IMG/VR virus record: IMGVR_UViG_3300022744_000028
Coordinates: 1 to 64,000 of that record
Direction: 5' to 3' (one strand)
Length of the DNA: 64,000 nt
From: a virus
In this document: positions 1 to 64,000 of the stretch, piece by piece
Layout: the number at the start of each line of letters is the position of its first letter
Numbering within the stretch: position 1 is the first letter of the stretch
Notes under the pieces: model-generated
What the model was told of the DNA's origin: nothing
What the model saw: only the letters and a program-made list of their open reading frames with translations
Databases searched by the model: none
Made by a program: the position numbers and the translations under genes

Positions 1-478
1 CTATGCGGTAGAGGTGTTCTCCGCCAAACGTCCACAGCTCTGGGTGATCTAGACTCGACTTAAAGAATTTCTCCAAGCTGCTCTGCCCATACAATCTACT
101 AAAGAAGAATAGGTTGTATGTTGGAAGATGTGGTGATATTAATGGCCAGACATTGCTGTAATAATTTACAGTCTCATGCAACGCTGTGCGAACATTATTT
201 ACAGACTTGAATGCCCTGAACTTCTTCAGCGTGTATTGTGCTGTATAACATCTCAATACTCCCTCTCCAAAGCTACTGCCATTCATAGTAAAGAATTGCA
301 TCGGCTCACCCTTATAGCATAGCACGTTACACATTGTGTATTTTTCAGCTGGACCTATCTTCAGTCCAGAGTATGACTTATCTTCTTGTGCTGTTGCTCT
401 CTGAATGTAACTCCACGTCTCGTTGGGTTCATCAGCAAACACGTGTGTGAAATCGCCACGCTCTACTTCGATAATCAT
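1..478 (-). CDS. Hypothetical protein, 3' end cut off by the window edge
   Basis: The first 159 residues are visible; the gene continues beyond base 1. Its ATG overlaps the stop of the radical SAM gene in an ATGA junction (475-478), so the two are translationally coupled. The protein begins MIIEVERGDFTHVF and is rich in aromatic residues, with no signal peptide and no motif I recognise. Placement after a radical SAM protein and beside glycosyl- and sulfotransferase-like genes suggests a role in the same modification island, but that is context only. Confidence 0.6.
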   Translation of the reverse strand, partial: MIIEVERGDFTHVFADEPNETWSYIQRATAQEDKSYSGLKIGPAEKYTMCNVLCYKGEPMQFFTMNGSSFGEGVLRCYTAQYTLKKFRAFKSVNNVRTALHETVNYYSNVWPLISPHLPTYNLFFFSRLYGQSSLEKFFKSSLDHPELWTFGGEHLYRI

Positions 479-1512
479 AGATCGCTCTTCATCCAATCAG
501 CATAATTCTTTTGTGGAATAGTTACGCCATCCACCATCCAAAAATGCATTATTTTTCCACTACAAGATTTATAGCAAGGGGCATTTGTTACATCTTCTGG
601 CCTGTCCCATGCCTGCTTGATACCATGGAACAACGGCGTATCGATCGCGTCCTTAATGCCAATACTATCTAGATTTGGCGTGTGGATCTTATCAACAGCT
701 GCCTTGAATGCAGGTTTCGTCTCATATCCTGATCCATACCAGCAGCACGGATGTACACGTCCTCGTGCATCTATGTAAATCTCTTTTCTCTTTTCAGCAG
801 CACAAATAGGCTTATCCAAATTCACCAGCAAATCGCTGACATTAAATTCAGGCGACGTTGTTGGGTATATTTGCTTCATCGTTCCCGTCTTCTGATCTTT
901 GTATGGGAATGGCTTCATTTTATGTTCGAACCGTGAGCTAATCTTAACAGCAAATTTATAGAACCCCATAGTCTTGGCCAGCTCCTCTGCCTCCTCGACC
1001 TGATGTTCGTTATGCATGAATGGAATGAATGCCCACACTACCTGCGCGCCAGTAGATATTGCAGCCTTTGCATTCTTCATTACGTTAGAGAAATTGACAT
1101 CAGCTCTGTATATGTGGTTTGTATCTTCCATTCCGTCGATGTGGAAGATGATGTAGCTGTTCGGTCTGTCTATGTAGAATTTGCCTAACTGCTTCCAGAA
1201 CGTCGTTGTTCTTATTCCACCATTGGTGTCGAACGTAAGTCCTATATTTGGATTGCATTCGATGATATATTCATGTATGCGTATACAATCCTTAGCCACA
1301 GCAGGATCGCCAAAGTTTCCGCAGAATTTAATTTTCTTCAACCCTGCAATAAAGGTAGTATCAAAATATCGCTTGAACTGCTCCAAAGTTATTTCAGCAG
1401 GGTTGTCTTCGACCGTAGAATTGTTGGTGCGCGAGCATTGAGGACACCGAGCGTTACATTTATTAGTAAGCTCGACGTGCATCGATTCAATTCCATCACG
1501 ATAAATATACAT
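475..1512 (-). CDS. Radical SAM protein with SPASM-like C-terminus
   Basis: 345 residues. The iron-sulfur motif CNARCPQC (CxxxCxxC, residues 19-26) is the radical SAM signature that binds the 4Fe-4S cluster and cleaves S-adenosylmethionine. A glycine-rich GNFGDP motif follows near residue 65. A C-terminal cysteine group (CAAEKRK, HPCCWYG, CYKSC) looks like a SPASM or twitch domain carrying extra clusters. The family includes peptide- and carbohydrate-modifying enzymes; the substrate here is unknown. It is too long and too cysteine-rich at the C-terminus to be QueE. A GAGGA ribosome site lies just before ATG 1512. It is divergent from the glycosyltransferase at 1535, leaving a 22 bp gap. Confidence 0.85.
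   Translation of the reverse strand: MYIYRDGIESMHVELTNKCNARCPQCSRTNNSTVEDNPAEITLEQFKRYFDTTFIAGLKKIKFCGNFGDPAVAKDCIRIHEYIIECNPNIGLTFDTNGGIRTTTFWKQLGKFYIDRPNSYIIFHIDGMEDTNHIYRADVNFSNVMKNAKAAISTGAQVVWAFIPFMHNEHQVEEAEELAKTMGFYKFAVKISSRFEHKMKPFPYKDQKTGTMKQIYPTTSPEFNVSDLLVNLDKPICAAEKRKEIYIDARGRVHPCCWYGSGYETKPAFKAAVDKIHTPNLDSIGIKDAIDTPLFHGIKQAWDRPEDVTNAPCYKSCSGKIMHFWMVDGVTIPQKNYADWMKSDL
1500..1507 (+). promoter_or_regulatory. Candidate T4-type late promoter GATAAATA
   Basis: GATAAATA matches the T4 late -10 box TATAAATA at seven of eight positions and lies 27 bp before the start of the plus-strand glycosyltransferase gene. It sits inside the first codons of the divergent radical SAM gene. T4 late promoters need no -35 box. 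A single short match could be chance. Confidence 0.35.
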
Positions 1513-1534
1513 ACGTTCCTCAACACATTATAAT

Positions 1535-2209
1535 ATGAAAAATTGTTATGTCTGCCTGAAGTGGGGCCAGAAGTATTCGGCCGATTACGTCAATAAACTA
1601 GCATCGATGATTCGTCGATGGGGCAATCCACATACCCCTATTTATTGCTACACGGATGATCCAACTGGTATCGACCAATCGATTCACATCCTTCCAATTG
1701 AACCAGAATATGACTACGAAAAGTGGTGGTTCAAGATACCACTGCTCAATCATCCAACATTAAAGCAGTTCGATACTAAGATTCTATTTGACTTGGATGT
1801 GGTTATTCATGGCGACATTGAGCGTTTGTTTGAAAAGGCATCCGACAATCTGACAATCTGCATGGCTTATTGGAAGGACCCATCGATACTCAAAGACATA
1901 CAAGAGCGCAATACGATGTACAACTCTAGTGTGATGATATGGAAAGATGCATCATACATATACGAATACTTCATCCAAGACCCAGAAAAATACATGGCTG
2001 TGTATAAGGGAGTCGACAGGTTTCTTTGGCATGAGGGCATCAAGGTCGACACACTTCCAATGGGAATAGTATACTCATATCGCAAGGGTGCAAATTTGTG
2101 TGACCAAGTTCAAGCCAAGTACCGACCAACATATGATGTTTGTTTATTTCATGGCCAAACGAAACAGGTCGATGTAGTGGATGAGTGGGTGGTGAAGCTA
2201 TGGCAATAA
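1535..2209 (+). CDS. Glycosyltransferase-like protein (GT-A fold, DxD motif)
   Basis: 224 residues. The segment ILFDLDVVIHGDIERLF (around residues 87-103) carries the DxD nucleotide-sugar/metal motif in the form seen in GT8-like enzymes. The N-terminus (NCYVCLKWGQKYSADYVNKL) is also typical of small phage glycosyltransferases. It would transfer a sugar from a nucleotide-sugar donor; the acceptor (fibre, surface glycan or DNA) is unknown. It is first of four plus-strand genes, with its end overlapping the APS-kinase-like gene. It resembles the protein at 3238-3936 in layout, so the two may be distant paralogues. Confidence 0.75.
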   Translation: MKNCYVCLKWGQKYSADYVNKLASMIRRWGNPHTPIYCYTDDPTGIDQSIHILPIEPEYDYEKWWFKIPLLNHPTLKQFDTKILFDLDVVIHGDIERLFEKASDNLTICMAYWKDPSILKDIQERNTMYNSSVMIWKDASYIYEYFIQDPEKYMAVYKGVDRFLWHEGIKVDTLPMGIVYSYRKGANLCDQVQAKYRPTYDVCLFHGQTKQVDVVDEWVVKLWQ

Positions 2210-2622
2210 AAATATTGATTATGGGTCTTCCTGGAGCTGGAAAAACTACACTAGCCGCGGCATTGAACGAGCAATTGTGTGACCATAGGTATACTACCAC
2301 GTGGTTGAATGCTGACATCATACGCAAGCAATATGATGATTGGGATTTCAGCGATGAAGGCCGCATAAGACAGTCGGTCCGTATGCATAACCTAGCTGAG
2401 CAAGCAATTACTGATTACGTGATTGCTGACTTTGTGGCAGCGCTGCCAATCCAAAGAGATAATTTCAAGGCCGACTACACAGTATGGGTCGACACAATTG
2501 ACCAGAGCATACACGAAGATACTAACAAAGCATTCGTTAAGCCGAAGGCAGTCGATTTCCATATCACTGAGAAAAATGCCGTGCATTGGGCTCAGTATAT
2601 TTTTAACCACATCATGGAGTAA
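2200..2622 (+). CDS. cysC: Adenylylsulfate (APS) kinase-like protein
   Basis: 140 residues from ATG 2200; an in-frame GTG at 2185 is a poorer start because GGTGAAG just before 2200 is a good ribosome site. The P-loop GLPGAGKTT is followed by LNADIIRKQ and FSDEGRIRQSVRM, matching the APS-kinase pattern GDNxR ... FSxxDRxENIRR. This family phosphorylates APS to PAPS, the sulfate donor. The RDxKGLYxKAR segment of cellular enzymes is replaced by shorter sequence, so activity is not assured. The neighbouring sulfotransferase strongly supports a PAPS role. The start overlaps the previous gene by 10 bp. Confidence 0.75.
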   Translation: MAIKILIMGLPGAGKTTLAAALNEQLCDHRYTTTWLNADIIRKQYDDWDFSDEGRIRQSVRMHNLAEQAITDYVIADFVAALPIQRDNFKADYTVWVDTIDQSIHEDTNKAFVKPKAVDFHITEKNAVHWAQYIFNHIME

Positions 2623-2627
2623 GAACA

Positions 2628-3236
2628 ATGTCAGTACTATCGCTCGGCATACTATATGTACACATTCCAAAGACTGGCGGAAGTAGCGTCGCTCAGTGGA
2701 TGATTAAGAATACACCAGTAACCGAACACTTTAAGATGAACCATCCGAATATTGGCACGCTTAGAGCGTCATGTGATGGCCGTGTTGATCATGCATTTAC
2801 AGTAGTGCGTAATCCTTGGGCAAGAGCAGTTAGCTTTTACACATACCACAAAAAACGCTTCGAGACGGGCATATCGACGGTTGACGGCTACACTGATTTT
2901 CCTTCATTCGATGACTTCATATTCAACTACATCGATGGAGACCTAAACGACAAATCGTATGCTGTGAATGGACGACAAGTCAATCTAGATTATTGGTTTA
3001 GAATGTCAACACCACAAGTAGACTGGATAGACGATTCTGTCGATACGATACTGAGGACTGAAAGCTTGGATAGTGATTTTAAAACTGTCCAAGATATGTT
3101 TGGTTGCTATGCTCCATTGGGTATGGTCAGACAGTCATCCACCGACGACTACAAAACATACTATACAACCGATACGAAAAACAAAGTTACAACGTACTAC
3201 CAAAAAGACATAGACACATTTAAATATACATTTTAA
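2628..3236 (+). CDS. Sulfotransferase family protein
   Basis: 202 residues. The N-terminal YVHIPKTGGSSVAQW (residues about 10-24) is the 5'-phosphosulfate binding loop of the Sulfotransfer_2 class. VRNPWARAVSFYTYH (about residues 61-75) is the 3'-phosphate binding motif. It would move a sulfate group from PAPS to a sugar hydroxyl or tyrosine. It follows the APS-kinase-like gene by five bases, so donor synthesis and transfer are encoded together. There is no signal peptide or membrane anchor, so a cytoplasmic acceptor is likely. The acceptor is unknown; fibre protein or a nucleotide-linked glycan are possible. Confidence 0.82.
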   Translation: MSVLSLGILYVHIPKTGGSSVAQWMIKNTPVTEHFKMNHPNIGTLRASCDGRVDHAFTVVRNPWARAVSFYTYHKKRFETGISTVDGYTDFPSFDDFIFNYIDGDLNDKSYAVNGRQVNLDYWFRMSTPQVDWIDDSVDTILRTESLDSDFKTVQDMFGCYAPLGMVRQSSTDDYKTYYTTDTKNKVTTYYQKDIDTFKYTF

Positions 3237-3237
3237 T

Positions 3238-3936
3238 ATGACGCCGATGTATGTAATCTGCACTGGACCAAACTATACCCCAGAGCATGTAAGAAGATTT
3301 GAGCGACAGCTCAAAGATCACGTCAATATTGATTTCAAAATACACTGCTATACTTCATACGACAGGTCATCATATGATGCGTCGATCGAAGTAATACCTA
3401 TCGAAAATGATGATGGGAGACGTCAGTGGTATAAGATGGATGTGTTTAGGATGGCACCAAAAGGCGATGTCGTCTTTGTATCAGATATAGACTGGACGTT
3501 CGTTGGTGATGTAACTGATATATTCAATCAGGAAGTAAAATCAAACGAGTTGATAGCTCCATATCGCTGGTGGACTCGCTATAAAGGAAAAGGCTTTACC
3601 ATTAACGGTGGCCTCTATAAGTTCATCGGGGGCGATCATCAATATGTCCCTGATACGTTTTACGATCGTCCGCAATACTGGATGCAGCATTATATTCTCG
3701 ACCGACGATTGGCGCATCCCCCTGTTAACGGCGAGCAAAATTTCGTAGACGAAACGATTAGAAAGAATACTGGTATATTAAAGTACTTCGAGCCCCGAGA
3801 TGCAATAGGCAGAATGCCCAGCGATCACCAACATGCCGTTGAATATAATGAATTGTATTTACTGAACTATGGTCACGACTACTTTCATGTAGGTGAATTC
3901 AACGATCGCATTAGAATGATTCAGAGTGTTTTGTAA
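3238..3936 (+). CDS. Glycosyltransferase-like protein with DxD-type motif
   Basis: 232 residues. VVFVSDIDWTFVGDVTDIF (around residues 79-97) resembles the metal-binding strand of GT-A enzymes, with DIDW in the DxD position. INGGLYKFIGG lies where such enzymes bind the acceptor. It starts two bases after the sulfotransferase stop, which places it in the same transcript. Its end overlaps the convergent QueC-like gene by 16 bp. The sugar donor and acceptor are unknown. Similar in plan to the product of 1535-2209 but clearly divergent. Confidence 0.6.
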   Translation: MTPMYVICTGPNYTPEHVRRFERQLKDHVNIDFKIHCYTSYDRSSYDASIEVIPIENDDGRRQWYKMDVFRMAPKGDVVFVSDIDWTFVGDVTDIFNQEVKSNELIAPYRWWTRYKGKGFTINGGLYKFIGGDHQYVPDTFYDRPQYWMQHYILDRRLAHPPVNGEQNFVDETIRKNTGILKYFEPRDAIGRMPSDHQHAVEYNELYLLNYGHDYFHVGEFNDRIRMIQSVL

Positions 3937-4529
3937 GTAGTGGGGTCTAGCTTATCAGCTGTTTCAAATGCTAGTTTGCGTTCCTTACAGTTGGTGCACG
4001 TACCACAATGTGTTGGTATGTTCTTGGCGCACGAACGTGTGAGTGGAATCCACTTCTCATACCCCAACTGGTAATAAAGATCGACGATTTGCGCCTTAGA
4101 CATATTCAAGAAGGGCATTGATACTAATCCTAGTTCTGCGACCTTATCCAACACTGCTTTCTTGTGTTCTGGATCTGCTAGTCTCCCATATACAACCTCA
4201 TTGATACCAAGATACAGCACGTCGATGTCCGGTACTAGCTTGATTGCAGTATGATATGTGTCTTCTCGTAGTCTGTTAACGTATACGGAATTTGTCGGCG
4301 ACTCAATGATAAAGTGGTTATCGAAATCCATTTCATCCGCCATCTGCTGAGCATAGTAGTGATAGTGCTTTACGCCATCGATGAATGGATCATCAAACGG
4401 TGTCTTTTGTGTAAATGCATACACATTGTCCTTGCCATATTTGTCAATGCACAACAGTAGCAATAGAGTCGACTCTAAACCACTTGACCAGAATACTCCG
4501 ACCTTTTTAGCGTCAATTAGATTGACCAT
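3921..4529 (-). CDS. queC: QueC-like PP-loop ATPase (7-cyano-7-deazaguanine synthase family)
   Basis: 202 residues from ATG 4529, which overlaps the end of the oxygenase-like gene. The PP-loop reads FWSSGLESTLLLL where QueC has SGGxDS. The C-terminal SCAKNIPTHCGTCTNCKER matches the QueC zinc site (SCx..CGxCxxCxxR). QueC converts 7-carboxy-7-deazaguanine to preQ0, used for queuosine or for phage DNA deazaguanine modification. No FolE, QueD, QueE or DNA transglycosylase gene is in this window, and the SSGLES loop is also like asparagine-synthetase-type PP-loops. The exact reaction is therefore uncertain. Confidence 0.7.
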   Translation of the reverse strand: MVNLIDAKKVGVFWSSGLESTLLLLLCIDKYGKDNVYAFTQKTPFDDPFIDGVKHYHYYAQQMADEMDFDNHFIIESPTNSVYVNRLREDTYHTAIKLVPDIDVLYLGINEVVYGRLADPEHKKAVLDKVAELGLVSMPFLNMSKAQIVDLYYQLGYEKWIPLTRSCAKNIPTHCGTCTNCKERKLAFETADKLDPTTYKTL

Positions 4530-5181
4530 TGTATGGGTCCTTACCAAATATTTCCCTTATACCGTTCGGATCGATGCCTAATTCATCTGCCATGTCTGTC
4601 CATAGCATGGGATGAATAATGTAAGCCCAGTTTAATCTATTGCAATTAGTATGGGCTGCGTGCCATAACGGAGCTCCCTCTACGACATCATAGTATCCTA
4701 CTTTACAGCTCCATCCCTTCTTATCGGGCATGATTACTAGCTCGCCAGTTTGAGGATGTATGTACCTAAAATCACCTTCGCCGGTTTCGCTATACGTAAA
4801 CAAGATATTATAACCAGGTGCATTTGCGTTGTTATGCCATCCGATATATCCACCAGGAGGGTAGTACATCTTCAAAGCATTACTACGGCTACCAGTAAAA
4901 CTCATCAGTGCTTTGTCAAGCTGCTGCACACGATTGAGGTATATGTTTGTATCATACACACCAACATCTTTGAAATCTGCACCATAACATTCTTCTGGAT
5001 ACCCAACATTGTCTGGCCTTGCCTTCATCAACTCAAGATACTCATTGCTAACAGCATACTGAGTATCTAAGTTCTTTGGCTTTGGAGTTATTGTGTCTTG
5101 TAGTGACTGGCTAAAGAACCAATCGCTAAAGTCATACAGCTGATCAGATAATTGTTTGGGAAGCTTGTTAGCGAATATCAT
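4513..5181 (-). CDS. Probable 2-oxoglutarate/Fe(II)-type oxygenase
   Basis: 222 residues. The middle of the protein reads GGYIGWHNNANAPGYNILFTY and later PLWHAAHTNCNRLNWAY. A WHxN pair followed by a distal histidine and arginine is what a jelly-roll 2OG-Fe(II) dioxygenase would show (HxD/N ... H ... R). I assign the fold from these motifs only. It would hydroxylate a protein, sugar or nucleotide. It sits between the QueC-like and glycosyltransferase-like genes, with a stop overlapping the former and a start four bases into the latter. Confidence 0.5.
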   Translation of the reverse strand: MIFANKLPKQLSDQLYDFSDWFFSQSLQDTITPKPKNLDTQYAVSNEYLELMKARPDNVGYPEECYGADFKDVGVYDTNIYLNRVQQLDKALMSFTGSRSNALKMYYPPGGYIGWHNNANAPGYNILFTYSETGEGDFRYIHPQTGELVIMPDKKGWSCKVGYYDVVEGAPLWHAAHTNCNRLNWAYIIHPMLWTDMADELGIDPNGIREIFGKDPYNGQSN

Positions 5182-5876
5182 AATTTAATAGTGTAGTGCT
5201 CAATAATCGGAGGTTTGCCGTTCAGTTCCTCTTTATGATACCCAGTTACGAAATTCCATCGAGCATCTTCTTCGAAGAATCCTAGCTTCAGTCCATGGTC
5301 TGTATGCTTGATAAGATAGAATAGGTAGAACTGATCCCACTCTTTCATTCTTGCTGGATATTCAGGATACGTCGCTGCAAATACATCCTGATATCTTGTG
5401 GTCGACCATAGTATCCACCACTGCTCCATAAACTTTATCGTCGAAGGCTTATTGTTATATACGAATACTCCGCCATGCCGAATGTATTCTGGATCTTCAA
5501 TGAAGCCTTTTCGGTTGGAGTTATATGGACGGATCTTAGTGAATATCAGATCATCGTCTTTTAGTTGGTCAAATATGTTAGCTATCTCTGGAGACACGAC
5601 CACAGTGTCTGCATCAAGATAAGCCGTAATCGTATATGGTGTCCTACTCAAGGCCCACAACTTAGCTCTACGGTCATTAGGAACGCCGTCTGTAACAACA
5701 TCAGTAAACGCATCGAGATCTGCACCATCTAGCAACTCTGCTGGCGCATATAGAGTTATATTAGCTGCAGGGAAATGCTCGCGTATGGACTCTGCTAGAA
5801 TGACAGCAGACAGTACATACTTCTTGTGTACAGACGCTATTACTACAAAGCCATTACTCGGCTGCTGGCTCTTCAT
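5178..5876 (-). CDS. Glycosyltransferase-like protein (GT8-like)
   Basis: 232 residues from ATG 5876; a GTG at 5891 is in frame, but GGTGAG lies well placed for 5876. FVVIASVHKKYVLSAVILAESIREHFP is the classic N-terminus of sugar-nucleotide glycosyltransferases of the GT8/glycogenin type. TITAYLDADTVVVSP supplies the DxD motif near residue 90. RHGGVFVYNN follows as acceptor-side glycine loop. It is downstream of the fibre genes and overlaps the hypothetical gene before it, so it may be transcribed with the fibres. Fibre or cell-surface glycosylation is an inference from position. Confidence 0.78.
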   Translation of the reverse strand: MKSQQPSNGFVVIASVHKKYVLSAVILAESIREHFPAANITLYAPAELLDGADLDAFTDVVTDGVPNDRRAKLWALSRTPYTITAYLDADTVVVSPEIANIFDQLKDDDLIFTKIRPYNSNRKGFIEDPEYIRHGGVFVYNNKPSTIKFMEQWWILWSTTRYQDVFAATYPEYPARMKEWDQFYLFYLIKHTDHGLKLGFFEEDARWNFVTGYHKEELNGKPPIIEHYTIKL

Positions 5877-6297
5877 CTGCAGGCTCACCACTCATCATTA
5901 TCAATGCTGCAACAATAGCAACAACTTCAACGGTCGTAGTTGCTTTGCGAATTTTTGCCTTCCATGCCTTGGACGCTGCTTGTACAAGTGGGTGCTCGAA
6001 TGCTTCGATCTTGGCGTTAAAGAGAACATTAGCACGCTTTTGCTCTGCTCTATCTGAACTTTGAGCGACATTCTTCTCACGTGCGACTGCCTGTTCGGCA
6101 CGGACGTTCTCTGTATTAGTTTCCGTATCTTCGTGCGAGCTGTGTTGTAGGAACACTTGGTAGTCTTCGTTGGATTCGTCTACAGGAAACGATACGACAT
6201 TGGAGCTCCCATCATCATACACGAAGCGAGCCATGATGCGATCTTTTGTCGAGACGTCCTGCCAAATTGGATTTTCAATTGCTTGTATTGTTTTCAT
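5854..6297 (-). CDS. Hypothetical protein with C-terminal hydrophobic stretch
   Basis: 147 residues. The middle third is charged and rich in E, Q, R and A (residues 60-105, coiled-coil-like). The segment VEVVAIVAALIMM near residues 122-134 is hydrophobic enough to be a membrane helix, followed by an acidic tail. It starts three bases after the fibre-like gene stop, in the position where many phages keep a fibre chaperone or accessory protein. No family recognised. Confidence 0.65.
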   Translation of the reverse strand: MKTIQAIENPIWQDVSTKDRIMARFVYDDGSSNVVSFPVDESNEDYQVFLQHSSHEDTETNTENVRAEQAVAREKNVAQSSDRAEQKRANVLFNAKIEAFEHPLVQAASKAWKAKIRKATTTVEVVAIVAALIMMSGEPADEEPAAE

Positions 6298-6300
6298 TTA

Positions 6301-7284
6301 TTAACTCCTGCGGACCCATAATGCAACGGAACCGACTGTCTCTGTTGTATTTCCTACTGTCAGGCCTGTGTAGTAACCTGTATAGTTGCCTGTATAATAC
6401 CCAGTATAATAACCAGTGTAGTAGCCAGTATAATCATTGTGCGAGCTACCATACCATGTACTGTATGTGCCAGAATACGTACCAGCATATGTACCGGTGT
6501 AGGATCCGGTATACGTGCCAGTATATGCGACGTTGCCTGCTGTTTGTTGAGTGTCGGTGTACGAACCGCCCATCTGAGCCCAGCTGCCGTAGCTAGGAGC
6601 TGTTGCTTGTATAGCGTATGTACCTCGCCCAGTGCTAATTATACGGTTACGCAGACGTTGAACCAACAGTTTGATTGTTGTTTGATCAATTTCGCGGAGT
6701 GAGCTGCTACTATTCCACTTGATTGGGTAAAGTGTAGTTGGCGTAGCCAAGTTCGTCAGCTGCCACACATACGTCGTTCCTACATTGGAACCAGTGTATG
6801 CATAGTCGTTGATACTGAACACTTGCGTCCACGTGGCTCCAGCTACATGGCTCGGAGTAGTGGAGCTGATGTAGTAAGAACCAAGTCCACCATTGGTCAT
6901 TGTTGTGATCGCCGGATCGATAATATACGTGTTGATATCATCATCAGACATTTCCTGCAAAGCAGACAAAGTTGTTGACCATCCAATAGGACGCGTGAAC
7001 GTCTCGCTTATCGTTCCGGTTAATTGTGCAACGGTAATTGTCGATGATGACAAATATCCGGCGGTACCATCATGTGTGCCTGGAGCCGATGTGCGGTACA
7101 CATCAACAAAGCTACCTATATTACTAGCGCCGCCTTGAGGGCTTACCAGGCTTCCAGTGCTGCTACTAGAAGCAAACTCCTTGAGCACATGAAAGCTAAT
7201 AGCATTGTATATGTCGGCGTTGGACATCTCCTTCAAGGAAATGCTACCCGCATCATATGCATCAATCTTTAACGGTCTACCCAT
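6301..7284 (-). CDS. Tail fibre-like structural protein with Y-T-G-x-Y repeats
   Basis: 327 residues. The N-terminus (MGRPLKIDAYDAGSISLKEM) and the recurrent SLREI/ALQEMS-type segments resemble cyanophage-style virion proteins with repeated small modules. Residues about 245-310 are a run of about 14 near-perfect YTG[TSNY]Y repeats broken by YSTWYGSSHND. The protein ends in a hydrophobic-charged tail, VGSVALWVRRS. Low cysteine, high T/S/G/Y content and location between other fibre-like genes and the glycosyltransferases support an exposed virion protein. The repeat block is an unusual tyrosine- and threonine-rich surface that could be a modification target. Confidence 0.65.
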   Translation of the reverse strand: MGRPLKIDAYDAGSISLKEMSNADIYNAISFHVLKEFASSSSTGSLVSPQGGASNIGSFVDVYRTSAPGTHDGTAGYLSSSTITVAQLTGTISETFTRPIGWSTTLSALQEMSDDDINTYIIDPAITTMTNGGLGSYYISSTTPSHVAGATWTQVFSINDYAYTGSNVGTTYVWQLTNLATPTTLYPIKWNSSSSLREIDQTTIKLLVQRLRNRIISTGRGTYAIQATAPSYGSWAQMGGSYTDTQQTAGNVAYTGTYTGSYTGTYAGTYSGTYSTWYGSSHNDYTGYYTGYYTGYYTGNYTGYYTGLTVGNTTETVGSVALWVRRS

Positions 7285-7294
7285 ATATCACCAA

Positions 7295-8098
7295 TTACAT
7301 TGAAAATAGCTGAGTGCCATTTACATCATATACTTTTAAAATAGTACGACCATCATAGGTCGATTTGAATGCAGCAACGTTTACACCATCAATACCAGTA
7401 TTGCCTACAGTAGTAATGCCACTGGCAGTGATGTATCCATTTACTTGAAGGTTAGCTGTCGCTATGACGAACTTAGTGCCGTCATATTGCATATATCGTG
7501 TTGCGGTGTTGCCGAAGTACAATATACCTTGAGTATTGTTTGCTGCGTTATATAATGTAACGTTAGCTGTAGCAACAACGTTACCATTTAATGTTGTTGT
7601 CGTGCCAACATACAACGCTTGAGAAACGTTAGCGCTTCCTGACACAGTTAATGCAGCATCAGCCGTTGCAGTGTTGATACCAACGCGGCCTGTAGATACG
7701 ACTGTAAGCGACGTGCCTTTGACATATAGATTGGAAGCGACGTTAGCAGTCGTTCCGTTGATTGTCAGGGTAGTAGTATTAGCAAGAGTAGCAGTTGCTT
7801 GTAGGTTAAGGTATGTGGTTGCAGCGCTTAGGTTGGCACCAGTAAAATGTGCGTTCGATGAAATGATGAGGTTGGCGGACGAAGTAACACCACCGCCTCT
7901 CAACTCTCCAACTGCAACCATCGTCTGAGCTGCAAAGATGCCATTAACGAAGGCGTTTGCGCTATTCTGTCCACCAACTGAGTTAGCTGCTGTCGTAAGG
8001 ACAACAGTAGACATAGCATCAGCGATCTGATTCGTTTTATCTACCCAAGACTGAAACGTGTCAGATGTTGGGTTTACGTTAGCTATTAGTAGAGGCAT
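7295..8098 (-). CDS. Tail fibre-like structural protein
   Basis: 267 residues. The N-terminus NVNPTSDTFQSWVDKTNQIADAMS matches the start of many T4-superfamily fibre proteins. The remainder is T-, N- and A-rich with short beta-repeat units (TANVASNLYVKG, ANVSQALYVGTT, TANVTLYN), suggesting a trimeric fibrous shaft. It ends in DGRTILKVYDVNGTQLFSM, a likely small tip. It overlaps the 72-residue coiled-coil gene upstream by 20 bp, and lies downstream of the baseplate operon as fibre genes do. Confidence 0.7.
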   Translation of the reverse strand: MPLLIANVNPTSDTFQSWVDKTNQIADAMSTVVLTTAANSVGGQNSANAFVNGIFAAQTMVAVGELRGGGVTSSANLIISSNAHFTGANLSAATTYLNLQATATLANTTTLTINGTTANVASNLYVKGTSLTVVSTGRVGINTATADAALTVSGSANVSQALYVGTTTTLNGNVVATANVTLYNAANNTQGILYFGNTATRYMQYDGTKFVIATANLQVNGYITASGITTVGNTGIDGVNVAAFKSTYDGRTILKVYDVNGTQLFSM

Positions 8099-8297
8099 GT
8101 TTAATCAATTGTCCTAATAATTGTTTTATTTCGCTGATGTCATTCTTCAAATCGCTGACTTCATCAGCGAGAGCGTCGATCGTGCGTGACTTATCTCGCT
8201 GTTGTTTGTAGAGCATGTACGCGGTAGTATTTGTATTTATTACCGCGTGACTCTCTGTATCACGCGCAAAGTTAGTATCGGTAGTTTGTAATATCAT
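8079..8297 (-). CDS. Small coiled-coil protein
   Basis: 72 residues. Residues about 38-65 (RTIDALADEVSDLKNDISEI) show a heptad pattern of I/L/V and charged residues, so a short coiled coil is likely. It overlaps the 2184-residue structural gene by four bases (ATGA) and the next fibre gene by 20 bp, so it is co-translated with virion proteins. It may be a connector or assembly factor; no family recognised. Confidence 0.65.
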   Translation of the reverse strand: MILQTTDTNFARDTESHAVINTNTTAYMLYKQQRDKSRTIDALADEVSDLKNDISEIKQLLGQLIKHASTNS

Positions 8298-11200
8298 ACC
8301 GATACTGCGAGTGCACGAACGTCATTGACTGTTGGTACCAAGTATGAGTATGGAGATCTCAATACAATCTTGATAGCCAAATACTTATACGTATCATATG
8401 CCGCACCAGTTAGACCGTGGTAGCGTACAATGTAGCTATTACGGCAGTATTTAAACGCAGCTTTCGGCTGAGTGACTTTCTCAATTGTACAGCCAGTCGA
8501 TGTGAATGAAACATCTGTCGTTGTTGTGATTGTGCTGCTGTTAGCAGAAGCTACGCGCAGCATATCATAGTCAGTCAGTGTATTTGATTTGACGACCTTG
8601 ATGAAATCGCCAGCAGCCAAGTACGTATCGAACGCTGTACCAATACCCGTGATTGTGGTGTTAGTGTATGTTTGAGCTACACCACTTAGTTGCAACGAAG
8701 GTGCAGTTTGTGGGAATGTGTACTCATACTCACGATAGTCTTGATCATTCAACGAATCACTGTACATATATGGAGATGTTGATTGCTCAAGCAATGTCCA
8801 ATCCTTATCCTCGAACAGTTCGCCATCGCTGAAGTTCAACACCTTAGCATAAACGTCGATGTTGGTACCTGTTGGCTTGTATGCTGTCAAGAACACTTTA
8901 ACGTCTTCCGCATCCATACCTTCTGTCAGCGCAAGACGCTTAGAGATATACTTGCTCAATGCGCTACCATAACGTGTTGTTTCGTTTGTGGTAGAGTCGT
9001 TGATCAAGTTGCGTGTAGTGATTACGCTGATAGGGTTGACGTCGAGTACGGGAGATGTGTCTGTTGAAGACGTGCTGTAGCTCATCGATACAGAGAATGA
9101 CTTATTGACAACAGAACCAACGATCTCGTTACTACGACTCTTAATCATAGCGCTATCATTGAACGTCAATTTGTTCAACATTCCAAGTTCATACAACTTC
9201 GTATCAGTAGCACCTGTATTTTGCAGTGTGAATGTCGACGTCAACGACAACGATGTTCCAGGAGTCACGATCGTGCTGAAGAATGGTTTGAAGAAGTTGA
9301 CACTAATGTTATTGATACCAGTAACTTCAGCCGTAGCTTGTGTAGTATCGCCAACAATCGTTCCACGATATGTGCTATTCGAAGTAAAGAACTTGAATGT
9401 GTCGTTTGCGGACGAGGAGTTGTTGATGTAGATGATGTTGTTGCCATAATCGTATGTGTCAACAGTACCTGCTACGACTTTTTGGATCGTAGCTTGAACA
9501 GTAGCAGACGTGGTAGTCGATGCAGACTTGTTCAATGTGATTGTAGACGAGTTAGCAGCCAATACCTTTGCTACCTGGAATACAGGAGAGATACGGTATT
9601 GCTGTGTGCTTGTCGTGTTGCCGACGATCGGAGCATCGATAATCATCATCGAGCTGTTTGTAACAGATACAACTTGACGGATTTCACCGTTTGCCGAGCT
9701 ACCGAGCTTGATGAAGCTGCCGTTGCTGTAATCTGTATTGAACGATGTTGTTTGGCCAGCAGCGTTCGTTACGATTGTCGAGCTGACAGTAACATTACCA
9801 GTACTTACTGTTTGGTTATTACCATAGATGATCAATACGTTATCGCCAGCAGCAAGCGACGATGTCATGTTGGTGCTAGTACCAATCACGTTAGTCGCCG
9901 TTGATGTCATAAGCGTTGTATTCAGATAGTTGCTTGGGTGGAGCTGAGCAATAGCTTCGCCACCACGAACAGTACCAGATGCAGCATTGATTGATAAGAA
10001 TTCATAGTCGCCGTTGTTGAGAACAGCAGTACCATTAGTGCTTTGGAATACAGCACGTTTGATAGTGAACTTCAAATCCTCGTCTTGAACAGGTGTCCAT
10101 ACAGAACCAGACGTCGAATAGAACAGAGTTCCAAGACCCCAGTTTTGGTTGACTGTCAAGCTAGGATTTGTCAAGTCTTTGTAACCAACGCGAGCAGTGT
10201 AGATGCGGTATTCTGGTGTGTTAGCATCAGGATACAATACGATAGCGTAATCGCTATTTGCTCTTAGGTATACTGGAGTTACAAATTCAAACGTTGTAGC
10301 AGCCGTTGCGTTGTTACTGACTGATACTTGACTGCTTGTCTTGTATACACGTGAGAACGGAACAATAACAGATGCCGGAACACCATTCACTGTTTCACGG
10401 AGCTCTAGTGTAACACCTTGTGAAACATCTTTTGCCTTGAAGAACACATCAACGCTTGTAACAAAAATGCCATCAGTTTGATCGCCAGTCGACTGCACCT
10501 TGAATGTCTGTGCTAGTGGGTCTGGGTTAGGTAACTGAACATGGAAATCAGTATGATCGTTGCGATAGTATGTTGCAGACAAGTAGTTTGTTGCAGAGAA
10601 ACCGCTTCCGCCAGCCACGTCGATAGTCTTAGTAGAGATCGATAGATTTGTTCTGTTTCCAGAGAATGCATATGCAGTAAACTTACCGAGGCCACGCGAC
10701 GTTGCAGTAGCTTCTGATACGACATTATCAACGTCCATCAATACAACAGAGCGCTCACCGACGAAGTATGTCGACTTTGGAAGGTCGATATAGCCAGCAA
10801 TCACGCCAGAACTATTAGCCACTAACGGAGAACCGATTGTTCCTGTTGCGACGAATGATGTTGGTAGCAATTGTGATAATGTCAGATCAACTTGAGCAGG
10901 AGCTGCTCTGTCGGAGATCTGCACGCCATCAAAGTATACCCAGTGACGTGCGCCTGGACGTAGGCCGGTGCTCACGAAATGGATGCGTTGATCACGAATG
11001 TATTGTTGCAGCTCCAAACTATTCAAGATATCAACTGTCGTTGCGTTTGAAGTTGTAACGCCACCAGACAATGTTACCTTAGTATCATTGAGAGCAGTGT
11101 TGACGTCTTGTCTCCATGTTTGAGTCAATCCAGATTGGCTGATCAAATATGAACTTCCAGCATTAACAGAGCCGAGTACGTTGGTGTTAACTTTCAATTG

Positions 11201-14200
11201 TGAAAGAGCTGCAGACGTAGCTTGTGCAAGGCTGTTCAGCGGAGAAGCCAAGTCGATGACGACAGATACGGACGTATTTGCAATATCGTAGTAGCTGTCA
11301 AATGAAGGAACTGTTGTCAAGTTACCAACATATCTCCAATACTGGTCAACGAGCGTACGCTCCTTGGTAGCAGTAGGCTGACTCAACATGATCGTCGTAT
11401 TGCTGTAATTGAGCAATACGTGGTCGCCGTGTCTGCTGACATTCGAGCTTGCTGCTTCGTTGAATTGAAGGTCGACGCGAGCATCTGAGAAGTATGGACG
11501 TGCAATGCCACTAACTGTATCAATCAAGATCTTGTACTCAGGATCTTGAAGGTTAGATACGTTATAATCAGTCATTGGATCTACAAAGAACCCGTTCTTG
11601 AAGCGCTCAATCGAAGAGTTTGCTTCACCTGGCAGCACCATTTGCTTGGTGCTGGTTTCCAATGTGTTCAATAGAGTATAGTATTCCAAACGGCTGATAC
11701 GTCCTTCGATGTCGGAAATATCCTTCATCGTGTATCTACGGTTTTGTTGTGGAAGCACATATACGCCAAGGTCTGGGCGGCCACTATCGGCAGCGTCTTT
11801 GGCAGATAGACTTGGATATGGTGGTACGTTGACAACACCGATCGTCATACATCCTTCTGGTTCCACTGGAACAGATGGAGAGTTGGACGGAGTACCTTCA
11901 ACGATACGGATAGAACCAACCTTGTCGATGATAATTCTGTCACGGCGGGCAAGATATGATGTTACCGAGCCAGTGAACGATCTTGTTGGTGAAGGGAACT
12001 TCTTATCTGTAGCAGCGAACGTCACCGTGCTGCTTGGATCGATTGTTGCAGTAGCAGCATCGGTGGCCATAACAGCTGTGTTTGAACAGATAGGACGGAA
12101 GTCAATCACGTTACGAAGATCGTATGCCTTACCAGTCTTTGGTGATACAAACACAGGGATGTCCTGAGTTCTGATCTTGTTGCTTGGCAATGGGTTGGTT
12201 GTGTCGTCGATCGAACCACTATATGATTCTGTAGAGATGTATGTACCAACGCCGTGCGTCATCGCCTTAACGACGACCAACAGGTTCTTGTTCGTCAGCG
12301 AAATAGAAGCACCTGGGCGAATCTTCAATGTAGATAGGCCGTAGAAGTTGTCTGTCTGTCCACTGTCGATTACAAAACTGTCACGGTAGTTTGTCGTAGA
12401 TGTGTTAGCGTATGATGTGCCTGTGCCAACATATACGCCGACCAAATCTACTACGTCAGGAATACCTAAGCTCCATGGACCACGTGTTGATGTAGTAGTC
12501 GCTGTATTAGAAATCTTTACATAATATGTGTTAGCTGTCTTAACACGAACAGCAGGAGAGTCGAACTCGGCATCGTGGTAGACTGTAGCGCCAGCAGTCG
12601 CCGTAATTGGGTGACCCAAAGAGACTGTAATCGCACTACGTGTAGAATCAGTAGCGATTGTACGACCGGTTGGTGCAAAATCGATAGGCACGTTAGCTGG
12701 ATATGTGGTGTGGTGAGCGTTGCCTGTCCACGAAGCACCCCAGTTTGTAGACACCTGTATCGATGTGTTGGAGATGATGCGCGTAATCAGTGCAGTGTTG
12801 CCAGATACGCTGGTATTACCGACTTTGATATATTGACCAACAGTATATTCTGTAGTAAACAACGTACCAGTGCCCGTCACAGTGTTAGCGCCAGACGTGA
12901 CTGTAACAGTACCACTATTATTCGATGACTTAGTCATCGCGCTGCTTGGGATAACGATGAAATCGCGCTCTTGAATAGTATTCAGCGTAGAGCTAGCTTC
13001 GTATGGGAACTGAACGCCACTACCCAACGAGATACTCAAGTCACCAGACAACGTAAACGAACCTGTGTTGTTCGATGTACGATCGATTACAACTTCGTTG
13101 TCGAGCTGTTGGACGGCAAATGTACCAGTTTCAAATATCAAACGATCAAAATCGGCATCATATTGCACTGCATAGCCGAGTGCCGAATCCCAAATAATGT
13201 CTGCAACACCTGTGCTGTTATACAATACAGTACGTACATCTTTGAAGGCATATCCTGGCGACATTTGTACGTCGAACAGGTACATACGATATGTACACTC
13301 TGCAGATCCTGGGGTTCCAGAATCGTATGCCAATGAACGCACACGAGCTGTGCCGATTTGGACGCCTCCAGACGGTGCTCCAATGCCATTGCCAGCGCTG
13401 ATTGCGAGACGGCCGAGTGGGGCAGATGGGTCATTGTACAGAGTGACGGTAGATGCATTCTTTACATCAAAGTTGCCCATCAGTTCTTTCACCAACACAT
13501 AGCCGCCATAGTTGGTAGCGATGGTTTGTGTTGTATCTGTTGCTGTATCTGTAGCCTTGCGGATAGGGTAGCGTGTGTTGTTCATAATCTCAACACGACC
13601 GCCTTCAACGTAGCCAACACCAGCACCAACAACCATACTTAGATGAGTTGTGTTGCTTGCGATTGATTCAGAATACAATGTAAATGGGTTAACGACGTAG
13701 TTACCTGACTCTTCATATGTACGACGAGCCAACTCTTTGTTGATCGAGTTGTATTGTGTAAATGTGCGGTCCTTTATGACGCGACCATCTTGGTATTCAT
13801 ATAACGTCAAGAATTCGTTATTGCTTGCCGCATTAGCTACAGACAATGCGACTAGGTTAGCTGTCAACTTGAGACGGTCTGCGCCTGGAGCTGTATAGTT
13901 AGTGGTGCCACCAGCATTGTCAAGCAATGTTTGATCAGAGTTGCTGTTAACAACAGCTTCGCTAGTAACGAAACCAACTGCAACGTTATTAGGTGTCGTA
14001 TCATATTTCGAAAGAATCGTTTCATGTGCAGCGACGCGGATGAAGTGACCTTTTTGGTATATAACACCATCGGACGTCTTGATAGCAGTACCGCGGCCAA
14101 CTGGTGCAGTATATACGCTATTAGCAACCTGCACTTGAGCAAGGTAGTTGACCACGTTCAATACAGCGCCAGCACCATTCGTAGACGTGATGGTGATGTC

Positions 14201-14848
14201 TGGAATCGTAGTGTAGCCGATTCCTCGCTCAACGACATTCACACTACGGATTGTACCGTTAGCATACGTGATAATTTGAGCACTTGCACCGGATCCAGTA
14301 TTGCTTACGAACCCAACAACGTCGCTGTTAGAGTACAACGTACCGCCATCAACAACGCTGATAGATTCGACGCGATAATCGCGGTGGTAGGAAGTGAGAA
14401 CGGAGTTGTTGCTATATGTCTTTTCGCCATTGATACCAGTGTTCAAGTACTTCAAGTACAATGTGTTCAAGTCTGGATCGAGCTGCTGGCCGCCTTGTGC
14501 ATAGTTGACGGTCAGTGCATGCAGATTACTTGTCGATTCGACGACGTAGGTATTGACGAGCGCCGAGATTGAATAGTTATCACCACTCGGTTGCAAATCG
14601 AACAACTTTACATAGTGATACTCAGAATCAGTGATCAAGGAACATCCCTTGATGATAGTGCCTGTTTGATATATGTTATCACCAAAGCGCTCGATCTGGT
14701 TTTGCAAGATTGTTTGCAGTTGAGTCAACTCGCGCGCTTGTACAGCCACCGATGGCTTAAACAATACTCTATGATAGTTGCTTTCTTCGTTGTAGTCGTC
14801 GAAGTAAGGCGATTGTCTTAGAGTTGTCGACTGTTTGTCTAATGGCAT
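8294..14848 (-). CDS. Giant DUF4815-type virion/baseplate structural protein
   Basis: 2184 residues, the longest gene in the window. The N-terminus (LRQSPYFDDYNEESNYHRVL, then FKPSVAVQARELTQLQTILQ) is the hallmark of the DUF4815 family of T4-superfamily virion proteins. In related phages this protein is encoded after the gp6-gp7-gp8 block, as here. The rest is a long series of T/S/N/G-rich beta domains with repeated motifs such as NVVSVT and SNTSIQVS, and almost no cysteine. It probably forms a baseplate appendage or short-fibre connector, in the place of T4 gp10-gp12. No enzymatic motif seen. Confidence 0.75.
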   Translation of the reverse strand: MPLDKQSTTLRQSPYFDDYNEESNYHRVLFKPSVAVQARELTQLQTILQNQIERFGDNIYQTGTIIKGCSLITDSEYHYVKLFDLQPSGDNYSISALVNTYVVESTSNLHALTVNYAQGGQQLDPDLNTLYLKYLNTGINGEKTYSNNSVLTSYHRDYRVESISVVDGGTLYSNSDVVGFVSNTGSGASAQIITYANGTIRSVNVVERGIGYTTIPDITITSTNGAGAVLNVVNYLAQVQVANSVYTAPVGRGTAIKTSDGVIYQKGHFIRVAAHETILSKYDTTPNNVAVGFVTSEAVVNSNSDQTLLDNAGGTTNYTAPGADRLKLTANLVALSVANAASNNEFLTLYEYQDGRVIKDRTFTQYNSINKELARRTYEESGNYVVNPFTLYSESIASNTTHLSMVVGAGVGYVEGGRVEIMNNTRYPIRKATDTATDTTQTIATNYGGYVLVKELMGNFDVKNASTVTLYNDPSAPLGRLAISAGNGIGAPSGGVQIGTARVRSLAYDSGTPGSAECTYRMYLFDVQMSPGYAFKDVRTVLYNSTGVADIIWDSALGYAVQYDADFDRLIFETGTFAVQQLDNEVVIDRTSNNTGSFTLSGDLSISLGSGVQFPYEASSTLNTIQERDFIVIPSSAMTKSSNNSGTVTVTSGANTVTGTGTLFTTEYTVGQYIKVGNTSVSGNTALITRIISNTSIQVSTNWGASWTGNAHHTTYPANVPIDFAPTGRTIATDSTRSAITVSLGHPITATAGATVYHDAEFDSPAVRVKTANTYYVKISNTATTTSTRGPWSLGIPDVVDLVGVYVGTGTSYANTSTTNYRDSFVIDSGQTDNFYGLSTLKIRPGASISLTNKNLLVVVKAMTHGVGTYISTESYSGSIDDTTNPLPSNKIRTQDIPVFVSPKTGKAYDLRNVIDFRPICSNTAVMATDAATATIDPSSTVTFAATDKKFPSPTRSFTGSVTSYLARRDRIIIDKVGSIRIVEGTPSNSPSVPVEPEGCMTIGVVNVPPYPSLSAKDAADSGRPDLGVYVLPQQNRRYTMKDISDIEGRISRLEYYTLLNTLETSTKQMVLPGEANSSIERFKNGFFVDPMTDYNVSNLQDPEYKILIDTVSGIARPYFSDARVDLQFNEAASSNVSRHGDHVLLNYSNTTIMLSQPTATKERTLVDQYWRYVGNLTTVPSFDSYYDIANTSVSVVIDLASPLNSLAQATSAALSQLKVNTNVLGSVNAGSSYLISQSGLTQTWRQDVNTALNDTKVTLSGGVTTSNATTVDILNSLELQQYIRDQRIHFVSTGLRPGARHWVYFDGVQISDRAAPAQVDLTLSQLLPTSFVATGTIGSPLVANSSGVIAGYIDLPKSTYFVGERSVVLMDVDNVVSEATATSRGLGKFTAYAFSGNRTNLSISTKTIDVAGGSGFSATNYLSATYYRNDHTDFHVQLPNPDPLAQTFKVQSTGDQTDGIFVTSVDVFFKAKDVSQGVTLELRETVNGVPASVIVPFSRVYKTSSQVSVSNNATAATTFEFVTPVYLRANSDYAIVLYPDANTPEYRIYTARVGYKDLTNPSLTVNQNWGLGTLFYSTSGSVWTPVQDEDLKFTIKRAVFQSTNGTAVLNNGDYEFLSINAASGTVRGGEAIAQLHPSNYLNTTLMTSTATNVIGTSTNMTSSLAAGDNVLIIYGNNQTVSTGNVTVSSTIVTNAAGQTTSFNTDYSNGSFIKLGSSANGEIRQVVSVTNSSMMIIDAPIVGNTTSTQQYRISPVFQVAKVLAANSSTITLNKSASTTTSATVQATIQKVVAGTVDTYDYGNNIIYINNSSSANDTFKFFTSNSTYRGTIVGDTTQATAEVTGINNISVNFFKPFFSTIVTPGTSLSLTSTFTLQNTGATDTKLYELGMLNKLTFNDSAMIKSRSNEIVGSVVNKSFSVSMSYSTSSTDTSPVLDVNPISVITTRNLINDSTTNETTRYGSALSKYISKRLALTEGMDAEDVKVFLTAYKPTGTNIDVYAKVLNFSDGELFEDKDWTLLEQSTSPYMYSDSLNDQDYREYEYTFPQTAPSLQLSGVAQTYTNTTITGIGTAFDTYLAAGDFIKVVKSNTLTDYDMLRVASANSSTITTTTDVSFTSTGCTIEKVTQPKAAFKYCRNSYIVRYHGLTGAAYDTYKYLAIKIVLRSPYSYLVPTVNDVRALAVSV

Positions 14849-14859
14849 TTAGCTTTTCC

Positions 14860-16620
14860 TTAGAATTCTATAATAGCTTTGATTGATTCTGTTTGACCTG
14901 ATGCTTTATTTATCGGCGAAAAATTCTCCATGTACATAATATCGCCGGATCCGTAAATAATATCTGCAGGTATCACACTATCAATCGGTGCTGATGAGCC
15001 AGTTACTGGGCTCGAAATGTCTGTTCCTATATTACCTTGCAATTGTGTCAGCCATACTTGTGATGTGTTTGCAAAGTATACAATTGCGTTCGATGTTGCT
15101 GTATTGCCAGTCAATGTTACTGTTTCATTCGCAACGAATGAACCTGAAAGTGATGAGATGTTCAATTTTGTAAGTTGGCATGCATAGCTGACGTTAGCAA
15201 CTAAGTTTGCGCTTCCGTTATTGCGGACTGCCAAAACTTCAGCTGTTGTAGTAGAGCTGCCACCGACAATGTAATTCACACTAGAGTTACCAGTACGGAA
15301 ATGGCGGGTTACGTTGGTAAGAGTCAATGTGTTGGCAGATAGCGTTACGACCTTACCGGTAGCATTCGTTGTCGGTTGAGTTATTGTCTCACCGACAATA
15401 AACGACCCAGTTGCACTAGTATACGACAATTGGATGTTGGCCATCATCGGGTTGGACAAAATACCAATCGAACGGAATTCATTTGTATCCAACACTTTGT
15501 TATTGGCTTCAATGTCAGCGCTATTGAATGTCGTGGTGATACACAAATATCTACCGCCGAGCTCATTAACAGGGTCATACCCATGGCCGCCTTTCGGGCC
15601 AATGATCGCTTCTGCTGTAGCGGTATTACTTACGCCGCCTGTGTTACCGGAGAAGTATAAAGATGCTGTTGTGTAACCGCTTCCGCGTTTCGTAATCTCG
15701 ATTTTGTATACCGAATTAGATGCTGCTGAATTTACTAGGGCACGAGCTTGGAAGTCGCTGCCATTTCCGACGACGATTACGTTTGGAGTAATTTCATACG
15801 TCGATGACGTTGATGGTGTCAGATCAAATGGCTGATCGAGGACGACCGTACGTGTAGCTCCCGATACAGTATAACCAGTGACAGTTCTTTGCTGGCCAGC
15901 ACCAGTGCCGGTTGTAATTTTAATTGCTGATCCGTTGTAGAAGTTGGCATTCGATGAAGCAGACGACTCAATTACATACACCAACGCATTACCGCCGACA
16001 GATGTAGCTTGAATTGTACCGCTTGTAAATGCATCGTAGTTTGAACCACCATACGTCACTTGTGCATAGTCGATGGCGCCGGATACTGCATTGCCGACGA
16101 CTGCTGCATTTGCAAATACTGGAATAAAGTCGTCAGAAGCGAATTTTGCAAACGTAGCATTTGGAATAGTGTACATATACTTCCATTGATATCCATCAGA
16201 AGTTTCGTAAATATCATCAGCAGGTGATGTAGATGTAGCATCGGGAGCGACAGTCGACACTGTGCTGTTGTTACTCAAACACTTAAATACATCATGTCCA
16301 CTTCCTGAGTCTACAGATACGTAGAATGTATTACCATACAAACTACCTGAATCGTGCCTATACGCTTTATATCCAACGCCCGATTGCCAGTCGTTTCGTG
16401 GAATCATAGGCGACATATCAGTCGTTGCAATCGATTTCGCAACGATCATAGAATCATATGCACCTGTGTACATTTCCGACACCCGATCGAGAGGCTCAGG
16501 AGGATTTTGGTCGTCAGCAAATGGCTGCGACTTACCAAGGAACATATAAAAGATCGGATTAGATGTGATGATTCTGCCAACCATCGCAGTTCTAAATTTA
16601 GTGGTGAATATTTTTGCCAT
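14860..16620 (-). CDS. 8: Baseplate wedge protein, gp8-like
   Basis: 586 residues against 334 in T4 gp8. The N-terminal third is the conserved part: TTKFRTAMVGRIITSNPIFY, then MFLGKSQPFADDQNPPEPLD, and later DGYQWKYMYTIPNATFAKF. These match the gp8 family in T4-superfamily phages. gp8 is one of the wedge subunits assembled onto gp7-gp10. The C-terminal part consists of V/T/N-rich beta repeats (FIVGETITQPTTNATGKV) shared in style with the gp7-like protein upstream, and probably explains the extra length. It lies one base after gp7. Confidence 0.72.
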   Translation of the reverse strand: MAKIFTTKFRTAMVGRIITSNPIFYMFLGKSQPFADDQNPPEPLDRVSEMYTGAYDSMIVAKSIATTDMSPMIPRNDWQSGVGYKAYRHDSGSLYGNTFYVSVDSGSGHDVFKCLSNNSTVSTVAPDATSTSPADDIYETSDGYQWKYMYTIPNATFAKFASDDFIPVFANAAVVGNAVSGAIDYAQVTYGGSNYDAFTSGTIQATSVGGNALVYVIESSASSNANFYNGSAIKITTGTGAGQQRTVTGYTVSGATRTVVLDQPFDLTPSTSSTYEITPNVIVVGNGSDFQARALVNSAASNSVYKIEITKRGSGYTTASLYFSGNTGGVSNTATAEAIIGPKGGHGYDPVNELGGRYLCITTTFNSADIEANNKVLDTNEFRSIGILSNPMMANIQLSYTSATGSFIVGETITQPTTNATGKVVTLSANTLTLTNVTRHFRTGNSSVNYIVGGSSTTTAEVLAVRNNGSANLVANVSYACQLTKLNISSLSGSFVANETVTLTGNTATSNAIVYFANTSQVWLTQLQGNIGTDISSPVTGSSAPIDSVIPADIIYGSGDIMYMENFSPINKASGQTESIKAIIEF

Positions 16621-16621
16621 G

Positions 16622-19600
16622 TTATATAAACAAAATGTTTGTGCTGCTGATTGTACCAGTAGCTGATGAGTTGGCTCCTACGACGCTACCAGAAGCAGTA
16701 AACTGACCTTCTACGTCGACGAGCTGTAGGGTATTTAGTGCACCATTAAACGATTTGACTCGCCCTGTAGCTTGTCCCGCTTGACTGACTATCTCGTTAG
16801 CAACGTACGTGCCTGTTACGCCTGTCAACGTCAATGTATTGATTCTGCTATACGTTGCGTTTGCTGCAGCTACAGGTTTACTCGATAGTGTAATGCCAAC
16901 GAACTTATTGAACATCTTAGTGCCGACGACGTGAGTAAGGCTCTTAACGACACTTTCATACTTTTCACGGCTAAGTCCAGTTTGAATCTCATATGAGTAT
17001 TCTTGATAATATTCATTATCTTGAATTCTTTTTGTACTATCGAGTGTGCCTCTATCGCCTCTCCAATATCCTTGCGATGAACCATGCGTTTCTACTCTAG
17101 CAACACCAGCAGCCATGATCTGGTTACCAGGAGCGGAGATATCAACAGTTTCACCTTCCTCATAGAGGAAGCCAGAGTCGAGGACTTCGAGTGTGTTAAT
17201 ACGGCCGTCAGAAATGCCTGCTTCAGCATCTACGTTAACGTTGTTGCCAATCACGCCTGACGATGAGTCTTCCTGAATAGTAACGACGTTAGCAGTTGCG
17301 CCGGATTCAGCACCATAGATCATCGTCCCACGCACAAAGTCCTTAAACGTCGTCCGTTGCACGTCTACCTGATTATTCGAAGTGCCTACAACTATACCTG
17401 TTGTTATGATATTGGTATTTGTAATGCCAACCGACGTTACGTTAGCAGTTGCGCCGGAAACTAGACCAACGATTGTGTTGGATGAATCGAATGTGTTTGC
17501 TGTATTTGCGACGAATACACGAATCGTTCCAGCATTGCCTATTACAGACGTTGTGTACAAATCGCCAAAGATTGTGTGACCATCGGCACGCACTTGCTTG
17601 ATAGTTTCACGAACAGAAAAGTCGAACGTCCCACTTACATTACTAACAGCGACGTTAGCGAGTGGTGTGCTGATACTTTGTGTTACTTGCTCGCCGATTG
17701 CGAAAATACCAACCTTATCAACGACACCTAGTGTCAATCGACTTCTCTTACCATAAGACGCAACAATCTGTTCGATTTCAACGACGAACGGCTTGGCGGT
17801 GTTATCGAAACCTGGGTTACGTTCAGTCAACGTCAGTACAGATCCGATTGTATATGCATTCTTACTGAAAGCAGATGCAAGTACAGATGATAAGTTGGCA
17901 GACGTATTAGCAGCAAACCCATATGTACTTGAATTTAATGGTAACGACAAGAATGTTGTATTAGGAGCTGCGTTTGCGCTCAGTAAGTCTGAGCCCAAGT
18001 ATACAACTTCTGTATTTCCGATAGCACCGATCTTAAATTGGCCTGGATATCCACTCGATGTTACAGTAACATCGGCAACGGCGCCGTTGTATGGCGAGTA
18101 CACTCTTGCATAAGATCCACCCTTGAAATCATTGGTGATTTGGAATACACCTACGGCACCTGTATTCGATCCTACGACGTTGGCTGATGCGGATATATCA
18201 ACAGATCCTGTTTTAGAAGCACCATTATTAGTTTCGCCAATCACAAGTTTTGTGATATTTGTATTAGAGAAGTTGGTGTTATTGAAAGATCTCGTTGTTA
18301 CCGATACGACGTTAGCAATTGCACCAGAGCTACTTCCTAGTATCAACTGGCCTGATGTAAAGGGACCATAACGATGGTCGATTACAACATACGATGAGTT
18401 TGCTTGGATGATGGTTCCAACTGCTGCATTACCGCTGCTATTGGATTGGTATACATCTTCGCCAATTACAAACGACCCTGTAACAGTATTTGCAAACTGC
18501 ACGCTATCGATGTTTGCCGTGGACGTGGTGTGTGGTGAAATTAACAGTGTACCAGAACCAGCTGCCTGTGATACAGACAACACAAATCCGGTTGCGAGCA
18601 CATTCGATGTTGTGTTTGTTGTTCCGTAAATCAGATCACCCGCAGCAAAGGTGGTATTTGCTGTGCTAAATGATACGTTCGTTAATGGTTGAACGATAGT
18701 AGTAAATTCCGGAAAGCCAGTAACAAATGAATTACTGCTAGAGAAGGACGTCAATGATAGTACGTTCGCTGATACGTACACCTTTTGGCTCGTCCCATAG
18801 ATGTTAGCATTAAGCGTATATCCATACCCGCCATCAATAAGACGATAGTTAACTTCGCCCGTTCTGTTGCCAACAGACGTAACACGAGCCTTTCCGCGAT
18901 GCCCACGGCGACTAGAAATAATATCGACAGTCTCTCCTTCGACGAACCCGCTACCAGACGATGTAATATTGACACGTGTGAGCGATCCGACTACTTGCGG
19001 AGCATCCTTAATGATGCCGTCTATAGAAACATACTCACCATAGAGGAACGATTGACCCGTATCTTGGTTGGGTTGCACGTTCGAGAGGTATGCCACGTCT
19101 ACGATTTTGCCGTCGTATGTTTTGCGATCGACGCGCTCGACGAACGCCTTTGCGCCAGACAAGTTTCCTCTAATATCATGGCCCACAAACTGGACTGCTT
19201 TATCGCTTACAGAAAGCTCAATGTACTTTGGAACGATCCATACACCATCCGACGTTCTTAGGATATCATCCCCAGGATAGTATACGTCGACGTTCTCATT
19301 GAACAGCATGCGAAACACCAGCTCCAGCGATTCAATCGTACCTTTTGTCTGGTATAGGTCGTGTGAGTGTTTGATTAAATTGCGCTGCTCGCCGATGGTT
19401 ACATTTCTCGCTCCAGCCAAATACTTGTCGGCGAAATGAGGAATGAATTCATCCAACGTGCTATCAATATCTCTATACTGTAGCAGGTTGCGAGAGTGAA
19501 AGAGTGGATTGCCTGTTTGCTCAAGCCACTCATAATACGCTTTGACGAAAGCTACAAAATGAGGCCCTTCTTCCCTATAGAAAGAAGGAAATTGTGACTC

Positions 19601-19639
19601 AATGAGAGGAGATATTTTATCGTGTAGTAATATATTCAT
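16622..19639 (-). CDS. 7: Baseplate wedge protein, gp7-like
   Basis: 1005 residues, close to the 1032 of T4 gp7. It sits between gp6 and gp8, the same order as T4. The N-terminus (PLIESQFPSFYREEGPHFVAF) and YYEWLEQTGNPLFHSRNLLQ lead a helical domain seen in the superfamily protein at this position. The long middle repeats a beta module ending in FVVGETV/ANVTS-type strands. A C-terminal helical segment RIQDNEYYQEYSYEIQTGLS is also conserved. In T4 this protein starts wedge assembly by binding gp10. The start overlaps gp6 by one base. Confidence 0.72.
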   Translation of the reverse strand: MNILLHDKISPLIESQFPSFYREEGPHFVAFVKAYYEWLEQTGNPLFHSRNLLQYRDIDSTLDEFIPHFADKYLAGARNVTIGEQRNLIKHSHDLYQTKGTIESLELVFRMLFNENVDVYYPGDDILRTSDGVWIVPKYIELSVSDKAVQFVGHDIRGNLSGAKAFVERVDRKTYDGKIVDVAYLSNVQPNQDTGQSFLYGEYVSIDGIIKDAPQVVGSLTRVNITSSGSGFVEGETVDIISSRRGHRGKARVTSVGNRTGEVNYRLIDGGYGYTLNANIYGTSQKVYVSANVLSLTSFSSSNSFVTGFPEFTTIVQPLTNVSFSTANTTFAAGDLIYGTTNTTSNVLATGFVLSVSQAAGSGTLLISPHTTSTANIDSVQFANTVTGSFVIGEDVYQSNSSGNAAVGTIIQANSSYVVIDHRYGPFTSGQLILGSSSGAIANVVSVTTRSFNNTNFSNTNITKLVIGETNNGASKTGSVDISASANVVGSNTGAVGVFQITNDFKGGSYARVYSPYNGAVADVTVTSSGYPGQFKIGAIGNTEVVYLGSDLLSANAAPNTTFLSLPLNSSTYGFAANTSANLSSVLASAFSKNAYTIGSVLTLTERNPGFDNTAKPFVVEIEQIVASYGKRSRLTLGVVDKVGIFAIGEQVTQSISTPLANVAVSNVSGTFDFSVRETIKQVRADGHTIFGDLYTTSVIGNAGTIRVFVANTANTFDSSNTIVGLVSGATANVTSVGITNTNIITTGIVVGTSNNQVDVQRTTFKDFVRGTMIYGAESGATANVVTIQEDSSSGVIGNNVNVDAEAGISDGRINTLEVLDSGFLYEEGETVDISAPGNQIMAAGVARVETHGSSQGYWRGDRGTLDSTKRIQDNEYYQEYSYEIQTGLSREKYESVVKSLTHVVGTKMFNKFVGITLSSKPVAAANATYSRINTLTLTGVTGTYVANEIVSQAGQATGRVKSFNGALNTLQLVDVEGQFTASGSVVGANSSATGTISSTNILFI

Positions 19640-21438
19640 TAGCCGCGCTCGCCGATAACTGTAACGTAGATGTCATCATCTTTGATTCTGATGATGTCGT
19701 TCTGAGTAGCTGCAATATCCTTGCTGTCTGTAACAGCACGAAGGCGGATAGCGCTTCCTTCATATGCTGTAATATTCAAACCAGCATCAAATACAACTGT
19801 TCCTGTTGTATAGTCTACAGTTCCTACATTGACTACTACAGCATGGTCTGCGCCTTCGTCAGCAACTGTAACAATTCTGATGACACCAAAACCATCATCT
19901 TCTACTTTACATTGAGCGCCACCATATGTAAAGAACGTCGATGTTATAGAGTGATTATCAACATACGGATGGATATAAGCGCTATTGAGAATCTTCAGCG
20001 GGTTGCGGAAGTGTACGGTGAATGGCTCTGTTGAATTGAGAGCAGGATTCAACTCCTTGTATGCGACAACTTCTGTACTATTGCCAATTATGCTGGTAGT
20101 CGTGTCATCGATTGCCTTGACGAGCTTAGAGTAGCGACATACAGTACCAAAATCGTTTAAGTTCTGCTCATTAAAGATACGAACCTTTGTAGCGATGGCC
20201 GAAATCAGCTCAGCTTCAGAAGAAGTTGTCGTATCGATGTCATATGTTACCGATGTATACACCTCGACGTTTAAGAACTCTGGATCAATGAAGATTGGGT
20301 CGATAGTAAGCGGACATCTTGTCTTCAAGAATTTTCTATATTCTTCCTTTTTGGAATCAGACACGCCATCAGACCCAGCGATGTCTGTAGAGATCATAAC
20401 CTTGCCATAGCGTGGAGGATCAGCTTCTTCGCCACCGAAAACATAGATCGATGTAATCTCTGGATAGTTCAATTGAAGAAGTGTACGGTAGTCTGATGCT
20501 GTTACTGCGCGCTCTTGTGTTTGGAAGAAACGAGGAGCATTCTTACGGATCAATTGTGTTGTCTCGTGGACGGCCCCGCCAATTGCATCCTGGACGGTAG
20601 TAACGCGGACATTTGTGTGGCCATCGATGGCATCATCGCTAGCAAATACGCTACATCCATTAGGTAGCTCACCATTACCCACCTGATATACAGCTGAAAT
20701 GACAGCACCATGCTTTGGCAAGCGGCCTTGCGTACCGTTACCGAACACCAACTCATACAAATCATTCTCTGCCGCTTGTACGAAGAATACTTGAGAGTTT
20801 CCGTCAATACCTAGGAACGATGAAGCCTGTTGGTAAGTGAGTGTAGTACTGCTGTTATCTTCAGTGACATACACGCGCAGACTTGTTGTGTCGATTGTAG
20901 GGTTGGATAGAATGAAGCGTTGGCTTTCTGAAGCTGCATTGAAAACAAACGTGTCAGTTACTAACGAACCTTCATAGATTGCAACGTTGCTGGCTGTAAA
21001 CACACCATTTGAAGAACTCGTAACCAGCAAATTATCTGGCATCGTGAATGTGTAAGTGTTTGCACCAACCTTACTTGTAAACGATGTCCCACGTGGAATT
21101 GTAACTGTAGTAATTCCATTTGGGTTTGTCGGCGCGATAGCAATATCGATGATCGCTTTTGCTGAACGGAATGAGCGTGGAACGTAGTTCAGTTCCTTGG
21201 CATGTGATATTACACTAGCTCTGAGTTGAGCTGTATCCAAGAACATCTCACTTGCTACCATGTTAAGATAGAAAGAGTTAATGTATGTGTTATACGCCAT
21301 CACATCAAGCAGGACATTAAGGTTCGAACCCTCGAGGTTGAAGTCCTTGAACGCAGTTTGCGAACTGAGGTATGACTTGAATGAAGACTTTAGCGTATCA
21401 AAGTCGAGGTTGACTAGATTAATTGAACCGTTGGCCAT
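19639..21438 (-). CDS. 6: Baseplate wedge protein gp6 (baseplate J family)
   Basis: 599 residues (T4 gp6: 660). The opening INLVNLDFDTLKSSFKSYLS and LLDVMAYNTYINSFYLNMVA match the gp6/baseplate J family, as does EMFLDTAQLRASVISHAKEL. gp6 forms the ring of the inner baseplate that holds wedges together. The body is the usual mix of helical and beta domains; DPPRYGKVMISTDI marks the conserved middle. It overlaps gp25 and gp7 by one base each, so translation is coupled through the operon. Confidence 0.88.
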   Translation of the reverse strand: MANGSINLVNLDFDTLKSSFKSYLSSQTAFKDFNLEGSNLNVLLDVMAYNTYINSFYLNMVASEMFLDTAQLRASVISHAKELNYVPRSFRSAKAIIDIAIAPTNPNGITTVTIPRGTSFTSKVGANTYTFTMPDNLLVTSSSNGVFTASNVAIYEGSLVTDTFVFNAASESQRFILSNPTIDTTSLRVYVTEDNSSTTLTYQQASSFLGIDGNSQVFFVQAAENDLYELVFGNGTQGRLPKHGAVISAVYQVGNGELPNGCSVFASDDAIDGHTNVRVTTVQDAIGGAVHETTQLIRKNAPRFFQTQERAVTASDYRTLLQLNYPEITSIYVFGGEEADPPRYGKVMISTDIAGSDGVSDSKKEEYRKFLKTRCPLTIDPIFIDPEFLNVEVYTSVTYDIDTTTSSEAELISAIATKVRIFNEQNLNDFGTVCRYSKLVKAIDDTTTSIIGNSTEVVAYKELNPALNSTEPFTVHFRNPLKILNSAYIHPYVDNHSITSTFFTYGGAQCKVEDDGFGVIRIVTVADEGADHAVVVNVGTVDYTTGTVVFDAGLNITAYEGSAIRLRAVTDSKDIAATQNDIIRIKDDDIYVTVIGERG

Positions 21439-21866
21439 TATCGTACTCTATTAAGAAGGAGGTTGAGTGCTACAGGCGTTGATGTGTTAACGAGACTGAA
21501 CACTAAGTTGACTTGTATTTGATGCTCATCAGCAGTTGTAGTAACACGCAACGATATTACGTTCGCGCGAGGCTCAAACTTGCTGATGCATGTAAGGATT
21601 CTGTGTCTCAGCATAGAAAGTGTGTCTTCAGTTGCTGGTTCGAATAATAGATGCTTAATATTAGCACCCAAATATGGTTGGTGGAAGCGTTCGTGATAGT
21701 CCGTCAAAAGCAGGTTGACAATCGAGCGCTTAACAGCATTCTCATTAGTCACGCGGACGATGTCACGTTTACCGGGATGCAGCTGGAGGTCGACGCCAAA
21801 GTCGCTAAACAACTCCGTCTTAACATCTGTAGATGTAAATTTATCTGCTATCGAAATATTTGCCAT
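21438..21866 (-). CDS. 25: Baseplate wedge protein gp25 (GPW/gp25 family)
   Basis: 142 residues, close to T4 gp25 (132). NENAVKRSIVNLLLTDYHER is the core signature of the gp25/GpW family, followed by PYLGANIKHLLFEPATEDT. gp25 sits at the wedge core and anchors the first sheath ring. It directly precedes gp6, as in T4 relatives, and lies one base after the PAAR gene. Confidence 0.92.
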   Translation of the reverse strand: MANISIADKFTSTDVKTELFSDFGVDLQLHPGKRDIVRVTNENAVKRSIVNLLLTDYHERFHQPYLGANIKHLLFEPATEDTLSMLRHRILTCISKFEPRANVISLRVTTTADEHQIQVNLVFSLVNTSTPVALNLLLNRVR

Positions 21867-21867
21867 G

Positions 21868-22155
21868 TTAGCCTATGAATACTTTTGCGTCAGGCCCAAC
21901 AATCAAGGGATGTACGCATGTTGCTGTGTCTCCAGTTCCACAAACTGGAGTTTTTGCTGCACCTACCCATACCAAAGGATTACCAACTGCCATCTTTGAT
22001 GCTGCATGTGGTCCTGATCCATGTGGTGTAACAGGAGTACCGACAACTGCTATTGGAAGTCCTCCTACCGTGACGGTAGGATATAGTGGCGTCATCAAAG
22101 GTACACCACCGACAGTATCAGTAGGGGCTCCTACTCTTCCAACTAACTTTGGCAT
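21868..22155 (-). CDS. PAAR-domain spike tip protein
   Basis: 95 residues, Gly/Pro/Val-rich, with repeated TVGGxP, VGTPVTPHG and CVHPLIVGPDAKV units and PVCGTGDTATCVHPL giving two cysteines and a histidine for metal binding. This is the compact PAAR fold that caps the VgrG/gp5-type spike and sharpens the tail tip for piercing the outer membrane. Its place right after the spike gene fits exactly. Confidence 0.88.
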   Translation of the reverse strand: MPKLVGRVGAPTDTVGGVPLMTPLYPTVTVGGLPIAVVGTPVTPHGSGPHAASKMAVGNPLVWVGAAKTPVCGTGDTATCVHPLIVGPDAKVFIG

Positions 22156-22165
22156 ACAACTCCTC

Positions 22166-23050
22166 TTATGCTACTGTACTTCCAGGATTCAACCATAGGC
22201 CCAAGATACCCGAGACCATTGTGGTAGAACCAGACATAGACAACATACCAGCTGTATTAATATTAACAGCAGCAGTTCCGTTTATATTTATCAGCGGGGC
22301 AGACATCGATATTTGCTTATCCGATGCCATCGTAATAGCGCCCTTTGCGTATATCGTAAGAGCTCCGTCAGCAACAACGTACATATCGCCGTTGCTTTTT
22401 GTGTAGTGGCCGACGGTAGCTGTGTTGACGCGAATGCCATTTGTCTTATCGACAGTCATTCCGTTGCTCATCTCCATATATGAGCCACCATTGTGGTATA
22501 CATGGATACGTTCAGCACCAGGTGTATCGTCTACTTCGATTGCATGCCCGCGTTCAGACTCAAATACTTTGTTGTATGGATACTGGGCAGCAAATGTTGC
22601 TGTAGGAGGCGGCTCCATTGGATTATCTTCACCTGCTCTGACTTCTGCCTTAGCAGATGCTAGCTTATTGACGCCTCTTGCAAGCTGACTGACGTCATGC
22701 ATATCAGATGTAAAGTTATCTGTATCGGTGAAGTCTGGATCAGGCTGCGGAATGCCAGGATACGTTCCCAGAACAATTGGCATTTGTCCTTGTGGGCCAT
22801 CAACGAAGAACCCAAACACAGTACTGTCGGGTCTGATAAATGTTGGGCTCCATCCCTTGCCTTGATAGCTTGCACTTGTTGTTGGCATTACCACATGAGC
22901 CCATGGCAGGTCATCAGTAGGTAATGTGCTGCTGTTCATCGAATAAAAATGATACACGCGCACCTTGACGCGGCCGAGTTGTAATGGATCCATAACATCT
23001 TCAACGATGCCGAACCACCACGTAAACCCCATTTTACCCATTTCACTCAT
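22166..23050 (-). CDS. 5: Baseplate central spike protein, gp5-like without lysozyme domain
   Basis: 294 residues, about half of T4 gp5 (575). The N-terminus FTWWFGIVEDVMDPLQLGRV is the gp5/VgrG OB-fold, with WAHVVMPTTSASYQGKG continuing it. The C-terminal half (GHAIEVDDTPGAERIHVYHN, then repeated G-x-I-x-M/V units) is the triple-stranded beta-helix spike. No T4-lysozyme-like domain lies between them. Peptidoglycan digestion during entry would have to come from elsewhere, for example the lysozyme-like domain in the tape measure at 30146-32434. Confidence 0.85.
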   Translation of the reverse strand: MSEMGKMGFTWWFGIVEDVMDPLQLGRVKVRVYHFYSMNSSTLPTDDLPWAHVVMPTTSASYQGKGWSPTFIRPDSTVFGFFVDGPQGQMPIVLGTYPGIPQPDPDFTDTDNFTSDMHDVSQLARGVNKLASAKAEVRAGEDNPMEPPPTATFAAQYPYNKVFESERGHAIEVDDTPGAERIHVYHNGGSYMEMSNGMTVDKTNGIRVNTATVGHYTKSNGDMYVVADGALTIYAKGAITMASDKQISMSAPLININGTAAVNINTAGMLSMSGSTTMVSGILGLWLNPGSTVA

Positions 23051-24363
23051 GTTCTAAGACCCTCAATACTGTGATTGCGCGCACCGTTGACAGCGCTAAT
23101 ATGCACATAATAATCTACGTTTTCATTAAAGCTGAATGTATGTACTACACGAGCACACAAAAATGTGCCGGAATACATCTTATCAACCATCCCTCTACCT
23201 TCGCCCTTGGCCGCAATCTCACGTGATTGCGGAACCATGACTTTCATAACTTGTCCTGCTGTCACGTTCGAATCACCATATATTGTATACTGGATGTTAT
23301 ACTCGCTTAGCAGATTTGTGTATGCTTTCATTTCCCCGACATACTCAGAATACAGATCTTTTTGTGTGCTGTTCTGGCCATCCATTTCCCACGAACAATC
23401 TTTCGGTAGGTAGTACGCTACACATCTTGTATTTGCAAACGTTTCAGCAAAACTTGCTCTATTAAGATATCCTTGGCCACCCAATTGGAACTTGTTGCCA
23501 TCGTCGACTAAGTTAAATCTCTTATTGAGAACGAACGCCTTTGTAGTCAAGTCGAATGAGTAGCAGTCAGCGTTGTATGCGCCCGAATCAATCTTTTCGG
23601 TCGTATCATAGAACGACACAATTTCAAAATCGACGATGTCTACCTTAACGCCGTTGGCAAGTTTTTCATCATATTCAGCTGGTAGTTGTCTAGCAGCATA
23701 TGTGTGAGTAATTCCTGCAGATGGCAAAGATCCTTGTCTATTGAATAGACCGCTAATCGACGTAAACGAATATCCTTCCGAGCTACGGAAGAAGGTAAAC
23801 GGTGTACGCGATTCACCAGTCGCGACAGATCTTGCACGGCAAAAGTCGATAGCAGCAAGTGGGCTCAGTTGCGGTGATAAGAAACGGCCGACGCCACGAC
23901 TTGGTTCAAAATTGAATACATTGCCATCAGAGTCTAGCTGAATGTAATCATCAAAGATCTGGCCGGCAATGCTTGCGTATGTTCCTGTATAAGCCCGAGC
24001 CACAGTCTTTGCTGTATCAAATGCGCGTTCTTTTGTAACACCGCGTAGCACGTAGCCTTTAGCAGTGTTCATTTCGGTCATACCTGCTGTATCTTTTGTA
24101 CCTAAGAAAAATTCATAGGAGACGGTCTTGCCATCGATGCTTTGGTATGAGAATCTGAAGAACTCCTCACCGACCAATGGAAACTTCTTTGCAAGGCTGT
24201 CATAATCGATCAGCATCATTTCACAACTGACGAACGGGTTGTAGATGTCCTCGTATATCTGAACAGATATCAAATTGTCAGTTACAGATAGTGTAACGCC
24301 GTCACCATTATAGATGACAGCTTCTTTAATAATCGCCCGCCCGAGTACGTTTTGTTCAGCCAT
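23047..24363 (-). CDS. 27: Baseplate hub protein, gp27-like
   Basis: 438 residues (T4 gp27: 391). The N-terminal tube-like domain includes NLISVQIYEDIYNPFVSCEM and later KGYVLRGVTKERAFDTAKTV, the general pattern of gp27/gpD hub proteins. It is adjacent to the spike gene, with an ATGA overlap, and upstream of it, as expected for the protein that forms a trimeric ring on gp5 and joins spike to tube. Assignment is by motif style, size and position; similarity to T4 gp27 itself will be low. Confidence 0.72.
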   Translation of the reverse strand: MAEQNVLGRAIIKEAVIYNGDGVTLSVTDNLISVQIYEDIYNPFVSCEMMLIDYDSLAKKFPLVGEEFFRFSYQSIDGKTVSYEFFLGTKDTAGMTEMNTAKGYVLRGVTKERAFDTAKTVARAYTGTYASIAGQIFDDYIQLDSDGNVFNFEPSRGVGRFLSPQLSPLAAIDFCRARSVATGESRTPFTFFRSSEGYSFTSISGLFNRQGSLPSAGITHTYAARQLPAEYDEKLANGVKVDIVDFEIVSFYDTTEKIDSGAYNADCYSFDLTTKAFVLNKRFNLVDDGNKFQLGGQGYLNRASFAETFANTRCVAYYLPKDCSWEMDGQNSTQKDLYSEYVGEMKAYTNLLSEYNIQYTIYGDSNVTAGQVMKVMVPQSREIAAKGEGRGMVDKMYSGTFLCARVVHTFSFNENVDYYVHISAVNGARNHSIEGLRT

Positions 24364-24364
24364 A

Positions 24365-25228
24365 TTAGCTCATCACACTTTGCAAGTTAAGCTGAGCTTG
24401 TTCTGCATATCTCTTGTCGATTAGCTTTACAGTCTTTCGCTGCTCATTTAGCAATTCTTCATAGTCGTAGTACGACACAGCGCGCCAATATGTTTGCTCG
24501 ACTGTGGGGATATTCTCAACCATCACAGTAACAGTAATCGGCGTTGCTTGTGTGCTAGTGTTAAACCCAACAATCGGCAACCCCGCATTAAATGTACCGT
24601 TGACGTTTTTAAGCGTGATACTCTCAGTATCCAGTGTTGTAATTTCAGCATAGCCAATCACAGTATCGCCGCTCAGCTGACTTACCAATTCACCAACTTC
24701 AAATCCAGCCGACGTAGGCACAGCCAAACGGATGATTCTATTAGTAGTTACAATGAGATCGAGCGCAGCACGTTGATAAAAAACAACACTACCATATTCA
24801 TTTAAAACAGGACTCCAATAACGCTTTAGATTAACTGGCGCTACACACTGTAGTCCTTCATATGCTGAAATGGTCAGCTTGGTATCGTCCCCTACCCAAT
24901 TGACTTGGTAGTGATGTGTTTTAAGTTGTGCTTCTGTCAATGACCCATACTTACTAACGATGTATTGGTTGAATTGATCGCCAGACAAATACCATCCATA
25001 ATAGGGATCGATGATTCCGTTGGCAAAGAATATCAACCACTCCATCATCGAATCTTCGTAGTAGAGATGCGATAAAGTGTCAGGGCGCTCACCTTCCTTA
25101 GCCTGATATGGATAGAACACCGATGCGCGATTCATCACGTCGCGCGTAATTCCAGCACGATGTGTAATGTTACGACATATCTCGTCGTTATATTGCGCAG
25201 TATTGAAGTTTTCGAAATATCGAGCCAT
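24365..25228 (-). CDS. 53: Baseplate wedge protein gp53
   Basis: 287 residues (T4 gp53: 196). The first half has the gp53 pattern: RYFENFNTAQYNDEICRNIT, RPDTLSHLYYEDSMMEWLIF and DPYYGWYLSGDQFNQYIVSK. gp53 binds between wedges and triggers their joining into the six-fold baseplate. The C-terminal extension (residues 165-285) has beta character and QTYWRAVSYYDYEELLNEQR near the end. It lies one base after gp48 and one before gp27. Confidence 0.82.
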   Translation of the reverse strand: MARYFENFNTAQYNDEICRNITHRAGITRDVMNRASVFYPYQAKEGERPDTLSHLYYEDSMMEWLIFFANGIIDPYYGWYLSGDQFNQYIVSKYGSLTEAQLKTHHYQVNWVGDDTKLTISAYEGLQCVAPVNLKRYWSPVLNEYGSVVFYQRAALDLIVTTNRIIRLAVPTSAGFEVGELVSQLSGDTVIGYAEITTLDTESITLKNVNGTFNAGLPIVGFNTSTQATPITVTVMVENIPTVEQTYWRAVSYYDYEELLNEQRKTVKLIDKRYAEQAQLNLQSVMS

Positions 25229-25229
25229 A

Positions 25230-26663
25230 TTATGCTGTTGTTGGTTTTAGGTCACTCAATTGAGTGGCTTCTGATGTTTGAATTGCTGAATCTGGAGTAG
25301 ACTCAGCATAGTAGTCAGTTTGACCTTGACGTGTTTCTGAATAGAATGGCATATTGCTTGTGTGGATATCCATTTCACGAAGAACGATCGTCAACTCAAC
25401 TTCTGTTGGGTATCTCTTCCCATCATCTGCTGATGTATCGTAAGCACGGAAGAACGATGGGACTCCATTTGGTGCATAGTTGATACCGACAGAATCGATT
25501 ACGCAAGGTTTGAATGGAATCAAGTTTGCAGGATTCATTTCAACAATAACAATATCAGGGAACGTCAATAGCAGGGCGAACTCACCTTCCGTTGAAGGTA
25601 ATGCGGCTGCCTGCAAGTTTCTAATGATATTTTCGAGTTCTTTACTTTCAGCATAGCTGTCTGGAGATAGTCTCCACGTATATGCGTGCTTCTTGAGATT
25701 GACGCCGTTGAAAGTAACAGCCATGTGTGGGTTTGGTGCGCTGCCAGTAATTCTATCAAATGCTGCCGACATCGTAGAGTTTGTTAGGAGTTTGCGTGCC
25801 ACTGCTTGTGCAAAGTTTGGATCATGGAGCAAGTCTGACATTCCGCCCTTCAACGAGTCTACACCAGCTCTAATTCCTCCTGACATTCCGCCAGCAGATC
25901 TACCAGTATCATATGCATTACCAGCTATATCTGCCATTGGTCCGCCAAACATACCCATGCTCAATTCTTGGTACGATAGCTTGACAGCATCGACCAAGTT
26001 AGTTGGTAATGGTAACTTGATCATCGTGTGGAAATCTGACAATTCACTAGACGCATTCGAACGAGTGACTGTACGATTATATTTGCGGACAGAGAAACGC
26101 ATCCAATAGTCCGGACTCAATGTCTTCGGGAAGGTAAGTTGCAACGTCTTGCCCTTCTCACGCTCGTTCATCACAGCAATATTTGGATCAACAACTTCTG
26201 AAGTCTTGAAATTCGATGGAGATGTTAATGATCCCCCACGAGCGTTCGATGACTGCTCCAATGCTGCTGCTGCAGCCTTACCTTGCTTAAGCAAAGCGCT
26301 GACACTCAACCCAACAGCTGCTGTTGCGGCGAGGTTTGGTAAATTGAGCGAAGGAATTTTTGAGCCCGAACCAAGAGCTAAGCCGACCAATCCCATACCT
26401 ACGCCCGTAAGGAAGGCTGGGTTGTTGATCGCTGAGCTGAAAGTCGAACTCATCGCCGATACACCAGCATCCGCAGCAGCGCCCGACATTGCTCCTATAG
26501 CGTCGGCAGCCGTTCCGCCAGCATCAATCGATTGCGCAATCTGGCTTTGAGCGCCGCCGAACGAATTCCATGTGCTAGCTGCAGCTCCAACACCCTTAGC
26601 AAGGGCCGGAATAGCAACCGCACCAGCGACTACTGCTCCATACTGCGTATATTTGTTTGCCAT
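25230..26663 (-). CDS. 48: Baseplate tail-tube cap protein, gp48-like
   Basis: 477 residues (T4 gp48: 364). Residues about 1-140 are Ala/Gly-rich and partly hydrophobic (FLTGVGMGLVGLALGSGSKI). The C-terminal part carries the gp48/gp54 signature: NPHMAVTFNGVNLKKHAYTW, RLSPDSYAESKELENIIRNL and the RYPTEVELTIVLREMDIHTS ending strand. gp48 caps the hub and, with gp54, starts tube polymerisation. It is the first gene of the minus-strand baseplate operon. Confidence 0.8.
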   Translation of the reverse strand: MANKYTQYGAVVAGAVAIPALAKGVGAAASTWNSFGGAQSQIAQSIDAGGTAADAIGAMSGAAADAGVSAMSSTFSSAINNPAFLTGVGMGLVGLALGSGSKIPSLNLPNLAATAAVGLSVSALLKQGKAAAAALEQSSNARGGSLTSPSNFKTSEVVDPNIAVMNEREKGKTLQLTFPKTLSPDYWMRFSVRKYNRTVTRSNASSELSDFHTMIKLPLPTNLVDAVKLSYQELSMGMFGGPMADIAGNAYDTGRSAGGMSGGIRAGVDSLKGGMSDLLHDPNFAQAVARKLLTNSTMSAAFDRITGSAPNPHMAVTFNGVNLKKHAYTWRLSPDSYAESKELENIIRNLQAAALPSTEGEFALLLTFPDIVIVEMNPANLIPFKPCVIDSVGINYAPNGVPSFFRAYDTSADDGKRYPTEVELTIVLREMDIHTSNMPFYSETRQGQTDYYAESTPDSAIQTSEATQLSDLKPTTA

Positions 26664-26705
26664 GTTAGATAAAATCCATGTTTGTTGTTATTGTTATGCT
26701 CGTTT

Positions 26706-26713
26706 TATTTATG
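26706..26713 (-). promoter_or_regulatory. Candidate T4-type late promoter CATAAATA
   Basis: On the minus strand CATAAATA matches the T4 late box at seven of eight positions and ends 42 bp before the gp48 start. Position at the head of the baseplate operon is what one expects for a late promoter. The region is AT-rich, so chance is possible. Confidence 0.4.
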
Positions 26714-26777
26714 TGGGGGTACTGCCGCGTTGTCTAAATACCTCGTTAGAAATAAACCAGAACAGTATCGTTTTACG

Positions 26778-27287
26778 ATGAAATCCACTTATCAGTTTGC
26801 TGCTATATGCGAGTCGCTCAATATGGCACCACTTTCTTCAGACAATTCATATCTCCCTGACTTTGAACTTGTGTGTCAGGGCGGTCAGCGTGGAAGCATG
26901 AATCCTCGCTATGGGACCAAGCATTCAGCAGAATCGGTTGCTAAAATGTCTGCATCAGCAAAAAAGCGATGGATCGAAGCGCCTAGACGAGGATTCAATC
27001 ACAGCGATGAGACGAAGAAACTCTTAAGCGATAAGGCCAAGGGTAGACGATCGCCTCGTATTGGCATTGAACCTTGGAATAAAGGCATACCCCAATCCGA
27101 AGCCGTCAAAGAAGCTATATCCAAAGCTCTCAGCGGAAAACCAAGGTCAGAAGCTGCTCGAAAATCATTGGCAGAAGGAGCTCGGCGCCGTATCAAAATG
27201 CAATGTGCCCACTGTGGTATGATTGCTGATGCGTCGAACATAGGAAGATGGCACAATGATAATTGTCGAGAAAAGGCCGTTAAATGA
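26778..27287 (+). CDS. Homing-endonuclease-like protein with NUMOD3-type repeats
   Basis: 169 residues from ATG 26778; the frame is open back to 26682 and a TTG at 26730 behind a G-rich stretch is another possible start. It contains three NUMOD3-like DNA-contact motifs: GSMNPRYGTKHSAESVAKMS, GFNHSDETKKLLSDKAKGRR and PQSEAVKEAISKALSGKPRS. A C-terminal CAHCGMIADASNIGRWHNDNC looks like the zinc knuckle found in phage endonucleases of the HNH class. No clear catalytic HNH block is visible. It lies between divergent late operons and overlaps gp4 by four bases. Confidence 0.65.
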   Translation: MKSTYQFAAICESLNMAPLSSDNSYLPDFELVCQGGQRGSMNPRYGTKHSAESVAKMSASAKKRWIEAPRRGFNHSDETKKLLSDKAKGRRSPRIGIEPWNKGIPQSEAVKEAISKALSGKPRSEAARKSLAEGARRRIKMQCAHCGMIADASNIGRWHNDNCREKAVK

Positions 27288-27724
27288 GTAAAAGCTATAA
27301 GGGCAGCTTCCGTCCCAAGAACCCATCGAAGTATAGAGGCGATCCGTCTGGTATCATTTTCAGATCGTCATGGGAATTGAAGTTTATGATATACATTGAT
27401 ACTCACCCAGACGTATTGGAATGGTCGAGCGAGGAATTCTGCATCCCATACATATCACCACTAGACGGCCGAGTGCATCGTTATTTCCCGGATTTCTGGA
27501 TTAAACAAAAGAATAGAGACGGAAACATAGAGACTCTCGTCGTTGAGATTAAGCCCAAGAAGCAAACGCAACCACCTGCTGTTCAAAAAAGAAAAACAAA
27601 ACAATACATCAATGAGGTTATGACGTGGGGTGTCAATTCCGCTAAATGGCAAGCAGCGGAAGAGTTTTGCCTCAAGAAGGCGTGGAAATTCCGCGTATTA
27701 ACTGAACAGCACTTAGGAATATAA
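27284..27724 (+). CDS. 4: Head completion protein gp4 (PD-(D/E)XK nuclease-like)
   Basis: 146 residues, near T4 gp4 (150). YKGSFRPKNPSKYRGDPSGI, then FRSSWELKFMIYIDTHPDVL and VHRYFPDFWIKQKN are strongly conserved in the family. FPDF followed by VVEIKPKK gives the PD...ExK nuclease core. gp4 (also named gp50) completes filled heads before tail joining. The ATG overlaps the end of the homing-endonuclease-like gene (ATGA), an arrangement suggesting insertion of that gene just upstream. Confidence 0.92.
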   Translation: MSKSYKGSFRPKNPSKYRGDPSGIIFRSSWELKFMIYIDTHPDVLEWSSEEFCIPYISPLDGRVHRYFPDFWIKQKNRDGNIETLVVEIKPKKQTQPPAVQKRKTKQYINEVMTWGVNSAKWQAAEEFCLKKAWKFRVLTEQHLGI

Positions 27725-28330
27725 ATGGCAGCCGTATTTGCAAATCTTCTGAAAAAGAATGTCGATGCATCGACCATTCCCACACGAACGAACGAAGCTC
27801 GTAAGTGGGTTCAGACAACTGCATCAGCAGCAATGAAGAATGCTAGGAACGTAATCAAGGCAGCTCCAGCGGTTGTTCAAAAAGGCGCTCCATCAAACTC
27901 GATCATTGGACAGATGTTGCTTTTTCAATATCAAGCAACCACAGCTAAAGACCTTCCATATTGGGACAAGTATCCTCTCGTATTTCCGTTCCACGTCGAC
28001 AGCACAGGGATGTGGGGGATCAATATGCACTACCTGCCTCATACTATGAGAGCAGCATTAATGGATCAGCTAATGACGGTCGCAACTGGCGACACGACGG
28101 ATCCCAAGACTAAATTGAAGCTATCATACACGATACTACAAGGCGCTTCGAAGAACCGTTACTTCCAACCATGTGTGAAACACTACCTAAATAAGGGATT
28201 GGCGTCTAATATTGTACCAATCCCAGCAAACGAGTGGAGCATCGCTCTATTCTTGCCATTGGAAAGATTCCAGAAAGCATCTGCATCGCAAGTTCACGAA
28301 GACAGCAAAAGAATCATTAGAAAGAGATAA
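27725..28330 (+). CDS. Conserved virion-associated protein of T4-superfamily phages
   Basis: 201 residues. The central part has a strong family look: GQMLLFQYQATTAKDLPYWD, KYPLVFPFHVDSTGMWGINM, HYLPHTMRAALMDQLMTVAT and later ANEWSIALFLPLERFQKASA. I know this pattern from structural genes beside gp4 in related phages but not its exact function; a DNA-end protector or tail-completion role would fit the neighbourhood. It starts on the base after the gp4 stop and shares one base with gp54. Confidence 0.65.
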   Translation: MAAVFANLLKKNVDASTIPTRTNEARKWVQTTASAAMKNARNVIKAAPAVVQKGAPSNSIIGQMLLFQYQATTAKDLPYWDKYPLVFPFHVDSTGMWGINMHYLPHTMRAALMDQLMTVATGDTTDPKTKLKLSYTILQGASKNRYFQPCVKHYLNKGLASNIVPIPANEWSIALFLPLERFQKASASQVHEDSKRIIRKR

Positions 28331-29247
28331 TGGCATCCCTCAACGACCGCAACCAACAGATATTAGGCACACTAGGCCTACTGGGTGGTGCTGCCAACCA
28401 ACTGTTTGGCCTCAAACAAACCACAGGCGAAAAGCGAGCTGACGAACCATTTGCTAAAGCATCTGAAGGCGTTCGTGCCGGTGTCCGCAAGTGGGGTATT
28501 GAGAAACCAAACCTAACTTACGTTGGGCTGACTCCTCCTAGTCTATTTGGAAGCGTTGTTCCTGATGCAGGGGCATTGCTATCGCAGCTAATTACACTGC
28601 GTGCTGAGCGTGTTAACCAACCTGGCGTACAGCTAATGACATCAGCAGTTAGACGTCATGGCGTCGGGCCGTTAGAAAAGAAACCATACTCAGCAGCATT
28701 TAATGACGTCAGCATTTCCTTCATTGGAGATGCTCGTGGCATCATTCACCAATACTTCTATGTGTGGATGAATGCTATCATTGGATTTGATCACATCCCA
28801 CAAGCTGGCGTTGCGCTAGATTCATTCTATGGCAAACCATTCGAGCTTGGGTATCGCGATTCGTATAAAACTACAATCGACATCGTTACTTACGACGAAG
28901 TACAACAAAAGATTGGCGTCGTTAAGTTGTACAATGCATACCCTATATTCCTAGGCGAGATTCAGAGAGATTGGGCAAGTGTCAATGACCTAGTCCGCAT
29001 CCCTGTAACATTTACATATTCACATTGGGCTTATGACGGTGCACTTGAAATGCAGCTTCGCGAACCAAGCCGCCAAACGCTATCTTCGCAGAACGCATCG
29101 TTATTCGACAACATCATGCAAGGTGCGTCTGTCCTCCAAACAATTACATCAGTCAAGAGTCCACGAAACGTCAACGATGTTCTCAATGTCGTGAACTCTG
29201 GATCTACATTATTGCGTTCTTTATTACCAAACCGACTTAACTATTAA
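28330..29247 (+). CDS. 54: Baseplate tail-tube initiator, gp54-like
   Basis: 305 residues (T4 gp54: 320). The tube-fold core reads SFIGDARGIIHQYFYVWMNA, GKPFELGYRDSYKTTIDIVT and KLYNAYPIFLGEIQRDWASV, then RIPVTFTYSHWAYDG, the pattern shared by gp54, gp48 and the tube protein gp19. gp54 sits on gp48 and nucleates the tube. A helical C-terminus rich in N and S follows. Confidence 0.72.
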   Translation: MASLNDRNQQILGTLGLLGGAANQLFGLKQTTGEKRADEPFAKASEGVRAGVRKWGIEKPNLTYVGLTPPSLFGSVVPDAGALLSQLITLRAERVNQPGVQLMTSAVRRHGVGPLEKKPYSAAFNDVSISFIGDARGIIHQYFYVWMNAIIGFDHIPQAGVALDSFYGKPFELGYRDSYKTTIDIVTYDEVQQKIGVVKLYNAYPIFLGEIQRDWASVNDLVRIPVTFTYSHWAYDGALEMQLREPSRQTLSSQNASLFDNIMQGASVLQTITSVKSPRNVNDVLNVVNSGSTLLRSLLPNRLNY

Positions 29248-29258
29248 CTGAGGTGAAA

Positions 29259-29966
29259 ATGAGTCTTCCGAAAATTAATTATCCTATCTTTGAAGTTGTT
29301 ATTCCATCATCAAAACAAAAAGTCAAGATGCGTCCATTCCTCGTCAAGGAAGAGAAGATCCTACTTACTGCGCAGACGACTGGCAACACCAGAGATGTTG
29401 TATTAGCGATCAAACAAGTCGTCAATAACTGCTTGCTAGACGACGTTGATGTGGACAAACTAGCAACATTCGACTTAGAGTACTTGTTTATTAAGTTGCG
29501 TGGGCGCTCTATTAACAACATCATCGATGTTACATACAGAGATCCTGATGATGAGCGAGACTACACACTACAAATCGATCTAGACAAAGTTGATATAGTT
29601 AATGATCCTGATCATAACTCTAATATCAAAATCAACGATCAGCTGGGATTGGTACTGCGTTATCCTAAGACGGACATGCTTAAAGCAGTCGAGCAAGCAT
29701 CATCAGAAGTTGACTTATATTTCGAAGTTATTAAGTATTGCATCGATAAAGTATACGACGAGAATGAAGTATACGACACAAAAGACTATACCGACGAAGA
29801 GCTTGTTGAATTCATAACGTCGCTTGACGTATCAACATTCAAGGAAATTCAAAAATTCCTGGAAACGATGCCAAAGCTGCACTATGAAACTTCCTACACA
29901 AACAGCAACGGCGTAGAAAAGAAAGTAGTTTTACAAAACCTCAATGATTTTTTTATATTGGGCTGA
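29259..29966 (+). CDS. 26: Baseplate hub/tail assembly chaperone, gp26-like (0-frame product)
   Basis: 235 residues from ATG 29259, chosen because AGGTGA lies 3-8 bases before it; a GTG at 29253 is also in frame. The sequence (PKINYPIFEVVIPSSKQKVK, MRPFLVKEEKILLTAQTTGN) matches the gp26 family of T4-superfamily phages (T4: 208 residues). The gene ends in AAT GAT TTT TTT ATA TTG GGC TGA. The run of seven T is a possible -1 slippery site, and the -1 frame continues for 62 codons (see next entries). It lies just before the tape measure, where long-tailed phages keep their frameshifted tail chaperones. Confidence 0.8.
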   Translation: MSLPKINYPIFEVVIPSSKQKVKMRPFLVKEEKILLTAQTTGNTRDVVLAIKQVVNNCLLDDVDVDKLATFDLEYLFIKLRGRSINNIIDVTYRDPDDERDYTLQIDLDKVDIVNDPDHNSNIKINDQLGLVLRYPKTDMLKAVEQASSEVDLYFEVIKYCIDKVYDENEVYDTKDYTDEELVEFITSLDVSTFKEIQKFLETMPKLHYETSYTNSNGVEKKVVLQNLNDFFILG

Positions 29967-30017
29967 GTCACAATACGATAAGCAACTACTATCAGTTGCT
30001 TTTTAATCTGGCTCAGC
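29948..30017 (+). other. Candidate -1 ribosomal frameshift site with nested stem-loops
   Basis: Seven consecutive T (29948-29954) are read GAT TTT TTT in frame 0, an X XXY YYZ arrangement. Seven bases later GCTGAGTCA (29962-29970) can pair with TGGCTCAGC (30009-30017), nine pairs with one G-U. Inside it AGCAACT (29981-29987) pairs perfectly with AGTTGCT (29994-30000). A -1 slip joins the gp26-like frame to the gp51-like frame, giving a 294-residue product. Confidence 0.6.
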
Positions 30018-30142
30018 ATCATCACTACTCTATCAGGGATTTTGAAGAGATGATGCCATATGAACGAGACATATATGTTGATTTGTTGAAGGATTACTTA
30101 GAGCAAGAGACAGAACGGCTTAACCAAAAGAAACAAAAATAA
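29954..30142 (+). CDS. 51: gp51-like C-terminal extension reached by -1 frameshift
   Basis: 62 codons in the -1 frame relative to gp26, running through the gp26 stop to TAA 30140-30142, three bases before the tape-measure ATG. It encodes NYYQLLFNLAQHHHYSIRDF, then EEMMPYERDIYVDLLKDYLE and a charged tail. The EEM-PYERDIYV pattern resembles the second tail chaperone (T of G/GT; gp51 of T4 relatives). No good ATG and Shine-Dalgarno exist for independent translation: the first ATG pair is at EEMM, well inside the conserved part. Frameshifting is the simplest reading. Confidence 0.6.
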   Translation, partial: YIGLSHNTISNYYQLLFNLAQHHHYSIRDFEEMMPYERDIYVDLLKDYLEQETERLNQKKQK

Positions 30143-30145
30143 CAA

Positions 30146-32434
30146 ATGGCCAATATACTAGACGCAGCAGCACAAGGAACAAGAAACACGGTAGCAGGAG
30201 CAGCTCGAACTGCTAAAGAAGCTGTGATGGATCAGTTCGACCCACGCAAATCAATATATGGTTTGGGGTTAGGTGTTGGCCCGTTAATTAGACAAACTGT
30301 CCTCGAGTATAAAAAGCAGTCCGCCAAAGACAAGAAAGACGGCACACAGCAACAAAAAAAGCTAACCGAGATCAAGAAGACCGGCGATGCAGGCAACAAG
30401 TCACTACAGCGGACCGTGGCTCAGTTGAGTAGCATGAATTCCTTGTTGAAAGAGATTCATAAAATCAACATTGCACAGTTGCAGGCCCAAAGAAGCTTCA
30501 ATAAAGGCCAACGCGGCAACATTAATCGTAGTGCGTTCCGTAATAGTAATGATCCCACAGATCAGAAGATCATTAGCTCCAGCATGGTCGATCGCGACGA
30601 CATCGTAGGAAAGAAAGCAGACCCTGGCGGCAATTCGCTTGAGGGTATCGGTACGCTCATTAAGATTGTAGCGGGCGGTCTTGCAGCTGGCGAAATCTGG
30701 AAGATGCTCCCTCCAGACATGAAGAAGGATGTACAGCAAGGTGCCAAAGCAATAGACGATGTAGTAATCAAAACTACCACCGACATGTGGAAGTCTGCGT
30801 TTGAGGCTGCACCAGTTACAACAGCATTAGGTACTATATTTTTAGCTAAAATTAGTGGCGTACTTGATGTAGCGTTAGCTGCTGCTCGCGTAGCTACTAC
30901 GACAGGCAAGGCCGCATACAACGTTGGTAAGTTTATTACACAACCACTACCATCAGCAACCACGGCTATCGAGACTTCGACGCGAGTGCCTACAGCACCG
31001 ATAGCTCAGGCGCCCGGCATAGCCAATACTATTCGCAGAACGCTCGGCATGGAACAGCAGCTTGTTAATGCGTCAAAGGAATCCGCCGACATTGGCACTA
31101 AGACGGGAATTAAGGCGGCCGCGCAAGAATATAAAGAGCTGGCTAAGAGCACTACTACTCAATACGCAAACGAAACATTTGCAAAGAGATATGGTGATCA
31201 AGGGTTGGAGGCAGTTAAGAATGTAGCGAACCCAGTAACACCAACTGCAGCCGCAACCGCAACAGAAGCAGCTAAGAGCGGAGAGGCTGCAGCAGCCACT
31301 GCTACTAGCACATCAAAGATTGCAGCAACGTTTGGTAAAGTGGTCGGCGTAGCATCAAAGGCCCTTGGCGTGTTGGGTGTAGCTGGGAGTGGTTATTCAG
31401 CTTACGAAAACTACAATGCTGGCAACAAAAAACTAGCTGCGTTAGATGCTATATCAGCTACCACTGGTGGACTAGCTTTGGCAGCTGGAGCAACTGGCAT
31501 TGGAGCGCCGGTAGCAGCGGCACTTGGTGGCGTATCTCTAATCACTGGATTGGCGTCAATGGTGGGTTCACGATTTGTGGACAATCAGTCAAGCAACGTC
31601 CAACCACAACAAGATACCGCCGGAAATAAAGCTGCGTCGAATGCATCTCAGCAAGAGATGAAGGCCGTAATCGAAGAAGTGTTTAGATCTAAAGGGTTCG
31701 GCGAAAACCAAATTAAAGCTGCGCAGATTGTTGCAGCAGCCGAGTCAGGACTCAATCCATCCGCCCGCAATACAAGTGGAGGCGAAGACAGCGTCGGTCT
31801 CTTCCAATTGAATAGAAAAGGTGGCGAAGGCACACCATACACAGTCCAACAACTTCTTGATCCTAAGTTTAACGCTGGTGTTGCAGCTGGCAAGATGTCA
31901 GGTAAACAAGGGGATGCGTTTAGAAACGCCAAGTCAGTTGAAGAAGCCGTTGCAGCACTTACGCGAGACTTTGAGCGTCCACATTTTGTAAAGGGTGGTA
32001 GCATAGTCGACGGCAAAGCATTCGCAGCATATGCTGCCCGAGGATCGAATATCGTCGGTGGAAGTATAGACGGCACTGCACTGGCATCAGCTGCTACTGC
32101 GACCGGCACATCCTTAGCATCTTCTTCGGCCATACAAGCTACTGATCTTAAAAATATGGGTCTAGCTAGCGATCAGATTGCCGCTGTAACAGAGTTCCAA
32201 AAAGCGATTAAGGGATTTGAGGGTGGCGGAATGTTTGACTCAGATATCAATAGCCTCATGCAAGCATTTGCTGCTGCAACATCAGCAGCACCCACTAACG
32301 CTGCTCCCTCAGGTGGCAGTAACAAGACACCTCCGTCCGTGCCTCCTGTTAGCATGTACAAAGAGAAACACTCTTTTGGACAAGCGAAAGCACCGTGGTA
32401 TGCGTCAGGCGGATCGATCCCATCGTTCACATAA
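30146..32434 (+). CDS. 29: Tape-measure/baseplate hub protein, gp29-like, with lysozyme-like domain
   Basis: 762 residues (T4 gp29: 590). It directly follows the tail chaperones, the usual tape-measure position. The N-terminal 170 residues are basic and helical; residues about 175-300 and 400-490 contain Ala/Gly-rich hydrophobic stretches (AAGATGIGAPVAAALGGVSL), typical of tape measures. Residues about 510-635 look like a soluble lytic transglycosylase: AAQIVAAAESGLNPSARNTS, then GGEDSVGLFQLN, where the Glu of AAES would be catalytic. This could replace the lysozyme missing from the gp5-like spike. The gene ends at a bidirectional terminator. Confidence 0.75.
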   Translation: MANILDAAAQGTRNTVAGAARTAKEAVMDQFDPRKSIYGLGLGVGPLIRQTVLEYKKQSAKDKKDGTQQQKKLTEIKKTGDAGNKSLQRTVAQLSSMNSLLKEIHKINIAQLQAQRSFNKGQRGNINRSAFRNSNDPTDQKIISSSMVDRDDIVGKKADPGGNSLEGIGTLIKIVAGGLAAGEIWKMLPPDMKKDVQQGAKAIDDVVIKTTTDMWKSAFEAAPVTTALGTIFLAKISGVLDVALAAARVATTTGKAAYNVGKFITQPLPSATTAIETSTRVPTAPIAQAPGIANTIRRTLGMEQQLVNASKESADIGTKTGIKAAAQEYKELAKSTTTQYANETFAKRYGDQGLEAVKNVANPVTPTAAATATEAAKSGEAAAATATSTSKIAATFGKVVGVASKALGVLGVAGSGYSAYENYNAGNKKLAALDAISATTGGLALAAGATGIGAPVAAALGGVSLITGLASMVGSRFVDNQSSNVQPQQDTAGNKAASNASQQEMKAVIEEVFRSKGFGENQIKAAQIVAAAESGLNPSARNTSGGEDSVGLFQLNRKGGEGTPYTVQQLLDPKFNAGVAAGKMSGKQGDAFRNAKSVEEAVAALTRDFERPHFVKGGSIVDGKAFAAYAARGSNIVGGSIDGTALASAATATGTSLASSSAIQATDLKNMGLASDQIAAVTEFQKAIKGFEGGGMFDSDINSLMQAFAAATSAAPTNAAPSGGSNKTPPSVPPVSMYKEKHSFGQAKAPWYASGGSIPSFT

Positions 32435-32438
32435 AGAA

Positions 32439-32458
32439 AAGGCCCCGAAAGGGGCCTT
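32439..32458. terminator. Bidirectional intrinsic terminator
   Basis: AAGGCCCC-GAAA-GGGGCCTT, an eight-pair stem, followed by AATTTTT on the plus strand and by TTTTCTTT when read on the minus strand. It separates the convergent tape-measure and gp32 genes and should stop transcription from both sides. Confidence 0.9.
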
Positions 32459-32463
32459 AATTT

Positions 32464-33399
32464 TTACTCTTCAGCTAGTTTCTTGAAGAAGTCGAGCGAT
32501 GCGTCGTCATCTTCGTCGACTGCTGCTGGTGCAGGTCTTGCTGCGGCAGTCTTAAATGCTGGAGCTGGAGCTGCTGCTGGCTCATCGTCCCATGGAGCTG
32601 TGGACGTCTGTGCAGACTCAGCTGTAGTACGTGGTTGAGCTGCACCACCATCCAAACCAAGAGCACGGTTCATTCGTACCTTCAGTTCATCATATGACTT
32701 GAAGTTCTTTGGATCGATCAACTCAGCAAGTGAGTGCTCTTGTTTCCAAACAGCTTCGAGGTCATCGTCATTATCGAACAAAGGAGCAGCTCCTTCAAAT
32801 TCTGACTTATCAAAGTTGCGATATCCTTCGACTTTGCGGATCTTCAATTTGAAGTTTGCGCCTTCCCAAAGGTCAAATGGGTTGATCTTTTGCTCATCTT
32901 CGAACTCTGGGTTCATAGCGAGTTCGATCTTATCCCAAATCTTCTTGCCGTACTTGAACAAGAATACCTTACCTTCGTTTTCTGGATGAGCTGGATCCTT
33001 GACGACGTAGATGTTAGATGTGAAAGACAAGCGACGCTTGTAGTGCTTGCGGACGAGTTCTTTGTTAGCCTCAATGCCAGAGTTCCAGAGAACGCTGTTG
33101 TATTCACCCAATGGGTCTTTTTGGTTGAGGGTCGTCAGAGACTTCTCGATGTACCAACCACCTGGGCCTTGGAAGCCGTGATCGAAGATACGGACGTATG
33201 GAAGATCTTCACCAGCAGGTGCTGGCAAGAAACGGATAATAGCGTAGCCGTTGCCAGCCTTGTCTACTTCTGGTTTCCAGAATTTGTCGTCGTCTTGGGA
33301 GTTGCCTTGGGCGGGTGCGTTCAGTTTCTGAACTTCTGATACCAACTTGTCTGTAAGAGACTTGCGGTTTGTTTTGAGGGCGCTGAAATCGATTGCCAT
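32464..33399 (-). CDS. 32: Single-stranded DNA-binding protein gp32
   Basis: 311 residues (T4 gp32: 301). The N-terminal basic LKTNRKSLTDKL is the cooperativity region. FWKPEVDKAGNGYAIIRFLP and GGWYIEKSLTTLNQKDPLGE begin the OB-fold core. The canonical T4 zinc cysteines are absent; the corresponding stretch (residues about 85-125) has no cysteine, as in many relatives. The C-terminus is acidic (VDEDDDASLDFF), the protein-interaction tail. gp32 coats single-stranded DNA in replication and recombination. It ends next to the shared terminator and follows gp59 as in T4. Confidence 0.93.
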   Translation of the reverse strand: MAIDFSALKTNRKSLTDKLVSEVQKLNAPAQGNSQDDDKFWKPEVDKAGNGYAIIRFLPAPAGEDLPYVRIFDHGFQGPGGWYIEKSLTTLNQKDPLGEYNSVLWNSGIEANKELVRKHYKRRLSFTSNIYVVKDPAHPENEGKVFLFKYGKKIWDKIELAMNPEFEDEQKINPFDLWEGANFKLKIRKVEGYRNFDKSEFEGAAPLFDNDDDLEAVWKQEHSLAELIDPKNFKSYDELKVRMNRALGLDGGAAQPRTTAESAQTSTAPWDDEPAAAPAPAFKTAAARPAPAAVDEDDDASLDFFKKLAEE

Positions 33400-33498
33400 G
33401 TTGTATTTTCCTTGTATTACGGTGTATTAAATGTATAACGGTATATAAACGTCGTGTATCACATAAGCATTATATGTCTAGTATATAGCTTCCCTTTA

Positions 33499-34080
33499 CT
33501 AGGTTTTAAACTTATTAACCACAATTATTCTCGTCTTTTGATTATCAAAAGGAACGAATGGCCGATACTTTTTTGTAAGCATCTTATACCTTGGCCACAC
33601 AACGGGGTCGATGATATTTCGAGACCAATACTTAAAGAATCCACATAGGTCGTTTAAAATGACCAAGGTCTCTAGTGATATTGACTTTTGTATCACCAAC
33701 TTCAGAAGGTAGGGGTGTTGTCCATCCTCCACCTTCAAGTTGTCATCGAAAGCAGGAAGCAAGTTATCGAGCTCGTTGGTAAAGTTATACGTCAAAGATT
33801 CCGTACGAGCCTTCCACTTTAGATAGTTGCTCTCTGCTTGTTGCTCGTTTGCAATGTCGCCGACCCAGATATCTGGGCCACCTTCGACAATGTTAGCGAG
33901 TATATAATTTTGGCAGTCCTTGTGTTTGGCAAGGACATTGAAGAAGTGCTTGTCATTTCGCTTCTCGAACGCTGCCAAGCTCGCTCGAGTCTTCCCACCA
34001 TACTTAAAAAAGTCGTATGTTTGTGAATTGAAATGATTCTTCATCGCAACGTACAATTTGTACGCTTCATAACCATTCAT
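33499..34080 (-). CDS. 59: DNA helicase loader gp59
   Basis: 193 residues (T4 gp59: 217). NGYEAYKLYVAMKNHFNSQT, YDFFKYGGKTRASLAAFEKR and NDKHFFNVLAKHKDCQNYIL match the gp59 N-terminal domain. The C-terminal half is helical (LVIQKSISLETLVILNDLCG). gp59 loads the gp41 helicase on gp32-coated DNA at recombination forks. Its position between gp33 and gp32 is the T4 gene order. Confidence 0.85.
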   Translation of the reverse strand: MNGYEAYKLYVAMKNHFNSQTYDFFKYGGKTRASLAAFEKRNDKHFFNVLAKHKDCQNYILANIVEGGPDIWVGDIANEQQAESNYLKWKARTESLTYNFTNELDNLLPAFDDNLKVEDGQHPYLLKLVIQKSISLETLVILNDLCGFFKYWSRNIIDPVVWPRYKMLTKKYRPFVPFDNQKTRIIVVNKFKT

Positions 34081-34088
34081 AATGTAAT

Positions 34089-34328
34089 TTAAATAGGCAG
34101 CTTTGCCGTCTTCGGTAAGTATCCGTTATTCTCAGCGTCGTTTTTAATGCGCGCCTTCATCTTGGCGTTCTTACGAATCAGCTCAGCTGCAGTTTCTATC
34201 TCTAGTCCAGAGTTGGAGCAGTACCAGAGTACAGCATCCATATAATCTAAACGTTTTTCAACAGATATTTGTTCAATTTTTTGAAGAAAGTCTTGGACGT
34301 TGATGAGTTGATTGATTTGTTCTTCCAT
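34089..34328 (-). CDS. 33: Late transcription accessory protein gp33
   Basis: 79 residues from ATG 34328; the frame is open further upstream, but this ATG overlaps the preceding stop by one base (TAATG). RLDYMDAVLWYCSNSGLEIE, TAAELIRKNAKMKARIKNDA and the YLPKTAKLPI ending match the short gp33 of cyanophage-type T4 relatives. gp33 links the host RNA polymerase to the gp45 clamp and late sigma gp55. The neighbour order 33-59-32 supports this. Confidence 0.78.
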   Translation of the reverse strand: MEEQINQLINVQDFLQKIEQISVEKRLDYMDAVLWYCSNSGLEIETAAELIRKNAKMKARIKNDAENNGYLPKTAKLPI

Positions 34329-34627
34329 TATTTGAATACCAATAGTCCGAGTAGCATGGCTTGGATGATGAACCCAACACCAATAGTAATAACATTCAGA
34401 GTGTCCTTTGTCAGCAGTGCTCGGATAAACATTAATACCAAGCCAGCCCACATAAACGCTACCACATCAATTGAAGGTAGGTGATCAGACACTCCAAGCA
34501 ACAAAGCGAGAATTGGAGGGATCGTACTACAATGGATCAGAATGATTGCCAGCCATCCGATCGTTTCGGATGAAATGTGACGTAGATGCTCAACAACAAA
34601 ATGCTTGAGTGATTCGATTTTATCCAT
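34328..34627 (-). CDS. Three-helix membrane protein, possible holin
   Basis: 99 residues from ATG 34627, which overlaps the hydrolase stop (ATGGATAA). Three hydrophobic segments are clear: WLAIILIHCSTIPPILALLL (about residues 24-43), FMWAGLVLMFIRALL and VITIGVGFIIQAMLLGLLVF. The size, helix number and coupling to a peptidoglycan hydrolase fit a class I holin, but nothing in the sequence proves hole formation. It also overlaps gp33. Confidence 0.6.
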   Translation of the reverse strand: MDKIESLKHFVVEHLRHISSETIGWLAIILIHCSTIPPILALLLGVSDHLPSIDVVAFMWAGLVLMFIRALLTKDTLNVITIGVGFIIQAMLLGLLVFK

Positions 34628-35192
34628 TGCTCTTGTCCTTATAGAAAATATGTCGACCAATCTGCGTCACCTTCTCTTTGTTCCAACGAGGGTTGACGTA
34701 ATCAGCATGATAATACAAAGCACCATCTAGTGTTTTTAGACGGAACCCTTCCAACATCACCATCTTAGCGACTTCTTCGCTTTCTTGGTACATCTTTGGA
34801 TGTACCGTCTTCGTGCGGTATGTGTTTTCACACAACCACGAGAACTGGCAAACAATCTTATTATAGACTGTCGTTTTCTGATGAACAACACCGCAGACAG
34901 TATCTGGGAATTTACCGCTGTTCATCCTATTCATAGTAACTTGAGCAACAGCAACTTTTCCTTCGAAAGGTTCTGAAGCAGCTTCCCAATAGATGTTGCG
35001 TGCGAGGCAAGTCAATTGAGTTTGGATTTCGCGTGCAGACTTATTGACGACTGGAGCGATTTCATTTTCTACGCGATAGTTGATCGCATATTTTAACGCA
35101 GATGCTACGACAAACACACCGATTACAAAACAAATAGCTCTGACGAATTGTACTAACTGGTTACTCACAGCAGTTGAAGCTGTTGTATGCAT
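34620..35192 (-). CDS. SleB-type cell wall hydrolase, membrane-anchored endolysin candidate
   Basis: 190 residues. Residues about 13-36 (LVQFVRAICFVIGVFVVASA) form one N-terminal membrane helix. The catalytic domain begins CLARNIYWEAASEPFEGKVA, with the glutamate of YWEA as the probable catalytic residue, then VAQVTMNRMNSGKFPDTVCG and CQFSWLC, and ends in IGRHIFYKD. This is the Hydrolase_2 (SleB) family. The weakly hydrophobic, alanine-containing anchor could act as a signal-arrest-release sequence. It is probably the lysis enzyme. Confidence 0.82.
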   Translation of the reverse strand: MHTTASTAVSNQLVQFVRAICFVIGVFVVASALKYAINYRVENEIAPVVNKSAREIQTQLTCLARNIYWEAASEPFEGKVAVAQVTMNRMNSGKFPDTVCGVVHQKTTVYNKIVCQFSWLCENTYRTKTVHPKMYQESEEVAKMVMLEGFRLKTLDGALYYHADYVNPRWNKEKVTQIGRHIFYKDKSNG

Positions 35193-35308
35193 TTTGCACC
35201 TCCATAGTTAAGACTCGTCTATTATACATCCATTCCATCAAAAAGTCGACGGACAAAAGGACTGCATTACCGCAGGTGCGGTTCAACGAATCATGGGGTT
35301 AGCAAGCC

Positions 35309-35449
35309 TTATTTGGTTGGCTTGGGCTCGGGAGTCGAGCAGTAGGGGCACGCTTTGCCTTTTTCTGTATACACATTCGAGCCTTCTTTGGCTTCGCATT
35401 TGTGCAACCAGAAATCGCGTGCTAGGGTTTCTTGAGGGATGAGCGACAT
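35309..35449 (-). CDS. Small zinc-ribbon-like protein, 46 residues
   Basis: Reads MSLIPQETLARDFWLHKCEA and continues to CPYCSTPEPKPTK. HKC (residues 16-18) and CPYC (34-37) could bind one zinc ion. A GGAGA site lies five bases before ATG 35449. It lies in what would otherwise be a 333 bp gap between the hydrolase and the 68-residue gene. The 116 bp between it and the hydrolase contains only a short GC palindrome (ACCGCAGGTGCGGT). Confidence 0.65.
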   Translation of the reverse strand: MSLIPQETLARDFWLHKCEAKEGSNVYTEKGKACPYCSTPEPKPTK

Positions 35450-35498
35450 TAAATCTCCATCTATTTTAAGTACGTTGTATACTTATACAAACGTAAAA

Positions 35499-35518
35499 GC
35501 CGGGATATAATACCCGGC
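35499..35518 (-). terminator. Intrinsic terminator
   Basis: GCCGGG-TATTATAT-CCCGGC followed by TTTTACG on the minus strand, directly after the 68-residue gene at 35526-35732. Just beyond lies a short dyad TTGTATA-CT-TATACAA (35475-35490). Confidence 0.75.
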
Positions 35519-35525
35519 CCAGACA

Positions 35526-35732
35526 TTATGCCTTATCGACAAACGCCTTTAGCTTTTCAGCTTCCAACAGCAATTTGCTAGCGTCTGGAAATTCAGGCAC
35601 TTCGTTGATTGCAGTGTTAGATATCGATGCGTTATGTGTCTTGATCTGGAGATCGTTGTAATAACGCTGGTTCATTTGATCTTGAGCGATCCTTAGCAAA
35701 TCGAGACGAATCTCGTATGGTGTTTTGGACAT
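35526..35732 (-). CDS. Hypothetical protein, 68 residues
   Basis: Begins MSKTPYEIRLDLLRIAQDQM, a start seen in small conserved proteins of cyanophage-type T4 relatives. Helical, charged, ends in LLLEAEKLKAFVDKA. Followed by its own terminator and preceded by a GGAGACATA ribosome site, so it is a discrete short unit. Function unknown. Confidence 0.7.
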   Translation of the reverse strand: MSKTPYEIRLDLLRIAQDQMNQRYYNDLQIKTHNASISNTAINEVPEFPDASKLLLEAEKLKAFVDKA

Positions 35733-35826
35733 ATTATGTCTCCTATGTGTGTGTTAAAAAGCAGTTTCTTAGATGGTACTGCGAAACCATACAGGGCCTC
35801 TAATGGGCAACGTGTGTATTATATAG

Positions 35827-36447
35827 CTATACAACTTTATGGATGTTCTCGGCTTTCGTCATACCCCAGAACCTCGCTTTCCAGTTGTTACGCTCCATGC
35901 CGTCTAAAACATCCCACTCATGTTTGAGGTCGATTAGTCCATCTGCGAATTCTTGCCAGTCGGTCGTAACGATGCGGTGCTCGTAGAACCCTTTGATCGT
36001 GCGTGCAGTAGACAGATCGTGAAAGTCTAGCTCTATGTGTAGCACTTCCATGAAGTCGTCTCCCTTGAAATACTCAAGCGCAAAGTCAATTCCCCACTTG
36101 GGTTTGATCTTTGTATACTTTAAGAGGTATGGGAATTTGTCTGGAGTGGCAAATCGCTTGATCTGAGCCAACGCCTCTCCGCTATAACAGCATCTTGTGA
36201 TTAGCATGCTGTGGTCGACGACAAAGTGTGGATCGTCGGCAATAATCCATGGCGTTTGTGCTCCCCACACGCCATTAATGTAGTTGAGCTCTACGCCATT
36301 TGCCTTGTAGAATTCTTGTTCAAGTTTGCTTAACTGGAAGCCATCATTATCAAAATATTGGATGTTCTCCCAAGTAAACAGACTATCATCTATCGGCTTG
36401 GTTAGAACTGCTGGACCGATAAATTCGGTATGTGCAACTCTAAGCAA
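35827..36447 (-). CDS. Hypothetical protein, 206 residues
   Basis: A soluble mixed protein with a balanced composition: LRVAHTEFIGPAVLTKPIDD near the start, then WGIDFALEYFKGDDFMEVLH and HIELDFHDLSTARTIKGFYE in the second half. AAGGAGTACACATTG lies at the right distance upstream of ATG 36447. Not recognised; the alternating aromatic and acidic segments suggest a compact alpha/beta fold. It stands alone between the 68-residue gene and a divergent homing-endonuclease-like gene. Confidence 0.7.
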   Translation of the reverse strand: MLRVAHTEFIGPAVLTKPIDDSLFTWENIQYFDNDGFQLSKLEQEFYKANGVELNYINGVWGAQTPWIIADDPHFVVDHSMLITRCCYSGEALAQIKRFATPDKFPYLLKYTKIKPKWGIDFALEYFKGDDFMEVLHIELDFHDLSTARTIKGFYEHRIVTTDWQEFADGLIDLKHEWDVLDGMERNNWKARFWGMTKAENIHKVV

Positions 36448-36508
36448 TGTGTACTCCTTAAATTAGTGGTGGGTTATTCTGTTACGAGGAAACCCACCGA
36501 AACCCTAG

Positions 36509-36550
36509 AGCCTATTCAATTAGGCTGCAATGCAAACTTCGAAGTTTGCA
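36509..36550. promoter_or_regulatory. Two adjacent inverted repeats before a GIY-YIG-like gene
   Basis: AGCCTA-TTCAAT-TAGGCT (36509-36526) is followed by a perfect 20-base palindrome, TGCAAACTTCGAAGTTTGCA (36531-36550). An ACTAAATA box, a weak match to the late promoter, follows at 36553-36560. Mobile endonuclease genes in T4 often carry hairpins that hide the ribosome site in early transcripts, but here GGAGG is downstream of the palindrome and not part of it. Confidence 0.5.
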
Positions 36551-36589
36551 TTTACTAAATAGTATTGCATAACATCTTGGAGGATAAAA

Positions 36590-36982
36590 ATGCAATACTT
36601 CACATACTTATGGATTGATAAATCGCGAAAAATGTTTTATGTTGGTGTACATGAAGGACATATCAACGATAGCTACATTTCATCGAGCAGATGGTTCAAC
36701 GGCGAATATCAATATCGACCTAATGATTTTAAGCGTAGGGTTCTTAAACTCTTTAACGACAGAGCCTCAGCAACAAAGGAAGAGTCTCGATTGCTTGCTC
36801 TAATTAAAGAGGAAGAGTATGGCAGCAGGTACTACAATCTTAAAACCGGTCGACCTAAAGGCACACCAGCATCCAACAAGGGCAAGCCAATGTCCCCAGA
36901 ACAGCGCGAAAAGCTTAGCAAGGCTAAGCTAGGAAAGCCATCTGTGAGGAAAGGCATTCCTAATAAAAATAAAGCTAGTTGA
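36590..36982 (+). CDS. GIY-YIG-like homing endonuclease with NUMOD3 motif
   Basis: 130 residues, behind TTGGAGGATAAAA. The N-terminus reads FTYLWIDKSRKMFYVGVHEG, in the place of the GIY...YVG core, followed by SYISSSRWF. The C-terminal part has the NUMOD3-type DNA contact KGTPASNKGKPMSPEQREKL. The family cuts DNA at a specific site to spread its own gene. The gene is plus strand among minus-strand neighbours, and its last three codons (GCT AGT TGA) form part of the tmRNA terminator stem read from the other strand, so it abuts the tmRNA directly. Confidence 0.7.
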   Translation: MQYFTYLWIDKSRKMFYVGVHEGHINDSYISSSRWFNGEYQYRPNDFKRRVLKLFNDRASATKEESRLLALIKEEEYGSRYYNLKTGRPKGTPASNKGKPMSPEQREKLSKAKLGKPSVRKGIPNKNKAS

Positions 36983-37005
36983 TTCTGTTTCCAAGTTCAA
37001 CTAGC
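36974..37005 (-). terminator. Intrinsic terminator of the tmRNA transcript
   Basis: On the minus strand GCTAGTTGA pairs with TCAACTAGC (nine pairs, 14-base loop) and is followed by TTTATTTTTATT. It lies 18 bases after the tag stop codon. CTAGCA/TGCTAG (37038-37033 with 37006-37001) could form the P5 helix and would share a few bases with it. Confidence 0.75.
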
Positions 37006-37277
37006 AAAACTCATGCAGTGCAATTAAGCAGCTGCTAGGAATAACTCATCGTTTGCAGTTATTGATTTTGCTTGATTTACGGTCATCGCCTACCGTGTTG
37101 CCGTCTCTACTATCTACCCCTGTCGAAACCAAGTGCACCCCCATCAAAAACACACCAAGTTAGTATTCAGATACATTGAGCTATCTAACTACGTCCTAAT
37201 CCAATGTTCTTAGGTATGCTTTTGGTGGAAGTGGCGGGATTCGAACCCGCGTCCAGAAGTCCTTCGCTTTGAAGGGA
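37001..37277 (-). ncRNA. ssrA: Circularly permuted two-piece tmRNA (ssrA)
   Basis: Read on the minus strand, the acceptor piece comes first: TGGACGCGGGTTCGAATCCC then GCCACTTCCACCA, a T-arm (GCGGG/CCCGC) with encoded CCA at 37223. After an 80-base spacer the coding piece begins at 37142 with GGGGGTGCACTTGGTTTCGA then CAGGGG, the tmRNA 5' signature. The two ends form a seven-pair acceptor stem, GGGGGTG with CACTTCC, including the G3-U70 wobble that alanyl-tRNA synthetase requires. A tag frame follows. Possible PK1 stem: ACGGT/ACCGT (37094-37090 with 37081-37077 approximately). The order acceptor-spacer-coding is that of permuted tmRNAs of alphaproteobacteria, some betaproteobacteria and some cyanobacteria. 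The 5' limit of the acceptor piece is uncertain. tmRNA with SmpB rescues stalled ribosomes. Confidence 0.9.
37024..37056 (-). other. tmRNA tag-peptide reading frame
   Basis: Codons GCA AAC GAT GAG TTA TTC CTA then GCA GCT GCT TAA encode ANDELFLAAA and stop. With the alanine carried by the tmRNA the appended tag would be A-ANDELFLAAA. It keeps the ANDE start and AA end used by SspB/ClpX-type proteolysis. Resume codon GCA is preceded by CAATAACT. Confidence 0.9.
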
Positions 37278-37466
37278 TTACAACAATTCCTCGAGCTTCT
37301 CCAATCTAGGAATTTTCTTTTTTTCCTTTTTGCGGGAGTAGCCACAAGCTCCACATTTACCATAATCACCAACAACATCACGATCGCAACGGCCGCACCA
37401 CATGCTTTTGAGGCCGTCCTTGCGAGCAGCCATTCCGCTGCGTCTATTTGATTTTGTTAGGATCAT
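37278..37466 (-). CDS. Small zinc-ribbon protein, 62 residues
   Basis: Contains MWCGRCDRDVVGDYGKCGAC, a CxxC-x10-CxxC zinc ribbon at residues about 22-41, then a very basic lysine stretch (SRKKEKKKIPRLEKLEELL). An internal ATG at residue 12 is another possible start. It ends immediately before the tmRNA acceptor piece and starts nine bases after the upstream zinc-ribbon gene, so the three could share a transcript. RNA or DNA binding is plausible but not shown. Confidence 0.6.
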   Translation of the reverse strand: MILTKSNRRSGMAARKDGLKSMWCGRCDRDVVGDYGKCGACGYSRKKEKKKIPRLEKLEELL

Positions 37467-37475
37467 GGTCTATGT

Positions 37476-38312
37476 TCAGACAATCTCCAAAGCCGTTCCG
37501 CAATTAGAACAGAATTTGGATGTTGCCTTATTTACCTTACCGCACGTTACACACTTAGGCTTAGCCTTGACGGTAACTGGCGCAGTGATCTTATTATCCT
37601 CTGTTTCGCCTTTTAATTGCAACACAATAACGTGTTTTTGGTCTTCCAGAGGGAAGGAATCAACTGTTGTAAATCTTTGCTGAGACATCGATCCAGGAAC
37701 AGTGATACCGACATCGTTAACAGACTTGGCCATCACGCTATCGTTCCAGTCCATGCAAGCTGCGCCATCGTGTGCTGAAGCTGCCGATGCACTAACATTC
37801 ATTGATTGGGGTGATACGATAGCAGACGTAGCCACAAGCGAACGATACAACGGCGTACTGTTATTTGTGCTGTAGGAAGATCCAGATGCTGCGATCCATG
37901 GTGTTCCACCAGAGCCACCCCACGTATTGGCAAAAGGATCTGGACGGACCTGATAGACAGGGCGTGGTTTCTCAAATTGCCATTCAATTCGAATCAGTCC
38001 ATCTCCTGCACCAACACCACGATGTTGTTCTACAGAAGAAGTACGTTCGATGAATTTGAATCTGTTGCCTTGTGTGACGTCTTTGATAAAACGCTCAATT
38101 TCCAGGTTGCTGTTTGGGCTAACAACAAGCGAGCGTCCGCCAAGGACATCTTCGCCATCGATAGTGATGCGAACATCAGCACGGACAATATTGAGGTTTT
38201 TGAGCAGAAGTGAATATTCACATCCGAATGGAAGGTAGACGGTGTCGCCCACTTCACGAAGAACACGACCGCTACTTTTGACGGCGACGACGAATTGATT
38301 TTTGTACATCAT
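37476..38312 (-). CDS. Hypothetical protein with C-terminal zinc ribbon
   Basis: 278 residues. The first 120 residues are beta-rich (YKNQFVVAVKSSGRVLREVG, TVYLPFGCEYSLLLKN). A low-complexity G/S/N/W middle follows, with NTWGGSGGTPWIAASGSSYS. The C-terminus has CVTCGKVNKATSKFCSNCGT, a CxxC-x10-CxxC zinc ribbon. The layout, a sandwich domain plus linker plus ribbon, looks like a protein-interaction or scaffold protein. No function recognised. Confidence 0.7.
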   Translation of the reverse strand: MMYKNQFVVAVKSSGRVLREVGDTVYLPFGCEYSLLLKNLNIVRADVRITIDGEDVLGGRSLVVSPNSNLEIERFIKDVTQGNRFKFIERTSSVEQHRGVGAGDGLIRIEWQFEKPRPVYQVRPDPFANTWGGSGGTPWIAASGSSYSTNNSTPLYRSLVATSAIVSPQSMNVSASAASAHDGAACMDWNDSVMAKSVNDVGITVPGSMSQQRFTTVDSFPLEDQKHVIVLQLKGETEDNKITAPVTVKAKPKCVTCGKVNKATSKFCSNCGTALEIV

Positions 38313-38371
38313 TACATACTCCTAAATTGTTACGGACGTCTGTCTAGCATCCTAGTATTAAAGACAGAAAA

Positions 38372-38398
38372 GGGGTCAAGGCATTGCACCCTGACCCC
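38372..38398 (-). terminator. Intrinsic terminator
   Basis: GGGGTCA ... TGACCCC (seven pairs, 13-base loop) followed by TTTTCTGTCTTT on the minus strand, 37 bases after the DUF932 gene stop. Confidence 0.8.
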
Positions 38399-38434
38399 AT
38401 TATATAGTTAAGTTTTCTATGAAATCAACTCAAG

Positions 38435-39385
38435 TTAGGCCATTTCAGCCATTTCGACTGCTGTTTCCAGCGCCTTGATCTTTAGGTTTTTATTGGGACC
38501 AAACCATGCAGATTGCAAGCGAGTGTCTGCGCTGCGACCGATTTCGTGGTCAGTCAAGTACGTCACCGCATTGAATGCTTGCCACCAGCTACCTTCCGCA
38601 AACGAAGCACCAGGTTGTGTATGGATCACTTCCAATGCACGAGAGGCAGACTTGGAGATTTCCTTACGCTGAGCACCTTTTTCCTTATTATATGCGATAA
38701 CAGGGAAGATTTTGTTAAAGTAGTCGGTCAGCGATTCGCCGGTATAGCGCTTGCTGCCCAGGAATTCAGCCATCTCTTTGTACTTGGCGAGCTTATCCGT
38801 AGCGATGCCGAGTTGTTCTTTGACCAGTGCTGGATCAAATTCAGTGCGGTGGCTTTTCTTGACCATGCGTTCTTCGTTCTTTGACAGCGAAAGAGTCAGC
38901 GTATTATTGCAAACAACGCGGATTGGAGTGAAGCGAACGTCGATCGATTGGCCAAACTTATGCGGATTCGTGAACAGCAGGTATGAATCGACAGTATCGC
39001 CCTTGAACAGCTCGAACGATTCTTTCACCTTCGCGAGCACCCATACGATCTGGCCGTTGCGCAGTGAACCAGCAGTATGCATTTCCATGTCGCCAGCAGC
39101 GCAATATTCATGGAAGAATTCAAATGCCTCGTGATTCTGGACGGGATTCCAATCATTGGAAACCACACTAAGCATCTGCTCATCAGTATTACGGACAAGC
39201 GCGGACCACCCGACGCTAGTTTTTTTTCCGCCGATATCTGCGAACGCAGGAATCTTCTCTACCGTCCAATCGAGTCCTGCTTTTTCCAACATTTGCGCGG
39301 GCGATAGATCAGCCGGTACTTGGACGCCGAGTCCGTGCCAAGGAGTTTCACCAGCATATGCCATCGTTTCGACCATGTGAGCCAT
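38435..39385 (-). CDS. DUF932 / phage-plasmid TIGR03299-like protein
   Basis: 316 residues. The start MAHMVETMAYAGETPWHGLG then VQVPADLSPAQMLEKAGLDW is diagnostic of the family, as are KTSVGWSALVRNTDEQMLSV and NGQIVWVLAKVKESFELFKG. VRFTPIRVVCNNTLTLSLSK gives the conserved centre. The family is common on phages and plasmids; a role in replication or anti-defence has been suggested but is not established. It is a single-gene unit with its own terminator and a ribosome site AAGGAAATC. Confidence 0.88.
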   Translation of the reverse strand: MAHMVETMAYAGETPWHGLGVQVPADLSPAQMLEKAGLDWTVEKIPAFADIGGKKTSVGWSALVRNTDEQMLSVVSNDWNPVQNHEAFEFFHEYCAAGDMEMHTAGSLRNGQIVWVLAKVKESFELFKGDTVDSYLLFTNPHKFGQSIDVRFTPIRVVCNNTLTLSLSKNEERMVKKSHRTEFDPALVKEQLGIATDKLAKYKEMAEFLGSKRYTGESLTDYFNKIFPVIAYNKEKGAQRKEISKSASRALEVIHTQPGASFAEGSWWQAFNAVTYLTDHEIGRSADTRLQSAWFGPNKNLKIKALETAVEMAEMA

Positions 39386-39444
39386 TTTGATTTCCTTACA
39401 AAGTTAATTAAAGAACCCTCATTCTAGTTCTTTTCAGGAAAACG

Positions 39445-39765
39445 TCAACTGGTTTGGTCAAACTCTACTTCCCACAGGAAGCAGTTCTGTTGTTCGTCCC
39501 ACTGAACGTCAGTAAGTAGCACTTTTGATCCAAAGTAGTAGAGGATGCTATTTGCTCCGGTCAGCAGAGCGACTTTCGAGAGCTGTTTGTCGTCGAGATC
39601 GTCTCTCCACAGCTCCCATGCAGATGCTCGTGCTTGCTCGCTGATATCCGCGGTGATGTGGTCGAATTCGAAGTCTGAGAAGATTGCAACGTTTTTCAAA
39701 TCAATGATCCGATTAGTAGGCCGATGAGGAATGCAGCGCCGCATAGTAATGCAAGCGCTATGCAA
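39445..39765 (-). CDS. Hypothetical protein, start uncertain
   Basis: Up to 106 residues. The convincing part is from FSDFEFDHITADISEQARAS to the stop, about 78 residues, acidic and mixed alpha/beta. The N-terminus before LKNVAIFSD overlaps a small membrane-protein gene in another frame. A TTG start at 39699, overlapping the TGA of that gene, is therefore likelier than ATG 39765 or 39744. A weak stem AAGAAC/GTTCTT lies just after the stop. Function unknown. Confidence 0.55.
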   Translation of the reverse strand: MHSACITMRRCIPHRPTNRIIDLKNVAIFSDFEFDHITADISEQARASAWELWRDDLDDKQLSKVALLTGANSILYYFGSKVLLTDVQWDEQQNCFLWEVEFDQTS

Positions 39766-39824
39766 TATGTAAGCGGATTGTCGATAATCTTAGCTAGAGA
39801 TAGATTTTCCAAATTGGACAACAT
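39696..39824 (-). CDS. Small membrane peptide, 42 residues
   Basis: MLSNLENLSLAKIIDNPLTY is followed by CIALALLCGAAFLIGLLIGS, a single strong membrane helix with small residues. It overlaps the 58-residue gene upstream by 35 bp and the next gene downstream. The ribosome site is weak, so it probably depends on coupling to upstream translation. Confidence 0.5.
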   Translation of the reverse strand: MLSNLENLSLAKIIDNPLTYCIALALLCGAAFLIGLLIGSLI

Positions 39825-39966
39825 AGTCGTAGTCTGCCTTTGTTAGTTCTTTTCTCGACAGCGCTTTTGCTAGGTCGTTGTACACTTGATTGAGCGCTGG
39901 CTTTTTGTGGTTAAAAGCCTTGAGCGCTCGGATGTACAATTCCTTCAGATCAACTGTGGTATTCAT
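39790..39966 (-). CDS. Hypothetical protein, 58 residues
   Basis: Reads MNTTVDLKELYIRALKAFNH then KKPALNQVYNDLAKALSRKE, helical and basic. Its ATG lies inside the last codons of the GIY-YIG-like gene (17 bp overlap) and its stop inside the next membrane-peptide gene. The intact frame across the gap and the overlap pattern support it. Function unknown. Confidence 0.6.
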   Translation of the reverse strand: MNTTVDLKELYIRALKAFNHKKPALNQVYNDLAKALSRKELTKADYDYVVQFGKSISS

Positions 39967-40252
39967 TGAGGTCTTTGAACAGTGTATTCAAAGATGGCTG
40001 AACGGTATTCAACTGATGCATTTGCATTTCGTATCCTTCTGCGCGAGTATCGAATTCGCCGATGATATTCAAAGACAACGCATCAACGCCGCCGAGTTTG
40101 CGGATTCGTTGGTTGAGCGACAAGAAGTACTCGCGGCCGTGAATTGTTTGTGAATTGTAGCGCATGCGGTTAAGACGTTTACTGAGATCCTGTGTCAAAC
40201 CGATGTATGCGTCCTTACCTTTAGACAACGAAAATACTGTATACTTGCTCAT
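39950..40252 (-). CDS. GIY-YIG nuclease-domain protein
   Basis: 100 residues, essentially one GIY-YIG domain: YTVFSLSKGKDAYIGLTQDL then SKRLNRMRYN, where YTVF and AYIG are the two core strands and R23-like arginine follows. LNQRIRKLGG and a C-terminal EMQMHQLNTVQPSLN with glutamate and asparagine complete the fold. Such single-domain proteins can be homing endonucleases or repair-type nucleases. It belongs to a minus-strand operon rather than standing alone, unlike the GIY-YIG-like gene at 36590. Confidence 0.72.
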   Translation of the reverse strand: MSKYTVFSLSKGKDAYIGLTQDLSKRLNRMRYNSQTIHGREYFLSLNQRIRKLGGVDALSLNIIGEFDTRAEGYEMQMHQLNTVQPSLNTLFKDLNEYHS

Positions 40253-40253
40253 T

Positions 40254-40496
40254 TCAAATCACCTTTACATTACAAGGATGGTATGTGCGAATCTCACTCA
40301 TACCAATCATATTGACGTACAATACCATCTCGCCTACACTATTATAAGCGAAACCATGTACGACACCAAAGAACGTCCTGCCATCGCCATCATCGATCAT
40401 TACCTTATCACCGACATTGTATGCTTTGAACGTTTTTCGATTGTACTCGATTAATTCAGGATTGTCAAATTGGATGGAATATGCAAATGCCATCAC
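40254..40496 (-). CDS. Hypothetical protein, 80 residues, small beta domain
   Basis: The middle reads FKAYNVGDKVMIDDGDGRTF then FGVVHGFAYNSVGEMVLYVN, like an SH3/KOW-type barrel found in small phage proteins. It starts four bases into the upstream gene's stop and ends one base before the GIY-YIG-like gene. Function unknown. Confidence 0.65.
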   Translation of the reverse strand: MMAFAYSIQFDNPELIEYNRKTFKAYNVGDKVMIDDGDGRTFFGVVHGFAYNSVGEMVLYVNMIGMSEIRTYHPCNVKVI

Positions 40497-40861
40497 TCAG
40501 TCCCCTTCTTCATCAAATCATTACCAATACTTTCAAGTACTTCTGAAGACACTTGAACAAAATCAACTCTATTATCAACAGCAACTTTAGCCATATGCAA
40601 CACTTCTTCTACACGAACAGCATAATAGCGACCGCGCATCCAGATTTCATCATAATCAGAAATGAACCCGTCCGCCTTTGCAGCTCTGATAGCCTCTTCT
40701 CTTGTACGCGCAGGCAAAAGGCCGAAAAACCTTGGCTTACTGAATGATTCAATGATGGGTTCCCGCTCACGCAGAATCCGTTCTTCACGCCTCTTCAAAT
40801 ACGCATCACATGCATCACGCACCTTGAATGCAGGAAGAGACACATATCCATTACAACTCAT
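40493..40861 (-). CDS. Hypothetical protein, 122 residues
   Basis: Helical and charged, with AYLKRREERILREREPIIES near the start, then EEAIRAAKADGFISDYDEIW followed by MRGRYYAVRVEEVLHMAKVA. The second half could be a small alpha/beta domain. It is the first gene of the operon that reaches down to 39445 and lies next to the repeat-bearing gap. Not recognised. Confidence 0.65.
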   Translation of the reverse strand: MSCNGYVSLPAFKVRDACDAYLKRREERILREREPIIESFSKPRFFGLLPARTREEAIRAAKADGFISDYDEIWMRGRYYAVRVEEVLHMAKVAVDNRVDFVQVSSEVLESIGNDLMKKGTE

Positions 40862-41239
40862 AAACGACCCTTTTTAGCGTATTTTTCCGCAAAAAAATTT
40901 TAGACATCCGCTTTATATAAAACCGGATTTGGTGTTGGATTTTCTGCGAAAAAATTTTTGAGATCAACTTTATTTGGAATCCGGATAGTTTTTGGTGCAA
41001 CCATCGAATGTTTCTATGGTGATCTCCCCAGAAATATGGGCAGACCTTTTCAGCACGTTTCCCCGCACAAAAATTTTTAGAAAACGACTTTATTAGAAAC
41101 CGGATTTGAACAGAGATTCCCCGGGACTTTCTAATACCCTCCGCACGTATAGTACTTGCGTTTCCAAAACACCCCCCCATGGGCTATTTTGTGTCCGGGC
41201 GCCTGTGGCTCGGCTGGGGGTGGGCTGCTCAGCTAGTGG
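40862..41239. repeat. Gap with three imperfect direct repeats of about 50 bp
   Basis: Read on the minus strand, three copies share AATCCGGTTTCTAATAAAGT followed by about ten bases and AAAAATTTTTTGCGGGAAA. They lie at about 41108-41055, 40990-40940 and 40933-40876. Each has a central A5-T5 palindrome and an ATAAAG box. The right end (41178-41247) carries CATGGGCTATTTTG and GCTAGTGGCTATTCTG, sequences repeated at 48.1 kb. An open frame of 109 codons covers the repeats but looks like a by-product of them. No convincing gene. Confidence 0.75.
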
Positions 41240-41422
41240 CTATTCTGTTTCCAGCGCTATCTCATCGTCGACTAGCTTGTGTGCTAAATTGAATGTCATC
41301 ATCGACACTGTGTAGGCAACTGCTTGGTCACTCTTTGGCAGTCGCTGAATGTAAGCGTCGAGTGACTGCTGGTCTGTGGGCGTTGCGAACAATGGGCTGC
41401 GGGGGACTGGATTATGTTGCAT
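41240..41422 (-). CDS. Hypothetical protein, 60 residues
   Basis: ATG 41422 is preceded by GGAGTGCATC; an upstream ATG at 41434 lacks a ribosome site. The product (MQHNPVPRSPLFATPTDQQS then LDAYIQRLPKSDQAVAYTVS) is helical in its second half and acidic at the end. It has its own upstream promoter at 41510-41538. Function unknown. Confidence 0.55.
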   Translation of the reverse strand: MQHNPVPRSPLFATPTDQQSLDAYIQRLPKSDQAVAYTVSMMTFNLAHKLVDDEIALETE

Positions 41423-41509
41423 GATGCACTCCATACTAGTTTAAGTTGCAGGGGGTGCTGGACGCATTGAGATCCCTAATAGAATCCTATATCATCCAGC
41501 ACAAAGCTG

Positions 41510-41538
41510 ACTATACACACTCTGTGTACTTGGGTCAA
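41510..41538 (-). promoter_or_regulatory. Sigma-70-like promoter
   Basis: TTGACC (41538-41533), 17 bp, TATAGT (41515-41510) on the minus strand, reading into the 60-residue gene. Confidence 0.65.
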
Positions 41539-41541
41539 CGG

Positions 41542-41949
41542 TTAGGCACAAGCCTTCTTTGCATTATAATAGTACGTTGTACTGCCGGCGATACTCATTC
41601 CGAGCTCTGTATGGAAAGCCGCAATACAGGCCGTTTTATCGCCGTGCAAACGCTTGTAGATCTCGACTGCGAGTTCCGACTTGCTGCCTGCACGAGGACC
41701 ATCGGATACACGGGCGGCCTTCTTGGCTGGCTTGATAGCGACCTTCTTCTCTTTGGTCAACACCTTGGTCATGTCTGCGATTACGGTTGAGGGCATTTTC
41801 TTTCCTTTCGAGGGTTTGCTGTCTGTTGGGTAGCCGGGGTAAACTGTTCCGAATTCTCGCTTGGGGTCTAGCAACCATTCATTATAGTGTGCTAGACGCT
41901 TTGAGCCTTCGTCAAGTTGTGTTGGATTTTCGATGTGCTTCTTCGCCAT
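41542..41949 (-). CDS. Basic protein with C-terminal YYY domain, related to the H1-like protein at 44050
   Basis: 135 residues. The middle is lysine/alanine-rich (KKVAIKPAKKAARVSDGPRA). The last 45 residues, SKSELAVEIYKRLHGDKTAC then IAAFHTELGMSIAGSTTYYY, align by eye with the end of the protein at 44050-44457 (AQALEIMLKNPEAGRQKILA, then MFQSKLSMSAAQANTYYY). The shared domain is helical, probably DNA binding. It follows the 44-residue gene by two bases. Confidence 0.6.
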   Translation of the reverse strand: MAKKHIENPTQLDEGSKRLAHYNEWLLDPKREFGTVYPGYPTDSKPSKGKKMPSTVIADMTKVLTKEKKVAIKPAKKAARVSDGPRAGSKSELAVEIYKRLHGDKTACIAAFHTELGMSIAGSTTYYYNAKKACA

Positions 41950-41951
41950 GA

Positions 41952-42086
41952 TCAGATCAACTCATTATCAGTCAGCACATCTACCACCTGAGATACTGTC
42001 AGATCGAGCGTCCATGCAATCGACTTGACTGTCTTGCCGTTGATGTACATGTCGCAGATCTGATCGTCGTAGTTTACAGATTTCAT
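41952..42086 (-). CDS. Small helix-turn-helix-like protein, 44 residues
   Basis: MKSVNYDDQICDMYINGKTV then KSIAWTLDLTVSQVVDVLTD resembles a homeodomain-like helix-turn-helix (IAWTLDLTVSQVVDVL as the turn and recognition helix). An AGGAG site precedes ATG 42086. It is followed by the basic protein gene, with which it shares promoter 42110-42138. It may regulate transcription, but the protein is small. Confidence 0.6.
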   Translation of the reverse strand: MKSVNYDDQICDMYINGKTVKSIAWTLDLTVSQVVDVLTDNELI

Positions 42087-42109
42087 CTTGTTCTCCTGTT
42101 GATGTCTCA

Positions 42110-42138
42110 ATTATAAGACCAGAATGAGAGTTGGGCAA
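42110..42138 (-). promoter_or_regulatory. Sigma-70-like promoter with stem-loop at the -35 box
   Basis: TTGCCC (42138-42133), 17 bp, TATAAT (42115-42110). GTTGGG/CCCAAC (42130-42135 with 42145-42150) forms a stem overlapping the -35 box. Confidence 0.75.
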
Positions 42139-42165
42139 CGAGTACCCAACCAAACTTGAAGGACA

Positions 42166-42408
42166 TTATACCGTGAAGTCGAATGCGAACTCTGGGCCAA
42201 CCTTGCTGACGATCACACCGCAGTTGAGATTCTCAATCAGCGTTGTTTCAATCTTCGCTGCATCTTTCGGTGTGCAAGCGACAAACAGGCTGCCAGCGTA
42301 CATGTTGGCTGTGTTTGCGACTTGGACATCTTCGATCGCCTCATAGACCGATGCAACTGCGACTGCTGCAAACTGATGCTTGTTCATGTGATATCCGTTG
42401 TTCATCAT
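42166..42408 (-). CDS. Hypothetical protein, 80 residues
   Basis: From ATG 42408 (a second ATG follows directly), behind ACAGGAGTGAATGAA. The sequence HQFAAVAVASVYEAIEDVQV then ANTANMYAGSLFVACTPKDA is alanine- and valine-rich and soluble, with an alpha/beta pattern. It is a single-gene unit under promoter 42438-42466. Not recognised. Confidence 0.65.
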   Translation of the reverse strand: MMNNGYHMNKHQFAAVAVASVYEAIEDVQVANTANMYAGSLFVACTPKDAAKIETTLIENLNCGVIVSKVGPEFAFDFTV

Positions 42409-42437
42409 TTCATTCACTCCTGTGTTTGTATGACTCA

Positions 42438-42466
42438 ATTATCTGTCCAAAAGACCAACTGGGCAA
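42438..42466 (-). promoter_or_regulatory. Sigma-70-like promoter
   Basis: TTGCCC (42466-42461), 17 bp, GATAAT (42443-42438), followed by TGAGTCATACAAACACAGGAG before the gene at 42408. Confidence 0.75.
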
Positions 42467-42493
42467 CAGATAACCATACAAACATGAAGGACA

Positions 42494-42832
42494 TTATTTC
42501 ACTGTTGACTTTTTATGGAATTTCGATGTCAAATCATGCATCCCAGCATCTACAGCTCGTTGTTGTCGGATGTAAGCCAATTGACGCTCACATTCTTTTT
42601 GATTGACTTTGAACTTGATGTCAGGTTGTTTCTCGACCGCTTTCACTTCTACAGTCTCAACATCCATCGATCGCTGTCTTTGTCTGATCACCTTCTTCGC
42701 CCGGGAAAACGCAGTCTTCACATTGTCAATGAAGTCCGCGATTTTCCGCAGAATCATGTACTGTCCGAACGCCGCCATCACCACAAAATATGCGATAAAA
42801 TATACGGCGTTGGAATCAAATAGATCTTTCAT
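42494..42832 (-). CDS. Membrane-anchored protein with basic tail, 112 residues
   Basis: ATG 42832 overlaps the upstream stop (ATGA). Residues about 10-28 (AVYFIAYFVVMAAFGQYMIL) form one membrane helix near the N-terminus. The rest is basic and helical with RAKKVIRQRQRSMDVETVEV, and would face the cytoplasm if the short N-terminus is outside. It could be a host-membrane-targeted early protein. Not recognised. Confidence 0.65.
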   Translation of the reverse strand: MKDLFDSNAVYFIAYFVVMAAFGQYMILRKIADFIDNVKTAFSRAKKVIRQRQRSMDVETVEVKAVEKQPDIKFKVNQKECERQLAYIRQQRAVDAGMHDLTSKFHKKSTVK

Positions 42833-43191
42833 GCTTCCCACGGACGATTGCCAGGGATATCAAATTCACGCACTACGCCGCGCTCCTTGCCCCAGCACTT
42901 CCAACAGCCGTCATTCGACCACAGATAGACATAATCATAGCCGCTAGACAACACGTCTTTGATATCATCGAATGTCTCAGCGCCGTCAACAGGACCATGT
43001 CCGAAGCGGCAGATTGTGCCGTCATTATCAAAGTTGCGGATTTGACCGCCGTCAATGATCGCTTCCATCGCAGCGAAACTGTTGTGGTGTTTGACGAGGA
43101 TCTTGCCGACATGGTCAGGGTAGCCATCATAGTGGCTGTACATGCCGTGGATTTTACCGTCCGAATACCCGATGATGCAGCGTGTTGACAT
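42829..43191 (-). CDS. Conserved phage hypothetical protein, 120 residues
   Basis: MSTRCIIGYSDGKIHGMYSH then YDGYPDHVGKILVKHHNSFA is a pattern I know from small genes of many large phages, all without known function. The short G-Y-x-D-G motif and YDGYPDHVG turn are its core. The C-terminus (YVYLWSNDGCWKCWGKERGV) is aromatic and cysteine-bearing. It has promoter 43219-43247 and an AGGAG site. Confidence 0.7.
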   Translation of the reverse strand: MSTRCIIGYSDGKIHGMYSHYDGYPDHVGKILVKHHNSFAAMEAIIDGGQIRNFDNDGTICRFGHGPVDGAETFDDIKDVLSSGYDYVYLWSNDGCWKCWGKERGVVREFDIPGNRPWEA

Positions 43192-43218
43192 TTCACTTCT
43201 CCTGTTGTTGATGAGTCA

Positions 43219-43247
43219 ATTATCTGTGAGAATGAAAATCTGGTCAA
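43219..43247 (-). promoter_or_regulatory. Sigma-70-like promoter inside a perfect stem-loop
   Basis: TTGACC (43247-43242), 17 bp, GATAAT (43224-43219). AATCTGGTC/GACCAGATT (43237-43245 and 43257-43265) is a perfect nine-pair stem that covers most of the -35 box. GAGCTTAC follows the upstream gene's stop. Confidence 0.78.
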
Positions 43248-43279
43248 GTAATACCCGACCAGATTGTAAGCTCATTCAA

Positions 43280-43711
43280 TTAGTAGTTGTCATCCTCATC
43301 ATCTTCGTCTACGGGATTTGTTTCGATCGCAACACGGCCAAATTGAATTGTCCCATTCCACTTGCCGCCGCGGCCACAATCCGCACGGCCGCCGCCTGTG
43401 ACGAAATCAGTCTCGAATTCGTGGATTGCGCCAAGAGATTCGATGTTCTCGTACTTCTCTGCACGAATGTCTTCCACACGAATACAGCCGATCAAACCTG
43501 CGTCTACGCTATATTCGTTGCCATATTGGTCGTAGTATCCACCATCGCCCCAGTATGTGCCATATGTTGCGAACTTGCGGCCATCAGGCAGTTCAAACTC
43601 ACCATCGAGGCAATTGTGGCCTGCGATTGTGATATCACAAAACTGCTCCCACTCTGCATCTGTCATCACGTAGCACAGATCGCCAACATAATATTTGCCT
43701 GCTTGCATCAT
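43280..43711 (-). CDS. Conserved phage hypothetical protein, 143 residues
   Basis: From ATG 43711 behind AACAGGAGAAACTGAA. The start MMQAGKYYVGDLCYVMTDAE and later GTYWGDGGYYDQYGNEYSVD follow a family of small early phage proteins with the KYYVGDLCYV opening. The middle is beta-rich and the C-terminus is strongly acidic (NPVDEDDEDDNY). Function unknown. Unit with its own promoter at 43744-43772. Confidence 0.68.
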   Translation of the reverse strand: MMQAGKYYVGDLCYVMTDAEWEQFCDITIAGHNCLDGEFELPDGRKFATYGTYWGDGGYYDQYGNEYSVDAGLIGCIRVEDIRAEKYENIESLGAIHEFETDFVTGGGRADCGRGGKWNGTIQFGRVAIETNPVDEDDEDDNY

Positions 43712-43743
43712 TTCAGTTTCTCCTGTTGTTGAATGATGACTCA

Positions 43744-43772
43744 ATTATATGCCCAATCTCACAACTGGGCAA
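43744..43772 (-). promoter_or_regulatory. Sigma-70-like promoter
   Basis: TTGCCC (43772-43767), 17 bp, TATAAT (43749-43744), reading to the 143-residue gene. Confidence 0.75.
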
Positions 43773-43796
43773 CGAGTAACCTTCTACTCTGTCAGG

Positions 43797-43949
43797 TTAT
43801 TCCTCGCTGGGGAGATCAGGCAATTTTGCTTCGTGCATCACGGATTGAACTGTCTGAGCACGGACTTTCAGCTCTGCAGCGGCCATTGCGGCATTGACTT
43901 GCTGGGGCATCAGTTGACGTGCGGTGAAGAGGTCGAGTGGATTGTACAT
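43797..43949 (-). CDS. Hypothetical protein, 50 residues
   Basis: MYNPLDLFTARQLMPQQVNA then AMAAAELKVRAQTVQSVMHE is almost entirely helical and ends LPDLPSEE. CTAGGAGAAAACGC precedes ATG 43949. It stands as its own unit between two promoter modules. Function unknown. Confidence 0.65.
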   Translation of the reverse strand: MYNPLDLFTARQLMPQQVNAAMAAAELKVRAQTVQSVMHEAKLPDLPSEE

Positions 43950-43977
43950 GCGTTTTCTCCTAGTTGTTGATGTGCTG

Positions 43978-44005
43978 ATTATAGCACAGATTCAGTCTCA
44001 GTCAA
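43978..44005 (-). promoter_or_regulatory. Sigma-70-like promoter with adjacent stem-loop
   Basis: TTGACT (44005-44000), 16 bp, TATAAT (43983-43978). AATACCC/GGGTATT (44008-44014 and 44027-44033) is a seven-pair stem just upstream of the -35 box; it may also end transcription from the H1-like gene. Confidence 0.7.
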
Positions 44006-44049
44006 CAAATACCCCTCAATTAAGAAGGGTATTCAGCAACCGTTGACTT

Positions 44050-44457
44050 TTAGGCCTTGACCAAGTAGTAATACGTGTTGGCTTGTGCTGCAGACATGCT
44101 CAGCTTGGATTGGAACATCGCGAGGATCTTTTGACGACCAGCTTCTGGATTCTTCAACATGATTTCCAGAGCTTGTGCCTTCTTAGACACCTTCTTCGCT
44201 GCTTCCACTTTCGCTGCGGGCTTAGCCTTGACAGCCTTCTCAACTTTCGCTGGGGCAGCGGCCTTAGCTTTCGCTGGGGCTTTCACTTCTGCTTTCGCAG
44301 GGGCTTTTGCTTTAGCTGCGACCTTTGCTTTTGCTGTTTCTGCAGCTTTTGCGACGATCGCTTGAGCGACCTTCTCAGCTTTCGCTTTGACGGCTTTCGG
44401 TGCTGCAGCAGCTTTCACAGTTGCTTGGGCGATGGTGGCTTTGGTAGTTGCGTTCAT
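44050..44457 (-). CDS. Histone H1-like Lys/Ala-rich DNA-binding protein
   Basis: 135 residues from ATG 44457 (site CAAGGAGAAAACC). Residues about 1-90 are nearly all A, K, V, P and E with AKAKAPAKAEVKAPAKAKAA-type repeats, like the tail of eukaryotic H1 or bacterial Hc1/AlgP-type proteins. The last 45 residues form a compact domain ending SAAQANTYYYLVKA, shared with the protein at 41542-41949. It probably binds phage or host DNA non-specifically and may compact it or modulate transcription. Its GC content is higher than that of its neighbours because of the Ala codons. Confidence 0.7.
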   Translation of the reverse strand: MNATTKATIAQATVKAAAAPKAVKAKAEKVAQAIVAKAAETAKAKVAAKAKAPAKAEVKAPAKAKAAAPAKVEKAVKAKPAAKVEAAKKVSKKAQALEIMLKNPEAGRQKILAMFQSKLSMSAAQANTYYYLVKA

Positions 44458-44503
44458 GGTTTTCTCCTTGAGGTTGAACACTATTAAAAACTTGTGAAAT
44501 TCA

Positions 44504-44532
44504 ATTGTCTGTGAGATTGCCCTATTGGGCAA
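44504..44532 (-). promoter_or_regulatory. Sigma-70-like promoter
   Basis: TTGCCC (44532-44527), 17 bp, GACAAT (44509-44504), upstream of the H1-like gene. TTGCCCAATAGGGCAA is a short dyad over the -35 box. Confidence 0.7.
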
Positions 44533-44546
44533 CAGGTTTGGTCAAA

Positions 44547-44864
44547 TTATTGTGAGTCATATGCCAGTTGCAATTCCTCCTGTTCTATGGTAGGAAAACG
44601 AGATGTCACTTTGAAAAATGCATCTGGAAATTCGACGCCGTCAGCGACATAGCCGTTGAGCAGCTTCAATGCCTCATCAAAACGATCAGCCTCCAATTCC
44701 TCTTCAATCGCATCTTCTACTGCAGCACAGTAGGTGTGATATTCGACGTGAAAGGCGATTGGGTCGCACTTGCGCAAGATAGTCCCTTGCCCAAACTTCC
44801 GGCCGAGAACAGTGATTGCCTTATTCTCGTTTAGCAGCTCTTCAAATTCGTCCATGTTGATCAT
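44547..44864 (-). CDS. Hypothetical protein, 105 residues
   Basis: Acidic: MDEFEELLNENKAITVLGRK, then EDAIEEELEADRFDEALKLL. The first 50 residues have a beta-hairpin look and the rest is helical, ending in EQEELQLAYDSQ. AAAGGAGTGAAAG precedes ATG 44864. Not recognised. Unit under promoter 44892-44920. Confidence 0.65.
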   Translation of the reverse strand: MINMDEFEELLNENKAITVLGRKFGQGTILRKCDPIAFHVEYHTYCAAVEDAIEEELEADRFDEALKLLNGYVADGVEFPDAFFKVTSRFPTIEQEELQLAYDSQ

Positions 44865-44891
44865 CTTTCACTCCTTTGGTTGGATGTCTCA

Positions 44892-44920
44892 ATTCTCATC
44901 TCAGTTGGGCAATCGGTCAA
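44892..44920 (-). promoter_or_regulatory. Sigma-70-like promoter within a stem-loop
   Basis: TTGACC (44920-44915), 17 bp, GAGAAT (44897-44892). AGTTGGG/CCCAACT (44903-44909 and 44927-44933) would put the -35 box in the loop. Confidence 0.68.
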
Positions 44921-44944
44921 CGAATACCCAACTAAAAGAGACTG

Positions 44945-45169
44945 TTATTCCAAGATCACGACTTCCCGTGCAGACTCATCGATTTCGTCGCCGTCATCGA
45001 TCTTGTCCATTCGGTGGTATTCGCTGTACTTGACATACCCCTCAGAAACCATGTCGACTTTGGGAGCAACGACTGTGCGCCAGTAATCTCCGCTGCCATG
45101 TGCAAAGTGCACCTCAGCGTTCTGATTCATGTCTTTCAACTGCTCAATCAATTCTGCAACTGTCATCAT
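44945..45169 (-). CDS. Hypothetical protein, 74 residues
   Basis: From ATG 45169 (ATGATG, site AAAGGAGTAT). MMTVAELIEQLKDMNQNAEV then HFAHGSGDYWRTVVAPKVDM resembles short conserved phage proteins starting TVAELIEQLKxxxxxAEV, with a small alpha/beta layout. A similar opening appears in the protein at 54001-54210 (FITRLQELQYAGHGDLEVFY), so the two may be distant relatives. Function unknown. Confidence 0.68.
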   Translation of the reverse strand: MMTVAELIEQLKDMNQNAEVHFAHGSGDYWRTVVAPKVDMVSEGYVKYSEYHRMDKIDDGDEIDESAREVVILE

Positions 45170-45194
45170 ATACTCCTTTGTTTGTGATGACTCA

Positions 45195-45223
45195 ATTATC
45201 TGTGCAATTTGAGAGTTGGGCAA
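45195..45223 (-). promoter_or_regulatory. Sigma-70-like promoter with stem-loop
   Basis: TTGCCC (45223-45218), 17 bp, GATAAT (45200-45195). AGTTGGG/CCCAACT (45214-45220 and 45239-45245) overlaps the -35 box. GAGCTTAC precedes the stem on the minus strand at about 45257. Confidence 0.78.
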
Positions 45224-45263
45224 CTTCTTTTTCGAATACCCAACTGTCTCGTAAGCTCATTAA

Positions 45264-45473
45264 TTAGCCGTTGACTTCTGTCACATTATCAGGGTGGACA
45301 ACGATTGTGTCGATGAATGCATTGTGGTCTTCCGTCCACTTGCCTTGATCCATTCGCACAATGTACGCTGGGGACATCGTTGCGAAATGCGCTTGCTCGA
45401 AGAATCCGTGGCCGACGATTGTGTGCACGCCTTCCAGATTCTCCACTTGTACACGTTCTCCGATTTTAAGCAT
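45264..45473 (-). CDS. Hypothetical protein, 69 residues, small beta domain
   Basis: From ATG 45473 (site AGAGGAGAGCGAAG). MLKIGERVQVENLEGVHTIV then GHGFFEQAHFATMSPAYIVR reads like a KOW/SH3-type barrel. The start overlaps the gene upstream by eight bases. Function unknown. Confidence 0.65.
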   Translation of the reverse strand: MLKIGERVQVENLEGVHTIVGHGFFEQAHFATMSPAYIVRMDQGKWTEDHNAFIDTIVVHPDNVTEVNG

Positions 45474-45645
45474 CTTCGCTCTCCTCTTCAGTTGAAATGA
45501 AATAATCGTTGATTTCCGCAAATCGCTCGACATCGGATTCCATCATCCATTCGAGCAGATCTCTTGCCAGTTTCTCCCAGCTAACAGCTCCCGCCTCAGC
45601 CATGTCGATTAGCTGTGTGGATGCACGTCTTGCTTGATTACGCAT
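45466..45645 (-). CDS. Hypothetical protein, 59 residues
   Basis: ATG 45645 overlaps the stop of the 28-residue gene (ATGCGTAA), so I prefer it to the upstream GTG. MRNQARRASTQLIDMAEAGA then VSWEKLARDLLEWMMESDVE is helical, with an acidic end (STEEESEDA). Middle gene of a three-gene operon under promoter 45752-45779. Function unknown. Confidence 0.62.
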   Translation of the reverse strand: MRNQARRASTQLIDMAEAGAVSWEKLARDLLEWMMESDVERFAEINDYFISTEEESEDA

Positions 45646-45724
45646 AGTCCCACTCACTTTCCTGGTTTTCGTACAATTCGTGTTCTTCGCACAGAGCGAT
45701 CAATTCTTCCAATTCTGCATCCAT
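45638..45724 (-). CDS. Very small acidic protein, 28 residues
   Basis: MDAELEELIALCEEHELYEN then QESEWDYA, one amphipathic acidic helix. CAAGGAGTATCGAA precedes ATG 45724 and the stop overlaps the next start. It may work as a leader peptide or a small acidic protein. Confidence 0.55.
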   Translation of the reverse strand: MDAELEELIALCEEHELYENQESEWDYA

Positions 45725-45751
45725 TTCGATACTCCTTGTTGTGATGTGCCC

Positions 45752-45779
45752 ATTGTAACACATTTAAAATCTCAGTCAA
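45752..45779 (-). promoter_or_regulatory. Sigma-70-like promoter with adjacent stem-loop
   Basis: TTGACT (45779-45774), 16 bp, TACAAT (45757-45752). GAATGTCC/GGACATTC (45781-45788 and 45802-45809) is an eight-pair stem directly upstream of the -35 box. Confidence 0.7.
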
Positions 45780-45824
45780 CGAATGTCCCTCTCTTTTTGA
45801 AGGACATTCAGTAACCGTTGACTT

Positions 45825-46166
45825 TTATGTAATTACAGCGTACACATCATCGACGAATTCTTTTGTGAAATTCACTTTACGGACTTCGATGTTGACTTTT
45901 TGGATTTCAGCGTGTACGGCGTCTCGGAATTCTGTTACAAAATCTGTAAACATATCCGCAGCGGCGTCTTTTGAATATTGCATCACTTTATCGACGTCCG
46001 CGAACGTGTTGTATTCGCCGGGGAAATCGGAAATCATTTCGATATGTCCCTCCGCAGAAGACGCGACCAATTGCCGAGCGAGAGCGGCGATTAGATGTTT
46101 GTCGTACAAAACTTTTTGCAAATTTCCCGAGTGAACGGTTGCGAGCGCTGGTGCGATTTCAATCAT
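45825..46166 (-). CDS. Hypothetical protein, 113 residues
   Basis: From ATG 46166 (site AAAGGAGTTTAAC). MIEIAPALATVHSGNLQKVL then YDKHLIAALARQLVASSAEG, followed by a mostly helical C-terminal half (VTEFRDAVHAEIQKVNIEVR). Soluble, weakly acidic. Single-gene unit under promoter 46196-46224. Not recognised. Confidence 0.65.
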   Translation of the reverse strand: MIEIAPALATVHSGNLQKVLYDKHLIAALARQLVASSAEGHIEMISDFPGEYNTFADVDKVMQYSKDAAADMFTDFVTEFRDAVHAEIQKVNIEVRKVNFTKEFVDDVYAVIT

Positions 46167-46195
46167 GTTAAACTCCTTTGTTGATTGATGAGTCA

Positions 46196-46224
46196 ATTAT
46201 CTGTGAGATTTCGGATTTGTGCAA
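46196..46224 (-). promoter_or_regulatory. Sigma-70-like promoter
   Basis: TTGCAC (46224-46219), 17 bp, GATAAT (46201-46196). GAGCTTAC box at about 46260 after the upstream gene. Confidence 0.72.
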
Positions 46225-46282
46225 CATGCGCAAATAATATCAGCCTGTTTTGTAAGCTCATTATTTGCGCTGTTGACTTTTC

Positions 46283-46639
46283 TCAATAATTGCTGTATCC
46301 AAGCGCCCACATCGATGCACGGAATGGCTCTGGTGAAATATCGCCGAGCAAATAGATTCGATGCTTCAATTCTTCCGTGCAGTAATTTTCGAACACAGAA
46401 TAGGCATCTGAAATGTCTTCCAGCTCGTTCACCGCAGCGACAAACTCTTTCACGCTTGTGTATTGTGGAAAGAATGGATTTTGTGCCTCTGCTTCGCTGC
46501 GGAATTCATCTTCAAGATCGTCGATCAAATCCATACAGCATTGTGCACTGGCAATCAAACCATGCTCTTGCAAGTCTGCATTGATTTGATCTAACTGCTC
46601 TAAAATCTCGTCTGCACGCTCTCTTGTGATTTTCGCCAT
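46283..46639 (-). CDS. Hypothetical protein, 118 residues
   Basis: MAKITRERADEILEQLDQIN then ADLQEHGLIASAQCCMDLID opens a helical, acidic protein; the end, FRASMWALGYSNY, is aromatic. AACAGGAGAGCTATT precedes ATG 46639. Single-gene unit under promoter 46668-46695. Not recognised. Confidence 0.65.
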   Translation of the reverse strand: MAKITRERADEILEQLDQINADLQEHGLIASAQCCMDLIDDLEDEFRSEAEAQNPFFPQYTSVKEFVAAVNELEDISDAYSVFENYCTEELKHRIYLLGDISPEPFRASMWALGYSNY

Positions 46640-46667
46640 AATAGCTCTCCTGTTAAGTGATCTGTGA

Positions 46668-46695
46668 ATTATCTCACAAAATTCTGGTTGGGCAA
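46668..46695 (-). promoter_or_regulatory. Sigma-70-like promoter
   Basis: TTGCCC (46695-46690), 16 bp, GATAAT (46673-46668). GGTTGGG/CCCGACC (46686-46692 and 46709-46715) can pair over the -35 box with one mismatch. Confidence 0.72.
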
Positions 46696-46738
46696 CAGTT
46701 ATTTGAATACCCGACCTGAGTGTAAGCTTGCTGTTGAC

Positions 46739-47005
46739 TTATTGCTTGAAATTCGTGTAAACAATGCCGGTGATGATTACGTTTCCGAAATATGGACATT
46801 TGGAAACAAACGTGGCAGCCCAGTTATCACCATGATTGATTAGCGATTTTAGTTCCCAAAACTGAATTTCAGCGTCGATGTCCATTTGAGCGATATGTTT
46901 GTTGAATGCCATTTCGAATGAATTGACAGACATATTATCGACGCGAATTGTGAAAAAATCAGATTCACCTGTGCCAGAATCGGTGTAGCAGTATTTGACT
47001 AACAT
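46739..47005 (-). CDS. Hypothetical protein, 88 residues
   Basis: From ATG 47005 (site CAGGAGAATGAT). MLVKYCYTDSGTGESDFFTI then RVDNMSVNSFEMAFNKHIAQ is beta-rich, with the conserved-looking HGDNWAATFVSKCPYFGNVI later. Single-gene unit under promoter 47029-47057. Function unknown. Confidence 0.65.
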   Translation of the reverse strand: MLVKYCYTDSGTGESDFFTIRVDNMSVNSFEMAFNKHIAQMDIDAEIQFWELKSLINHGDNWAATFVSKCPYFGNVIITGIVYTNFKQ

Positions 47006-47028
47006 ATCATTCTCCTGTTGAAAAAGCA

Positions 47029-47057
47029 ATCATCGCACAGAATTGAGAGTTGGTCAA
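47029..47057 (-). promoter_or_regulatory. Sigma-70-like promoter in a stem-loop
   Basis: TTGACC (47057-47052), 17 bp, GATGAT (47034-47029). GAGTTGGT/ACCAACTC (47047-47054 and 47064-47071) overlaps the -35 box. TAAGCTTAC precedes. Confidence 0.7.
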
Positions 47058-47081
47058 CTAATAACCAACTCCCACGTAAGC

Positions 47082-47303
47082 TTACTCAATCCAATAACTA
47101 TAGCCTTCTTCACCAGACTGAGCCATTTGTTTCCACTCCTCAAAATATTCGAACATATCCTCATCATCCTGTTCTTCAAAAATGAGAATTCCTTCGCACT
47201 TTGCAAACTCATTTCCACGTTTTAGCACAACATCTACAGTAGAGCCACTTGTATATGCGTCTTGATAAAATCCACCATCTTCCACAGAAACAACTTCAAT
47301 CAT
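47082..47303 (-). CDS. Hypothetical acidic protein, 73 residues
   Basis: MIEVVSVEDGGFYQDAYTSG then STVDVVLKRGNEFAKCEGIL starts with beta strands; the second half is acidic (FEEQDDEDMFEYFEEWKQMA) and ends YSYWIE. CAAGGAGTAAGAC precedes ATG 47303. It starts four bases after the stop of the 56-residue gene and shares its promoter. Confidence 0.65.
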   Translation of the reverse strand: MIEVVSVEDGGFYQDAYTSGSTVDVVLKRGNEFAKCEGILIFEEQDDEDMFEYFEEWKQMAQSGEEGYSYWIE

Positions 47304-47306
47304 GTC

Positions 47307-47477
47307 TTACTCCTTGATACTTTTGTTTTCAATTACCACATACTCTTCGAACTTATAGGAAATGAAATGATCATTTTCTGTAATCTCCTCACACCCCTCA
47401 ATCTGCTCAATATACTCATCATATGACAGTTCAGCACATTCCCCATTATACAACTCAATCGACAAGTACTTTGACAT
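47307..47477 (-). CDS. Hypothetical acidic protein, 56 residues
   Basis: MSKYLSIELYNGECAELSYD then EYIEQIEGCEEITENDHFIS, acidic, alpha/beta. ACAGGAGAATGTAA precedes ATG 47477; a nearer ATG in the ribosome-site region is followed at once by a stop. It is the first gene after the repeat-rich gap. Function unknown. Confidence 0.65.
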   Translation of the reverse strand: MSKYLSIELYNGECAELSYDEYIEQIEGCEEITENDHFISYKFEEYVVIENKSIKE

Positions 47478-47502
47478 TTACATTCTCCTGTTGAAAGATT
47501 TC

Positions 47503-47530
47503 ATTATCCCACAAAGTCACAAACAGACAA
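47503..47530 (-). promoter_or_regulatory. Sigma-70-like promoter
   Basis: TTGTCT (47530-47525), 16 bp, GATAAT (47508-47503). The -35 box is the weakest of the series. Confidence 0.55.
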
Positions 47531-47752
47531 CAGTACCAGACTGGATTGTAAGCATATTCCAAAATCAGTTGCCAAATCCAAAATTCGATGTATAATAGGG
47601 GCATGCGTTCGAACAGGCAGACTGGGGATGGACGGCAAGAGCGGACAACAGCAATTTACAGCAAACTTCAGGATCTTCCCACTACCCATTCTACACCATT
47701 CCAAACAGAAGTCAACAGTACCCAACTGAAATGTAAGCTTATTTGTGAGCTG

Positions 47753-47781
47753 TTGACTTGTGAGCTTTGTTCTGGTATAAT
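47753..47781 (+). promoter_or_regulatory. Strong sigma-70-like promoter on the plus strand
   Basis: TTGACT (47753-47758), 17 bp, TATAAT (47776-47781): near-consensus, reading away from the minus-strand genes into the repeat region. The first ATG after it (47786) opens a 44-codon frame, MSKTLHEENTHGYYVLTFTL and on, ending at 47920, that runs through the repeats; it has no ribosome site and may not be used. Confidence 0.65.
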
Positions 47782-48396
47782 CGCGATGTCGAAAACTTTA
47801 CATGAGGAAAACACGCATGGCTATTATGTGCTAACTTTCACTCTGGAAACAAAAGTGCTACCTGGTTGGCAGGATAGTGCTATGGGCAATTGTAGCTACC
47901 CAAGTAGCTATTTTGGCTGATAGCACAGAATCGCTAGCAGGTTGGGCAGAAAGTGCTATGCGCCAAAATCGCCACCGAGTAGCACATTTTAGCCATAGAC
48001 CGAGTAGCACTTTCGTGGCACTTTGATCCAAAAAGTAGCACTTTCTAGCCAGTAGCACTTTAGTGCCATTGACACTTTTTAGCCATGGGCTATTCTGAGC
48101 TAGTGGCTATTTTGGCTGTAATCCTGGGCACTTTTGGGCTATGGCTATTTTGTGCTAGTGCGTAGAATGTGCTGCCCAATTACTGGAAACAAAAGTGTTA
48201 AGTGTGCAGTTGGGCAGTAGCACAAATTGCCCAGTTGACTTAGTGCGATGTTCTGCTGTACGAAATACTGTGACTGCTTAGTGTTGTGCTGCACAAATGG
48301 AGTGGGTGCTTAAGGCCACCTCTGCCTATACCTGCACACGGTTATATACGGCTGCTTGTGCTACTTTCCTACCTGTTGCCTTATATTGCTGTATAG

Positions 48397-48508
48397 TGTG
48401 CATATAAGTTTAAGACGGGGGTGTATAATGTGCATCTATATCTTCATTACCATTTTCCCCGCGTAATATTGTGCATACTAGTTTAAGACGGGGTATATTA
48501 TTCTGCAT
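48397..48508. repeat. Two 39-bp direct repeats, 73 bp apart
   Basis: TGTGCATATAAGTTTAAGAC (48397) and TGTGCATACTAGTTTAAGAC (48470) each continue with GGGG, a TATAAT-like or TATATTAT stretch and TGCAT, ending at 48435 and 48508. The 14-base core CATACTAGTTTAAG recurs at 41432-41445. Confidence 0.8.
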
Positions 48509-48588
48509 AATGGTATACGCTTCTCTCCCACAGAATATACGTAAATTCTATATACAAGGATTAACATACTTGTACTAGGATTAATTAA

Positions 48589-49113
48589 ATGATAAACGTA
48601 TACTTACGGGATAGAACGCTTATAGCGCATGATAAAGGCGATAAACTTTTTACAACCGACCATGGACGCGGGTGGGAAAAGGTGTCTACTATCAAAGATT
48701 CCGCTAATTATGACACTGTAATTGAGCGGCTAGTCAAGCAATATAATGCTACTGAAGTAGTGAAGGAATGTACTACTAGAGCAAAGATTGGGTGGAAGTA
48801 TATGACTGAATCTCAGCGTGCTAGGACTATTAAAGCTCTTAAAGCTGTCCATACTGGCAAGGATGTCTCTGAGCAATCTAAGGCTAAGATGGCTGCTGCT
48901 AAGCGTGGGAGGGAGTCTAATGCTAAGGGAAGTAAGAAGTCTGCTATGAGTAAGACTTTAGTTAGTATTGCTAGAATGGGCAATTCTACTGTTACTGGCC
49001 TTACATGGTGTCATTGTCCTAAGACTGGAAAAGAAGGACGAAAGCGCGAATTGCCAGTCGGATGGGCTTGGGGGAGAAGTCCAGAAGTTAAGGACTATTT
49101 GAGAAGATACTAG
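48589..49113 (+). CDS. Homing-endonuclease-like DNA-binding protein
   Basis: 174 residues. The centre has NUMOD3-like helices: HTGKDVSEQSKAKMAAAKRG then RESNAKGSKKSAMSKTLVSI. The end, TGLTWCHCPKTGKEGRKREL then PVGWAWGRSPE, has the CHC-PxTG...PxGW pattern seen at the C-terminus of several phage-encoded endonuclease-like proteins. No clear catalytic core is visible, so it may be a remnant or an uncommon type. The codon choice (many GCT and AAG with T/A third bases) differs from that of neighbours. Plus strand, directly after the repeat region. Confidence 0.6.
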   Translation: MINVYLRDRTLIAHDKGDKLFTTDHGRGWEKVSTIKDSANYDTVIERLVKQYNATEVVKECTTRAKIGWKYMTESQRARTIKALKAVHTGKDVSEQSKAKMAAAKRGRESNAKGSKKSAMSKTLVSIARMGNSTVTGLTWCHCPKTGKEGRKRELPVGWAWGRSPEVKDYLRRY

Positions 49114-49322
49114 AGTCCAAAGTGCTTATTTGCTACAGCAACACCTTCGTCTACATCAGCATAATGAAGGACGATATTGCCATATTCACGAGCTAGTGCT
49201 TGAGCGAATTTCTCAGCAAATACATTCGGAATATACATCCTATGAATGTCTCCGTCTGGGTCATTGGCACTATCTGATTCAATGATTGCATTGACCATTA
49301 ACGATCTGATTCGCTCATTCAT
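49110..49322 (-). CDS. HFG-family paralogue, 70 residues
   Basis: MNERIRSLMVNAIIESDSAN then VFAEKFAQALAREYGNIVLH and final ANKHFGL. Shares the MNERI start, the KFA(E/Q) helix and the HFG end with its relatives, but ECxxI of the helix is replaced by EYGNI. Its end overlaps the convergent homing-endonuclease-like gene by four bases. Function unknown for all members. Confidence 0.65.
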   Translation of the reverse strand: MNERIRSLMVNAIIESDSANDPDGDIHRMYIPNVFAEKFAQALAREYGNIVLHYADVDEGVAVANKHFGL

Positions 49323-49504
49323 ACGTTACCCAATCCTACTCTGGAATACCCCGTCTTAGCGTGAATCTCTTTTCTATCAGGTCTTTCAGCGAATCTTCTC
49401 ACACCGGCCATATATCCTGCAATATACGCTTCCCAGTGAAGAGTTTCCTTATCTGGTTCTCTCTCGAAATCCTTACGAATTCGCTCCATCATTTCAGGTG
49501 TCAT
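49319..49504 (-). CDS. Hypothetical protein, 61 residues
   Basis: MTPEMMERIRKDFEREPDKE then TLHWEAYIAGYMAGVRRFAE, helical with AGYMAG turn, basic end. Overlaps both neighbours by four bases. The WEAYIAGYMAG motif is like the N-terminal YxxGYxxG element of the protein at 53675. Function unknown. Confidence 0.62.
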   Translation of the reverse strand: MTPEMMERIRKDFEREPDKETLHWEAYIAGYMAGVRRFAERPDRKEIHAKTGYSRVGLGNV

Positions 49505-49719
49505 TCTTTAACTCCGAAGTGTTTCTTAATCTCATCGCGATAGTCTAGCCAGCCCATATAGTAGTCTGGACTTACATAATCAAGAGTTAGTTCAGCACAT
49601 TGCTTGATGATTAATTCCGCGAACTTTTCCAAATACCAAGAAGGAACGTCCACATAATGCTTGGTGTTTCCGATAATAGTAGCCCGTTCGGCAAGTTCTC
49701 GAATTCGTTCATTCATCAT
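49501..49719 (-). CDS. HFG-family paralogue, 72 residues
   Basis: MMNERIRELAERATIIGNTK then YLEKFAELIIKQCAELTLDY and KKHFGVKE. A typical full member: a MNERIxEL head, a variable 15-20 residue loop, the FAELIIxxC helix and an HFGV end. Coupled to the 56-residue gene by an ATGA overlap. Confidence 0.7.
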   Translation of the reverse strand: MMNERIRELAERATIIGNTKHYVDVPSWYLEKFAELIIKQCAELTLDYVSPDYYMGWLDYRDEIKKHFGVKE

Positions 49720-49886
49720 TTTCTCCCGTTACTCGGAGTCCAATTACGCATACGAATATAGTATTCATCCATCTTTCTCTTCTCCTCTTCAGGTGTCAAG
49801 TCCCTTAACCCACGCCCGCGTACACGAGTAAAACTGGATGAATTACCATTTCGCCTGAAATCACTATATGCTGCACGAAAACTCAT
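49716..49886 (-). CDS. Hypothetical basic protein, 56 residues
   Basis: MSFRAAYSDFRRNGNSSSFT then RVRGRGLRDLTPEEEKRKMD, arginine-rich at the front and helical later. Starts on the base shared with the upstream stop and ends in an ATGA overlap. The continuous overlap chain supports it. Function unknown. Confidence 0.6.
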   Translation of the reverse strand: MSFRAAYSDFRRNGNSSSFTRVRGRGLRDLTPEEEKRKMDEYYIRMRNWTPSNGRK

Positions 49887-50164
49887 CACTCAACTCCGAA
49901 ATGTTGTTTGATCATGTTATTAGCATCAATAACCGCATCGTGGTAACCGAATTCATAGTCGTTCCACTCGCTATCGTCTTCACACAATGATTCCTTTTGT
50001 GCTTCTACGATACTGGCGCATTCCATAACAATCAACTCGGCGAACTTGTCTAATTGTTCTTGCGTAATAGCATATCGACCATCTAAAAATGAATCATTGG
50101 GATTATGAATTTTTGTATAGCCTCCAGCCTGCCACAAAAGTTCGTCAATTCGCTCGTTCATCAT
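49886..50164 (-). CDS. HFG-family paralogue, 92 residues
   Basis: From ATG 50164 (overlapping the membrane-protein stop). MMNERIDELLWQAGGYTKIH, then QLDKFAELIVMECASIVEAQ and NNMIKQHFGVE. It has a longer acidic insert (KESLCEDDSEWNDYEFGYHD) between the helix and the end than other members. Confidence 0.68.
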   Translation of the reverse strand: MMNERIDELLWQAGGYTKIHNPNDSFLDGRYAITQEQLDKFAELIVMECASIVEAQKESLCEDDSEWNDYEFGYHDAVIDANNMIKQHFGVE

Positions 50165-50337
50165 TTTCTTTGTTCCTGCAATCTTAGATACCACCCGATT
50201 AGGTAACAAATGCCAAGAGCCGGCAGCAACATCGGCCAGTCATACCACTTCTCCTTGCGGAACTTCTCGCCCATAAGGTGTAGAAACCACCAAACACTTA
50301 TTGCAGTGTAGAGTAAGATACCGAATATCCAGATCAT
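50161..50337 (-). CDS. Small two-helix membrane protein, 58 residues
   Basis: MIWIFGILLYTAISVWWFLH and MLLPALGICYLIGWYLRL are two membrane helices separated by a basic loop (GEKFRKEKWYDW). Its start and stop overlap both neighbours. An inner-membrane topology with the basic loop in the cytoplasm is likely. Function unknown. Confidence 0.6.
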   Translation of the reverse strand: MIWIFGILLYTAISVWWFLHLMGEKFRKEKWYDWPMLLPALGICYLIGWYLRLQEQRK

Positions 50338-50573
50338 TTTGTGTCCCTGAAATGCTTCTCAACCTGCTTGCAGGCAACATACAACACGTCTTCCGGATCT
50401 GGTCCTTCCAATTCAGCCATATCTGCATTAGCCACGATATCCAAGCATTCGCCGATAATCAATTCTGCAAACTTTTCAAGCGATTGCAGCCTCTCATGCT
50501 GTTCACCAGGTGGTTGCCATTTGTGAATAAAGCCGTTTTGCTCGGCAATTTCAACAATTCGTTTGTTCATCAC
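50334..50573 (-). CDS. HFG-family paralogue, 79 residues, altered end
   Basis: MMNKRIVEIAEQNGFIHKWQ, then SLEKFAELIIGECLDIVANA and VEKHFRDTK. The terminal HFG is HFR here, the only member with that change. Confidence 0.67.
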   Translation of the reverse strand: MMNKRIVEIAEQNGFIHKWQPPGEQHERLQSLEKFAELIIGECLDIVANADMAELEGPDPEDVLYVACKQVEKHFRDTK

Positions 50574-50779
50574 TTGACTCCCAGCACACTACGGATTTCC
50601 TCAGCCTTCCACTCAGACCCTTGCTTGAACACATTGCTGAACCAGTAACAAAGCCGCTCAGGCGTCATTCGGTCCAACTCATCCTTGAAAATCAACACCT
50701 GAGTGCGCGACAGATCGCCATACCAACTGATACACAGATCACCATGTTGACTGATCGTATAACAATGCTTGCTACTCAT
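50570..50779 (-). CDS. Hypothetical protein, 69 residues
   Basis: MSSKHCYTISQHGDLCISWY then GDLSRTQVLIFKDELDRMTP starts with beta strands and continues with a helix; ends AEEIRSVLGVK. The layout (short beta hairpin, then helix) suggests a compact soluble fold. It overlaps both neighbours by four bases. Not recognised. Confidence 0.62.
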   Translation of the reverse strand: MSSKHCYTISQHGDLCISWYGDLSRTQVLIFKDELDRMTPERLCYWFSNVFKQGSEWKAEEIRSVLGVK

Positions 50780-51117
50780 ACATTCATCCCCGCTGCTCTC
50801 ACAATAGCCATACGCGTTGCTGATTGTGGATCACCCATATGCGTCAGATCATTGTAATACTCAATACAGTATGCAATCACCGAATTTGGCTTAACATAGC
50901 TCGCATATACCGCTTCACCCTCATCATCGGCGTGATACACTTCCATTTTCAGTGCAACAGCAAGCTGGAACGCATCCGCATCGCTTGTTATTGGATTCCA
51001 CCAACATAACCGCTTACAATCCCACAGACGTCCATCATCAGCCTTTGAGTGTTCGCCACCTGGATGCTCAAGTCCAATTGCTTTTGCAGCCTTCAATATT
51101 AGCTCTTTGTACATCAC
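50776..51117 (-). CDS. Hypothetical protein, 113 residues
   Basis: MMYKELILKAAKAIGLEHPG then LWDCKRLCWWNPITSDADAF and QLAVALKMEVYHADDEGEAV. The pattern KELILKAAKAxG ... WNPxxxDADAFxLAVxL is familiar from small phage proteins that lack a function. ATG overlaps the upstream stop by four bases. Confidence 0.65.
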   Translation of the reverse strand: MMYKELILKAAKAIGLEHPGGEHSKADDGRLWDCKRLCWWNPITSDADAFQLAVALKMEVYHADDEGEAVYASYVKPNSVIAYCIEYYNDLTHMGDPQSATRMAIVRAAGMNV

Positions 51118-51344
51118 TTAATTCCGAAATGGTTTAAAATCGTGAAATTGTAACTTTCCCCATCAATATGACAAGGATTGTTCTCTTCACTATCAATTCG
51201 AGCACATTCCCGAACGATTAGTTCGGCGAACTTTGCCTTAAAGATTGTAGCTTTGTTGGGGTTATCTGGATTAGCCCAGTCCCACGTTGCGTCGACATAC
51301 TCCCAAGCTCGTTTTTCGAGTTCGTCGATTAGCTGTTCGTTCAT
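51114..51344 (-). CDS. HFG-family paralogue, 76 residues
   Basis: From ATG 51344 (site TGGAGAGCAGAG). MNEQLIDELEKRAWEYVDAT, then FKAKFAELIVRECARIDSEE and LNHFGIK. First gene after the zinc-finger/fibre group. Confidence 0.68.
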   Translation of the reverse strand: MNEQLIDELEKRAWEYVDATWDWANPDNPNKATIFKAKFAELIVRECARIDSEENNPCHIDGESYNFTILNHFGIK

Positions 51345-51408
51345 CTCTGCTCTCCATTTGGTCATGCATTGATTATACAATAGACCAAACAGATGAGCAA
51401 TGTGGCTA

Positions 51409-51570
51409 TTATGGGGCGGTCCACTTCCCTAGCGGACATTTCGCGTTGCTCAGTGCCGCCTTTGCATGAACAATGCATCCACATGCCTTGCACATCTGGA
51501 TTATCTTAATTAACTGATCGCAGCTCTTACACTGATCAATTCGTTGTTGGTACTGTGTTCGATTGTCCAC
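51409..51570 (-). CDS. Small zinc-finger protein (CxxC...CxxCGC...CPLGKW)
   Basis: 53 residues from GTG 51570 (site AGGTG, five bases before), overlapping the end of the upstream gene. RIDQCKSCDQLIKIIQMCKA then CGCIVHAKAALSNAKCPLGK and W. Small proteins with this exact spacing occur next to fibre genes in T4-superfamily and cyanophage genomes. Four to six cysteines would bind zinc. Role unknown. The stop lies in a GGCTATTATGG copy of the 48 kb repeat motif. Confidence 0.7.
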   Translation of the reverse strand: MDNRTQYQQRIDQCKSCDQLIKIIQMCKACGCIVHAKAALSNAKCPLGKWTAP

Positions 51571-51919
51571 TCAACACCTCATTAACAATTGCAATAATTG
51601 CTTGCTTTTGCATTTCTGCTTGCGCTAGCAGCTGCTCTTCTGACGTAGCAATTGTGAAATCTATCGACTGATCCGTTTGCTGGACAACTACAGGCGTAAT
51701 TGTTCCAGTTGTGCCGACCTGAACATCTGCCACTTCCATCATCGACTCTCTCCACTGAGGAATCGGCGCATACTGATTAATTACATTTTCCAATGGCTCA
51801 CCAACATATGGCATCCTTGTACCAATTGTATATTCCTGATATCCATCTGCAGTATACTTGACCAACATCGCATTTGCTGCCTTGTTGACGTCCAAAATTT
51901 GATAATTGAATTCTATCAT
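51536..51919 (-). CDS. Fibre-associated hypothetical protein, 127 residues
   Basis: MIEFNYQILDVNKAANAMLV then KYTADGYQEYTIGTRMPYVG followed by EPLENVINQYAPIPQW is a pattern seen directly after fibre/adhesin genes in related phages. The C-terminal 45 residues are a Gln/Ala-rich helix (EEQLLAQAEMQKQAIIAIVN). It may be a fibre chaperone or attachment protein. It lies one base after the adhesin-like gene. Confidence 0.62.
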   Translation of the reverse strand: MIEFNYQILDVNKAANAMLVKYTADGYQEYTIGTRMPYVGEPLENVINQYAPIPQWRESMMEVADVQVGTTGTITPVVVQQTDQSIDFTIATSEEQLLAQAEMQKQAIIAIVNEVLSGQSNTVPTTN

Positions 51920-51920
51920 T

Positions 51921-52928
51921 TTAATTTATCGCTCCATATCTTGAACCATATGCACCCCATGTGATGTACGCATTTCCATCGATCGCCGCACCACCTGCTC
52001 TACCGTATCCAGCATACCGTGAATCTGTATCAGAATATGCTCCAGTAGTACCTAGTGTACCGTTGTTGCCAGATGCACCCAAACTACCACCAGCACCACC
52101 CTCAGCACCCGTCAATACTGAACTATTACAATCGCTCGTTACGCTAGGAGCAACCGATCCAGCAGGACCAGCCGTCGTCATCCCAGCTGTCGGCGCATCA
52201 TATGATGCCGTCTTTTGCCCAGCTCCAGTACAGTTACCGGTTGCTGAGCCCGCAGTCTGACCATATTGCCACACGTTGAACCCACCACCAGCACCATTTC
52301 CTGCACCACCACCTCCAGGACCACCACAGGAATATGCCATCGTCGGAGGATATGCGCACGATTGTGGAGGTGTGAACAGATAGCGCGCACCACCAGATCC
52401 CCCGCCACCGCCACCACCGCCAATAATCGAATTATTATACACTGTACAGTATGTGCTTACATACATCGCTGGACCACCAGCAGTTGCTAACGTAACATAC
52501 TGTACCGCAGTACATACACCAGCACCAACGAATGCGCGACTACCATCTCCTCTTCCGCCTCTACCAACAATGTTTCCGTTGTTAATAATCGTCAGCCCAC
52601 CAGGAAACGAGCCAGTAACATACAAACCATACGTTCCTGTGCTGGATGCATATATCGATGCATTATTTGTCACTTCAACAGCAACCGATTGGTCCCACCC
52701 TTGCGAAACCAACCAAGGGCGCAAATCAAGATCTGTCATATTGCTATTGATTGCAATAGCAAACTTGTTTGCCTTCCCATATCCATCAGACATACTGATG
52801 GCGCCAGATGGCTTTTGGAATAGCGTACGAACAATGCTACTATTCATGTCAATAGCTGCAGTCGATGAGCGCGCAAGCTCTGTATTAACTTGCGAAAGAG
52901 ATATCGGTCCGGATGCTTGTAATGTCAT
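51921..52928 (-). CDS. Adhesin-like tail fibre tip with glycine-rich motifs
   Basis: 335 residues. The start TLQASGPISLSQVNTELARS then SGAISMSDGYGKAN is the common opening of virion proteins in this superfamily. Residues about 115-320 contain runs such as IIGGGGGGGGSGG, CGGPGGGGAGNGAGGG and GAEGGAGGSLGASGNN, similar to the polyglycine-sandwich adhesins (T2/T6 gp38-like) that bind receptors. Cysteine pairs (CTAVQ, YCT, SCAY, SCGG, NCTG, DCNS) may add disulfides. It stands away from the main structural operon, which would ease exchange between phages. Confidence 0.65.
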   Translation of the reverse strand: MTLQASGPISLSQVNTELARSSTAAIDMNSSIVRTLFQKPSGAISMSDGYGKANKFAIAINSNMTDLDLRPWLVSQGWDQSVAVEVTNNASIYASSTGTYGLYVTGSFPGGLTIINNGNIVGRGGRGDGSRAFVGAGVCTAVQYVTLATAGGPAMYVSTYCTVYNNSIIGGGGGGGGSGGARYLFTPPQSCAYPPTMAYSCGGPGGGGAGNGAGGGFNVWQYGQTAGSATGNCTGAGQKTASYDAPTAGMTTAGPAGSVAPSVTSDCNSSVLTGAEGGAGGSLGASGNNGTLGTTGAYSDTDSRYAGYGRAGGAAIDGNAYITWGAYGSRYGAIN

Positions 52929-52936
52929 GTGACTAT

Positions 52937-53134
52937 TTATTGAGTGTCGCTATGATCAACTCCCAAAGCAATCTTCAGTGCTTGGATATGAACAGGCACT
53001 GGATTTCCAGTCTTCTCTGCTAGCTTTTCGTACTCTTCAATTACAACAGCCGCCACCTCTTGCCAAGACTTTGCGATATTCGCTTCGATAATGTATAAGT
53101 CTTTTAAGCTCTTGATTGTTTCTTGCTCGTTCAT
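52937..53134 (-). CDS. Hypothetical protein, 65 residues
   Basis: MNEQETIKSLKDLYIIEANI then AKSWQEVAAVVIEEYEKLAE, almost entirely helical. It begins in an ATGA overlap with the paralogue upstream and ends nine bases before the adhesin start. Function unknown. Confidence 0.62.
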   Translation of the reverse strand: MNEQETIKSLKDLYIIEANIAKSWQEVAAVVIEEYEKLAEKTGNPVPVHIQALKIALGVDHSDTQ

Positions 53135-53403
53135 TGCTCAATCCCGAAGTGCTTTTTCATTTTGTGTTGTATTACATCGCAGGCAGCTTGACCTTCAGCA
53201 TAGATGTTTTTCATACCAAAGTCCGTTTCCTCCATACGATACCGTTCATATTGAAACGACAGGTCTTCGCACAATGACGCACATTCTTTGATGATCAGCT
53301 CCGTAAACTTCTCCACATACTCTGGTGGCCAGTAGTAATTACCAGCGATGAACTCACTGGTGCTCGTAGCATCTATCATAATGTCATGTAGTCGCTTGTT
53401 CAT
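53131..53403 (-). CDS. HFG-family paralogue, 90 residues
   Basis: MNKRLHDIMIDATSTSEFIA, then YVEKFTELIIKECASLCEDL and MKKHFGIEQ. It has FTELII in place of FAELII and a longer charged insert before the end. Confidence 0.68.
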   Translation of the reverse strand: MNKRLHDIMIDATSTSEFIAGNYYWPPEYVEKFTELIIKECASLCEDLSFQYERYRMEETDFGMKNIYAEGQAACDVIQHKMKKHFGIEQ

Positions 53404-53531
53404 CAGAATCCTCTTTGACCTTCGTCATCATTCTCTAGATGGTGGAATTCAATCAGCATTTCCTCGAAATCATCAAGCAAATCGCGATCACCATAGTCAT
53501 CATAATCAGCTAGGTTCACTTGCTTGTTCAT
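53403..53531 (-). CDS. Hypothetical acidic protein, start uncertain
   Basis: 42 residues from ATG 53531: MNKQVNLADYDDYGDRDLLD then DFEEMLIEFHHLENDDEGQR, strongly acidic. Longer starts at 53540 and 53585 are in frame but would overlap the 59-residue gene more deeply. The short version overlaps it by 26 bp, closer to the style of this operon. Function unknown. Confidence 0.5.
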   Translation of the reverse strand: MNKQVNLADYDDYGDRDLLDDFEEMLIEFHHLENDDEGQRGF

Positions 53532-53685
53532 GTGCTGCATCCGCTCCAGGATCAGCGTTCTTAGTGTATGTGTAGAGTTTGACATAGTACTTAAATTCCT
53601 TTGGTTGTTGTTCTGGGTCTGGCAAATCATCACCGTAGTGCGCTACTAGCTCATTCCATAGATTGTTTAATGATTCAATATCCAT
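53506..53685 (-). CDS. Hypothetical protein, 59 residues
   Basis: MDIESLNNLWNELVAHYGDD then LPDPEQQPKEFKYYVKLYTY, preceded by the strong site GAGGAGCTAACGTCC. Acidic N-terminus, aromatic middle, flexible Ala-rich end. It overlaps the gene upstream by 11 bp. The strong ribosome site makes this frame more credible than the competing frame through 53531-53633. Confidence 0.62.
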   Translation of the reverse strand: MDIESLNNLWNELVAHYGDDLPDPEQQPKEFKYYVKLYTYTKNADPGADAAHEQASEPS

Positions 53686-53998
53686 GGACGTTAGCTCCTC
53701 GTATCAGCAATTCAGCAGCCTCGCGCATATAACGCTTCTGCGGCGTGTCATCCAATCCCTGATCGTTGATCGCTCCATAATACGCTAGCTTTTCTGCCAA
53801 GTCAATAGCATACTGGCGCGACCTGTCTGTAGTAGATTTCGTGGGTTCGTTCATCCAAGTATTAAATGTGTCACACTCAAATCGTGGACAATCGCCGCCA
53901 CAGTGGATACATTCGCCCTTTGGCTGCTCTGGTTGTGCTGCATTGAATCCATCTTGGTAGCCAGCTTCATAGCCGACTGAGTATTCTTCTGTCGCCAT
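53675..53998 (-). CDS. Hypothetical protein with cysteine motif, 107 residues
   Basis: From ATG 53998, overlapping the upstream stop. MATEEYSVGYEAGYQDGFNA resembles the YxxGYxxGxxA element of other small phage proteins. CIHCGGDCPRFEC may bind zinc. The C-terminal half (TDRSRQYAIDLAEKLAYYGA) is helical. Function unknown. Confidence 0.62.
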   Translation of the reverse strand: MATEEYSVGYEAGYQDGFNAAQPEQPKGECIHCGGDCPRFECDTFNTWMNEPTKSTTDRSRQYAIDLAEKLAYYGAINDQGLDDTPQKRYMREAAELLIRGANVHGY

Positions 53999-54000
53999 AC

Positions 54001-54210
54001 TCAATTCCCAGCATAGACGGAGATGTACTTCTCACCAACTGTCCAATCACACAACTCACCACAATCTTCCGTCCCGTCAATTGTCCCTAGCGACGGACTA
54101 CCAAGATAGCCAGTGGATCCTGATGCTCCATGACAATAGAATACTTCCAAGTCACCATGACCAGCATATTGCAGCTCTTGCAATCGTGTAATAAATTCGT
54201 TTAGTTTCAT
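54001..54210 (-). CDS. Hypothetical protein, 69 residues
   Basis: MKLNEFITRLQELQYAGHGD then LEVFYCHGASGSTGYLGSPS, then acidic, with ELCDWTVGEKYISVYAGN. The opening matches a common short family in which a helix LNEFITRLQEL precedes a GDLEVxY strand, as in the protein at 44945-45169. ATGA overlaps on both sides. Function unknown. Confidence 0.65.
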   Translation of the reverse strand: MKLNEFITRLQELQYAGHGDLEVFYCHGASGSTGYLGSPSLGTIDGTEDCGELCDWTVGEKYISVYAGN

Positions 54211-54410
54211 TCCTCAACTCCGAAATGTTCCATTATGTTGTTCATAATAGTCCTGTATGGCTCATGCGCAATCATCTTTGGACTGGGATCGCTGTTGAGA
54301 ACAACATCAATACATTCCTGAATCACTTGTTCAGCAATGCTATAGTGCTCATCCTCGGGAATGATGCCCATACTCACAATCATCTCTCGCAATTTAGGAT
54401 TTGGTGTCAT
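54207..54410 (-). CDS. HFG-family paralogue, 67 residues
   Basis: From ATG 54410, sharing one base with the upstream stop. MTPNPKLREMIVSMGIIPED, then SIAEQVIQECIDVVLNSDPS and NNIMEHFGVEE. The FAELII helix is changed to IAEQVIQEC, and the head uses MTPxxxLREM in place of MNERI. Confidence 0.66.
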   Translation of the reverse strand: MTPNPKLREMIVSMGIIPEDEHYSIAEQVIQECIDVVLNSDPSPKMIAHEPYRTIMNNIMEHFGVEE

Positions 54411-54616
54411 TATCCAATCCTTTCGGCAGTATGAGTAATGCCATTTGGTGAACGGTGTTCGCGAATATGATACCAATGGCCGTCAACTTTTTCTATCCAT
54501 TTCATCATACACGGACATTCTGGCTCTCCATTTCGTGGTCCCATGCAACCACAAGCGTTGGAAATAGGAGCAGGTTTACTCAGCCATTGGCGAATAGCAA
54601 TTTGTTCGTTAGTCAT
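54410..54616 (-). CDS. Hypothetical cysteine-bearing protein, 68 residues
   Basis: MTNEQIAIRQWLSKPAPISN then ACGCMGPRNGEPECPCMMKW. CGC and CPC may form a small metal site or disulfides. Second half: VDGHWYHIREHRSPNG, basic and aromatic. Overlaps both neighbours. Function unknown. Confidence 0.6.
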   Translation of the reverse strand: MTNEQIAIRQWLSKPAPISNACGCMGPRNGEPECPCMMKWIEKVDGHWYHIREHRSPNGITHTAERIG

Positions 54617-54837
54617 TCCGTCACTCCAAAGTGTTCTTTGATATCAGCGATGATCGAGTCTGTGATGGTAACCTCTTGTTCACATCTGCAGCCACACTTA
54701 CACGGCTCCACAATCTCAATACATTCCTGAATGATTAACTGTGCGAACTTTTCGTGATCGAAGTTCGTCTCTGCATGATCGACGTGGAAGGTATATGATA
54801 CGCACTGCTTTGCAAGATTGTATATGCGCTCATTCAT
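54613..54837 (-). CDS. HFG-family paralogue with CxCxC insert, 74 residues
   Basis: MNERIYNLAKQCVSYTFHVD, then HEKFAQLIIQECIEIVEPCK and DIKEHFGVTE. The insert PCKCGCRCEQE is unique to this member and could bind a metal. Confidence 0.68.
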   Translation of the reverse strand: MNERIYNLAKQCVSYTFHVDHAETNFDHEKFAQLIIQECIEIVEPCKCGCRCEQEVTITDSIIADIKEHFGVTE

Positions 54838-55012
54838 CTACAGGCTCCGTAACCAAGCTGATCACTTCATCAGCACCGATGATTCTGTACGTCAGTGCCA
54901 TATTGGCATACTCGCCAGCAATCTTGCCAGCCCATTGGTCTGCGTTCATGTTGAGACTGTTGTCGTCCGGAACAGTAACACGAATCTTAACAGTGATGTC
55001 GAATTGTTTCAT
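54830..55012 (-). CDS. Hypothetical protein, 60 residues
   Basis: MKQFDITVKIRVTVPDDNSL then NMNADQWAGKIAGEYANMAL, an acidic alpha/beta protein ending SLVTEPVDE. Preceded by GGGGAATGAA. Overlaps the next gene by eight bases. Function unknown. Confidence 0.62.
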   Translation of the reverse strand: MKQFDITVKIRVTVPDDNSLNMNADQWAGKIAGEYANMALTYRIIGADEVISLVTEPVDE

Positions 55013-55062
55013 TTCATTCCCCAGTTCTTATACCATGTGACCAACCAGATGATACCGAGCAG

Positions 55063-55158
55063 CTACCACATAGCAGGAGCCATCGCACCATCAAATAATG
55101 CAATACATCCTATCAGCAACACGATCAAGCCAGCAACTGCTGTACCGAAACTTCCCAT
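55063..55158 (-). CDS. Small membrane peptide, possibly cut by an in-frame amber codon
   Basis: 31 residues, MGSFGTAVAGLIVLLIGCIA then LFDGAMAPAMW, one membrane helix, behind ACAGGAGTATCGT. Directly after the TAG the same frame continues LLGIIWLVTWYKNWGMK, a second hydrophobic segment, to a TGA overlapping the next start (ATGAAATGA). The original protein may have had two helices; a stop mutation or amber reading are both possible. Confidence 0.5.
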   Translation of the reverse strand: MGSFGTAVAGLIVLLIGCIALFDGAMAPAMW

Positions 55159-55218
55159 ACGATACTCCTGTTGTCTATGTGTATATTATAACACAAACAG
55201 GACTTTTGGCAACTAGGT

Positions 55219-55395
55219 CTAAAGTGTTGTTATTTTTGTAGTATATGATACTACTTTTCGCAGCGTCTTGTTGTAGCGAAATAACCATACAAAGTTGCGG
55301 ATTCGTAGTATAAATCCGAAATTGTACTTATCCGATAGCGGATAGAAGTTCAATCCTTGATTGATATACTCACCTTCTTTTCTAATGTGTATCAT
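55219..55395 (-). CDS. Hypothetical basic protein, 58 residues
   Basis: MIHIRKEGEYINQGLNFYPL then SDKYNFGFILRIRNFVWLFR, basic and aromatic. The start overlaps the upstream stop (ATGA). It ends a run of overlapping genes; a gap of 60 bp to the next gene follows. Function unknown. Confidence 0.58.
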   Translation of the reverse strand: MIHIRKEGEYINQGLNFYPLSDKYNFGFILRIRNFVWLFRYNKTLRKVVSYTTKITTL

Positions 55396-55703
55396 TTGCG
55401 ATTCCTTGCACCATCGATATTGAATTCATACAACAATTCGTGTGCGAGTAGCACACCTTCGTCCGAATCGCTCCTATGGCATATGTCAGCACACTCACTA
55501 ACAATCATGTATTCAAACTTCGTCAGGATATTCAACAACGCAGCATCAACATCCAGCCCATACACATCGTTGCGGATGAAATGTTGGATTTCATCTCTTG
55601 CAACTGTTTGTGAGAAGTCGACTCTTGCGATATCGTGTCTTGTGATATTCATATCTGTTTGCCTGTGTGCTTCGTCTAATGCTGATTTGACTTTATCGTT
55701 CAT
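55392..55703 (-). CDS. Distant HFG-family-like protein, 103 residues
   Basis: From ATG 55703, overlapping the DUF551 stop. MNDKVKSALDEAHRQTDMNI then LTKFEYMIVSECADICHRSD. The KFExxIVSECADI helix is like the family core, but the HFG end is missing (NIDGARNRK). The middle is longer and helical. Function unknown. Confidence 0.6.
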   Translation of the reverse strand: MNDKVKSALDEAHRQTDMNITRHDIARVDFSQTVARDEIQHFIRNDVYGLDVDAALLNILTKFEYMIVSECADICHRSDSDEGVLLAHELLYEFNIDGARNRK

Positions 55704-55969
55704 TTCACTTCTTTCGGCGTTGGTAGTTCTGGAATCCTCATCCAATGTGTGTATGGAGCTTCCTCAGAAGGTCCAGGTCCTAACTTCGGACCACCAACAA
55801 TGATGTAGTGTTCATAGAAGTCATTGTGATTATACCACATTCCTTCGAAAATCCAATCGAAGTCGACGCATTCATCATAGTGAATTCCTCTTGGTGGAGT
55901 ATAAACTAACACCAATTCCTCTTCAGGCGGTAATTCCCTCTCTACTGAGATCCATGGATTAGTATGCAT
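55700..55969 (-). CDS. DUF551-like protein
   Basis: 89 residues from ATG 55969, which overlaps the upstream stop (ATGCATACTAA). NPWISVERELPPEEELVLVY at the start and THWMRIPELPTPKEVK at the end are the two halves of DUF551, a small domain of unknown function found in many phages (WISVxxxLPxxxxxVLVY ... WMPLPxPP). The middle, FDWIFEGMWYNHNDFYEH, is aromatic. Confidence 0.8.
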   Translation of the reverse strand: MHTNPWISVERELPPEEELVLVYTPPRGIHYDECVDFDWIFEGMWYNHNDFYEHYIIVGGPKLGPGPSEEAPYTHWMRIPELPTPKEVK

Positions 55970-56267
55970 ATCTTGTATGGTATCTGTGTTTGTAATACAA
56001 TTTGCGAATGTGTAGGAGTACTCGCTTCCACAACGGCTGCGGAATGATCTCACACCATAAGTCGACATATGATTCGCAATGACAATACTTGTCCAGCGCA
56101 CCATAGTAGCACGAAGGACAAGTATCGTTCATGTGCTGGTAGTCTGTATCATCATGCGTGACGAATTCGGCAATCTTTCCGTCATAGATGCATGTTCCAG
56201 ACCAATGGACATCATAATGCATCGTGATGTAATGGAACACCACATCATCGTAGTTGACTTTAATCAT
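55959..56267 (-). CDS. Hypothetical cysteine/histidine-rich protein, 102 residues
   Basis: MIKVNYDDVVFHYITMHYDV then WSGTCIYDGKIAEFVTHDDT. CPSCYYGALDKYCHCESYVD forms a likely zinc site (CxxC ... CxC). Basic C-terminus (RKLYYKHRYHTRYAY). The start overlaps the upstream stop. Function unknown. Confidence 0.62.
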   Translation of the reverse strand: MIKVNYDDVVFHYITMHYDVHWSGTCIYDGKIAEFVTHDDTDYQHMNDTCPSCYYGALDKYCHCESYVDLWCEIIPQPLWKRVLLHIRKLYYKHRYHTRYAY

Positions 56268-56545
56268 TTTAAAATGTCAGCTCCCATTCTAACAATATCA
56301 AACTCGCTGCTCGTGCATGAGCTCCCGTCCATAAACCAACACTTATCCCAGTTTGGCGTATGGAACGTCTCGCTCTCCAGCAGGTCATCTGAATCGGGAC
56401 GATGCATGACGTTCACTACCGTCCCGTTGCGCAGCTGCACAGGATAACCATCGTTGCGATAGTCCTGCCTCATACACCTCATCTTCATCGCGTGTGTGAA
56501 TGAGTTCAGCATGTCTCGGCTAACGAACATAGCAGAATTAATCAT
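56264..56545 (-). CDS. Hypothetical protein, 93 residues
   Basis: From ATG 56545 (site TAGGTGGAGCAC). MINSAMFVSRDMLNSFTHAM then RQDYRNDGYPVQLRNGTVVN. The NDGYPVQLRNGTVVNVMHRP part has beta character. Cysteines at CWFMDGSSC. Overlaps both neighbours by four bases. Not recognised. Confidence 0.6.
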   Translation of the reverse strand: MINSAMFVSRDMLNSFTHAMKMRCMRQDYRNDGYPVQLRNGTVVNVMHRPDSDDLLESETFHTPNWDKCWFMDGSSCTSSEFDIVRMGADILK

Positions 56546-56739
56546 GTGCTCCACCTATAGTGACACATTGGGCATGTGTGTTGATTCTGTCTTCTAACCA
56601 TATCATTGTGTGCGTTTACATCTTTCCCTTGCATCTCGACGATTCTATGATATCCAGCATTCTGGATCTTCACAAGGATTGGATACCACAAGTGGTCTTC
56701 GTACTTCTGAGGAAACCCTCTTATAATTGGTGATGTCAT
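56542..56739 (-). CDS. Hypothetical protein with CxxC end, 65 residues
   Basis: MTSPIIRGFPQKYEDHLWYP then ILVKIQNAGYHRIVEMQGKD and terminal HTCPMCHYRWST. A single CPMCH could pair with another chain to bind zinc. ATGA overlap with the paralogue upstream. Function unknown. Confidence 0.6.
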   Translation of the reverse strand: MTSPIIRGFPQKYEDHLWYPILVKIQNAGYHRIVEMQGKDVNAHNDMVRRQNQHTCPMCHYRWST

Positions 56740-57008
56740 TTGTCGATACCAAAGTGTTTGATAACCAATGCTTGGTAGTTCTCCATAGAGTATGCCAGAT
56801 CCATCGTATCCAGGTTATTGTACTCAGTTGGATCGAATGATGCAAATCGTTCTTCCTCATCAACAGCAAGCATGATGCACTCGCGAACGATCAGCTCAGC
56901 AAACTTTTCCATATACCGTTTCTGATAGTTCTCAAACAACATGCTAGAGTTATCCGAGCGAGCATATAGATCGGCCTGGTCAGATAGTTCTTGGACTCGT
57001 GGAGTCAT
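56736..57008 (-). CDS. HFG-family paralogue, 90 residues
   Basis: MTPRVQELSDQADLYARSDN, then YMEKFAELIVRECIMLAVDE and ALVIKHFGIDK. The head is MTPRVQEL in place of MNERIxEL. Confidence 0.68.
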   Translation of the reverse strand: MTPRVQELSDQADLYARSDNSSMLFENYQKRYMEKFAELIVRECIMLAVDEEERFASFDPTEYNNLDTMDLAYSMENYQALVIKHFGIDK

Positions 57009-57103
57009 AGTGGTGCATCCTCAAAGTTATCAGGATTGAATTTAGGAACCTTATTCCCCTTGTCCTTTGGATTGGGGAACGGAGGGAATGGCCAATTACT
57101 CAT
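57005..57103 (-). CDS. Very small proline-rich protein, 32 residues
   Basis: MSNWPFPPFPNPKDKGNKVP then KFNPDNFEDAPL, probably unstructured. GGGAAG lies before ATG 57103; it overlaps both neighbours (eight and four bases). Function unknown. Confidence 0.5.
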   Translation of the reverse strand: MSNWPFPPFPNPKDKGNKVPKFNPDNFEDAPL

Positions 57104-57245
57104 CTTCCCACTCGACAAAGAACCAATCATCATGATGTGCATTCAATTCTGCTGCATACTCATCAGCATTATGTTTGTAATCGAATTTCTGCCACACTTC
57201 AACCAACGAAGCATCGCTCTTGCTATATCGCTTTACGACGTACAT
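57096..57245 (-). CDS. Hypothetical protein, 49 residues
   Basis: MYVVKRYSKSDASLVEVWQK then FDYKHNADEYAAELNAHHDD, short alpha/beta, acidic end (FFVEWEDE). It shares one base with the upstream gene and overlaps the 32-residue gene. Function unknown. Confidence 0.6.
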   Translation of the reverse strand: MYVVKRYSKSDASLVEVWQKFDYKHNADEYAAELNAHHDDWFFVEWEDE

Positions 57246-57436
57246 TATTTCTTCTCCAGCGCAATAGCTTGCTCAATTACAGCAGCCAGTTGCTCGCCGA
57301 GAATTGTATGTCGCTCTTGTGGACTGAATAGTGCGACGGAGTCTTGTAGGTCTTCTATGCTGAAGTCAATTGTCAGTCGCAACATTGGCATGAATGTCTC
57401 ATCGTCGATGGCTCTGCTTGTGCTTACTAGATTCAT
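57245..57436 (-). CDS. Hypothetical protein, 63 residues
   Basis: MNLVSTSRAIDDETFMPMLR then LTIDFSIEDLQDSVALFSPQ; ends in an alanine-rich helix QLAAVIEQAIALEKK. ATGA overlap with the gene upstream. Function unknown. Confidence 0.6.
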   Translation of the reverse strand: MNLVSTSRAIDDETFMPMLRLTIDFSIEDLQDSVALFSPQERHTILGEQLAAVIEQAIALEKK

Positions 57437-57852
57437 AGTTTGTTCCTCACTACTTGACGTTGTTGCTCATACTGACGAGGAAGATACTGCGCATCAATCG
57501 TTTGACGGGCAAGCGGCTCAATATCAATACACTTCCAAGGGATATCAGTATCACGCGACTCCATTTGGCTGAATGCTTGTTTGTGCGTATACCGGCCAGC
57601 CTCAGAGATATTTGTCGTATACCCTCTGCTGTCCTTGCCCCACCACACAACACAGTTGCCGACATATGAGCGAGTGTCTTGAATGAAATACATTCCATCG
57701 TCGACTGGTCCTGCCGTCAGGTTGGTCAGATCGACCACTGCAGCGAGCATCCAATCACCAACAGCTTTCAGCTCACGATCATCGCTATCGCGCAAGATCA
57801 TCGCCATCTGGCGACCGAACTCTTTCATCTCATCATCGATAATCAAATTCAT
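57433..57852 (-). CDS. Hypothetical protein, 139 residues
   Basis: MNLIIDDEMKEFGRQMAMIL then RDSDDRELKAVGDWMLAAVV is helical. GMYFIQDTRSYVGNCVVWWG and GYTTNISEAGRYTHKQAFSQ read like a small beta domain seen in phage proteins for which YFIQDTRSYVGNCxxWW is typical. PWKCIDIEPLARQTIDAQYL closes it. Function unknown. Confidence 0.65.
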   Translation of the reverse strand: MNLIIDDEMKEFGRQMAMILRDSDDRELKAVGDWMLAAVVDLTNLTAGPVDDGMYFIQDTRSYVGNCVVWWGKDSRGYTTNISEAGRYTHKQAFSQMESRDTDIPWKCIDIEPLARQTIDAQYLPRQYEQQRQVVRNKL

Positions 57853-58202
57853 TATGCATTCTTTCTACGTAGTGCGCCTGCGACGTGCAAGCACAGATCT
57901 TTCTCTCTCCATCCACCTTCTGGGGCTTGGTCATGGATGATTGCGCGAAGCTCACGGTCTGTTAGGTCGACCCATGTTCGGGCTACTGGTTTCACTTCGG
58001 ACAGCAAACGAGCGTTCTGTATGCCATCCGCATCGACCACACGAACGAATACACGATGGAGATTCTTTGCACCATCGAGGTCGCCCCAAACATAGTACCC
58101 AACGACCTTGTGCTCGACCCACTTATCCAGGCTGTTGAGGTGGATCAATACCTTAGAACCGACTGGTGGCAGCAAGTCACCTTCAATTGGTTGCAAATTC
58201 AT
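57852..58202 (-). CDS. Hypothetical protein, 116 residues
   Basis: From ATG 58202, overlapping the upstream stop. LPPVGSKVLIHLNSLDKWVE then HKVVGYYVWGDLDGAKNLHR starts as a small barrel; the pattern VGSKVLIxxxSxDxWxxHKVVGYY recurs in short phage proteins. Ends in a basic tail (CLHVAGALRRKNA). Function unknown. Confidence 0.64.
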   Translation of the reverse strand: MNLQPIEGDLLPPVGSKVLIHLNSLDKWVEHKVVGYYVWGDLDGAKNLHRVFVRVVDADGIQNARLLSEVKPVARTWVDLTDRELRAIIHDQAPEGGWREKDLCLHVAGALRRKNA

Positions 58203-58468
58203 TGTGGTTCCTTCATTCCCATAACAATCAAGTAGTCGCGTGCTCGATCGAGTTGTTGTTGCCATGCAGCCGTACTCTGCCACGATGATATGAATGCACT
58301 ATCAAGTGCATCGACCAAGCCGAGCAAGTGGTTCGCTGCGTCAGGTGCAGGCGAGTAGATATACGTCTTCTGTGGCATATAGTATGCTGTTTCGAGGATC
58401 TTGCGAACGTCGTCGGGAAGTGTAAATCCTTCCAACACAATCGCCACTGCTTCACGTAGCGTACTCAT
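58199..58468 (-). CDS. Hypothetical protein, 89 residues
   Basis: MSTLREAVAIVLEGFTLPDD then AANHLLGLVDALDSAFISSW, helical, with the ends overlapping both neighbours. Function unknown. Confidence 0.6.
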   Translation of the reverse strand: MSTLREAVAIVLEGFTLPDDVRKILETAYYMPQKTYIYSPAPDAANHLLGLVDALDSAFISSWQSTAAWQQQLDRARDYLIVMGMKEPQ

Positions 58469-58893
58469 AGCGTGCCATCCATCAAGTCAGCACGAGCCAT
58501 TGCTTGGTCACATTCGAAGCGTGCTTCGGCAATCATCTCACGAGTGGCGAGATAGTTTGTTTCTTCCATGATCTGTTCGTCGGTGAAATCGCGATAGACA
58601 CCATCTCTGACAATTTGATGTAGTGTTGTGCCTGGCTTGTGCTTGGGCCACATACGGAACTGTAGAAACCTAGAGATTGCTGCGTGCTTCTTCTCGCGGA
58701 ATTGTTCGAACGCAAGATCGCTGGTGTTGCACTCATCGGTCCATAGCACAGCATCAATTGCGTCGCTCATAATTAGATCAGCAAACTGTTGAATCTGTTT
58801 ACCTGCTAGCATAGGAATCAATTGTTCGCCATCTTCTCCGCGACCGATTCCACCGACCCGCTCAGCAAATTGTTTAATCTTTGGATGGATCAT
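58465..58893 (-). CDS. Distant HFG-family-like protein, 142 residues
   Basis: From ATG 58893, inside the end of the 82-residue gene. MIHPKIKQFAERVGGIGRGE then GKQIQQFADLIMSDAIDAVL match the head and core helix of the family, but the HFG end is replaced by a long helical C-terminal region (EETNYLATREMIAEARFECD). Function unknown. Confidence 0.6.
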   Translation of the reverse strand: MIHPKIKQFAERVGGIGRGEDGEQLIPMLAGKQIQQFADLIMSDAIDAVLWTDECNTSDLAFEQFREKKHAAISRFLQFRMWPKHKPGTTLHQIVRDGVYRDFTDEQIMEETNYLATREMIAEARFECDQAMARADLMDGTL

Positions 58894-59122
58894 ATTCTTT
58901 CTCCGAGTCCCATAACCCATTCTTATAGGTTGTTTCGATAATCTTGTCGCCCAGTGCACATTTGATCATGGGATCATTCCAAAACTCTTCATCGACGGCA
59001 GCATTCCTGAAGAGATTGACCTTACTGAGGAAGTATGTCAGCTGTTCTAGCGTTTCGAACTTTGTAATGTCGATCGGCTTTCTGCGCGACACCTTAACTT
59101 CAGGCTTATTGAATGGCCACAT
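58874..59122 (-). CDS. Hypothetical protein, 82 residues
   Basis: From ATG 59122. MWPFNKPEVKVSRRKPIDIT then KFETLEQLTYFLSKVNLFRN, basic front, helical middle, acidic end (DSEKEYDPSKD). Overlaps the upstream membrane-protein stop. Function unknown. Confidence 0.6.
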   Translation of the reverse strand: MWPFNKPEVKVSRRKPIDITKFETLEQLTYFLSKVNLFRNAAVDEEFWNDPMIKCALGDKIIETTYKNGLWDSEKEYDPSKD

Positions 59123-59256
59123 CACTCAATCCCTAGTCGTTGACGCAGCTTGCGTGCAAAGTGTCCCTTGAGGATTAGGTCGTCCATCAGGAATACAACC
59201 AAGATGGCGAGAAGGCATCCTATGACGCCAAATAGAAAAGGAATAACGGTATGCAT
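59122..59256 (-). CDS. Small membrane protein, 44 residues
   Basis: MHTVIPFLFGVIGCLLAILV then VFLMDDLILKGHFARKLRQR. One long N-terminal membrane helix and a basic tail, so N-out, C-in. Shares one base with the paralogue upstream. Function unknown. Confidence 0.58.
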   Translation of the reverse strand: MHTVIPFLFGVIGCLLAILVVFLMDDLILKGHFARKLRQRLGIE

Positions 59257-59474
59257 TACTCTACTCCGAAGTGTTGTTTAATTTGTTCCACAGGGAACAC
59301 TGGTAAGATGCTATTATCATGGAGAAATGCATTTCTGCCAACACGGATGCATTCTTGGACTATCAATTTGCTGTATCGCATGATTGCTTCCTTATCATAC
59401 TCATCAAATTGATCCCAGCAGCCAGATGCCGTCAGTCCGGCATTGTACATCAAATCGTCGAAGTGTTTACTCAT
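59256..59474 (-). CDS. HFG-family paralogue, 72 residues
   Basis: MSKHFDDLMYNAGLTASGCW, then IMRYSKLIVQECIRVGRNAF and VEQIKQHFGVE. The core is YSKLIVQEC in place of FAELIIxEC; the last eleven residues are the most conserved. Confidence 0.67.
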   Translation of the reverse strand: MSKHFDDLMYNAGLTASGCWDQFDEYDKEAIMRYSKLIVQECIRVGRNAFLHDNSILPVFPVEQIKQHFGVE

Positions 59475-59677
59475 TCTATTCGTACCAAGTGGTCAACGGG
59501 AATAGTGAAGAATGGATAATCACCATCCTCCTTCAGAGATACAGAGACGTGCTCTATACCAGTGAAGTGCGTATCGTCACGCGCGAGGCCATAATCGTGG
59601 CCACGAGCCTCATATACAATCGTTCCAGCGTCGTGGCCGAATCGTTTGTTTAGTGTTTGATATTTGGCTAATTTCAT
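59471..59677 (-). CDS. Hypothetical protein, 68 residues
   Basis: From ATG 59677. MKLAKYQTLNKRFGHDAGTI then VYEARGHDYGLARDDTHFTG. The RFGHDAGTIVYEARGHDYGLARDDT stretch resembles a small phage family of unknown role, beta-rich with VTLKEDGxYPFF-type strands after it. Overlaps neighbours by one and four bases. Confidence 0.62.
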   Translation of the reverse strand: MKLAKYQTLNKRFGHDAGTIVYEARGHDYGLARDDTHFTGIEHVSVSLKEDGDYPFFTIPVDHLVRIE

Positions 59678-60066
59678 TACCATACCTCATCATCATAAAG
59701 TTCGGCTGCCTTCTCGTTTGCAAGAATCATGCAAGCCTTGTCCATACACTTCCAGAACACTGGTGCATCTTGCAAACACATCCAGATAATTTGGTCGATA
59801 TGCTTAGTTGGAATCACATCAACTTGGCGGAAGCTCTTGTGGAATTGGTATCCAATCAGTTCACTGGGTCTTTCGCTATTGAAATCCTCAATCCCCCACA
59901 TCGCATCTTTGAGCGTCGCCTTTACGTCTTTCTCATACACTTCAAACAAGCTCCAGAGAATGCGATCGCACTGACTAGCAGTATTTGTGTGTATGCTATT
60001 CATTTTCCGATCCATCAATGCCCAGAACAGGCTGACAAATTGATCACCAGTTAGATAAATTTTCAT
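59677..60066 (-). CDS. Hypothetical protein, 129 residues
   Basis: From ATG 60066, overlapping the upstream stop. MKIYLTGDQFVSLFWALMDR then WSLFEVYEKDVKATLKDAMW, helical and rich in Trp, Met and Cys. Ends ANEKAAELYDDEVW. Not recognised. Confidence 0.62.
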   Translation of the reverse strand: MKIYLTGDQFVSLFWALMDRKMNSIHTNTASQCDRILWSLFEVYEKDVKATLKDAMWGIEDFNSERPSELIGYQFHKSFRQVDVIPTKHIDQIIWMCLQDAPVFWKCMDKACMILANEKAAELYDDEVW

Positions 60067-60302
60067 GTTGCTTCTTTCCAAGCCTCAACGGCTTCTTTCA
60101 CCCACGCTGGGCTCGCGTGACCTTTTGTGATGATCATACTGCACTTCATTAGTGTATTGAAATCCTCACTACGGTTGTGGTAGTATGCCAGGTATGTGAT
60201 GATCTTACACATTGCTTCTTCCTTTGACCACATAGCAGGGCGCTCAGCAGGAAGCTCAGCCTTCTTCTGCTGCCAATACTCAATCAGTTCCTTTTCCGTC
60301 AT
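60063..60302 (-). CDS. Hypothetical protein, 79 residues
   Basis: MTEKELIEYWQQKKAELPAE then MWSKEEAMCKIITYLAYYHN, helical. It overlaps the HD-domain gene by 23 bp, more than other pairs here. Function unknown. Confidence 0.6.
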   Translation of the reverse strand: MTEKELIEYWQQKKAELPAERPAMWSKEEAMCKIITYLAYYHNRSEDFNTLMKCSMIITKGHASPAWVKEAVEAWKEAT

Positions 60303-60801
60303 CGATAATCCTACAGTATGCTTGATATGCTTCCTCTGTTACGCCTAGTGCATCCAACCATTCGCCGAAATAGATGTCCAGGATGGTTGACTTTGGATGT
60401 GTTCCTCGGTGGTATGTGATGTAATCTTTACGGTTCTGTACCTTATCAGCAATCAACATATCATTGACATCTTTCAATGGGCTCAGACGGATGTCGCCGC
60501 CGTCCCAAACATCTTCGCTGAGATACTCATTTGCTACACTACGGTACTCCATTGCCAGCATAATGACGCGCGGATAGCACATATTGGTGACGATGTCGTG
60601 GAAGAACATTAGATCAGTATCATTTTGTACCAGTGGATGGATGCAAAACGCTAGCTTAGCCTCATTAGTCGCACCGATGTGCTCGAGTACAGCTAGTCCT
60701 TCATTGATATGATTGATCAACGGTACTTGGCTTCGCTCAGCACGGCGCTTACCATAGTGAGCAGCAACTAAGCTATATTCGACTGATTGTTTGACGTTCA
60801 T
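60280..60801 (-). CDS. HD-domain, RelA/SpoT-hydrolase-like protein
   Basis: 173 residues from ATG 60801, overlapping the upstream stop. AAHYGKRRAERSQVPLINHI then NEGLAVLEHIGATNEAKLAF and CIHPLVQNDTDL resemble the HD-type (p)ppGpp pyrophosphohydrolase fold (H...RR...Y..H...HD), though the paired HD is read here as HPLVQND. A later YITYHRGTHP may continue the helical core. If active it could act on ppGpp or a nucleotide. I am confident of the general fold only. Confidence 0.55.
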   Translation of the reverse strand: MNVKQSVEYSLVAAHYGKRRAERSQVPLINHINEGLAVLEHIGATNEAKLAFCIHPLVQNDTDLMFFHDIVTNMCYPRVIMLAMEYRSVANEYLSEDVWDGGDIRLSPLKDVNDMLIADKVQNRKDYITYHRGTHPKSTILDIYFGEWLDALGVTEEAYQAYCRIIDDGKGTD

Positions 60802-61016
60802 AAAATCTTCCACCATGGTTTGCTTGGTGCTGGAGGAATGCGATCGATCTCTTCGAACCAACGCGCTTCCTCACCACAACGTTTTTTATCATTTCTATTG
60901 CTAGAGGCAAACGCAGCATATACGTCACCATATACTGGATCGACACCATTATTGGGATGCTTGCAGAACGATAGTATTCCGTCCCTAAAGTACTTGCAAT
61001 CGACGCATACTTTCAT
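60798..61016 (-). CDS. Hypothetical cysteine-rich protein, 72 residues
   Basis: MKVCVDCKYFRDGILSFCKH then PNNGVDPVYGDVYAAFASSN. CVDCKYF...FCKHP...RCGEEARWFE is a known pattern of small phage metal-binding proteins (CxxCxxF ... CxxP ... CGxxARxFE). Ends WWKIL. ATGA overlaps on both sides. Confidence 0.68.
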   Translation of the reverse strand: MKVCVDCKYFRDGILSFCKHPNNGVDPVYGDVYAAFASSNRNDKKRCGEEARWFEEIDRIPPAPSKPWWKIL

Positions 61017-61249
61017 TTTCTACCCCAAATGTGATTACAGTCTGGACATTGCCATTGGCGCGTGCGGTCGGCTTCCATATCGTAGATACCGATCTGTCTA
61101 CCCCATTGGCCTTTCTCTCGCGTAGCCCCATACATCTCTGCGATACGGTCGGCCTCACTCTCACTTCCTGTCTCTTTGAAGAAGTGTTCCCAAATAGACC
61201 CACCATCGAAGTCTACACCACAATTAGGGCAATGTCCATGTTCGCTCAT
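61013..61249 (-). CDS. Zinc-ribbon protein, 78 residues
   Basis: From ATG 61249. HGHCPNCGVDFDGGSIWEHF at the start and QWQCPDCNHIWGRK at the end give CxxC pairs for a zinc ribbon with a helical insert (SESEADRIAEMYGATREKGQ). Probably binds nucleic acid or protein. Overlaps the membrane-protein gene upstream and the cysteine-rich gene downstream. Confidence 0.68.
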   Translation of the reverse strand: MSEHGHCPNCGVDFDGGSIWEHFFKETGSESEADRIAEMYGATREKGQWGRQIGIYDMEADRTRQWQCPDCNHIWGRK

Positions 61250-61251
61250 AT

Positions 61252-61464
61252 TCAACCCAAGTCATTGATTCCATATCCACCGAGCGACAACACACGGAGG
61301 AGAACTTCCAAAAACGCAATCACTATACCGAGAACGGCAAATGATAGCACAACAATGCAAAATGCTGGTGGCCAGGTCACTAGCGATTGTGCTTCTCTAT
61401 CATATACGAGACTTGCCCAGCAACAGCCAGCAACGTATGCTAAAATCCAAGGTAACCAATCCAT
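61252..61464 (-). CDS. Two-helix membrane protein, 70 residues
   Basis: MDWLPWILAYVAGCCWASLV and WPPAFCIVVLSFAVLGIVIA then FLEVLLRVLSL are hydrophobic. Two membrane helices. Ends GGYGINDLG. Starts ten bases after the upstream stop. Function unknown. Confidence 0.62.
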   Translation of the reverse strand: MDWLPWILAYVAGCCWASLVYDREAQSLVTWPPAFCIVVLSFAVLGIVIAFLEVLLRVLSLGGYGINDLG

Positions 61465-61474
61465 AACAATACTC

Positions 61475-61867
61475 CTAGTAACTCATCGTACCAACACGGT
61501 CGCCGGATGTCTTGCCGCGCAGCTTAGCAGACAAGATCCAAATGTCCTTCTTCTTATACCGCTTTGCTTTGATGTCTCCATCTGTAACAAACTGATTATG
61601 TTCCCACTCATGGTACTTCTTATAGCAAGCGCGTGTATGCTCTTCTTCGTCACTCGACATTTTGAACGTCTTCGGGTCGGCGCCGTCGTGCAACGCCTGC
61701 TCAAGACGGACCATCTCCAACATATGGGCTTCTGTCATCTTAACGAGGCGAGTGGGGACCAATTCGGACTCGATGTCCATATAGTCGCCGACGTATCCAT
61801 TCCACAACTTAATGTCTGGATTGCCTTCAATTGCAGTCAGCAACTCAATCAGTTTTGATTTTCTCAT
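61475..61867 (-). CDS. Hypothetical protein, 130 residues
   Basis: MRKSKLIELLTAIEGNPDIK then LWNGYVGDYMDIESELVPTR. The opening KLIELLxxIEGNPxIxLWNGxVxDxMxI is a conserved start of small phage proteins. The second half is basic (IKAKRYKKKDIWILSAKLRG). Function unknown. Confidence 0.68.
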   Translation of the reverse strand: MRKSKLIELLTAIEGNPDIKLWNGYVGDYMDIESELVPTRLVKMTEAHMLEMVRLEQALHDGADPKTFKMSSDEEEHTRACYKKYHEWEHNQFVTDGDIKAKRYKKKDIWILSAKLRGKTSGDRVGTMSY

Positions 61868-62106
61868 TATCCGTACCAGTTATGTTCTTTGACTGTGTCT
61901 TCCGACTTTGCCCCACAGATCATGCACTCATTCCAGTATGTTGTGTGTGCATGATCATAATAGCTACCGCTGAAGTAACGAGACTTTTCTTCTACACGTT
62001 CGTGGGTGCACGACTTTAACAAGAAGGCTAGTTCGCTCTTATGTTTATCAATCAGCTTGCGCTTACGTTCTATTGTCTGTTCGAACGTCAAGGTTGATTT
62101 CGCCAT
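61867..62106 (-). CDS. Hypothetical protein with CxxC, 79 residues
   Basis: MAKSTLTFEQTIERKRKLID then KHKSELAFLLKSCTHERVEE; later SYYDHAHTTYWNECMICGAK. A coiled-coil-like basic N-terminus and a CTH...CMICG metal-site pattern. Shares one base with the gene downstream. Function unknown. Confidence 0.64.
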   Translation of the reverse strand: MAKSTLTFEQTIERKRKLIDKHKSELAFLLKSCTHERVEEKSRYFSGSYYDHAHTTYWNECMICGAKSEDTVKEHNWYG

Positions 62107-62360
62107 ACAGCTTTCTCCGTTAACTGCTCGAGCGTCACATCTTCATCGGTCATTGCAGCTCCAAGCATCACTTGCAGTGCTGTTACGGCGAACCCACTAG
62201 CAGCACCCCAGAAGATTGCCTTATCGAGCACTTCCAAGATCTGCAATGCAGTAGGAGTGTCGTCCCACTTCTTGACCAGTTCAACCAAAGCAGGGTCGAG
62301 TTGACCTTCGGGTGCATCGATGAACAGCTTTCTCAATTCAACTAGATTTTCATTTGCCAT
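62088..62360 (-). CDS. Hypothetical protein, 90 residues
   Basis: From ATG 62360 (site AAGGAAAGTAGAA). MANENLVELRKLFIDAPEGQ then LDPALVELVKKWDDTPTALQ, then IFWGAASGFAVTALQVML, which is hydrophobic and could be a buried or membrane helix. Ends EQLTEKAVWRNQP. Function unknown. Confidence 0.62.
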   Translation of the reverse strand: MANENLVELRKLFIDAPEGQLDPALVELVKKWDDTPTALQILEVLDKAIFWGAASGFAVTALQVMLGAAMTDEDVTLEQLTEKAVWRNQP

Positions 62361-62598
62361 TTCTACTTTCCTTGGCCAGCTGAGCAAAAAGCGCATGCCA
62401 GCGTGCTTGAGTTTCTTTATAACCTGGATGATCATATGATCCTTCACTATACCCCTTATCTGACATCATGGCACCAGCTTGGAGTATCACTTCCTTATCA
62501 ATTTCGCGTGCTATTTCATCACCAGCACGCGATAACGCTTCTTCCTCATTGTATGGAGGATCGTTAGAGTGGTCTTTTCCGCATCTCTTGCACGTCAT
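62350..62598 (-). CDS. Hypothetical protein with N-terminal CxxC, 82 residues
   Basis: MTCKRCGKDHSNDPPYNEEE begins with CKRCGKDH, a possible half zinc site; then LSRAGDEIAREIDKEVILQA, helical, and a C-terminal helix ETQARWHALFAQLAKESRNG. ATGA overlap upstream. Function unknown. Confidence 0.62.
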   Translation of the reverse strand: MTCKRCGKDHSNDPPYNEEEALSRAGDEIAREIDKEVILQAGAMMSDKGYSEGSYDHPGYKETQARWHALFAQLAKESRNGK

Positions 62599-62849
62599 AC
62601 ATGCTCCACAGGAGACATTTGATTGTTTGGATCGATGACATAGTGTGTATCTTTGTCGATGATGTAGATCTTCAGTGCAAACTTACCATCACCATACTGC
62701 TGGTATCCAACCACAGTACCGAGTTGCGGAGGCTTTGCGAACTCTCTTTCAAATTCATCAGTTCCAGCTGGCCACATCACCACGACATTGTCATTGATCT
62801 TGAATCGTTGCATCAGTGCACGATTGGCTTTAAAATATTGGTCAGACAT
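62595..62849 (-). CDS. Hypothetical protein, small beta-barrel type, 84 residues
   Basis: NDNVVVMWPAGTDEFEREFA then QLGTVVGYQQYGDGKFALKI. GTVVGYQxxGDGKFALKIYI reads like a KOW/SH3-type strand set. Start overlaps the membrane-protein gene upstream by eight bases. Function unknown. Confidence 0.62.
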   Translation of the reverse strand: MSDQYFKANRALMQRFKINDNVVVMWPAGTDEFEREFAKPPQLGTVVGYQQYGDGKFALKIYIIDKDTHYVIDPNNQMSPVEHV

Positions 62850-63006
62850 TTGGTACTCCTACGACTTTACAATGGACATTGCGAGGCAACGCACGCTCAC
62901 AATCATCAATCGCCTTGCGATATCTTGCTGCATCTGAAAATGGCAACGACGAAATGATTATAACGATCAACCCACCGACAGCGAGCCCAGAGAAGAAGTC
63001 TTTCAT
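62842..63006 (-). CDS. Small membrane-anchored protein, 54 residues
   Basis: MKDFFSGLAVGGLIVIIISS is one N-terminal membrane or signal segment. Then DAARYRKAIDDCERALPRNV and HCKVVGVPNV carry two cysteines that could form a disulfide if the tail is periplasmic. ATG 63006 overlaps the upstream stop. Function unknown. Confidence 0.6.
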   Translation of the reverse strand: MKDFFSGLAVGGLIVIIISSLPFSDAARYRKAIDDCERALPRNVHCKVVGVPNV

Positions 63007-63230
63007 GTTCGGTTCCAAAGTGTTCCTTTAATATCATGTGCATCCATTAAGAACTCGATGATGCAGATTGCAGTCCTTCGATCGATGTCGATGCTCGTTT
63101 CATTATCGCTGTGCCAATGGTCAGTCGAATGCTCAACATACTCCAGACACACATCCTTTACAGAGATGTTTTCATAGTTGGTATATGTGAGCTTGCAACT
63201 GGATGTCAAATCAAGAGTTTTGGTTTCCAT
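63003..63230 (-). CDS. Hypothetical protein, 75 residues
   Basis: METKTLDLTSSCKLTYTNYE then NISVKDVCLEYVEHSTDHWH, beta-rich, acidic, ending in helix TAICIIEFLMDAHDIKGTLW. Overlaps the upstream gene by 20 bp. Function unknown. Confidence 0.62.
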   Translation of the reverse strand: METKTLDLTSSCKLTYTNYENISVKDVCLEYVEHSTDHWHSDNETSIDIDRRTAICIIEFLMDAHDIKGTLWNRT

Positions 63231-63708
63231 TTTTAAGCTCGTCCAGGCGTTTCTCTAGCTGCGCAATTTCTTCAGCTGTTTCAGCCATTGCTTTAGCACG
63301 CTTGAGTTCCTTCTCCTTGTTGACGAAGAAGTCGATCATCGTCTGCTCTGTCATCATCAATTGACGTATCGGAATGTGAATTCGCTTGCATCGATTCGAT
63401 TCGTGAAAACTCGTTTCCTCACCGCTAATGTTAGACGATCCCCAGCTCTCACTGAAATTGTCATCATCTACATCATAGTATGTTGGTGTGGTCACAGAGT
63501 AGTTGTGCTTCCACAATACGTCAACGCAAACCATGCCTTCGATCTTTGATGGGATGTGGACAACCGCGAACGAATCGTCCGGCATCCACACATCACCCCA
63601 CCCGTTGGTGTGTTTGCGGAACAACTTCAAATATGTCGTTACGATCGCAGCTAGATCATATGACATATTCGCAGCGCGAATGAAATCGCTTTCGTCGCGG
63701 AGTAACAT
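63211..63708 (-). CDS. Hypothetical protein with C-terminal coiled coil, 165 residues
   Basis: The first 115 residues are mixed alpha/beta (DLAAIVTTYLKLFRKHTNGW, then GMVCVDVLWKHNYSVTTPTY). Residues about 122-160 (FFVNKEKELKRAKAMAETAE then EIAQLEKRLDELKN) form a strong coiled coil. It begins on the base shared with the YqeY-like stop. Function unknown. Confidence 0.64.
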   Translation of the reverse strand: MLLRDESDFIRAANMSYDLAAIVTTYLKLFRKHTNGWGDVWMPDDSFAVVHIPSKIEGMVCVDVLWKHNYSVTTPTYYDVDDDNFSESWGSSNISGEETSFHESNRCKRIHIPIRQLMMTEQTMIDFFVNKEKELKRAKAMAETAEEIAQLEKRLDELKNGNQNS

Positions 63709-64000
63709 TACTGGAACACCGTCTTAGCAATTGTGGAAGCCAACTTGCCGTCATATTGACCAGCATAGTTTTCCTTCAAGTGCTTCATGAAGGTTGGCAT
63801 GTCTGGTTGTGTCTTAGCAACAGCAAACAGAGTCGACTCGGTCAATTGCTGTGGCAGGTATCGTTCCAGAATTGAACGCTCATAAGAGAATTCAGTAAAC
63901 AACTGACCACGTGCCTGCAATGCAGTGATGGTCTCATCGATGTTCTTGATGAACTTCTTAACGACAGCAACCACTTCTTGGTCAGAGGTTTCACGGCCAG
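63708..64000 (-). CDS. YqeY (GatB/YqeY domain)-like protein, 5' end outside the window
   Basis: Partial; the frame runs through the window edge, so GTG 63974 is probably not the start. The visible part reads GRETSDQEVVAVVKKFIKNI, then ELFTEFSYERSILERYLPQQ-like sequence (RGQLFTEFSYERSILERYLP) and MPTFMKHLKENYAGQYDGKL. This matches the YqeY family, which is related to the tail of the GatB amidotransferase subunit and may bind tRNA. The function in phages is not known. Confidence 0.75.
   Translation of the reverse strand, partial: GRETSDQEVVAVVKKFIKNIDETITALQARGQLFTEFSYERSILERYLPQQLTESTLFAVAKTQPDMPTFMKHLKENYAGQYDGKLASTIAKTVFQ

Follow-up and report, generated by a model that had tools for sequence, protein, structure and literature searches.

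A putative sulfation cassette built around a lid-less APS-kinase-like protein in a T4-like phage

A candidate cassette in a glycan-decoration island

The stretch of phage DNA analysed here (64,000 nucleotides, bases 1-64000 of a virus record of 71,707 bases in total; the window) probably carries an exchangeable sulfation cassette, in which a kinase converts adenosine 5'-phosphosulfate (APS) to PAPS and a sulfotransferase (ST) sulfates an acceptor. We give this reading a probability of about 0.6, and we infer the reactions, the acceptor and the source of APS. The cassette would lie within an island of glycan-decorating genes in a T4-like myovirus; T4-like genes in the window include those for a baseplate wedge, a tail-lysozyme hub, a tail tube, a single-strand DNA-binding protein and a helicase loader. 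A lid-less APS kinase would phosphorylate the 3'-OH of APS to yield PAPS, and the adjacent ST would transfer sulfate from PAPS to an acceptor that is most likely a glycan made by the flanking glycosyltransferases. The kinase of most relatives is partnered by an NMNAT-like nucleotidyltransferase (NTase), which probably handles APS. As the NTase is missing from the window record, APS would be supplied by the host or by phage DNA outside the record. A role of the kinase family and the NTase in sulfate activation would be the simplest account of all the contexts in which they occur. If true, phages would use a PAPS-making kinase of their own to help sulfate glycans or surfaces, a kind of phage modification that is little explored.

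Near the left end of the window, four plus-strand open reading frames lie head to tail with almost no spacing, and the flanking genes on both sides run in the opposite direction:

475-1512, minus strand: radical SAM protein flanking the run (PF04055, 43.3 against a cut-off of 29.5 bits)
1535-2209, plus strand: GT1, glycosyltransferase-like protein of 224 aa, first in the run (phrog_1962, 1.5e-11)
2200-2622, plus strand: lid-less APS-kinase-like protein of 140 aa (PF01583, 41.0 against 21.1 bits)
2628-3236, plus strand: ST, Sulfotransfer_2-family sulfotransferase of 202 aa (PF03567, 28.5 against 22 bits; phrog_3347, 2.3e-18)
3238-3936, plus strand: GT2, glycosyltransferase-like protein of 232 aa, end of the run (phrog_1962, 6.7e-11)
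3921-4547, minus strand: QueC-like protein flanking the run (PF06508, 36.4 against 22 bits)
4513-5181, minus strand: possible 2OG-Fe(II) oxygenase, part of the island context (weak match to phrog_81 only, E 0.088)

The common strand, the near-zero spacing and the family matches confirm the four-gene run of the original prediction. The two glycosyltransferases named there both match PHROG family 1962, but neither GT1 nor GT2 matched a Pfam glycosyltransferase family in a Pfam scan. The start of the kinase was taken as the ATG at 2200, the mechanical reading frame beginning at 2185, and the ST begins 5 bases past the kinase end. A second IMG/VR record (L005) encodes a kinase and an ST that are 100% identical to those of the window, and an identical GT2.

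The G+C content of SAR11 bacteria is near 30%. That of the window phage is 44.7%, and it is probably not a phage of SAR11. The window also carries a permuted tmRNA (36933-37315, minus strand), with the tag ANDELFLAAA given by ARAGORN and with matches to the Rfam models RF04321 (permuted tmRNA, 144.6 against 47 bits) and beta_tmRNA (139.6 against 84); it may serve as a pointer to the host group.

The kinase is lid-less and belongs to a distinct family

Both parts of the APS kinase pattern described in the original prediction, the P-loop GLPGAGKT and FSDEGR, are present in the window kinase. Its match to Pfam APS_kinase exceeds the gathering cut-off and extends over profile positions 3-93 of 152 only. 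Against the NCBIfam model apsK (TIGR00455), it scored 38.5 bits, well below the equivalog cut-off of 138.7. The structure predicted from 45 input sequences had a mean pLDDT of 97.3. In the VIA fold comparison, each of the top 30 rows (Z 16.0-19.1) was an APS kinase or contained a domain of that type, a fungal ATP sulfurylase taking rows 1 and 3; the next family was gluconokinase (Z 14.9). APS kinases also came first when the PDB was searched with the profile of the kinase family. As judged from the predicted model, the fold of the window kinase is that of an APS kinase.

In an alignment with E. coli CysC, the window kinase shares the P-loop, D39, R42, F50, R55, R61, F78 and R86, and has Q at position 58, where CysC has N. 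The substrate lid (RDxKGLYxxARxGExxxFTG in CysC) is deleted, its place being taken by a short loop that ends in DTNK. We take R92, F101, R106, N109, K171 and F184 to be the residues that bind APS in human PAPSS1. On this presumed map, R92, F101 and R106 are kept in the window kinase, N109 is replaced by Q, and K171 is deleted, while the presumed equivalent of F184 is H, although mostly F in relatives.

For the comparison with viral relatives, we used the best 80 of 108 matches; the window and two phage records were added, and 36 clusters resulted at 85% identity. Across these clusters, the family motif reads approximately [ND]DWDFSDEGRxRQ, and the conservation of the family indicates that the window kinase is more than a chance finding. 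By its sequence, the window kinase is a member of a distinct family common to phages and SAR11 bacteria. The membership of this family, the loss of the lid and the usual company of the NTase were all overlooked by the earlier reader.

In the SAR11 genome G580, a variant kinase with a DDYDFS motif (L199, 7667-8098, minus strand) lies in a glycan island, and a fused copy occurs elsewhere in the genome. Two Stenotrophomonas phages, Bhz60 (L002) and DLP_6 (L003), are cultured and laboratory-tractable carriers of a fused kinase-NTase; in Bhz60 the fusion adjoins a NADAR-domain gene, and in DLP_6 it lies near genes for a Ser/Thr phosphatase and an Fe(II) oxygenase.

The window kinase departs from the near-invariant consensus of its family by P81A and R104I, and has H instead of the usual F105. 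The loss of these consensus residues and of the lid, and the score below the apsK cut-off, count against the cassette. The substitutions, along with the absence of the NTase from the record, would also be expected of a decaying, inactive copy. We regard decay as very improbable: every position that is invariant in the family is retained, the reading frame is intact, and L008, which bears a fused NTase, has H105 as well.

The original prediction that kinase and ST together could make PAPS is partly supported: it is weakened by the missed apsK cut-off and the lost lid, and the formation of PAPS from sulfate is impossible for the pair alone. A sulfate adenylyltransferase encoded elsewhere, which the original prediction left to be checked, did not come to light: neither the NTase nor any other source of APS was found in the 71,707-base record.

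Sulfotransferases in the vicinity of the kinase

The sulfotransferase assignment held: the window ST passes the PF03567 cut-off, matches PHROG 3347 ('Galactose-3-O-sulfotransferase') and has both PAPS-type motifs by eye. These are HIPKTGGSS and VVRNPWARAVS, which we take to resemble the two PAPS-binding motifs. No relative of this ST was found by tblastn among 50,697 phage records, and ST-centred viral scans with single proteins returned no contigs beyond those known.

In 8 of the 36 viral clusters (window/L005, L008, L009, L011, L015, L046, L048 and L072), a Pfam-supported ST was present no more than 8 kb from the kinase; none was seen within that distance in the other 28. In L008, the ST starts 6 bases past a fused kinase-NTase. 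Control loci around the T4-like single-strand DNA-binding gene had an ST in 1 case out of 80, and those around phage glycosyltransferases in 3 out of 20, two of which were near-copies. Thus, STs are enriched at the kinase as compared with the core gene (p = 3e-4), but kinase loci are not richer in STs than glycan islands (p = 0.73); in these counts, the home-made ST models were partly trained on proteins of the kinase set, and many control loci were short. Two further candidates (L136, 8727-9635; L046, 2490-3128) had no Pfam match and were excluded from the counts, although the one in L046 has ST-like motifs by eye and is possibly a divergent sulfotransferase. The view that the kinase is unrelated to sulfation, based on STs only in window/L005 and L015/L016, proved to be an artefact of a narrow motif and was overturned with a wider motif and Pfam.

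Apparent exchange of decorating enzymes in related phages

Two related phages (L185 and L186) share with the window the radical SAM protein (78% and 73% identity, respectively), GT1 (77% and 72%) and GT2 (70% and 66%), and they have also kept the possible 2OG-Fe(II) oxygenase gene. Between GT1 and GT2, in the place taken by kinase and ST in the window, both encode a Methyltransf_24 protein (64.9 and 60.4 against 26.3 bits). Neither a kinase nor an NTase was found in these records (105 and 235 kb). One of the two has an ST of 35% identity elsewhere, and in the other no ST was detected with PF03567. A similar exchange is seen in L015, where a kinase lies between two glycosyltransferases, L311, which has neither, and L313, which has a different gene there; all three have an ST in the island. 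Judging from such comparisons, decorating enzymes look like modules that are exchanged, with kinase and ST in one slot in the window.

Such traffic could also mean that the kinase and the ST travel independently of each other in a glycan island with rapid exchange, the ST depending wholly on host PAPS. The equal rate of STs at glycosyltransferases and at the kinase fits this explanation, as do the related phages that keep STs without a kinase (G582, L311-L313) and the free swapping of methyltransferases, kinases and STs. These observations, and the 28 loci that have no ST nearby, count against the cassette. However, an ST is directly adjacent also in L008 and in the SAR11 locus L087, and in haloarchaea an ST lies beside a pairing of APS kinase and NTase. 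We consider coincidence quite unlikely. The sulfation proposed in the original prediction gains from the joint occupation of one slot by kinase and ST, and from the kinase family or its NTase lying beside STs in phages, in a SAR11 island (L087) and on haloarchaeal and Microvirga plasmids, but it loses some ground to the STs without a kinase in related phages.

An NTase accompanies the kinase in most viral relatives

The viral kinases occur in two forms, one of about 140 aa and one of about 243-285 aa with a C-terminal NTase bearing the motifs GRWQPWHxGH and ISATKIR. At loci with the short form, the NTase is the next or next-but-one gene in 15 of the 36 representatives. Altogether, 29 of the 37 kinase-bearing viral records have the NTase, which was not found in the other 8, among them the record of the window and that of its twin.

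The best sequence matches of the NTase are NMN adenylyltransferases. An identity with these enzymes was rejected, since every score was under the curated cut-offs; the NTase of L193, for instance, scored 20.0 against 181.2 bits with TIGR01527 and 25.8 against 127 with NF002243. NTase parts did not match ATP sulfurylase PF01747, and scans gave CTP_transf_like only. In a second structure comparison, the rows were taken up by the kinase half. The role of the NTase is the weakest link of the proposal: it may be an ATP-sulfurylase-type enzyme outside that sequence family. Searches of an open-access library yielded no relevant paper on this NTase or on a phage pairing of APS kinase and ST.

T4-like cassettes often encode a small protein between kinase and NTase; this protein forms a cluster found in 10 of the 36 representatives, and the one member tested matched DUF2061 (46.0 against 23.1 bits). 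In Microvirga, CysN (L217, 9758-11347; L222, 4624-6240) has a C-terminal DUF2061 domain. This membrane domain is thereby tied to sulfate activation; in marine phages it is encoded as a free-standing protein between the kinase and the NTase.

Kinase and NTase in SAR11 bacteria

Among the best 80 of 320 kinase matches in genomes, all were Pelagibacterales by title. The NTase motif was present in 77 of these 80 loci, in 65 of them in the next gene, and was sometimes fused. Frequent neighbours were genes that we recognised by sequence as presumably dmdA and dimethylglycine-dehydrogenase-like genes. In the glycan island of L087, an ST lies 9 bases ahead of a fused kinase-NTase. In a set of 398 genomes spread evenly over the phylum, the kinase-NTase module occurred in only 2; in 12 others only the N-terminal part was matched, and these look like ordinary APS kinases.

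The module was detected in 82 of 147 Pelagibacteraceae genomes, PF01747 in 5, and CysD in 9 at E 0.001 (7 above the cut-off). Neither PF01747 nor CysD was found in 77 of the 82 module-bearing genomes. The argument that SAR11 has no APS source, and that its kinase is therefore not an APS kinase, is weakened, as a module that makes its own APS fits equally well. An ST (PF13469) was found in 64 of the 147 genomes; the kinase was present in 42 of these 64 and in 17 of the 83 ST-negative genomes (p = 3.5e-8, with kinship and genome completeness uncontrolled, and with the 59 kinase-bearing genomes read by hand from search rows).

The NTase without the kinase (E 1e-20) was found in 23 of the 147 genomes, 22 of which were examined. 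In 16 of the 22, a membrane-protein gene and then aprB come after the NTase (apr genes being called by motif); in the other six the NTase lies at the dmdA locus (three), beside a CADD gene with no apr in view (one) or elsewhere (two). In L193, both aprA (895.9 against 641.75) and aprB (188.6 against 135.65) score above their cut-offs; the membrane protein between the NTase (3596-3976) and apr is weakly QmoC-like. At the loci L193-L196, L201-L206, L208-L212 and L214, the NTase forms a row with aprBA, a membrane-protein gene and a member of the CADD family.

In one published study, Candidatus Pelagibacter ubique is described as having AprBA and as lacking sat and cysDNCHIJ (PMC5069961). An NTase in the aprBA row is a possible answer to the missing sat in SAR11, and, with this small NTase beside aprBA in many relatives, the gap becomes testable.

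The same NTase on haloarchaeal and Microvirga plasmids

A plasmid search with the NTase gave 10 records, nine haloarchaeal and one from Microvirga. On all eight annotated haloarchaeal plasmids, a gene named cysC has the NTase as its C-terminal portion, and an annotated sulfotransferase lies just upstream of it; the reading frames of the ninth, unannotated plasmid are similar. The kinase half has the lid, and both examples tested passed the apsK cut-off (154.7 and 160.3 against 138.7). The ST of the haloarchaeal locus L218, where the fusion lies at 7500-8357, passes Pfam and is of the Sulfotransfer_3/1 type. The Microvirga cluster comprises an ST, a lid-less kinase-NTase fusion, a CysD-type protein (PF01507) and CysN with the C-terminal DUF2061; its NTase motifs look degenerate in the presence of cysD and cysN in the same cluster (one case only).

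These plasmids bear directly on another explanation, in which kinase and NTase make a product other than PAPS, either a cofactor (NAD, FAD or folate-linked) or another 3'-phosphonucleotide donor, and the ST is unrelated. The similarity of the NTase to NMN adenylyltransferases would suit it, and so would its SAR11 neighbours, a CADD-family folate-related gene and genes recognised as dmdA, as well as the NADAR gene next to the phage fusion, the differences from CysC in the lid and in one APS-site residue, and the many viral kinase loci (28/36) where no ST was seen within 8 kb. The CDP-phosphoramidate kinase of Campylobacter, reportedly an APS-kinase-like enzyme with another 3'-phosphonucleotide product, would be a precedent. 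Nevertheless, haloarchaea have this NTase fused to a full APS kinase next to STs, in Microvirga it shares a cluster with cysD and cysN, and in SAR11 it accompanies aprBA. We consider a non-PAPS product unlikely, if worth keeping in mind.

Returning to sulfate activation, a broader proposal is that the NTase represents a third sulfate-activating lineage beside Sat and CysDN, of the ATP/ADP sulfurylase type and about 120 aa long. Together with the lid-less kinase, it would form a minimal PAPS unit feeding STs in SAR11, haloarchaea and marine phages, and it would provide the APS step beside AprBA; phages would carry either the whole unit or a plug-in of kinase and ST. We hold this proposal tentatively, at somewhat short of an even chance. 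If the NTase activates sulfate, it would be a new kind of enzyme in a highly abundant group of marine bacteria.

Comparison with known systems

Like the APS kinase CysC (PF01583, TIGR00455), the window kinase has the P-loop kinase fold, GxxGxGK, FS, R55 and R61, and its score is above the Pfam cut-off. In contrast to CysC, its lid is deleted, N is replaced by Q at position 58, it scores below the apsK cut-off, and the usual partner of its family is the NMNAT-like NTase rather than Sat or CysDN. The window ST resembles Sulfotransfer_2 and PHROG 3347 proteins in family score and in both PAPS-type motifs, but it is divergent, with no tblastn relative in the phage records searched. The Campylobacter CDP-phosphoramidate kinase is likewise said to be APS-kinase-like and to work with a nucleotidyltransferase in capsule decoration, although reportedly with no sulfate, no ST and a nucleotidyltransferase of another family.

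Fused relatives of the window kinase have the order of animal bifunctional PAPS synthase, a kinase followed by an adenylyltransferase-type domain, and would likewise lead towards PAPS if our reading is right. However, their second domain is short, NMNAT-like and does not match PF01747, and the window copy is single-domain. The cysC-NTase fusion of haloarchaeal plasmids differs from the phage proteins in its full, lidded APS kinase above the apsK cut-off and in an ST of the Sulfotransfer_3/1 type, but it has in common with them the same NTase family, an APS kinase domain and an adjacent ST.

Follow-up and report, generated by a model that had tools for sequence, protein, structure and literature searches.

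How could a T4-like phage make two tail-assembly chaperones from a single gp26-like gene? The question is raised by the first 64,000 nt of virus record IMGVR_UViG_3300022744_000028, which we refer to as the window. The 71.7-kb record, itself a fragment, contains one gp26-like copy and, instead of a full-length gp51 gene, a 64-codon frame in the -1 phase; a separate in-frame gene for the long form, as in the two-gene arrangement of T4, was not found in this fragment. We consider it very likely (probability about 0.93) that a programmed -1 frameshift at T_TTT_TTT yields a short and a long chaperone from the one gene, a reading that rests on comparative sequence analysis. Most ribosomes would stop at 29964 and release a gp26-like short chaperone (TAC-N) of 235 residues, and a minority, aided by a stem 7 nt downstream, would slip back by one base and produce a 294-residue fusion (TAC-NC) carrying an added gp51-like helical domain at its C-terminus. 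If the two act like lambda gpG/gpGT, the short form would coat the tape-measure protein, the long form would recruit tail-tube subunits, and both would be absent from the finished tail.

Layout of the locus and its slip heptamer

In the window, homologues of gp4, gp2, the tail-tube protein and gp26 form a T4-like tail module and are followed by a long gene in the tape-measure position (Table 1). The gp26-like protein, whose ATG is preceded by GAGGTG, gives a full-length match to the Pfam profile T4_baseplate (PF12322, E 8.8e-58) and also matches PHROG 150 ('baseplate hub', E 2.2e-65). From its position and length we infer a tape-measure role for the long gene, which carries a lysozyme/SLT-like domain at residues 514-581 and starts 3 nt past the stop of the -1 frame, with no clear Shine-Dalgarno site at its ATG. 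In 31 of 40 lineages a long ORF begins at -11 to +10 relative to the -1 stop, which suggests that translation of the tape-measure gene may be coupled to the frameshifted frame. Two overlapping frames, the second in -1, lie directly upstream of the tape-measure gene, just as the short and the -1-frameshifted long form of lambda (gpG/gpGT) and HK97-type phages immediately precede theirs in the available text of PMC5009743.

Table 1. Positions of the features discussed, in window coordinates
Feature	Position	Strand	Evidence
gp4 homologue	27284-27724		
gp2 homologue	27725-28330		
Tail-tube protein homologue	28330-29247		
gp26-like gene, short tail-assembly chaperone (TAC-N), 235 aa	29259-29966	+	PF12322 and PHROG 150 matches
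Slippery heptamer T_TTT_TTT, in phase with the gp26 frame	29948-29954	+	Conservation, codon uniformity
-1 frame, gp51-like C-terminal domain (TAC-C), TAA included	29948-30142	+	PHROG 634, conserved peptide
9-pair stem, 5' arm, holding the gp26 stop TGA (29964-29966)	29962-29970	+	Fold, covariation
9-pair stem, 3' arm	30009-30017	+	Fold, covariation
Inner hairpin in the stem loop, 8 pairs (29980-29987/29994-30001)	29980-30001	+	Fold
Putative tape-measure gene with lytic-transglycosylase/lysozyme-like domain	30146-32434	+	SLT_3 E 3e-08, position, length

The gp26 frame closes with GAT TTT TTT ATA TTG GGC TGA. The seven-T run that the initial annotation had noticed at the end of the gene is present and in phase: an X_XXY_YYZ-type site, T_TTT_TTT, is read as GAT TTT TTT ATA, 16 nt before the TGA. 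By itself a T7 run is unremarkable, the two strands of the window having 6 where 15 are expected; what is noteworthy is its phase, its place and its conservation. Among 80 IMG/VR loci picked by gp26 protein similarity only, all 80 have an in-phase heptamer of six or more T's near the stop, and loss of the run in close relatives keeping both frames, which the initial annotation had named as a refutation, was not seen. Annotated phages that are not of the T4 type, examined by region, have the heptamer in 12 of 14 cases (7/8 and 5/6), as do two further Synechococcus phages. Cyanophage or Aeh1 gp26 queries retrieved 87 loci, and all 86 that could be assessed carry it, as T_TTT_TTC in 83 and T_TTT_TTT in 3. 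With the window included, near-duplicates counted and T4-type phages excluded, the in-phase heptamer is found at 181 of 183 loci, missing only in two distant Vibrio phages (L086 and L097). A sequencing error, or a decayed gene split by a frameshift, would have the homopolymer at the junction in its favour and nothing more; recurrence of the same arrangement at 181 of 183 loci, in many assemblies and in cultured phages, refutes this explanation, whose probability we regard as negligible.

The codons of the site are constrained as well. Clustering at 90% nucleotide identity gave 56 clusters, 53 of which have the FF motif encoded by the heptamer. The codon preceding FF ends in T in all 53 (GAT 50, AGT 2, GGT 1). 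TTT likewise encodes the first Phe in all 53, against 392 TTT to 279 TTC for the other Phe codons of the same genes (Fisher p 1.8e-12); the second Phe is TTT in 43 and TTC in 10. Of 74 conserved columns ranked by codon uniformity over 42 IMG/VR clusters (median 0.57), those of the slip codons took ranks 1-3.

The -1 frame and its gp51-like extension

The -1 frame opens exactly at the heptamer, with a stop codon just upstream, and ends with TAA at 30140-30142; the predicted fusion has the length that the initial annotation had given. Its extension matches PHROG 634 ('baseplate hub assembly catalyst', E 3.8e-22) over positions 56-117 of the 121 in the profile. In those IMG/VR loci with a long enough contig the frame stays open for about 150-190 nt beyond the gp26 stop, and its codons 7-14 show mismatches of 0.21, 0.20 and 0.58 at codon positions 1, 2 and 3, respectively. 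The peptide following FF is conserved from its first codon (consensus Y..LSH..L.NYY), which in the window and in many relatives precedes any usable start. A tblastn search with the extension found 569 phage records and, among the matches listed, 60 of 60 begin at FF, upstream of the gp26 stop.

Could the gp51-like protein instead be made separately from a start of its own, by internal initiation or by reinitiation after the gp26 stop? Cyanophage GenBank annotations imply as much, and several records annotate the gp51-like part as a separate CDS, but the annotated starts vary among phages, and some records place no gene over the extension at all (e.g., S-PRM1, DSL-LC03 and Aeh1). In the window, the first start candidates are a TTG at codon 17, with no Shine-Dalgarno site, and ATGs at codons 35-36, in agreement with the earlier description of a frame that lacks a good start and reaches to three bases before the tape-measure gene. 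Several relatives (L007, L022, L039 and L050) have no start before codon 42-46, although conservation of the peptide sets in at the slip codons. The two Vibrio phages mentioned above bear on the question from the other side: L086 (Vibrio D532, 2212-2217) and L097 (Vibrio GR28A, 2158-2162) have no slip site, keep the gp51-like -1 frame and have a TAATG overlap at the gp26 stop, so the -1 frame can be expressed otherwise, and a switch from frameshifting to reinitiation is possible in these two. An ATG overlapping or closely following the gp26 stop also occurs in some slip-bearing phages (L089, L094 and L095). A separate start would also leave the constraint on the slip codons unexplained. We regard it as highly unlikely for the window, and favour the frameshifted fusion.

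Structure prediction lends the short form some further support as a chaperone. Its AlphaFold2 model (pLDDT 89.4) has as its top Foldseek match in the PDB the HK97 tail assembly chaperone 2ob9, at a non-significant E of 0.8, and the best PDB matches by VIA-align are 3fgx (Z 7.8), 2ob9 (Z 7.5, 84 residues) and YqbN 3klu (Z 7.2), the next unrelated row having Z 2.3. The likeness to the HK97 protein is weak and partial, limited to the N-terminal ~85 residues, and these matches support a chaperone fold while falling short of proof. Sequence searches of solved structures with the short form and with the extension gave no significant match. Among predicted structures, the top match came from Acidovorax phage ACP17, in whose first 50 kb no match was found. 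The extension alone was modelled, at modest confidence (pLDDT 77.9), as four helices.

Candidate stimulators of the proposed frameshift

The nine-pair stem that the initial annotation had placed seven bases past the T run is found there, with one G-U pair and a loop of 38 nt. Folding of the region 29955-30040 gives -24.9 kcal/mol (z -4.86), a value that none of 200 shuffles reached. Covariation was assessed in an ungapped alignment of 40 clusters, in which the nine pairs make up 360 cells. Paired bases occupy 91.4% of these cells, compared to 19-38% in slid controls, and two-sided changes occur at five of the nine pairs, in 26 cells versus 4.6 +- 4.1 in shuffles (0/500). Because the region codes for protein, codons were also shuffled among sequences within column and residue; complete stems were observed in 29 of 40 clusters against 14.9 +- 1.8 in this control, and the 26 two-sided changes against 11.0 +- 1.7, with 0 of 500 shuffles reaching the observed value in either case. 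The stem therefore covaries across 40 lineages beyond what protein conservation accounts for. Sequence relatedness can inflate such counts, and protection against this comes mainly from the slid and codon controls. In an unguided scan of the 40 lineages for helices of four or more pairs over 150 nt, the nine-pair stem was the only substantially covarying helix; the same scan gave no sign of a pseudoknot, as it returned no second such helix.

The stem is not universal, since 9 of 41 IMG/VR clusters have z above -1.9 downstream of the heptamer and 11 of 40 lack the complete set of nine pairs. The second hairpin described as nested inside it exists in the window, but is kept only there and in the four closest clusters (L003, L005, L006 and L008; 7-8 of 8 pairs), the other 36 of 41 IMG/VR clusters having 0-6 of 8. 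A pattern search combining slip site and stem yielded at least 119 stretches of contig; since the stem was a selection criterion, these do not count as evidence for it. An upstream SD-like site occurs in only 3 of 42 clusters of the window group.

Kyanoviridae (cyanophage) loci, such as those of S-SM2 and S-RIM8, share the genes, their order and the -1 phase with the window and have T_TTT_TTC as heptamer (72/72 clusters of this type). Ser ahead of the slip is encoded by AGT or TCT in 68 of 68 clusters, compared to 712 of 1140 Ser codons in the same genes with the site included (Fisher p 4e-14). Where the window has its nine-pair stem, the cyanophages have instead an SD-like GAGG located 9-10 nt upstream, together with a small hairpin of five pairs; the columns of the window stem are paired in 52% of cells in this type. 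The SD-like GAGG/AAGG ends 10 nt (57/71) or 9 nt (14/71) before the heptamer, and the Glu of a conserved upstream LEGL motif is encoded by GAG in 57 of 72 clusters versus 592 of 1823 elsewhere (p 2e-15). The hairpin lies 10 nt downstream and has all of its pairs in 40 of 72 clusters, against 25.9 +- 2.4 under codon shuffling (0/300). Downstream z-scores were computed with dinucleotide shuffles for the IMG/VR clusters and mononucleotide shuffles for the cyanophages, and the two sets were kept apart. Judging from these patterns, the cyanophage stimulators may be a selected upstream SD-like GAGG and a small covarying hairpin, a pairing that recalls dnaX. Cyanophage records give two annotated genes or miss gp51, and the available text of Sullivan et al. 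2010 (PMC3037559), from which the word 'frameshift' is absent, describes cyanophage gp51 without its first ~200 residues; the present data account for those missing residues.

The two sets of candidate stimulators also bear on where slippage would take place. If RNA polymerase added or dropped a base in the T run, normal translation would give the same fusion, and the 7-8 T's of the window group would be compatible with this. Polymerase slippage, however, usually requires longer homopolymers; the cyanophage type has six T's followed by C in 72 of 72 clusters, phiM9 has T_TTT_TTG, and a covarying stem spaced 7 nt away, or an SD-like site upstream, suits ribosomes. We consider transcriptional slippage extremely improbable, and a ribosomal shift very probable.

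T4 relatives, earlier work and neighbouring features

T4 has the same two protein families as the window. In a search of ten proteins, the fusion profile aligned to T4 gp26 (E 1.8e-11), which stops at the same FF, and to T4 gp51 (E 1.9e-10) across the junction in one frame, and the extension profile matched T4 gp51 (E 2.5e-06); phages VR5 and E33 show the same alignment pattern. T4 gene 26 ends GAG TTC TTT GAG, and GAG TTC TTT, without a slip site, is shared by VR5; loss of the site was read in these two phages only, a search of viral contigs with T4 gene 26 having given 6 loci. Because gp26 ends at FF without a slip site and gp51 spans the junction in one frame, T4 itself appears to do without frameshifting and to encode the short (gp26) and long (gp51) forms as separate genes, whereas the window would make the long form as a -1 frameshift fusion.

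The G/GT organisation proposed by the initial annotation is supported for the window by several features: the slip site, a coding -1 frame that lacks a good start, the downstream stem, homology to gp26/gp51, and a location just ahead of the tape-measure gene. No sequence relation to lambda or HK97-type chaperones is shown, and the window differs from these in its conserved, covarying, long-loop stem; the lambda slip site, G_GGA_AAG, also differs from T_TTT_TTT. The further proposal of unifying T4 gp26/gp51 with this scheme holds insofar as T4 gp26 and gp51 align to the short and the long form, respectively, but T4 lacks the slip site, and the unification is already published. The T4-like tail-assembly-chaperone genes 26/51 were named by Vladimirov, Gautam and Davidson (2022, Virology 566:9-15), as cited in PMC12846349 and PMC10885494; separate encoding of the two forms in T4 is also what its title and these citing papers conclude. 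PMC12846349 refers to known poly-T slip sites in the TAC-N genes of T4-like phages, and according to PMC10885494 some T4-like phages carry a short gene alongside a fused long one; an earlier review made T4 an exception (PMC5009743). The frameshift itself is thus known in phages, including some T4 relatives. No description of the window stem or the cyanophage SD-like site was found in the literature searched, which covered Vladimirov et al. through its title and citing papers, and what is new may be the stimulators: the covarying long-loop stem over the gp26 stop, and the cyanophage GAGG with its small hairpin.

We lean towards a single ancestral frameshift in the T4 superfamily in which the heptamer was kept and the stimulators were swapped. 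The aquatic window group would have the covarying nine-pair stem with its 38-nt loop around the short-form stop, the cyanophages the SD-like site and small covarying hairpin, T4 would have moved to a second gene, and some Vibrio phages to a stop-start overlap. Stem, SD-like site, separate gene and stop-start overlap are natural alternatives for the same two proteins and can be compared directly. The locus adds a clean case, backed by statistical controls, of probable programmed frameshifting among a large group of environmental T4-like phages, and it shows that records enter the long chaperone as two genes or omit the extension.

Two other features of the window were observed. A NUMOD3-type homing endonuclease ORF (26682-27287, +; PF07460 E 7.9e-11; PHROG 655) lies between the divergent gp48-like and gp4-like genes. 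A permuted two-piece tmRNA with the tag ANDELFLAAA is encoded at 36933-37337 (-), scoring 144.6 bits with RF04321 and 139.6 bits with beta_tmRNA (RF01850), a match that suggests a betaproteobacterial host. Two-piece tmRNAs are already known in aquatic phages, according to the available text on Melnitz (PMC9004378), and were matched here in 11 of 15 virus records searched.

Follow-up and report, generated by a model that had tools for sequence, protein, structure and literature searches.

A permuted two-piece tmRNA gene of betaproteobacterial type in a T4-superfamily phage

Results

The stretch of viral DNA analyzed in this study (64,000 nucleotides, here called the window) belongs to a 71,707-bp virus record, IMGVR_UViG_3300022744_000028. 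The record represents a T4-superfamily myovirus, as an earlier note made from the sequence alone had proposed. It encodes baseplate wedge and hub proteins, a tail tube cap, a gp32-type single-stranded DNA-binding protein, which is a marker of the T4 superfamily (positions 32464 to 33399, minus strand; PHROG 224), and a gp59-type DNA helicase loader (33499 to 34080, minus strand; PHROG 269). The gp32 homolog is about 60 to 63% identical to gp32 of Synechococcus and Sinorhizobium T4-like phages, and DNA comparison of a 24-kb stretch revealed no close cultured relative. No tRNA genes were detected in the window or in the remainder of the record, and a search with Rfam found no riboswitch in the window. 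Between positions 475 and 7284, a radical SAM protein and several small enzyme- or transferase-like open reading frames (ORFs) are located beside structural genes.

The minus strand from 37285 to 36974 carries a tmRNA gene that is circularly permuted, encodes two pieces, and belongs to the betaproteobacterial type. The Rfam model RF04321 (tmRNA_permuted) matched over its full length at 37285 to 37024 with 144.6 bits (E = 1.7e-28), and RF01850 (beta_tmRNA) matched with 139.6 bits (E = 1.4e-42), compared to a gathering cut-off of 84. The type is assigned by RF01850 as the best match within the tmRNA clan, the lower-scoring clan match being dropped. ARAGORN also reported a "permuted" tmRNA with the tag ANDELFLAAA. 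Thus, the covariance models, including the permuted form, fit the locus as the earlier note had anticipated and, together with the helix covariation described below, rule out a chance pattern.

Sequence inspection, ARAGORN, and Rfam agree on the order acceptor piece, spacer, coding piece, and all elements named in the earlier note (a T-arm with encoded CCA, an 80-base spacer, and a coding piece with ANDELFLAAA and a stop codon) were found on the minus strand. The acceptor piece (37223 to 37285) comprises the P2 5' strand UGUUG (37285 to 37281), the T-arm GCGGG-UUCGAAU-CCCGC (37250 to 37234), the acceptor 3' strand CACUUCC (37233 to 37227), the discriminator A (37226), and the encoded CCA (37225 to 37223). 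Its extent is supported by the start of the RF04321 match, by covarying helices between the pieces, and by similarity to the related viral contig L053. Because the P2 5' strand lies at 37285 to 37281, the gene begins at about 37285, some 8 nucleotides upstream of the start at 37277 proposed earlier, while the end at 36974 was retained. The spacer, which is presumably removed from the precursor, measures exactly 80 nucleotides (37143 to 37222). The coding piece (36974 to 37142), delimited by RF04321, RF01850, ARAGORN, and covariation, contains the acceptor 5' strand GGGGGUG (37142 to 37136) with GGUUUCGAC shortly after it, the P2 3' strands, P3, the tag frame, and a terminal hairpin. According to ARAGORN, the tag frame (37024 to 37056) starts at the resume codon GCA and reads GCA AAC GAU GAG UUA UUC CUA GCA GCU GCU UAA, i.e., ANDELFLAAA plus stop.

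The terminal hairpin, GCUAGUUGA/UCAACUAGC, was recognized by sequence reading and folding. It consists of 9 bp at 37005 to 36974 and is followed by a U-rich run, both together spanning 36962 to 37005 on the minus strand. This element is the probable 3' end of the RNA, and the hairpin may belong to the last pseudoknot or act as a terminator. A terminator scan made no call for the hairpin and U-run, and a sigma-70 promoter scan gave no more matches than expected, with none directly upstream of the gene.

Two further reading frames touch the gene. A homing endonuclease gene on the plus strand (36590 to 36982; PHROG 314, E = 1.7e-15) runs towards the tmRNA, and its last 9 bases, including the stop codon, are located inside the terminal hairpin. 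Homologs abut the tmRNA 3' end on the opposite strand also in L024, L045, L099, and L179, i.e., in five contigs including the window. On the minus strand, a cysteine-rich ORF of 62 amino acids (37278 to 37466) overlaps the start of the acceptor piece with its last 8 bases. A homolog was seen only in the near-identical contig L179, and this ORF may be lineage specific or no gene at all.

The two pieces can be joined by several helices. In the acceptor stem, all seven pairs form (G1-C72, G2-C71, G3-U70, G4-U69, G5-C68, U6-A67, and G7-C66), that is, five Watson-Crick pairs plus G3-U70 and G4-U69, in line with the seven-pair stem and G3-U70 wobble described earlier. In an alignment of 48 diverse viral homologs, the acceptor stem was paired in 100% of cells, with changes on both sides, and the outer and inner segments of P2 were paired in 93.3% and 98.3% of cells, respectively, with many two-sided changes. 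Covariation of the inter-piece helices amounted to 0.454 compared to 0.139 after shuffling (0/500) and was at most 0.094 with the partner strand slid. P2, the helix whose absence would have spoken against the earlier proposal, is therefore present, with covarying outer and inner segments. In the same alignment, P3 was supported at 83%, and one intermediate P2 segment was unsupported, with 35% paired. For PK1, the score of the crossing stem was not above shuffles in several sequences, and too few variants were available for covariation. From what is known of the family, a PK1 before the resume codon is likely.

The spacer and the two pieces differ in their conservation. The ends of the spacer add as many as 13 pairs to the acceptor stem, with 91.6% of cells paired and a covariation of 0.514 compared to 0.183 after shuffling (0/500), and the spacers of bacterial permuted copies fold likewise. 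Between the window and L053, identity is 91% in the acceptor piece, 92% in the coding part before the tag, and 100% in the tag but 54% in the spacer. Conserved pieces and tag with a drifting spacer are the profile of a working RNA whose spacer is discarded.

To place the gene among its relatives, we used pattern scans of IMG/VR and similarity searches. One pattern matched at least 120 viral stretches, for nearly all of which, among those listed, ARAGORN reported a permuted tmRNA. The acceptor stem was fully paired (7/7) in 128 of 129 viral copies, with positions 4 and 5 varying on both sides, and pair 3-70 was G-U, the alanine identity pair, likewise in 128 of 129; since the pattern preset TCCACCA on one side and GG and TG on the other, only the positions left free (in pair 3 the G, in pairs 4 and 5 both bases) are informative for the scanned contigs. 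A degenerate pattern for the ANDELFLAAA tag matched nine viral contigs, of which eight carry a permuted tmRNA ending in ANDELFLAAA. L179 harbors an identical tmRNA gene and shares 98.4% identity with the window across 5.6 kb, which makes a chimeric assembly unlikely. L053 and L182 are 82% identical to the window across the tmRNA. Two other contigs, L185 and L186, appear to hold mosaic genes whose tag half is nearly that of the window and whose acceptor half resembles L045, which suggests that recombination may have occurred within the gene between phage tmRNA genes.

The neighborhood of the gene is conserved as well. Homologs of gp32, gp59, and endolysin were found near the tmRNA in at least 28, 37, and 58 of 118 viral loci, respectively, nearly always on the same strand, and these counts are lower bounds because the viral stretches are short. 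This synteny in T4-like contigs shows that the tmRNA has been maintained for a long time. tmRNA genes serve as integration sites, and several phage matches span only about 43 bases, as expected for pieces of attachment sites. The gene might hence be a passenger, either a host fragment left by integration or a recent accidental capture that the phage does not use. However, it is complete and structurally constrained, it is conserved among T4-like contigs that show synteny, and the genes closest to it are viral. We consider an unused passenger barely credible and rejected an integration relic, since the gene is complete and constrained.

Furthermore, blastn with the window gene retrieved cultured phages of Alcaligenes, Pseudomonas, Xanthomonas, Stenotrophomonas, Acinetobacter, and Synechococcus. 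Their copies are permuted according to both ARAGORN and RF04321 and mostly have no tmRNA annotation. For the Synechococcus phage copy, too, the beta model is the best match within its clan. In Xanthomonas phage XacN1 (L002), a GOLLD RNA (RF02032, 227 bits) is located at 3342 to 3755, close to tRNA genes and at a distance of about 1 kb from the permuted tmRNA.

The window tag opens with AND and closes with small or hydrophobic residues, like host tags. Its resume codon is GCA (alanine), its LAAA end is atypical, and its frame is the same in the window, L053, and L185. Recognition by ClpXP is uncertain, because the tag ends in LAAA and not in the ALAA type of betaproteobacterial tags (ANDERFALAA). 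A tmRNA with this end might be charged and enter ribosomes but spare or redirect the products, serving ribosome release with little proteolysis or competition with host tmRNA for SmpB. Of the 129 viral copies, 10 have tags ending in AAA, and phage DS6A carries a tmRNA consisting of the tRNA-like domain only, a kind of molecule that inhibits host tmRNA (PMC4131195; PMC11915505). In contrast, the coding piece of the window gene is full, its tag frame recurs unchanged in L053 and L185, and 84 of the 129 viral tags end in LAA, so that we regard such a purpose as highly improbable.

Other tags deviate more strongly. Long tags of 23 to 31 residues, e.g., ANADTFDFSAMSFTGNTVSGKSKVALAA, are found in 31 of 129 viral copies, about a quarter (L016, L030, L037, L069, L083, L101, L105, L106, and others). 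Several of them finish as a normal-looking tag, as though codons had been added after the resume codon. In Herbaspirillum and Duganella, permuted tmRNAs (L136, L140, L145, L146, L147, and L160) have tags that end in GT, e.g., ANEPQFVAYGT, and not in LAA. Stenotrophomonas chelatiphaga (L139) has two tmRNA genes, a permuted one with the tag ANQVDYHQARIAA and a standard one at another site of its genome.

In the two bacterial orders sampled, the permuted gene is rare: random draws gave 3 of 100 and 2 of 61 genomes above the cut-off. One Stenotrophomonas genome tested has a standard tmRNA (191 bits) plus a permuted one, and a standard tmRNA is also present in both genomes checked from the Herbaspirillum and Duganella set with GT tags. 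The idea that the additional permuted genes in these three genera stem from prophages was not upheld: an integrase was found near the copy of Herbaspirillum alder98 (L140), but the tested neighbors of the other three bacterial loci included no phage-specific Pfam families. In a first tree, the window fell among 19 rows, all of them viral (99/100), and five bacterial copies formed one clade within the wider viral spread. In a second tree, with two bacterial genes added and the outgroups and three long rows removed, most of the branching was weakly supported, and the AU test did not reject the grouping of bacterial and island copies into a single clade (P = 0.63). The alignment data amounted to about 155 columns. 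Tentatively, the beta-type permuted tmRNA might be mainly a phage gene that passes between unrelated phages irrespective of which tmRNA form their hosts use, and those few betaproteobacteria with it as their only tmRNA might have taken it from phages or mobile islands, although we judge this somewhat unlikely.

Some phage tRNAs replace host tRNAs, and the gammaproteobacterial hosts of the cultured phages with a permuted gene are generally known to use a one-piece tmRNA. The phage tmRNA might likewise work mainly to replace the tmRNA of the host when this is cut or switched off during infection or by a defense system, with the two-piece form and other stem bases being selected. The occurrence of the permuted form in phages of one-piece hosts (with a standard gene demonstrated in one Stenotrophomonas genome) and its rarity in the host orders sampled are in favor of this possibility. 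On the other hand, we know of no defense system that cuts tmRNA. Moreover, host SsrA remains stable when T4 infects E. coli (PMC9697503). Replacement as the main role is thus quite unlikely in our view.

No SmpB was found in the 71.7-kb record or in 25 records with related genes (26 in total, many of which are fragments). A phage-encoded SmpB partner was therefore dropped, and host SmpB would be needed.

Discussion

Judged from its sequence, the phage has at this locus, probably (at about 80%), a complete gene for a permuted tmRNA in two pieces that works in the rescue of host ribosomes together with host enzymes. The gene would be transcribed as a single RNA of acceptor piece, spacer, and coding piece, in which the spacer, as covariation shows, forms a long hairpin continuing the acceptor stem. 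Host RNase P-type tRNA-processing enzymes and spacer nucleases would then cut the precursor into two RNAs, which would stay together through the pairing shown for the acceptor stem and P2. For permuted tmRNAs in general, a review calls cutting by RNase P and other nucleases probable (PMC3985003). Host AlaRS would place alanine on the G3-U70 acceptor, and host SmpB and EF-Tu would deliver the charged tmRNA to ribosomes stalled on broken messages, where ANDELFLAAA would be added and the product passed to a host protease. The likely benefit would be that rescue is kept up and that ribosomes and amino acids are recycled while messages break during infection. In line with this benefit, host SsrA is abundant as well as stable in T4-infected cells, and the authors of that study suggest that ribosomes are thereby kept available (PMC9697503). 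The earlier note proposed that the RNA may rescue host ribosomes during takeover or add a tag specific to the phage, and both ideas are plausible.

The gene shares gene order, inter-piece helices, G3-U70, the spacer hairpin, and the AND start of the tag with the betaproteobacterial permuted tmRNA (RF01850). It differs in the tag (ANDELFLAAA versus ANDERFALAA), and the window phage has no SmpB gene. Phage spacers are longer than bacterial ones (median, 80 versus 35.5 nucleotides). In addition, the CCA is encoded in phages, whereas many bacterial copies end in ACCT or ACCC; CCA was a requirement of the viral scan pattern, but it is also present in the cultured phages, for which similarity was the sole search criterion.

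A permuted tmRNA in a myovirus had been thought unusual in the earlier note, a view that does not hold. A two-piece tmRNA was published in 2022 for the T4-like myophage Melnitz by Buchholz et al., with 53 two-piece genes among 133 phage tmRNA structures, 50 of them from marine or aquatic phages (PMC9004378), and over 100 further viral copies were found here. A 2025 tmRNA database, the source of RF04321, holds 79 phage sequences (PMC11915505). The window gene is therefore not unprecedented but is a further case of the known phage-encoded two-piece tmRNA. Like the window, the methylophage Melnitz and the pelagimyophages carry the permuted form in a T4-like myovirus; their tmRNA, however, was reported to be alphaproteobacterial in type and tied to a glutamine riboswitch (PMC9004378), whereas the window copy is of the beta type, and the window has no Rfam riboswitch match. 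Alcaligenes phage QDWS595 and Stenotrophomonas phages Moby and Marzo have permuted genes that match the beta model, as in the window, and are unannotated or briefly annotated, but QDWS595 belongs to the Schitoviridae, and the stem bases and tags of these phages differ from those of the window. Bacillus phage G and mycobacteriophages also encode a complete tmRNA, yet in one piece and in standard gene order (PMC4131195), and that of phage G matches RF00023.

The locus provides a clean, strongly supported example of phage-encoded trans-translation. As most of the cultured copies examined are unannotated, phage tmRNA is probably under-counted. The wider survey weighs more than the single gene: viral contigs commonly have the beta-type permuted form, which is also present in cultured phages of one-piece hosts, yet rare in the bacterial orders sampled. 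This pattern leads one to ask about the origin of the two-piece form in bacteria and about the reason for its presence in phages.
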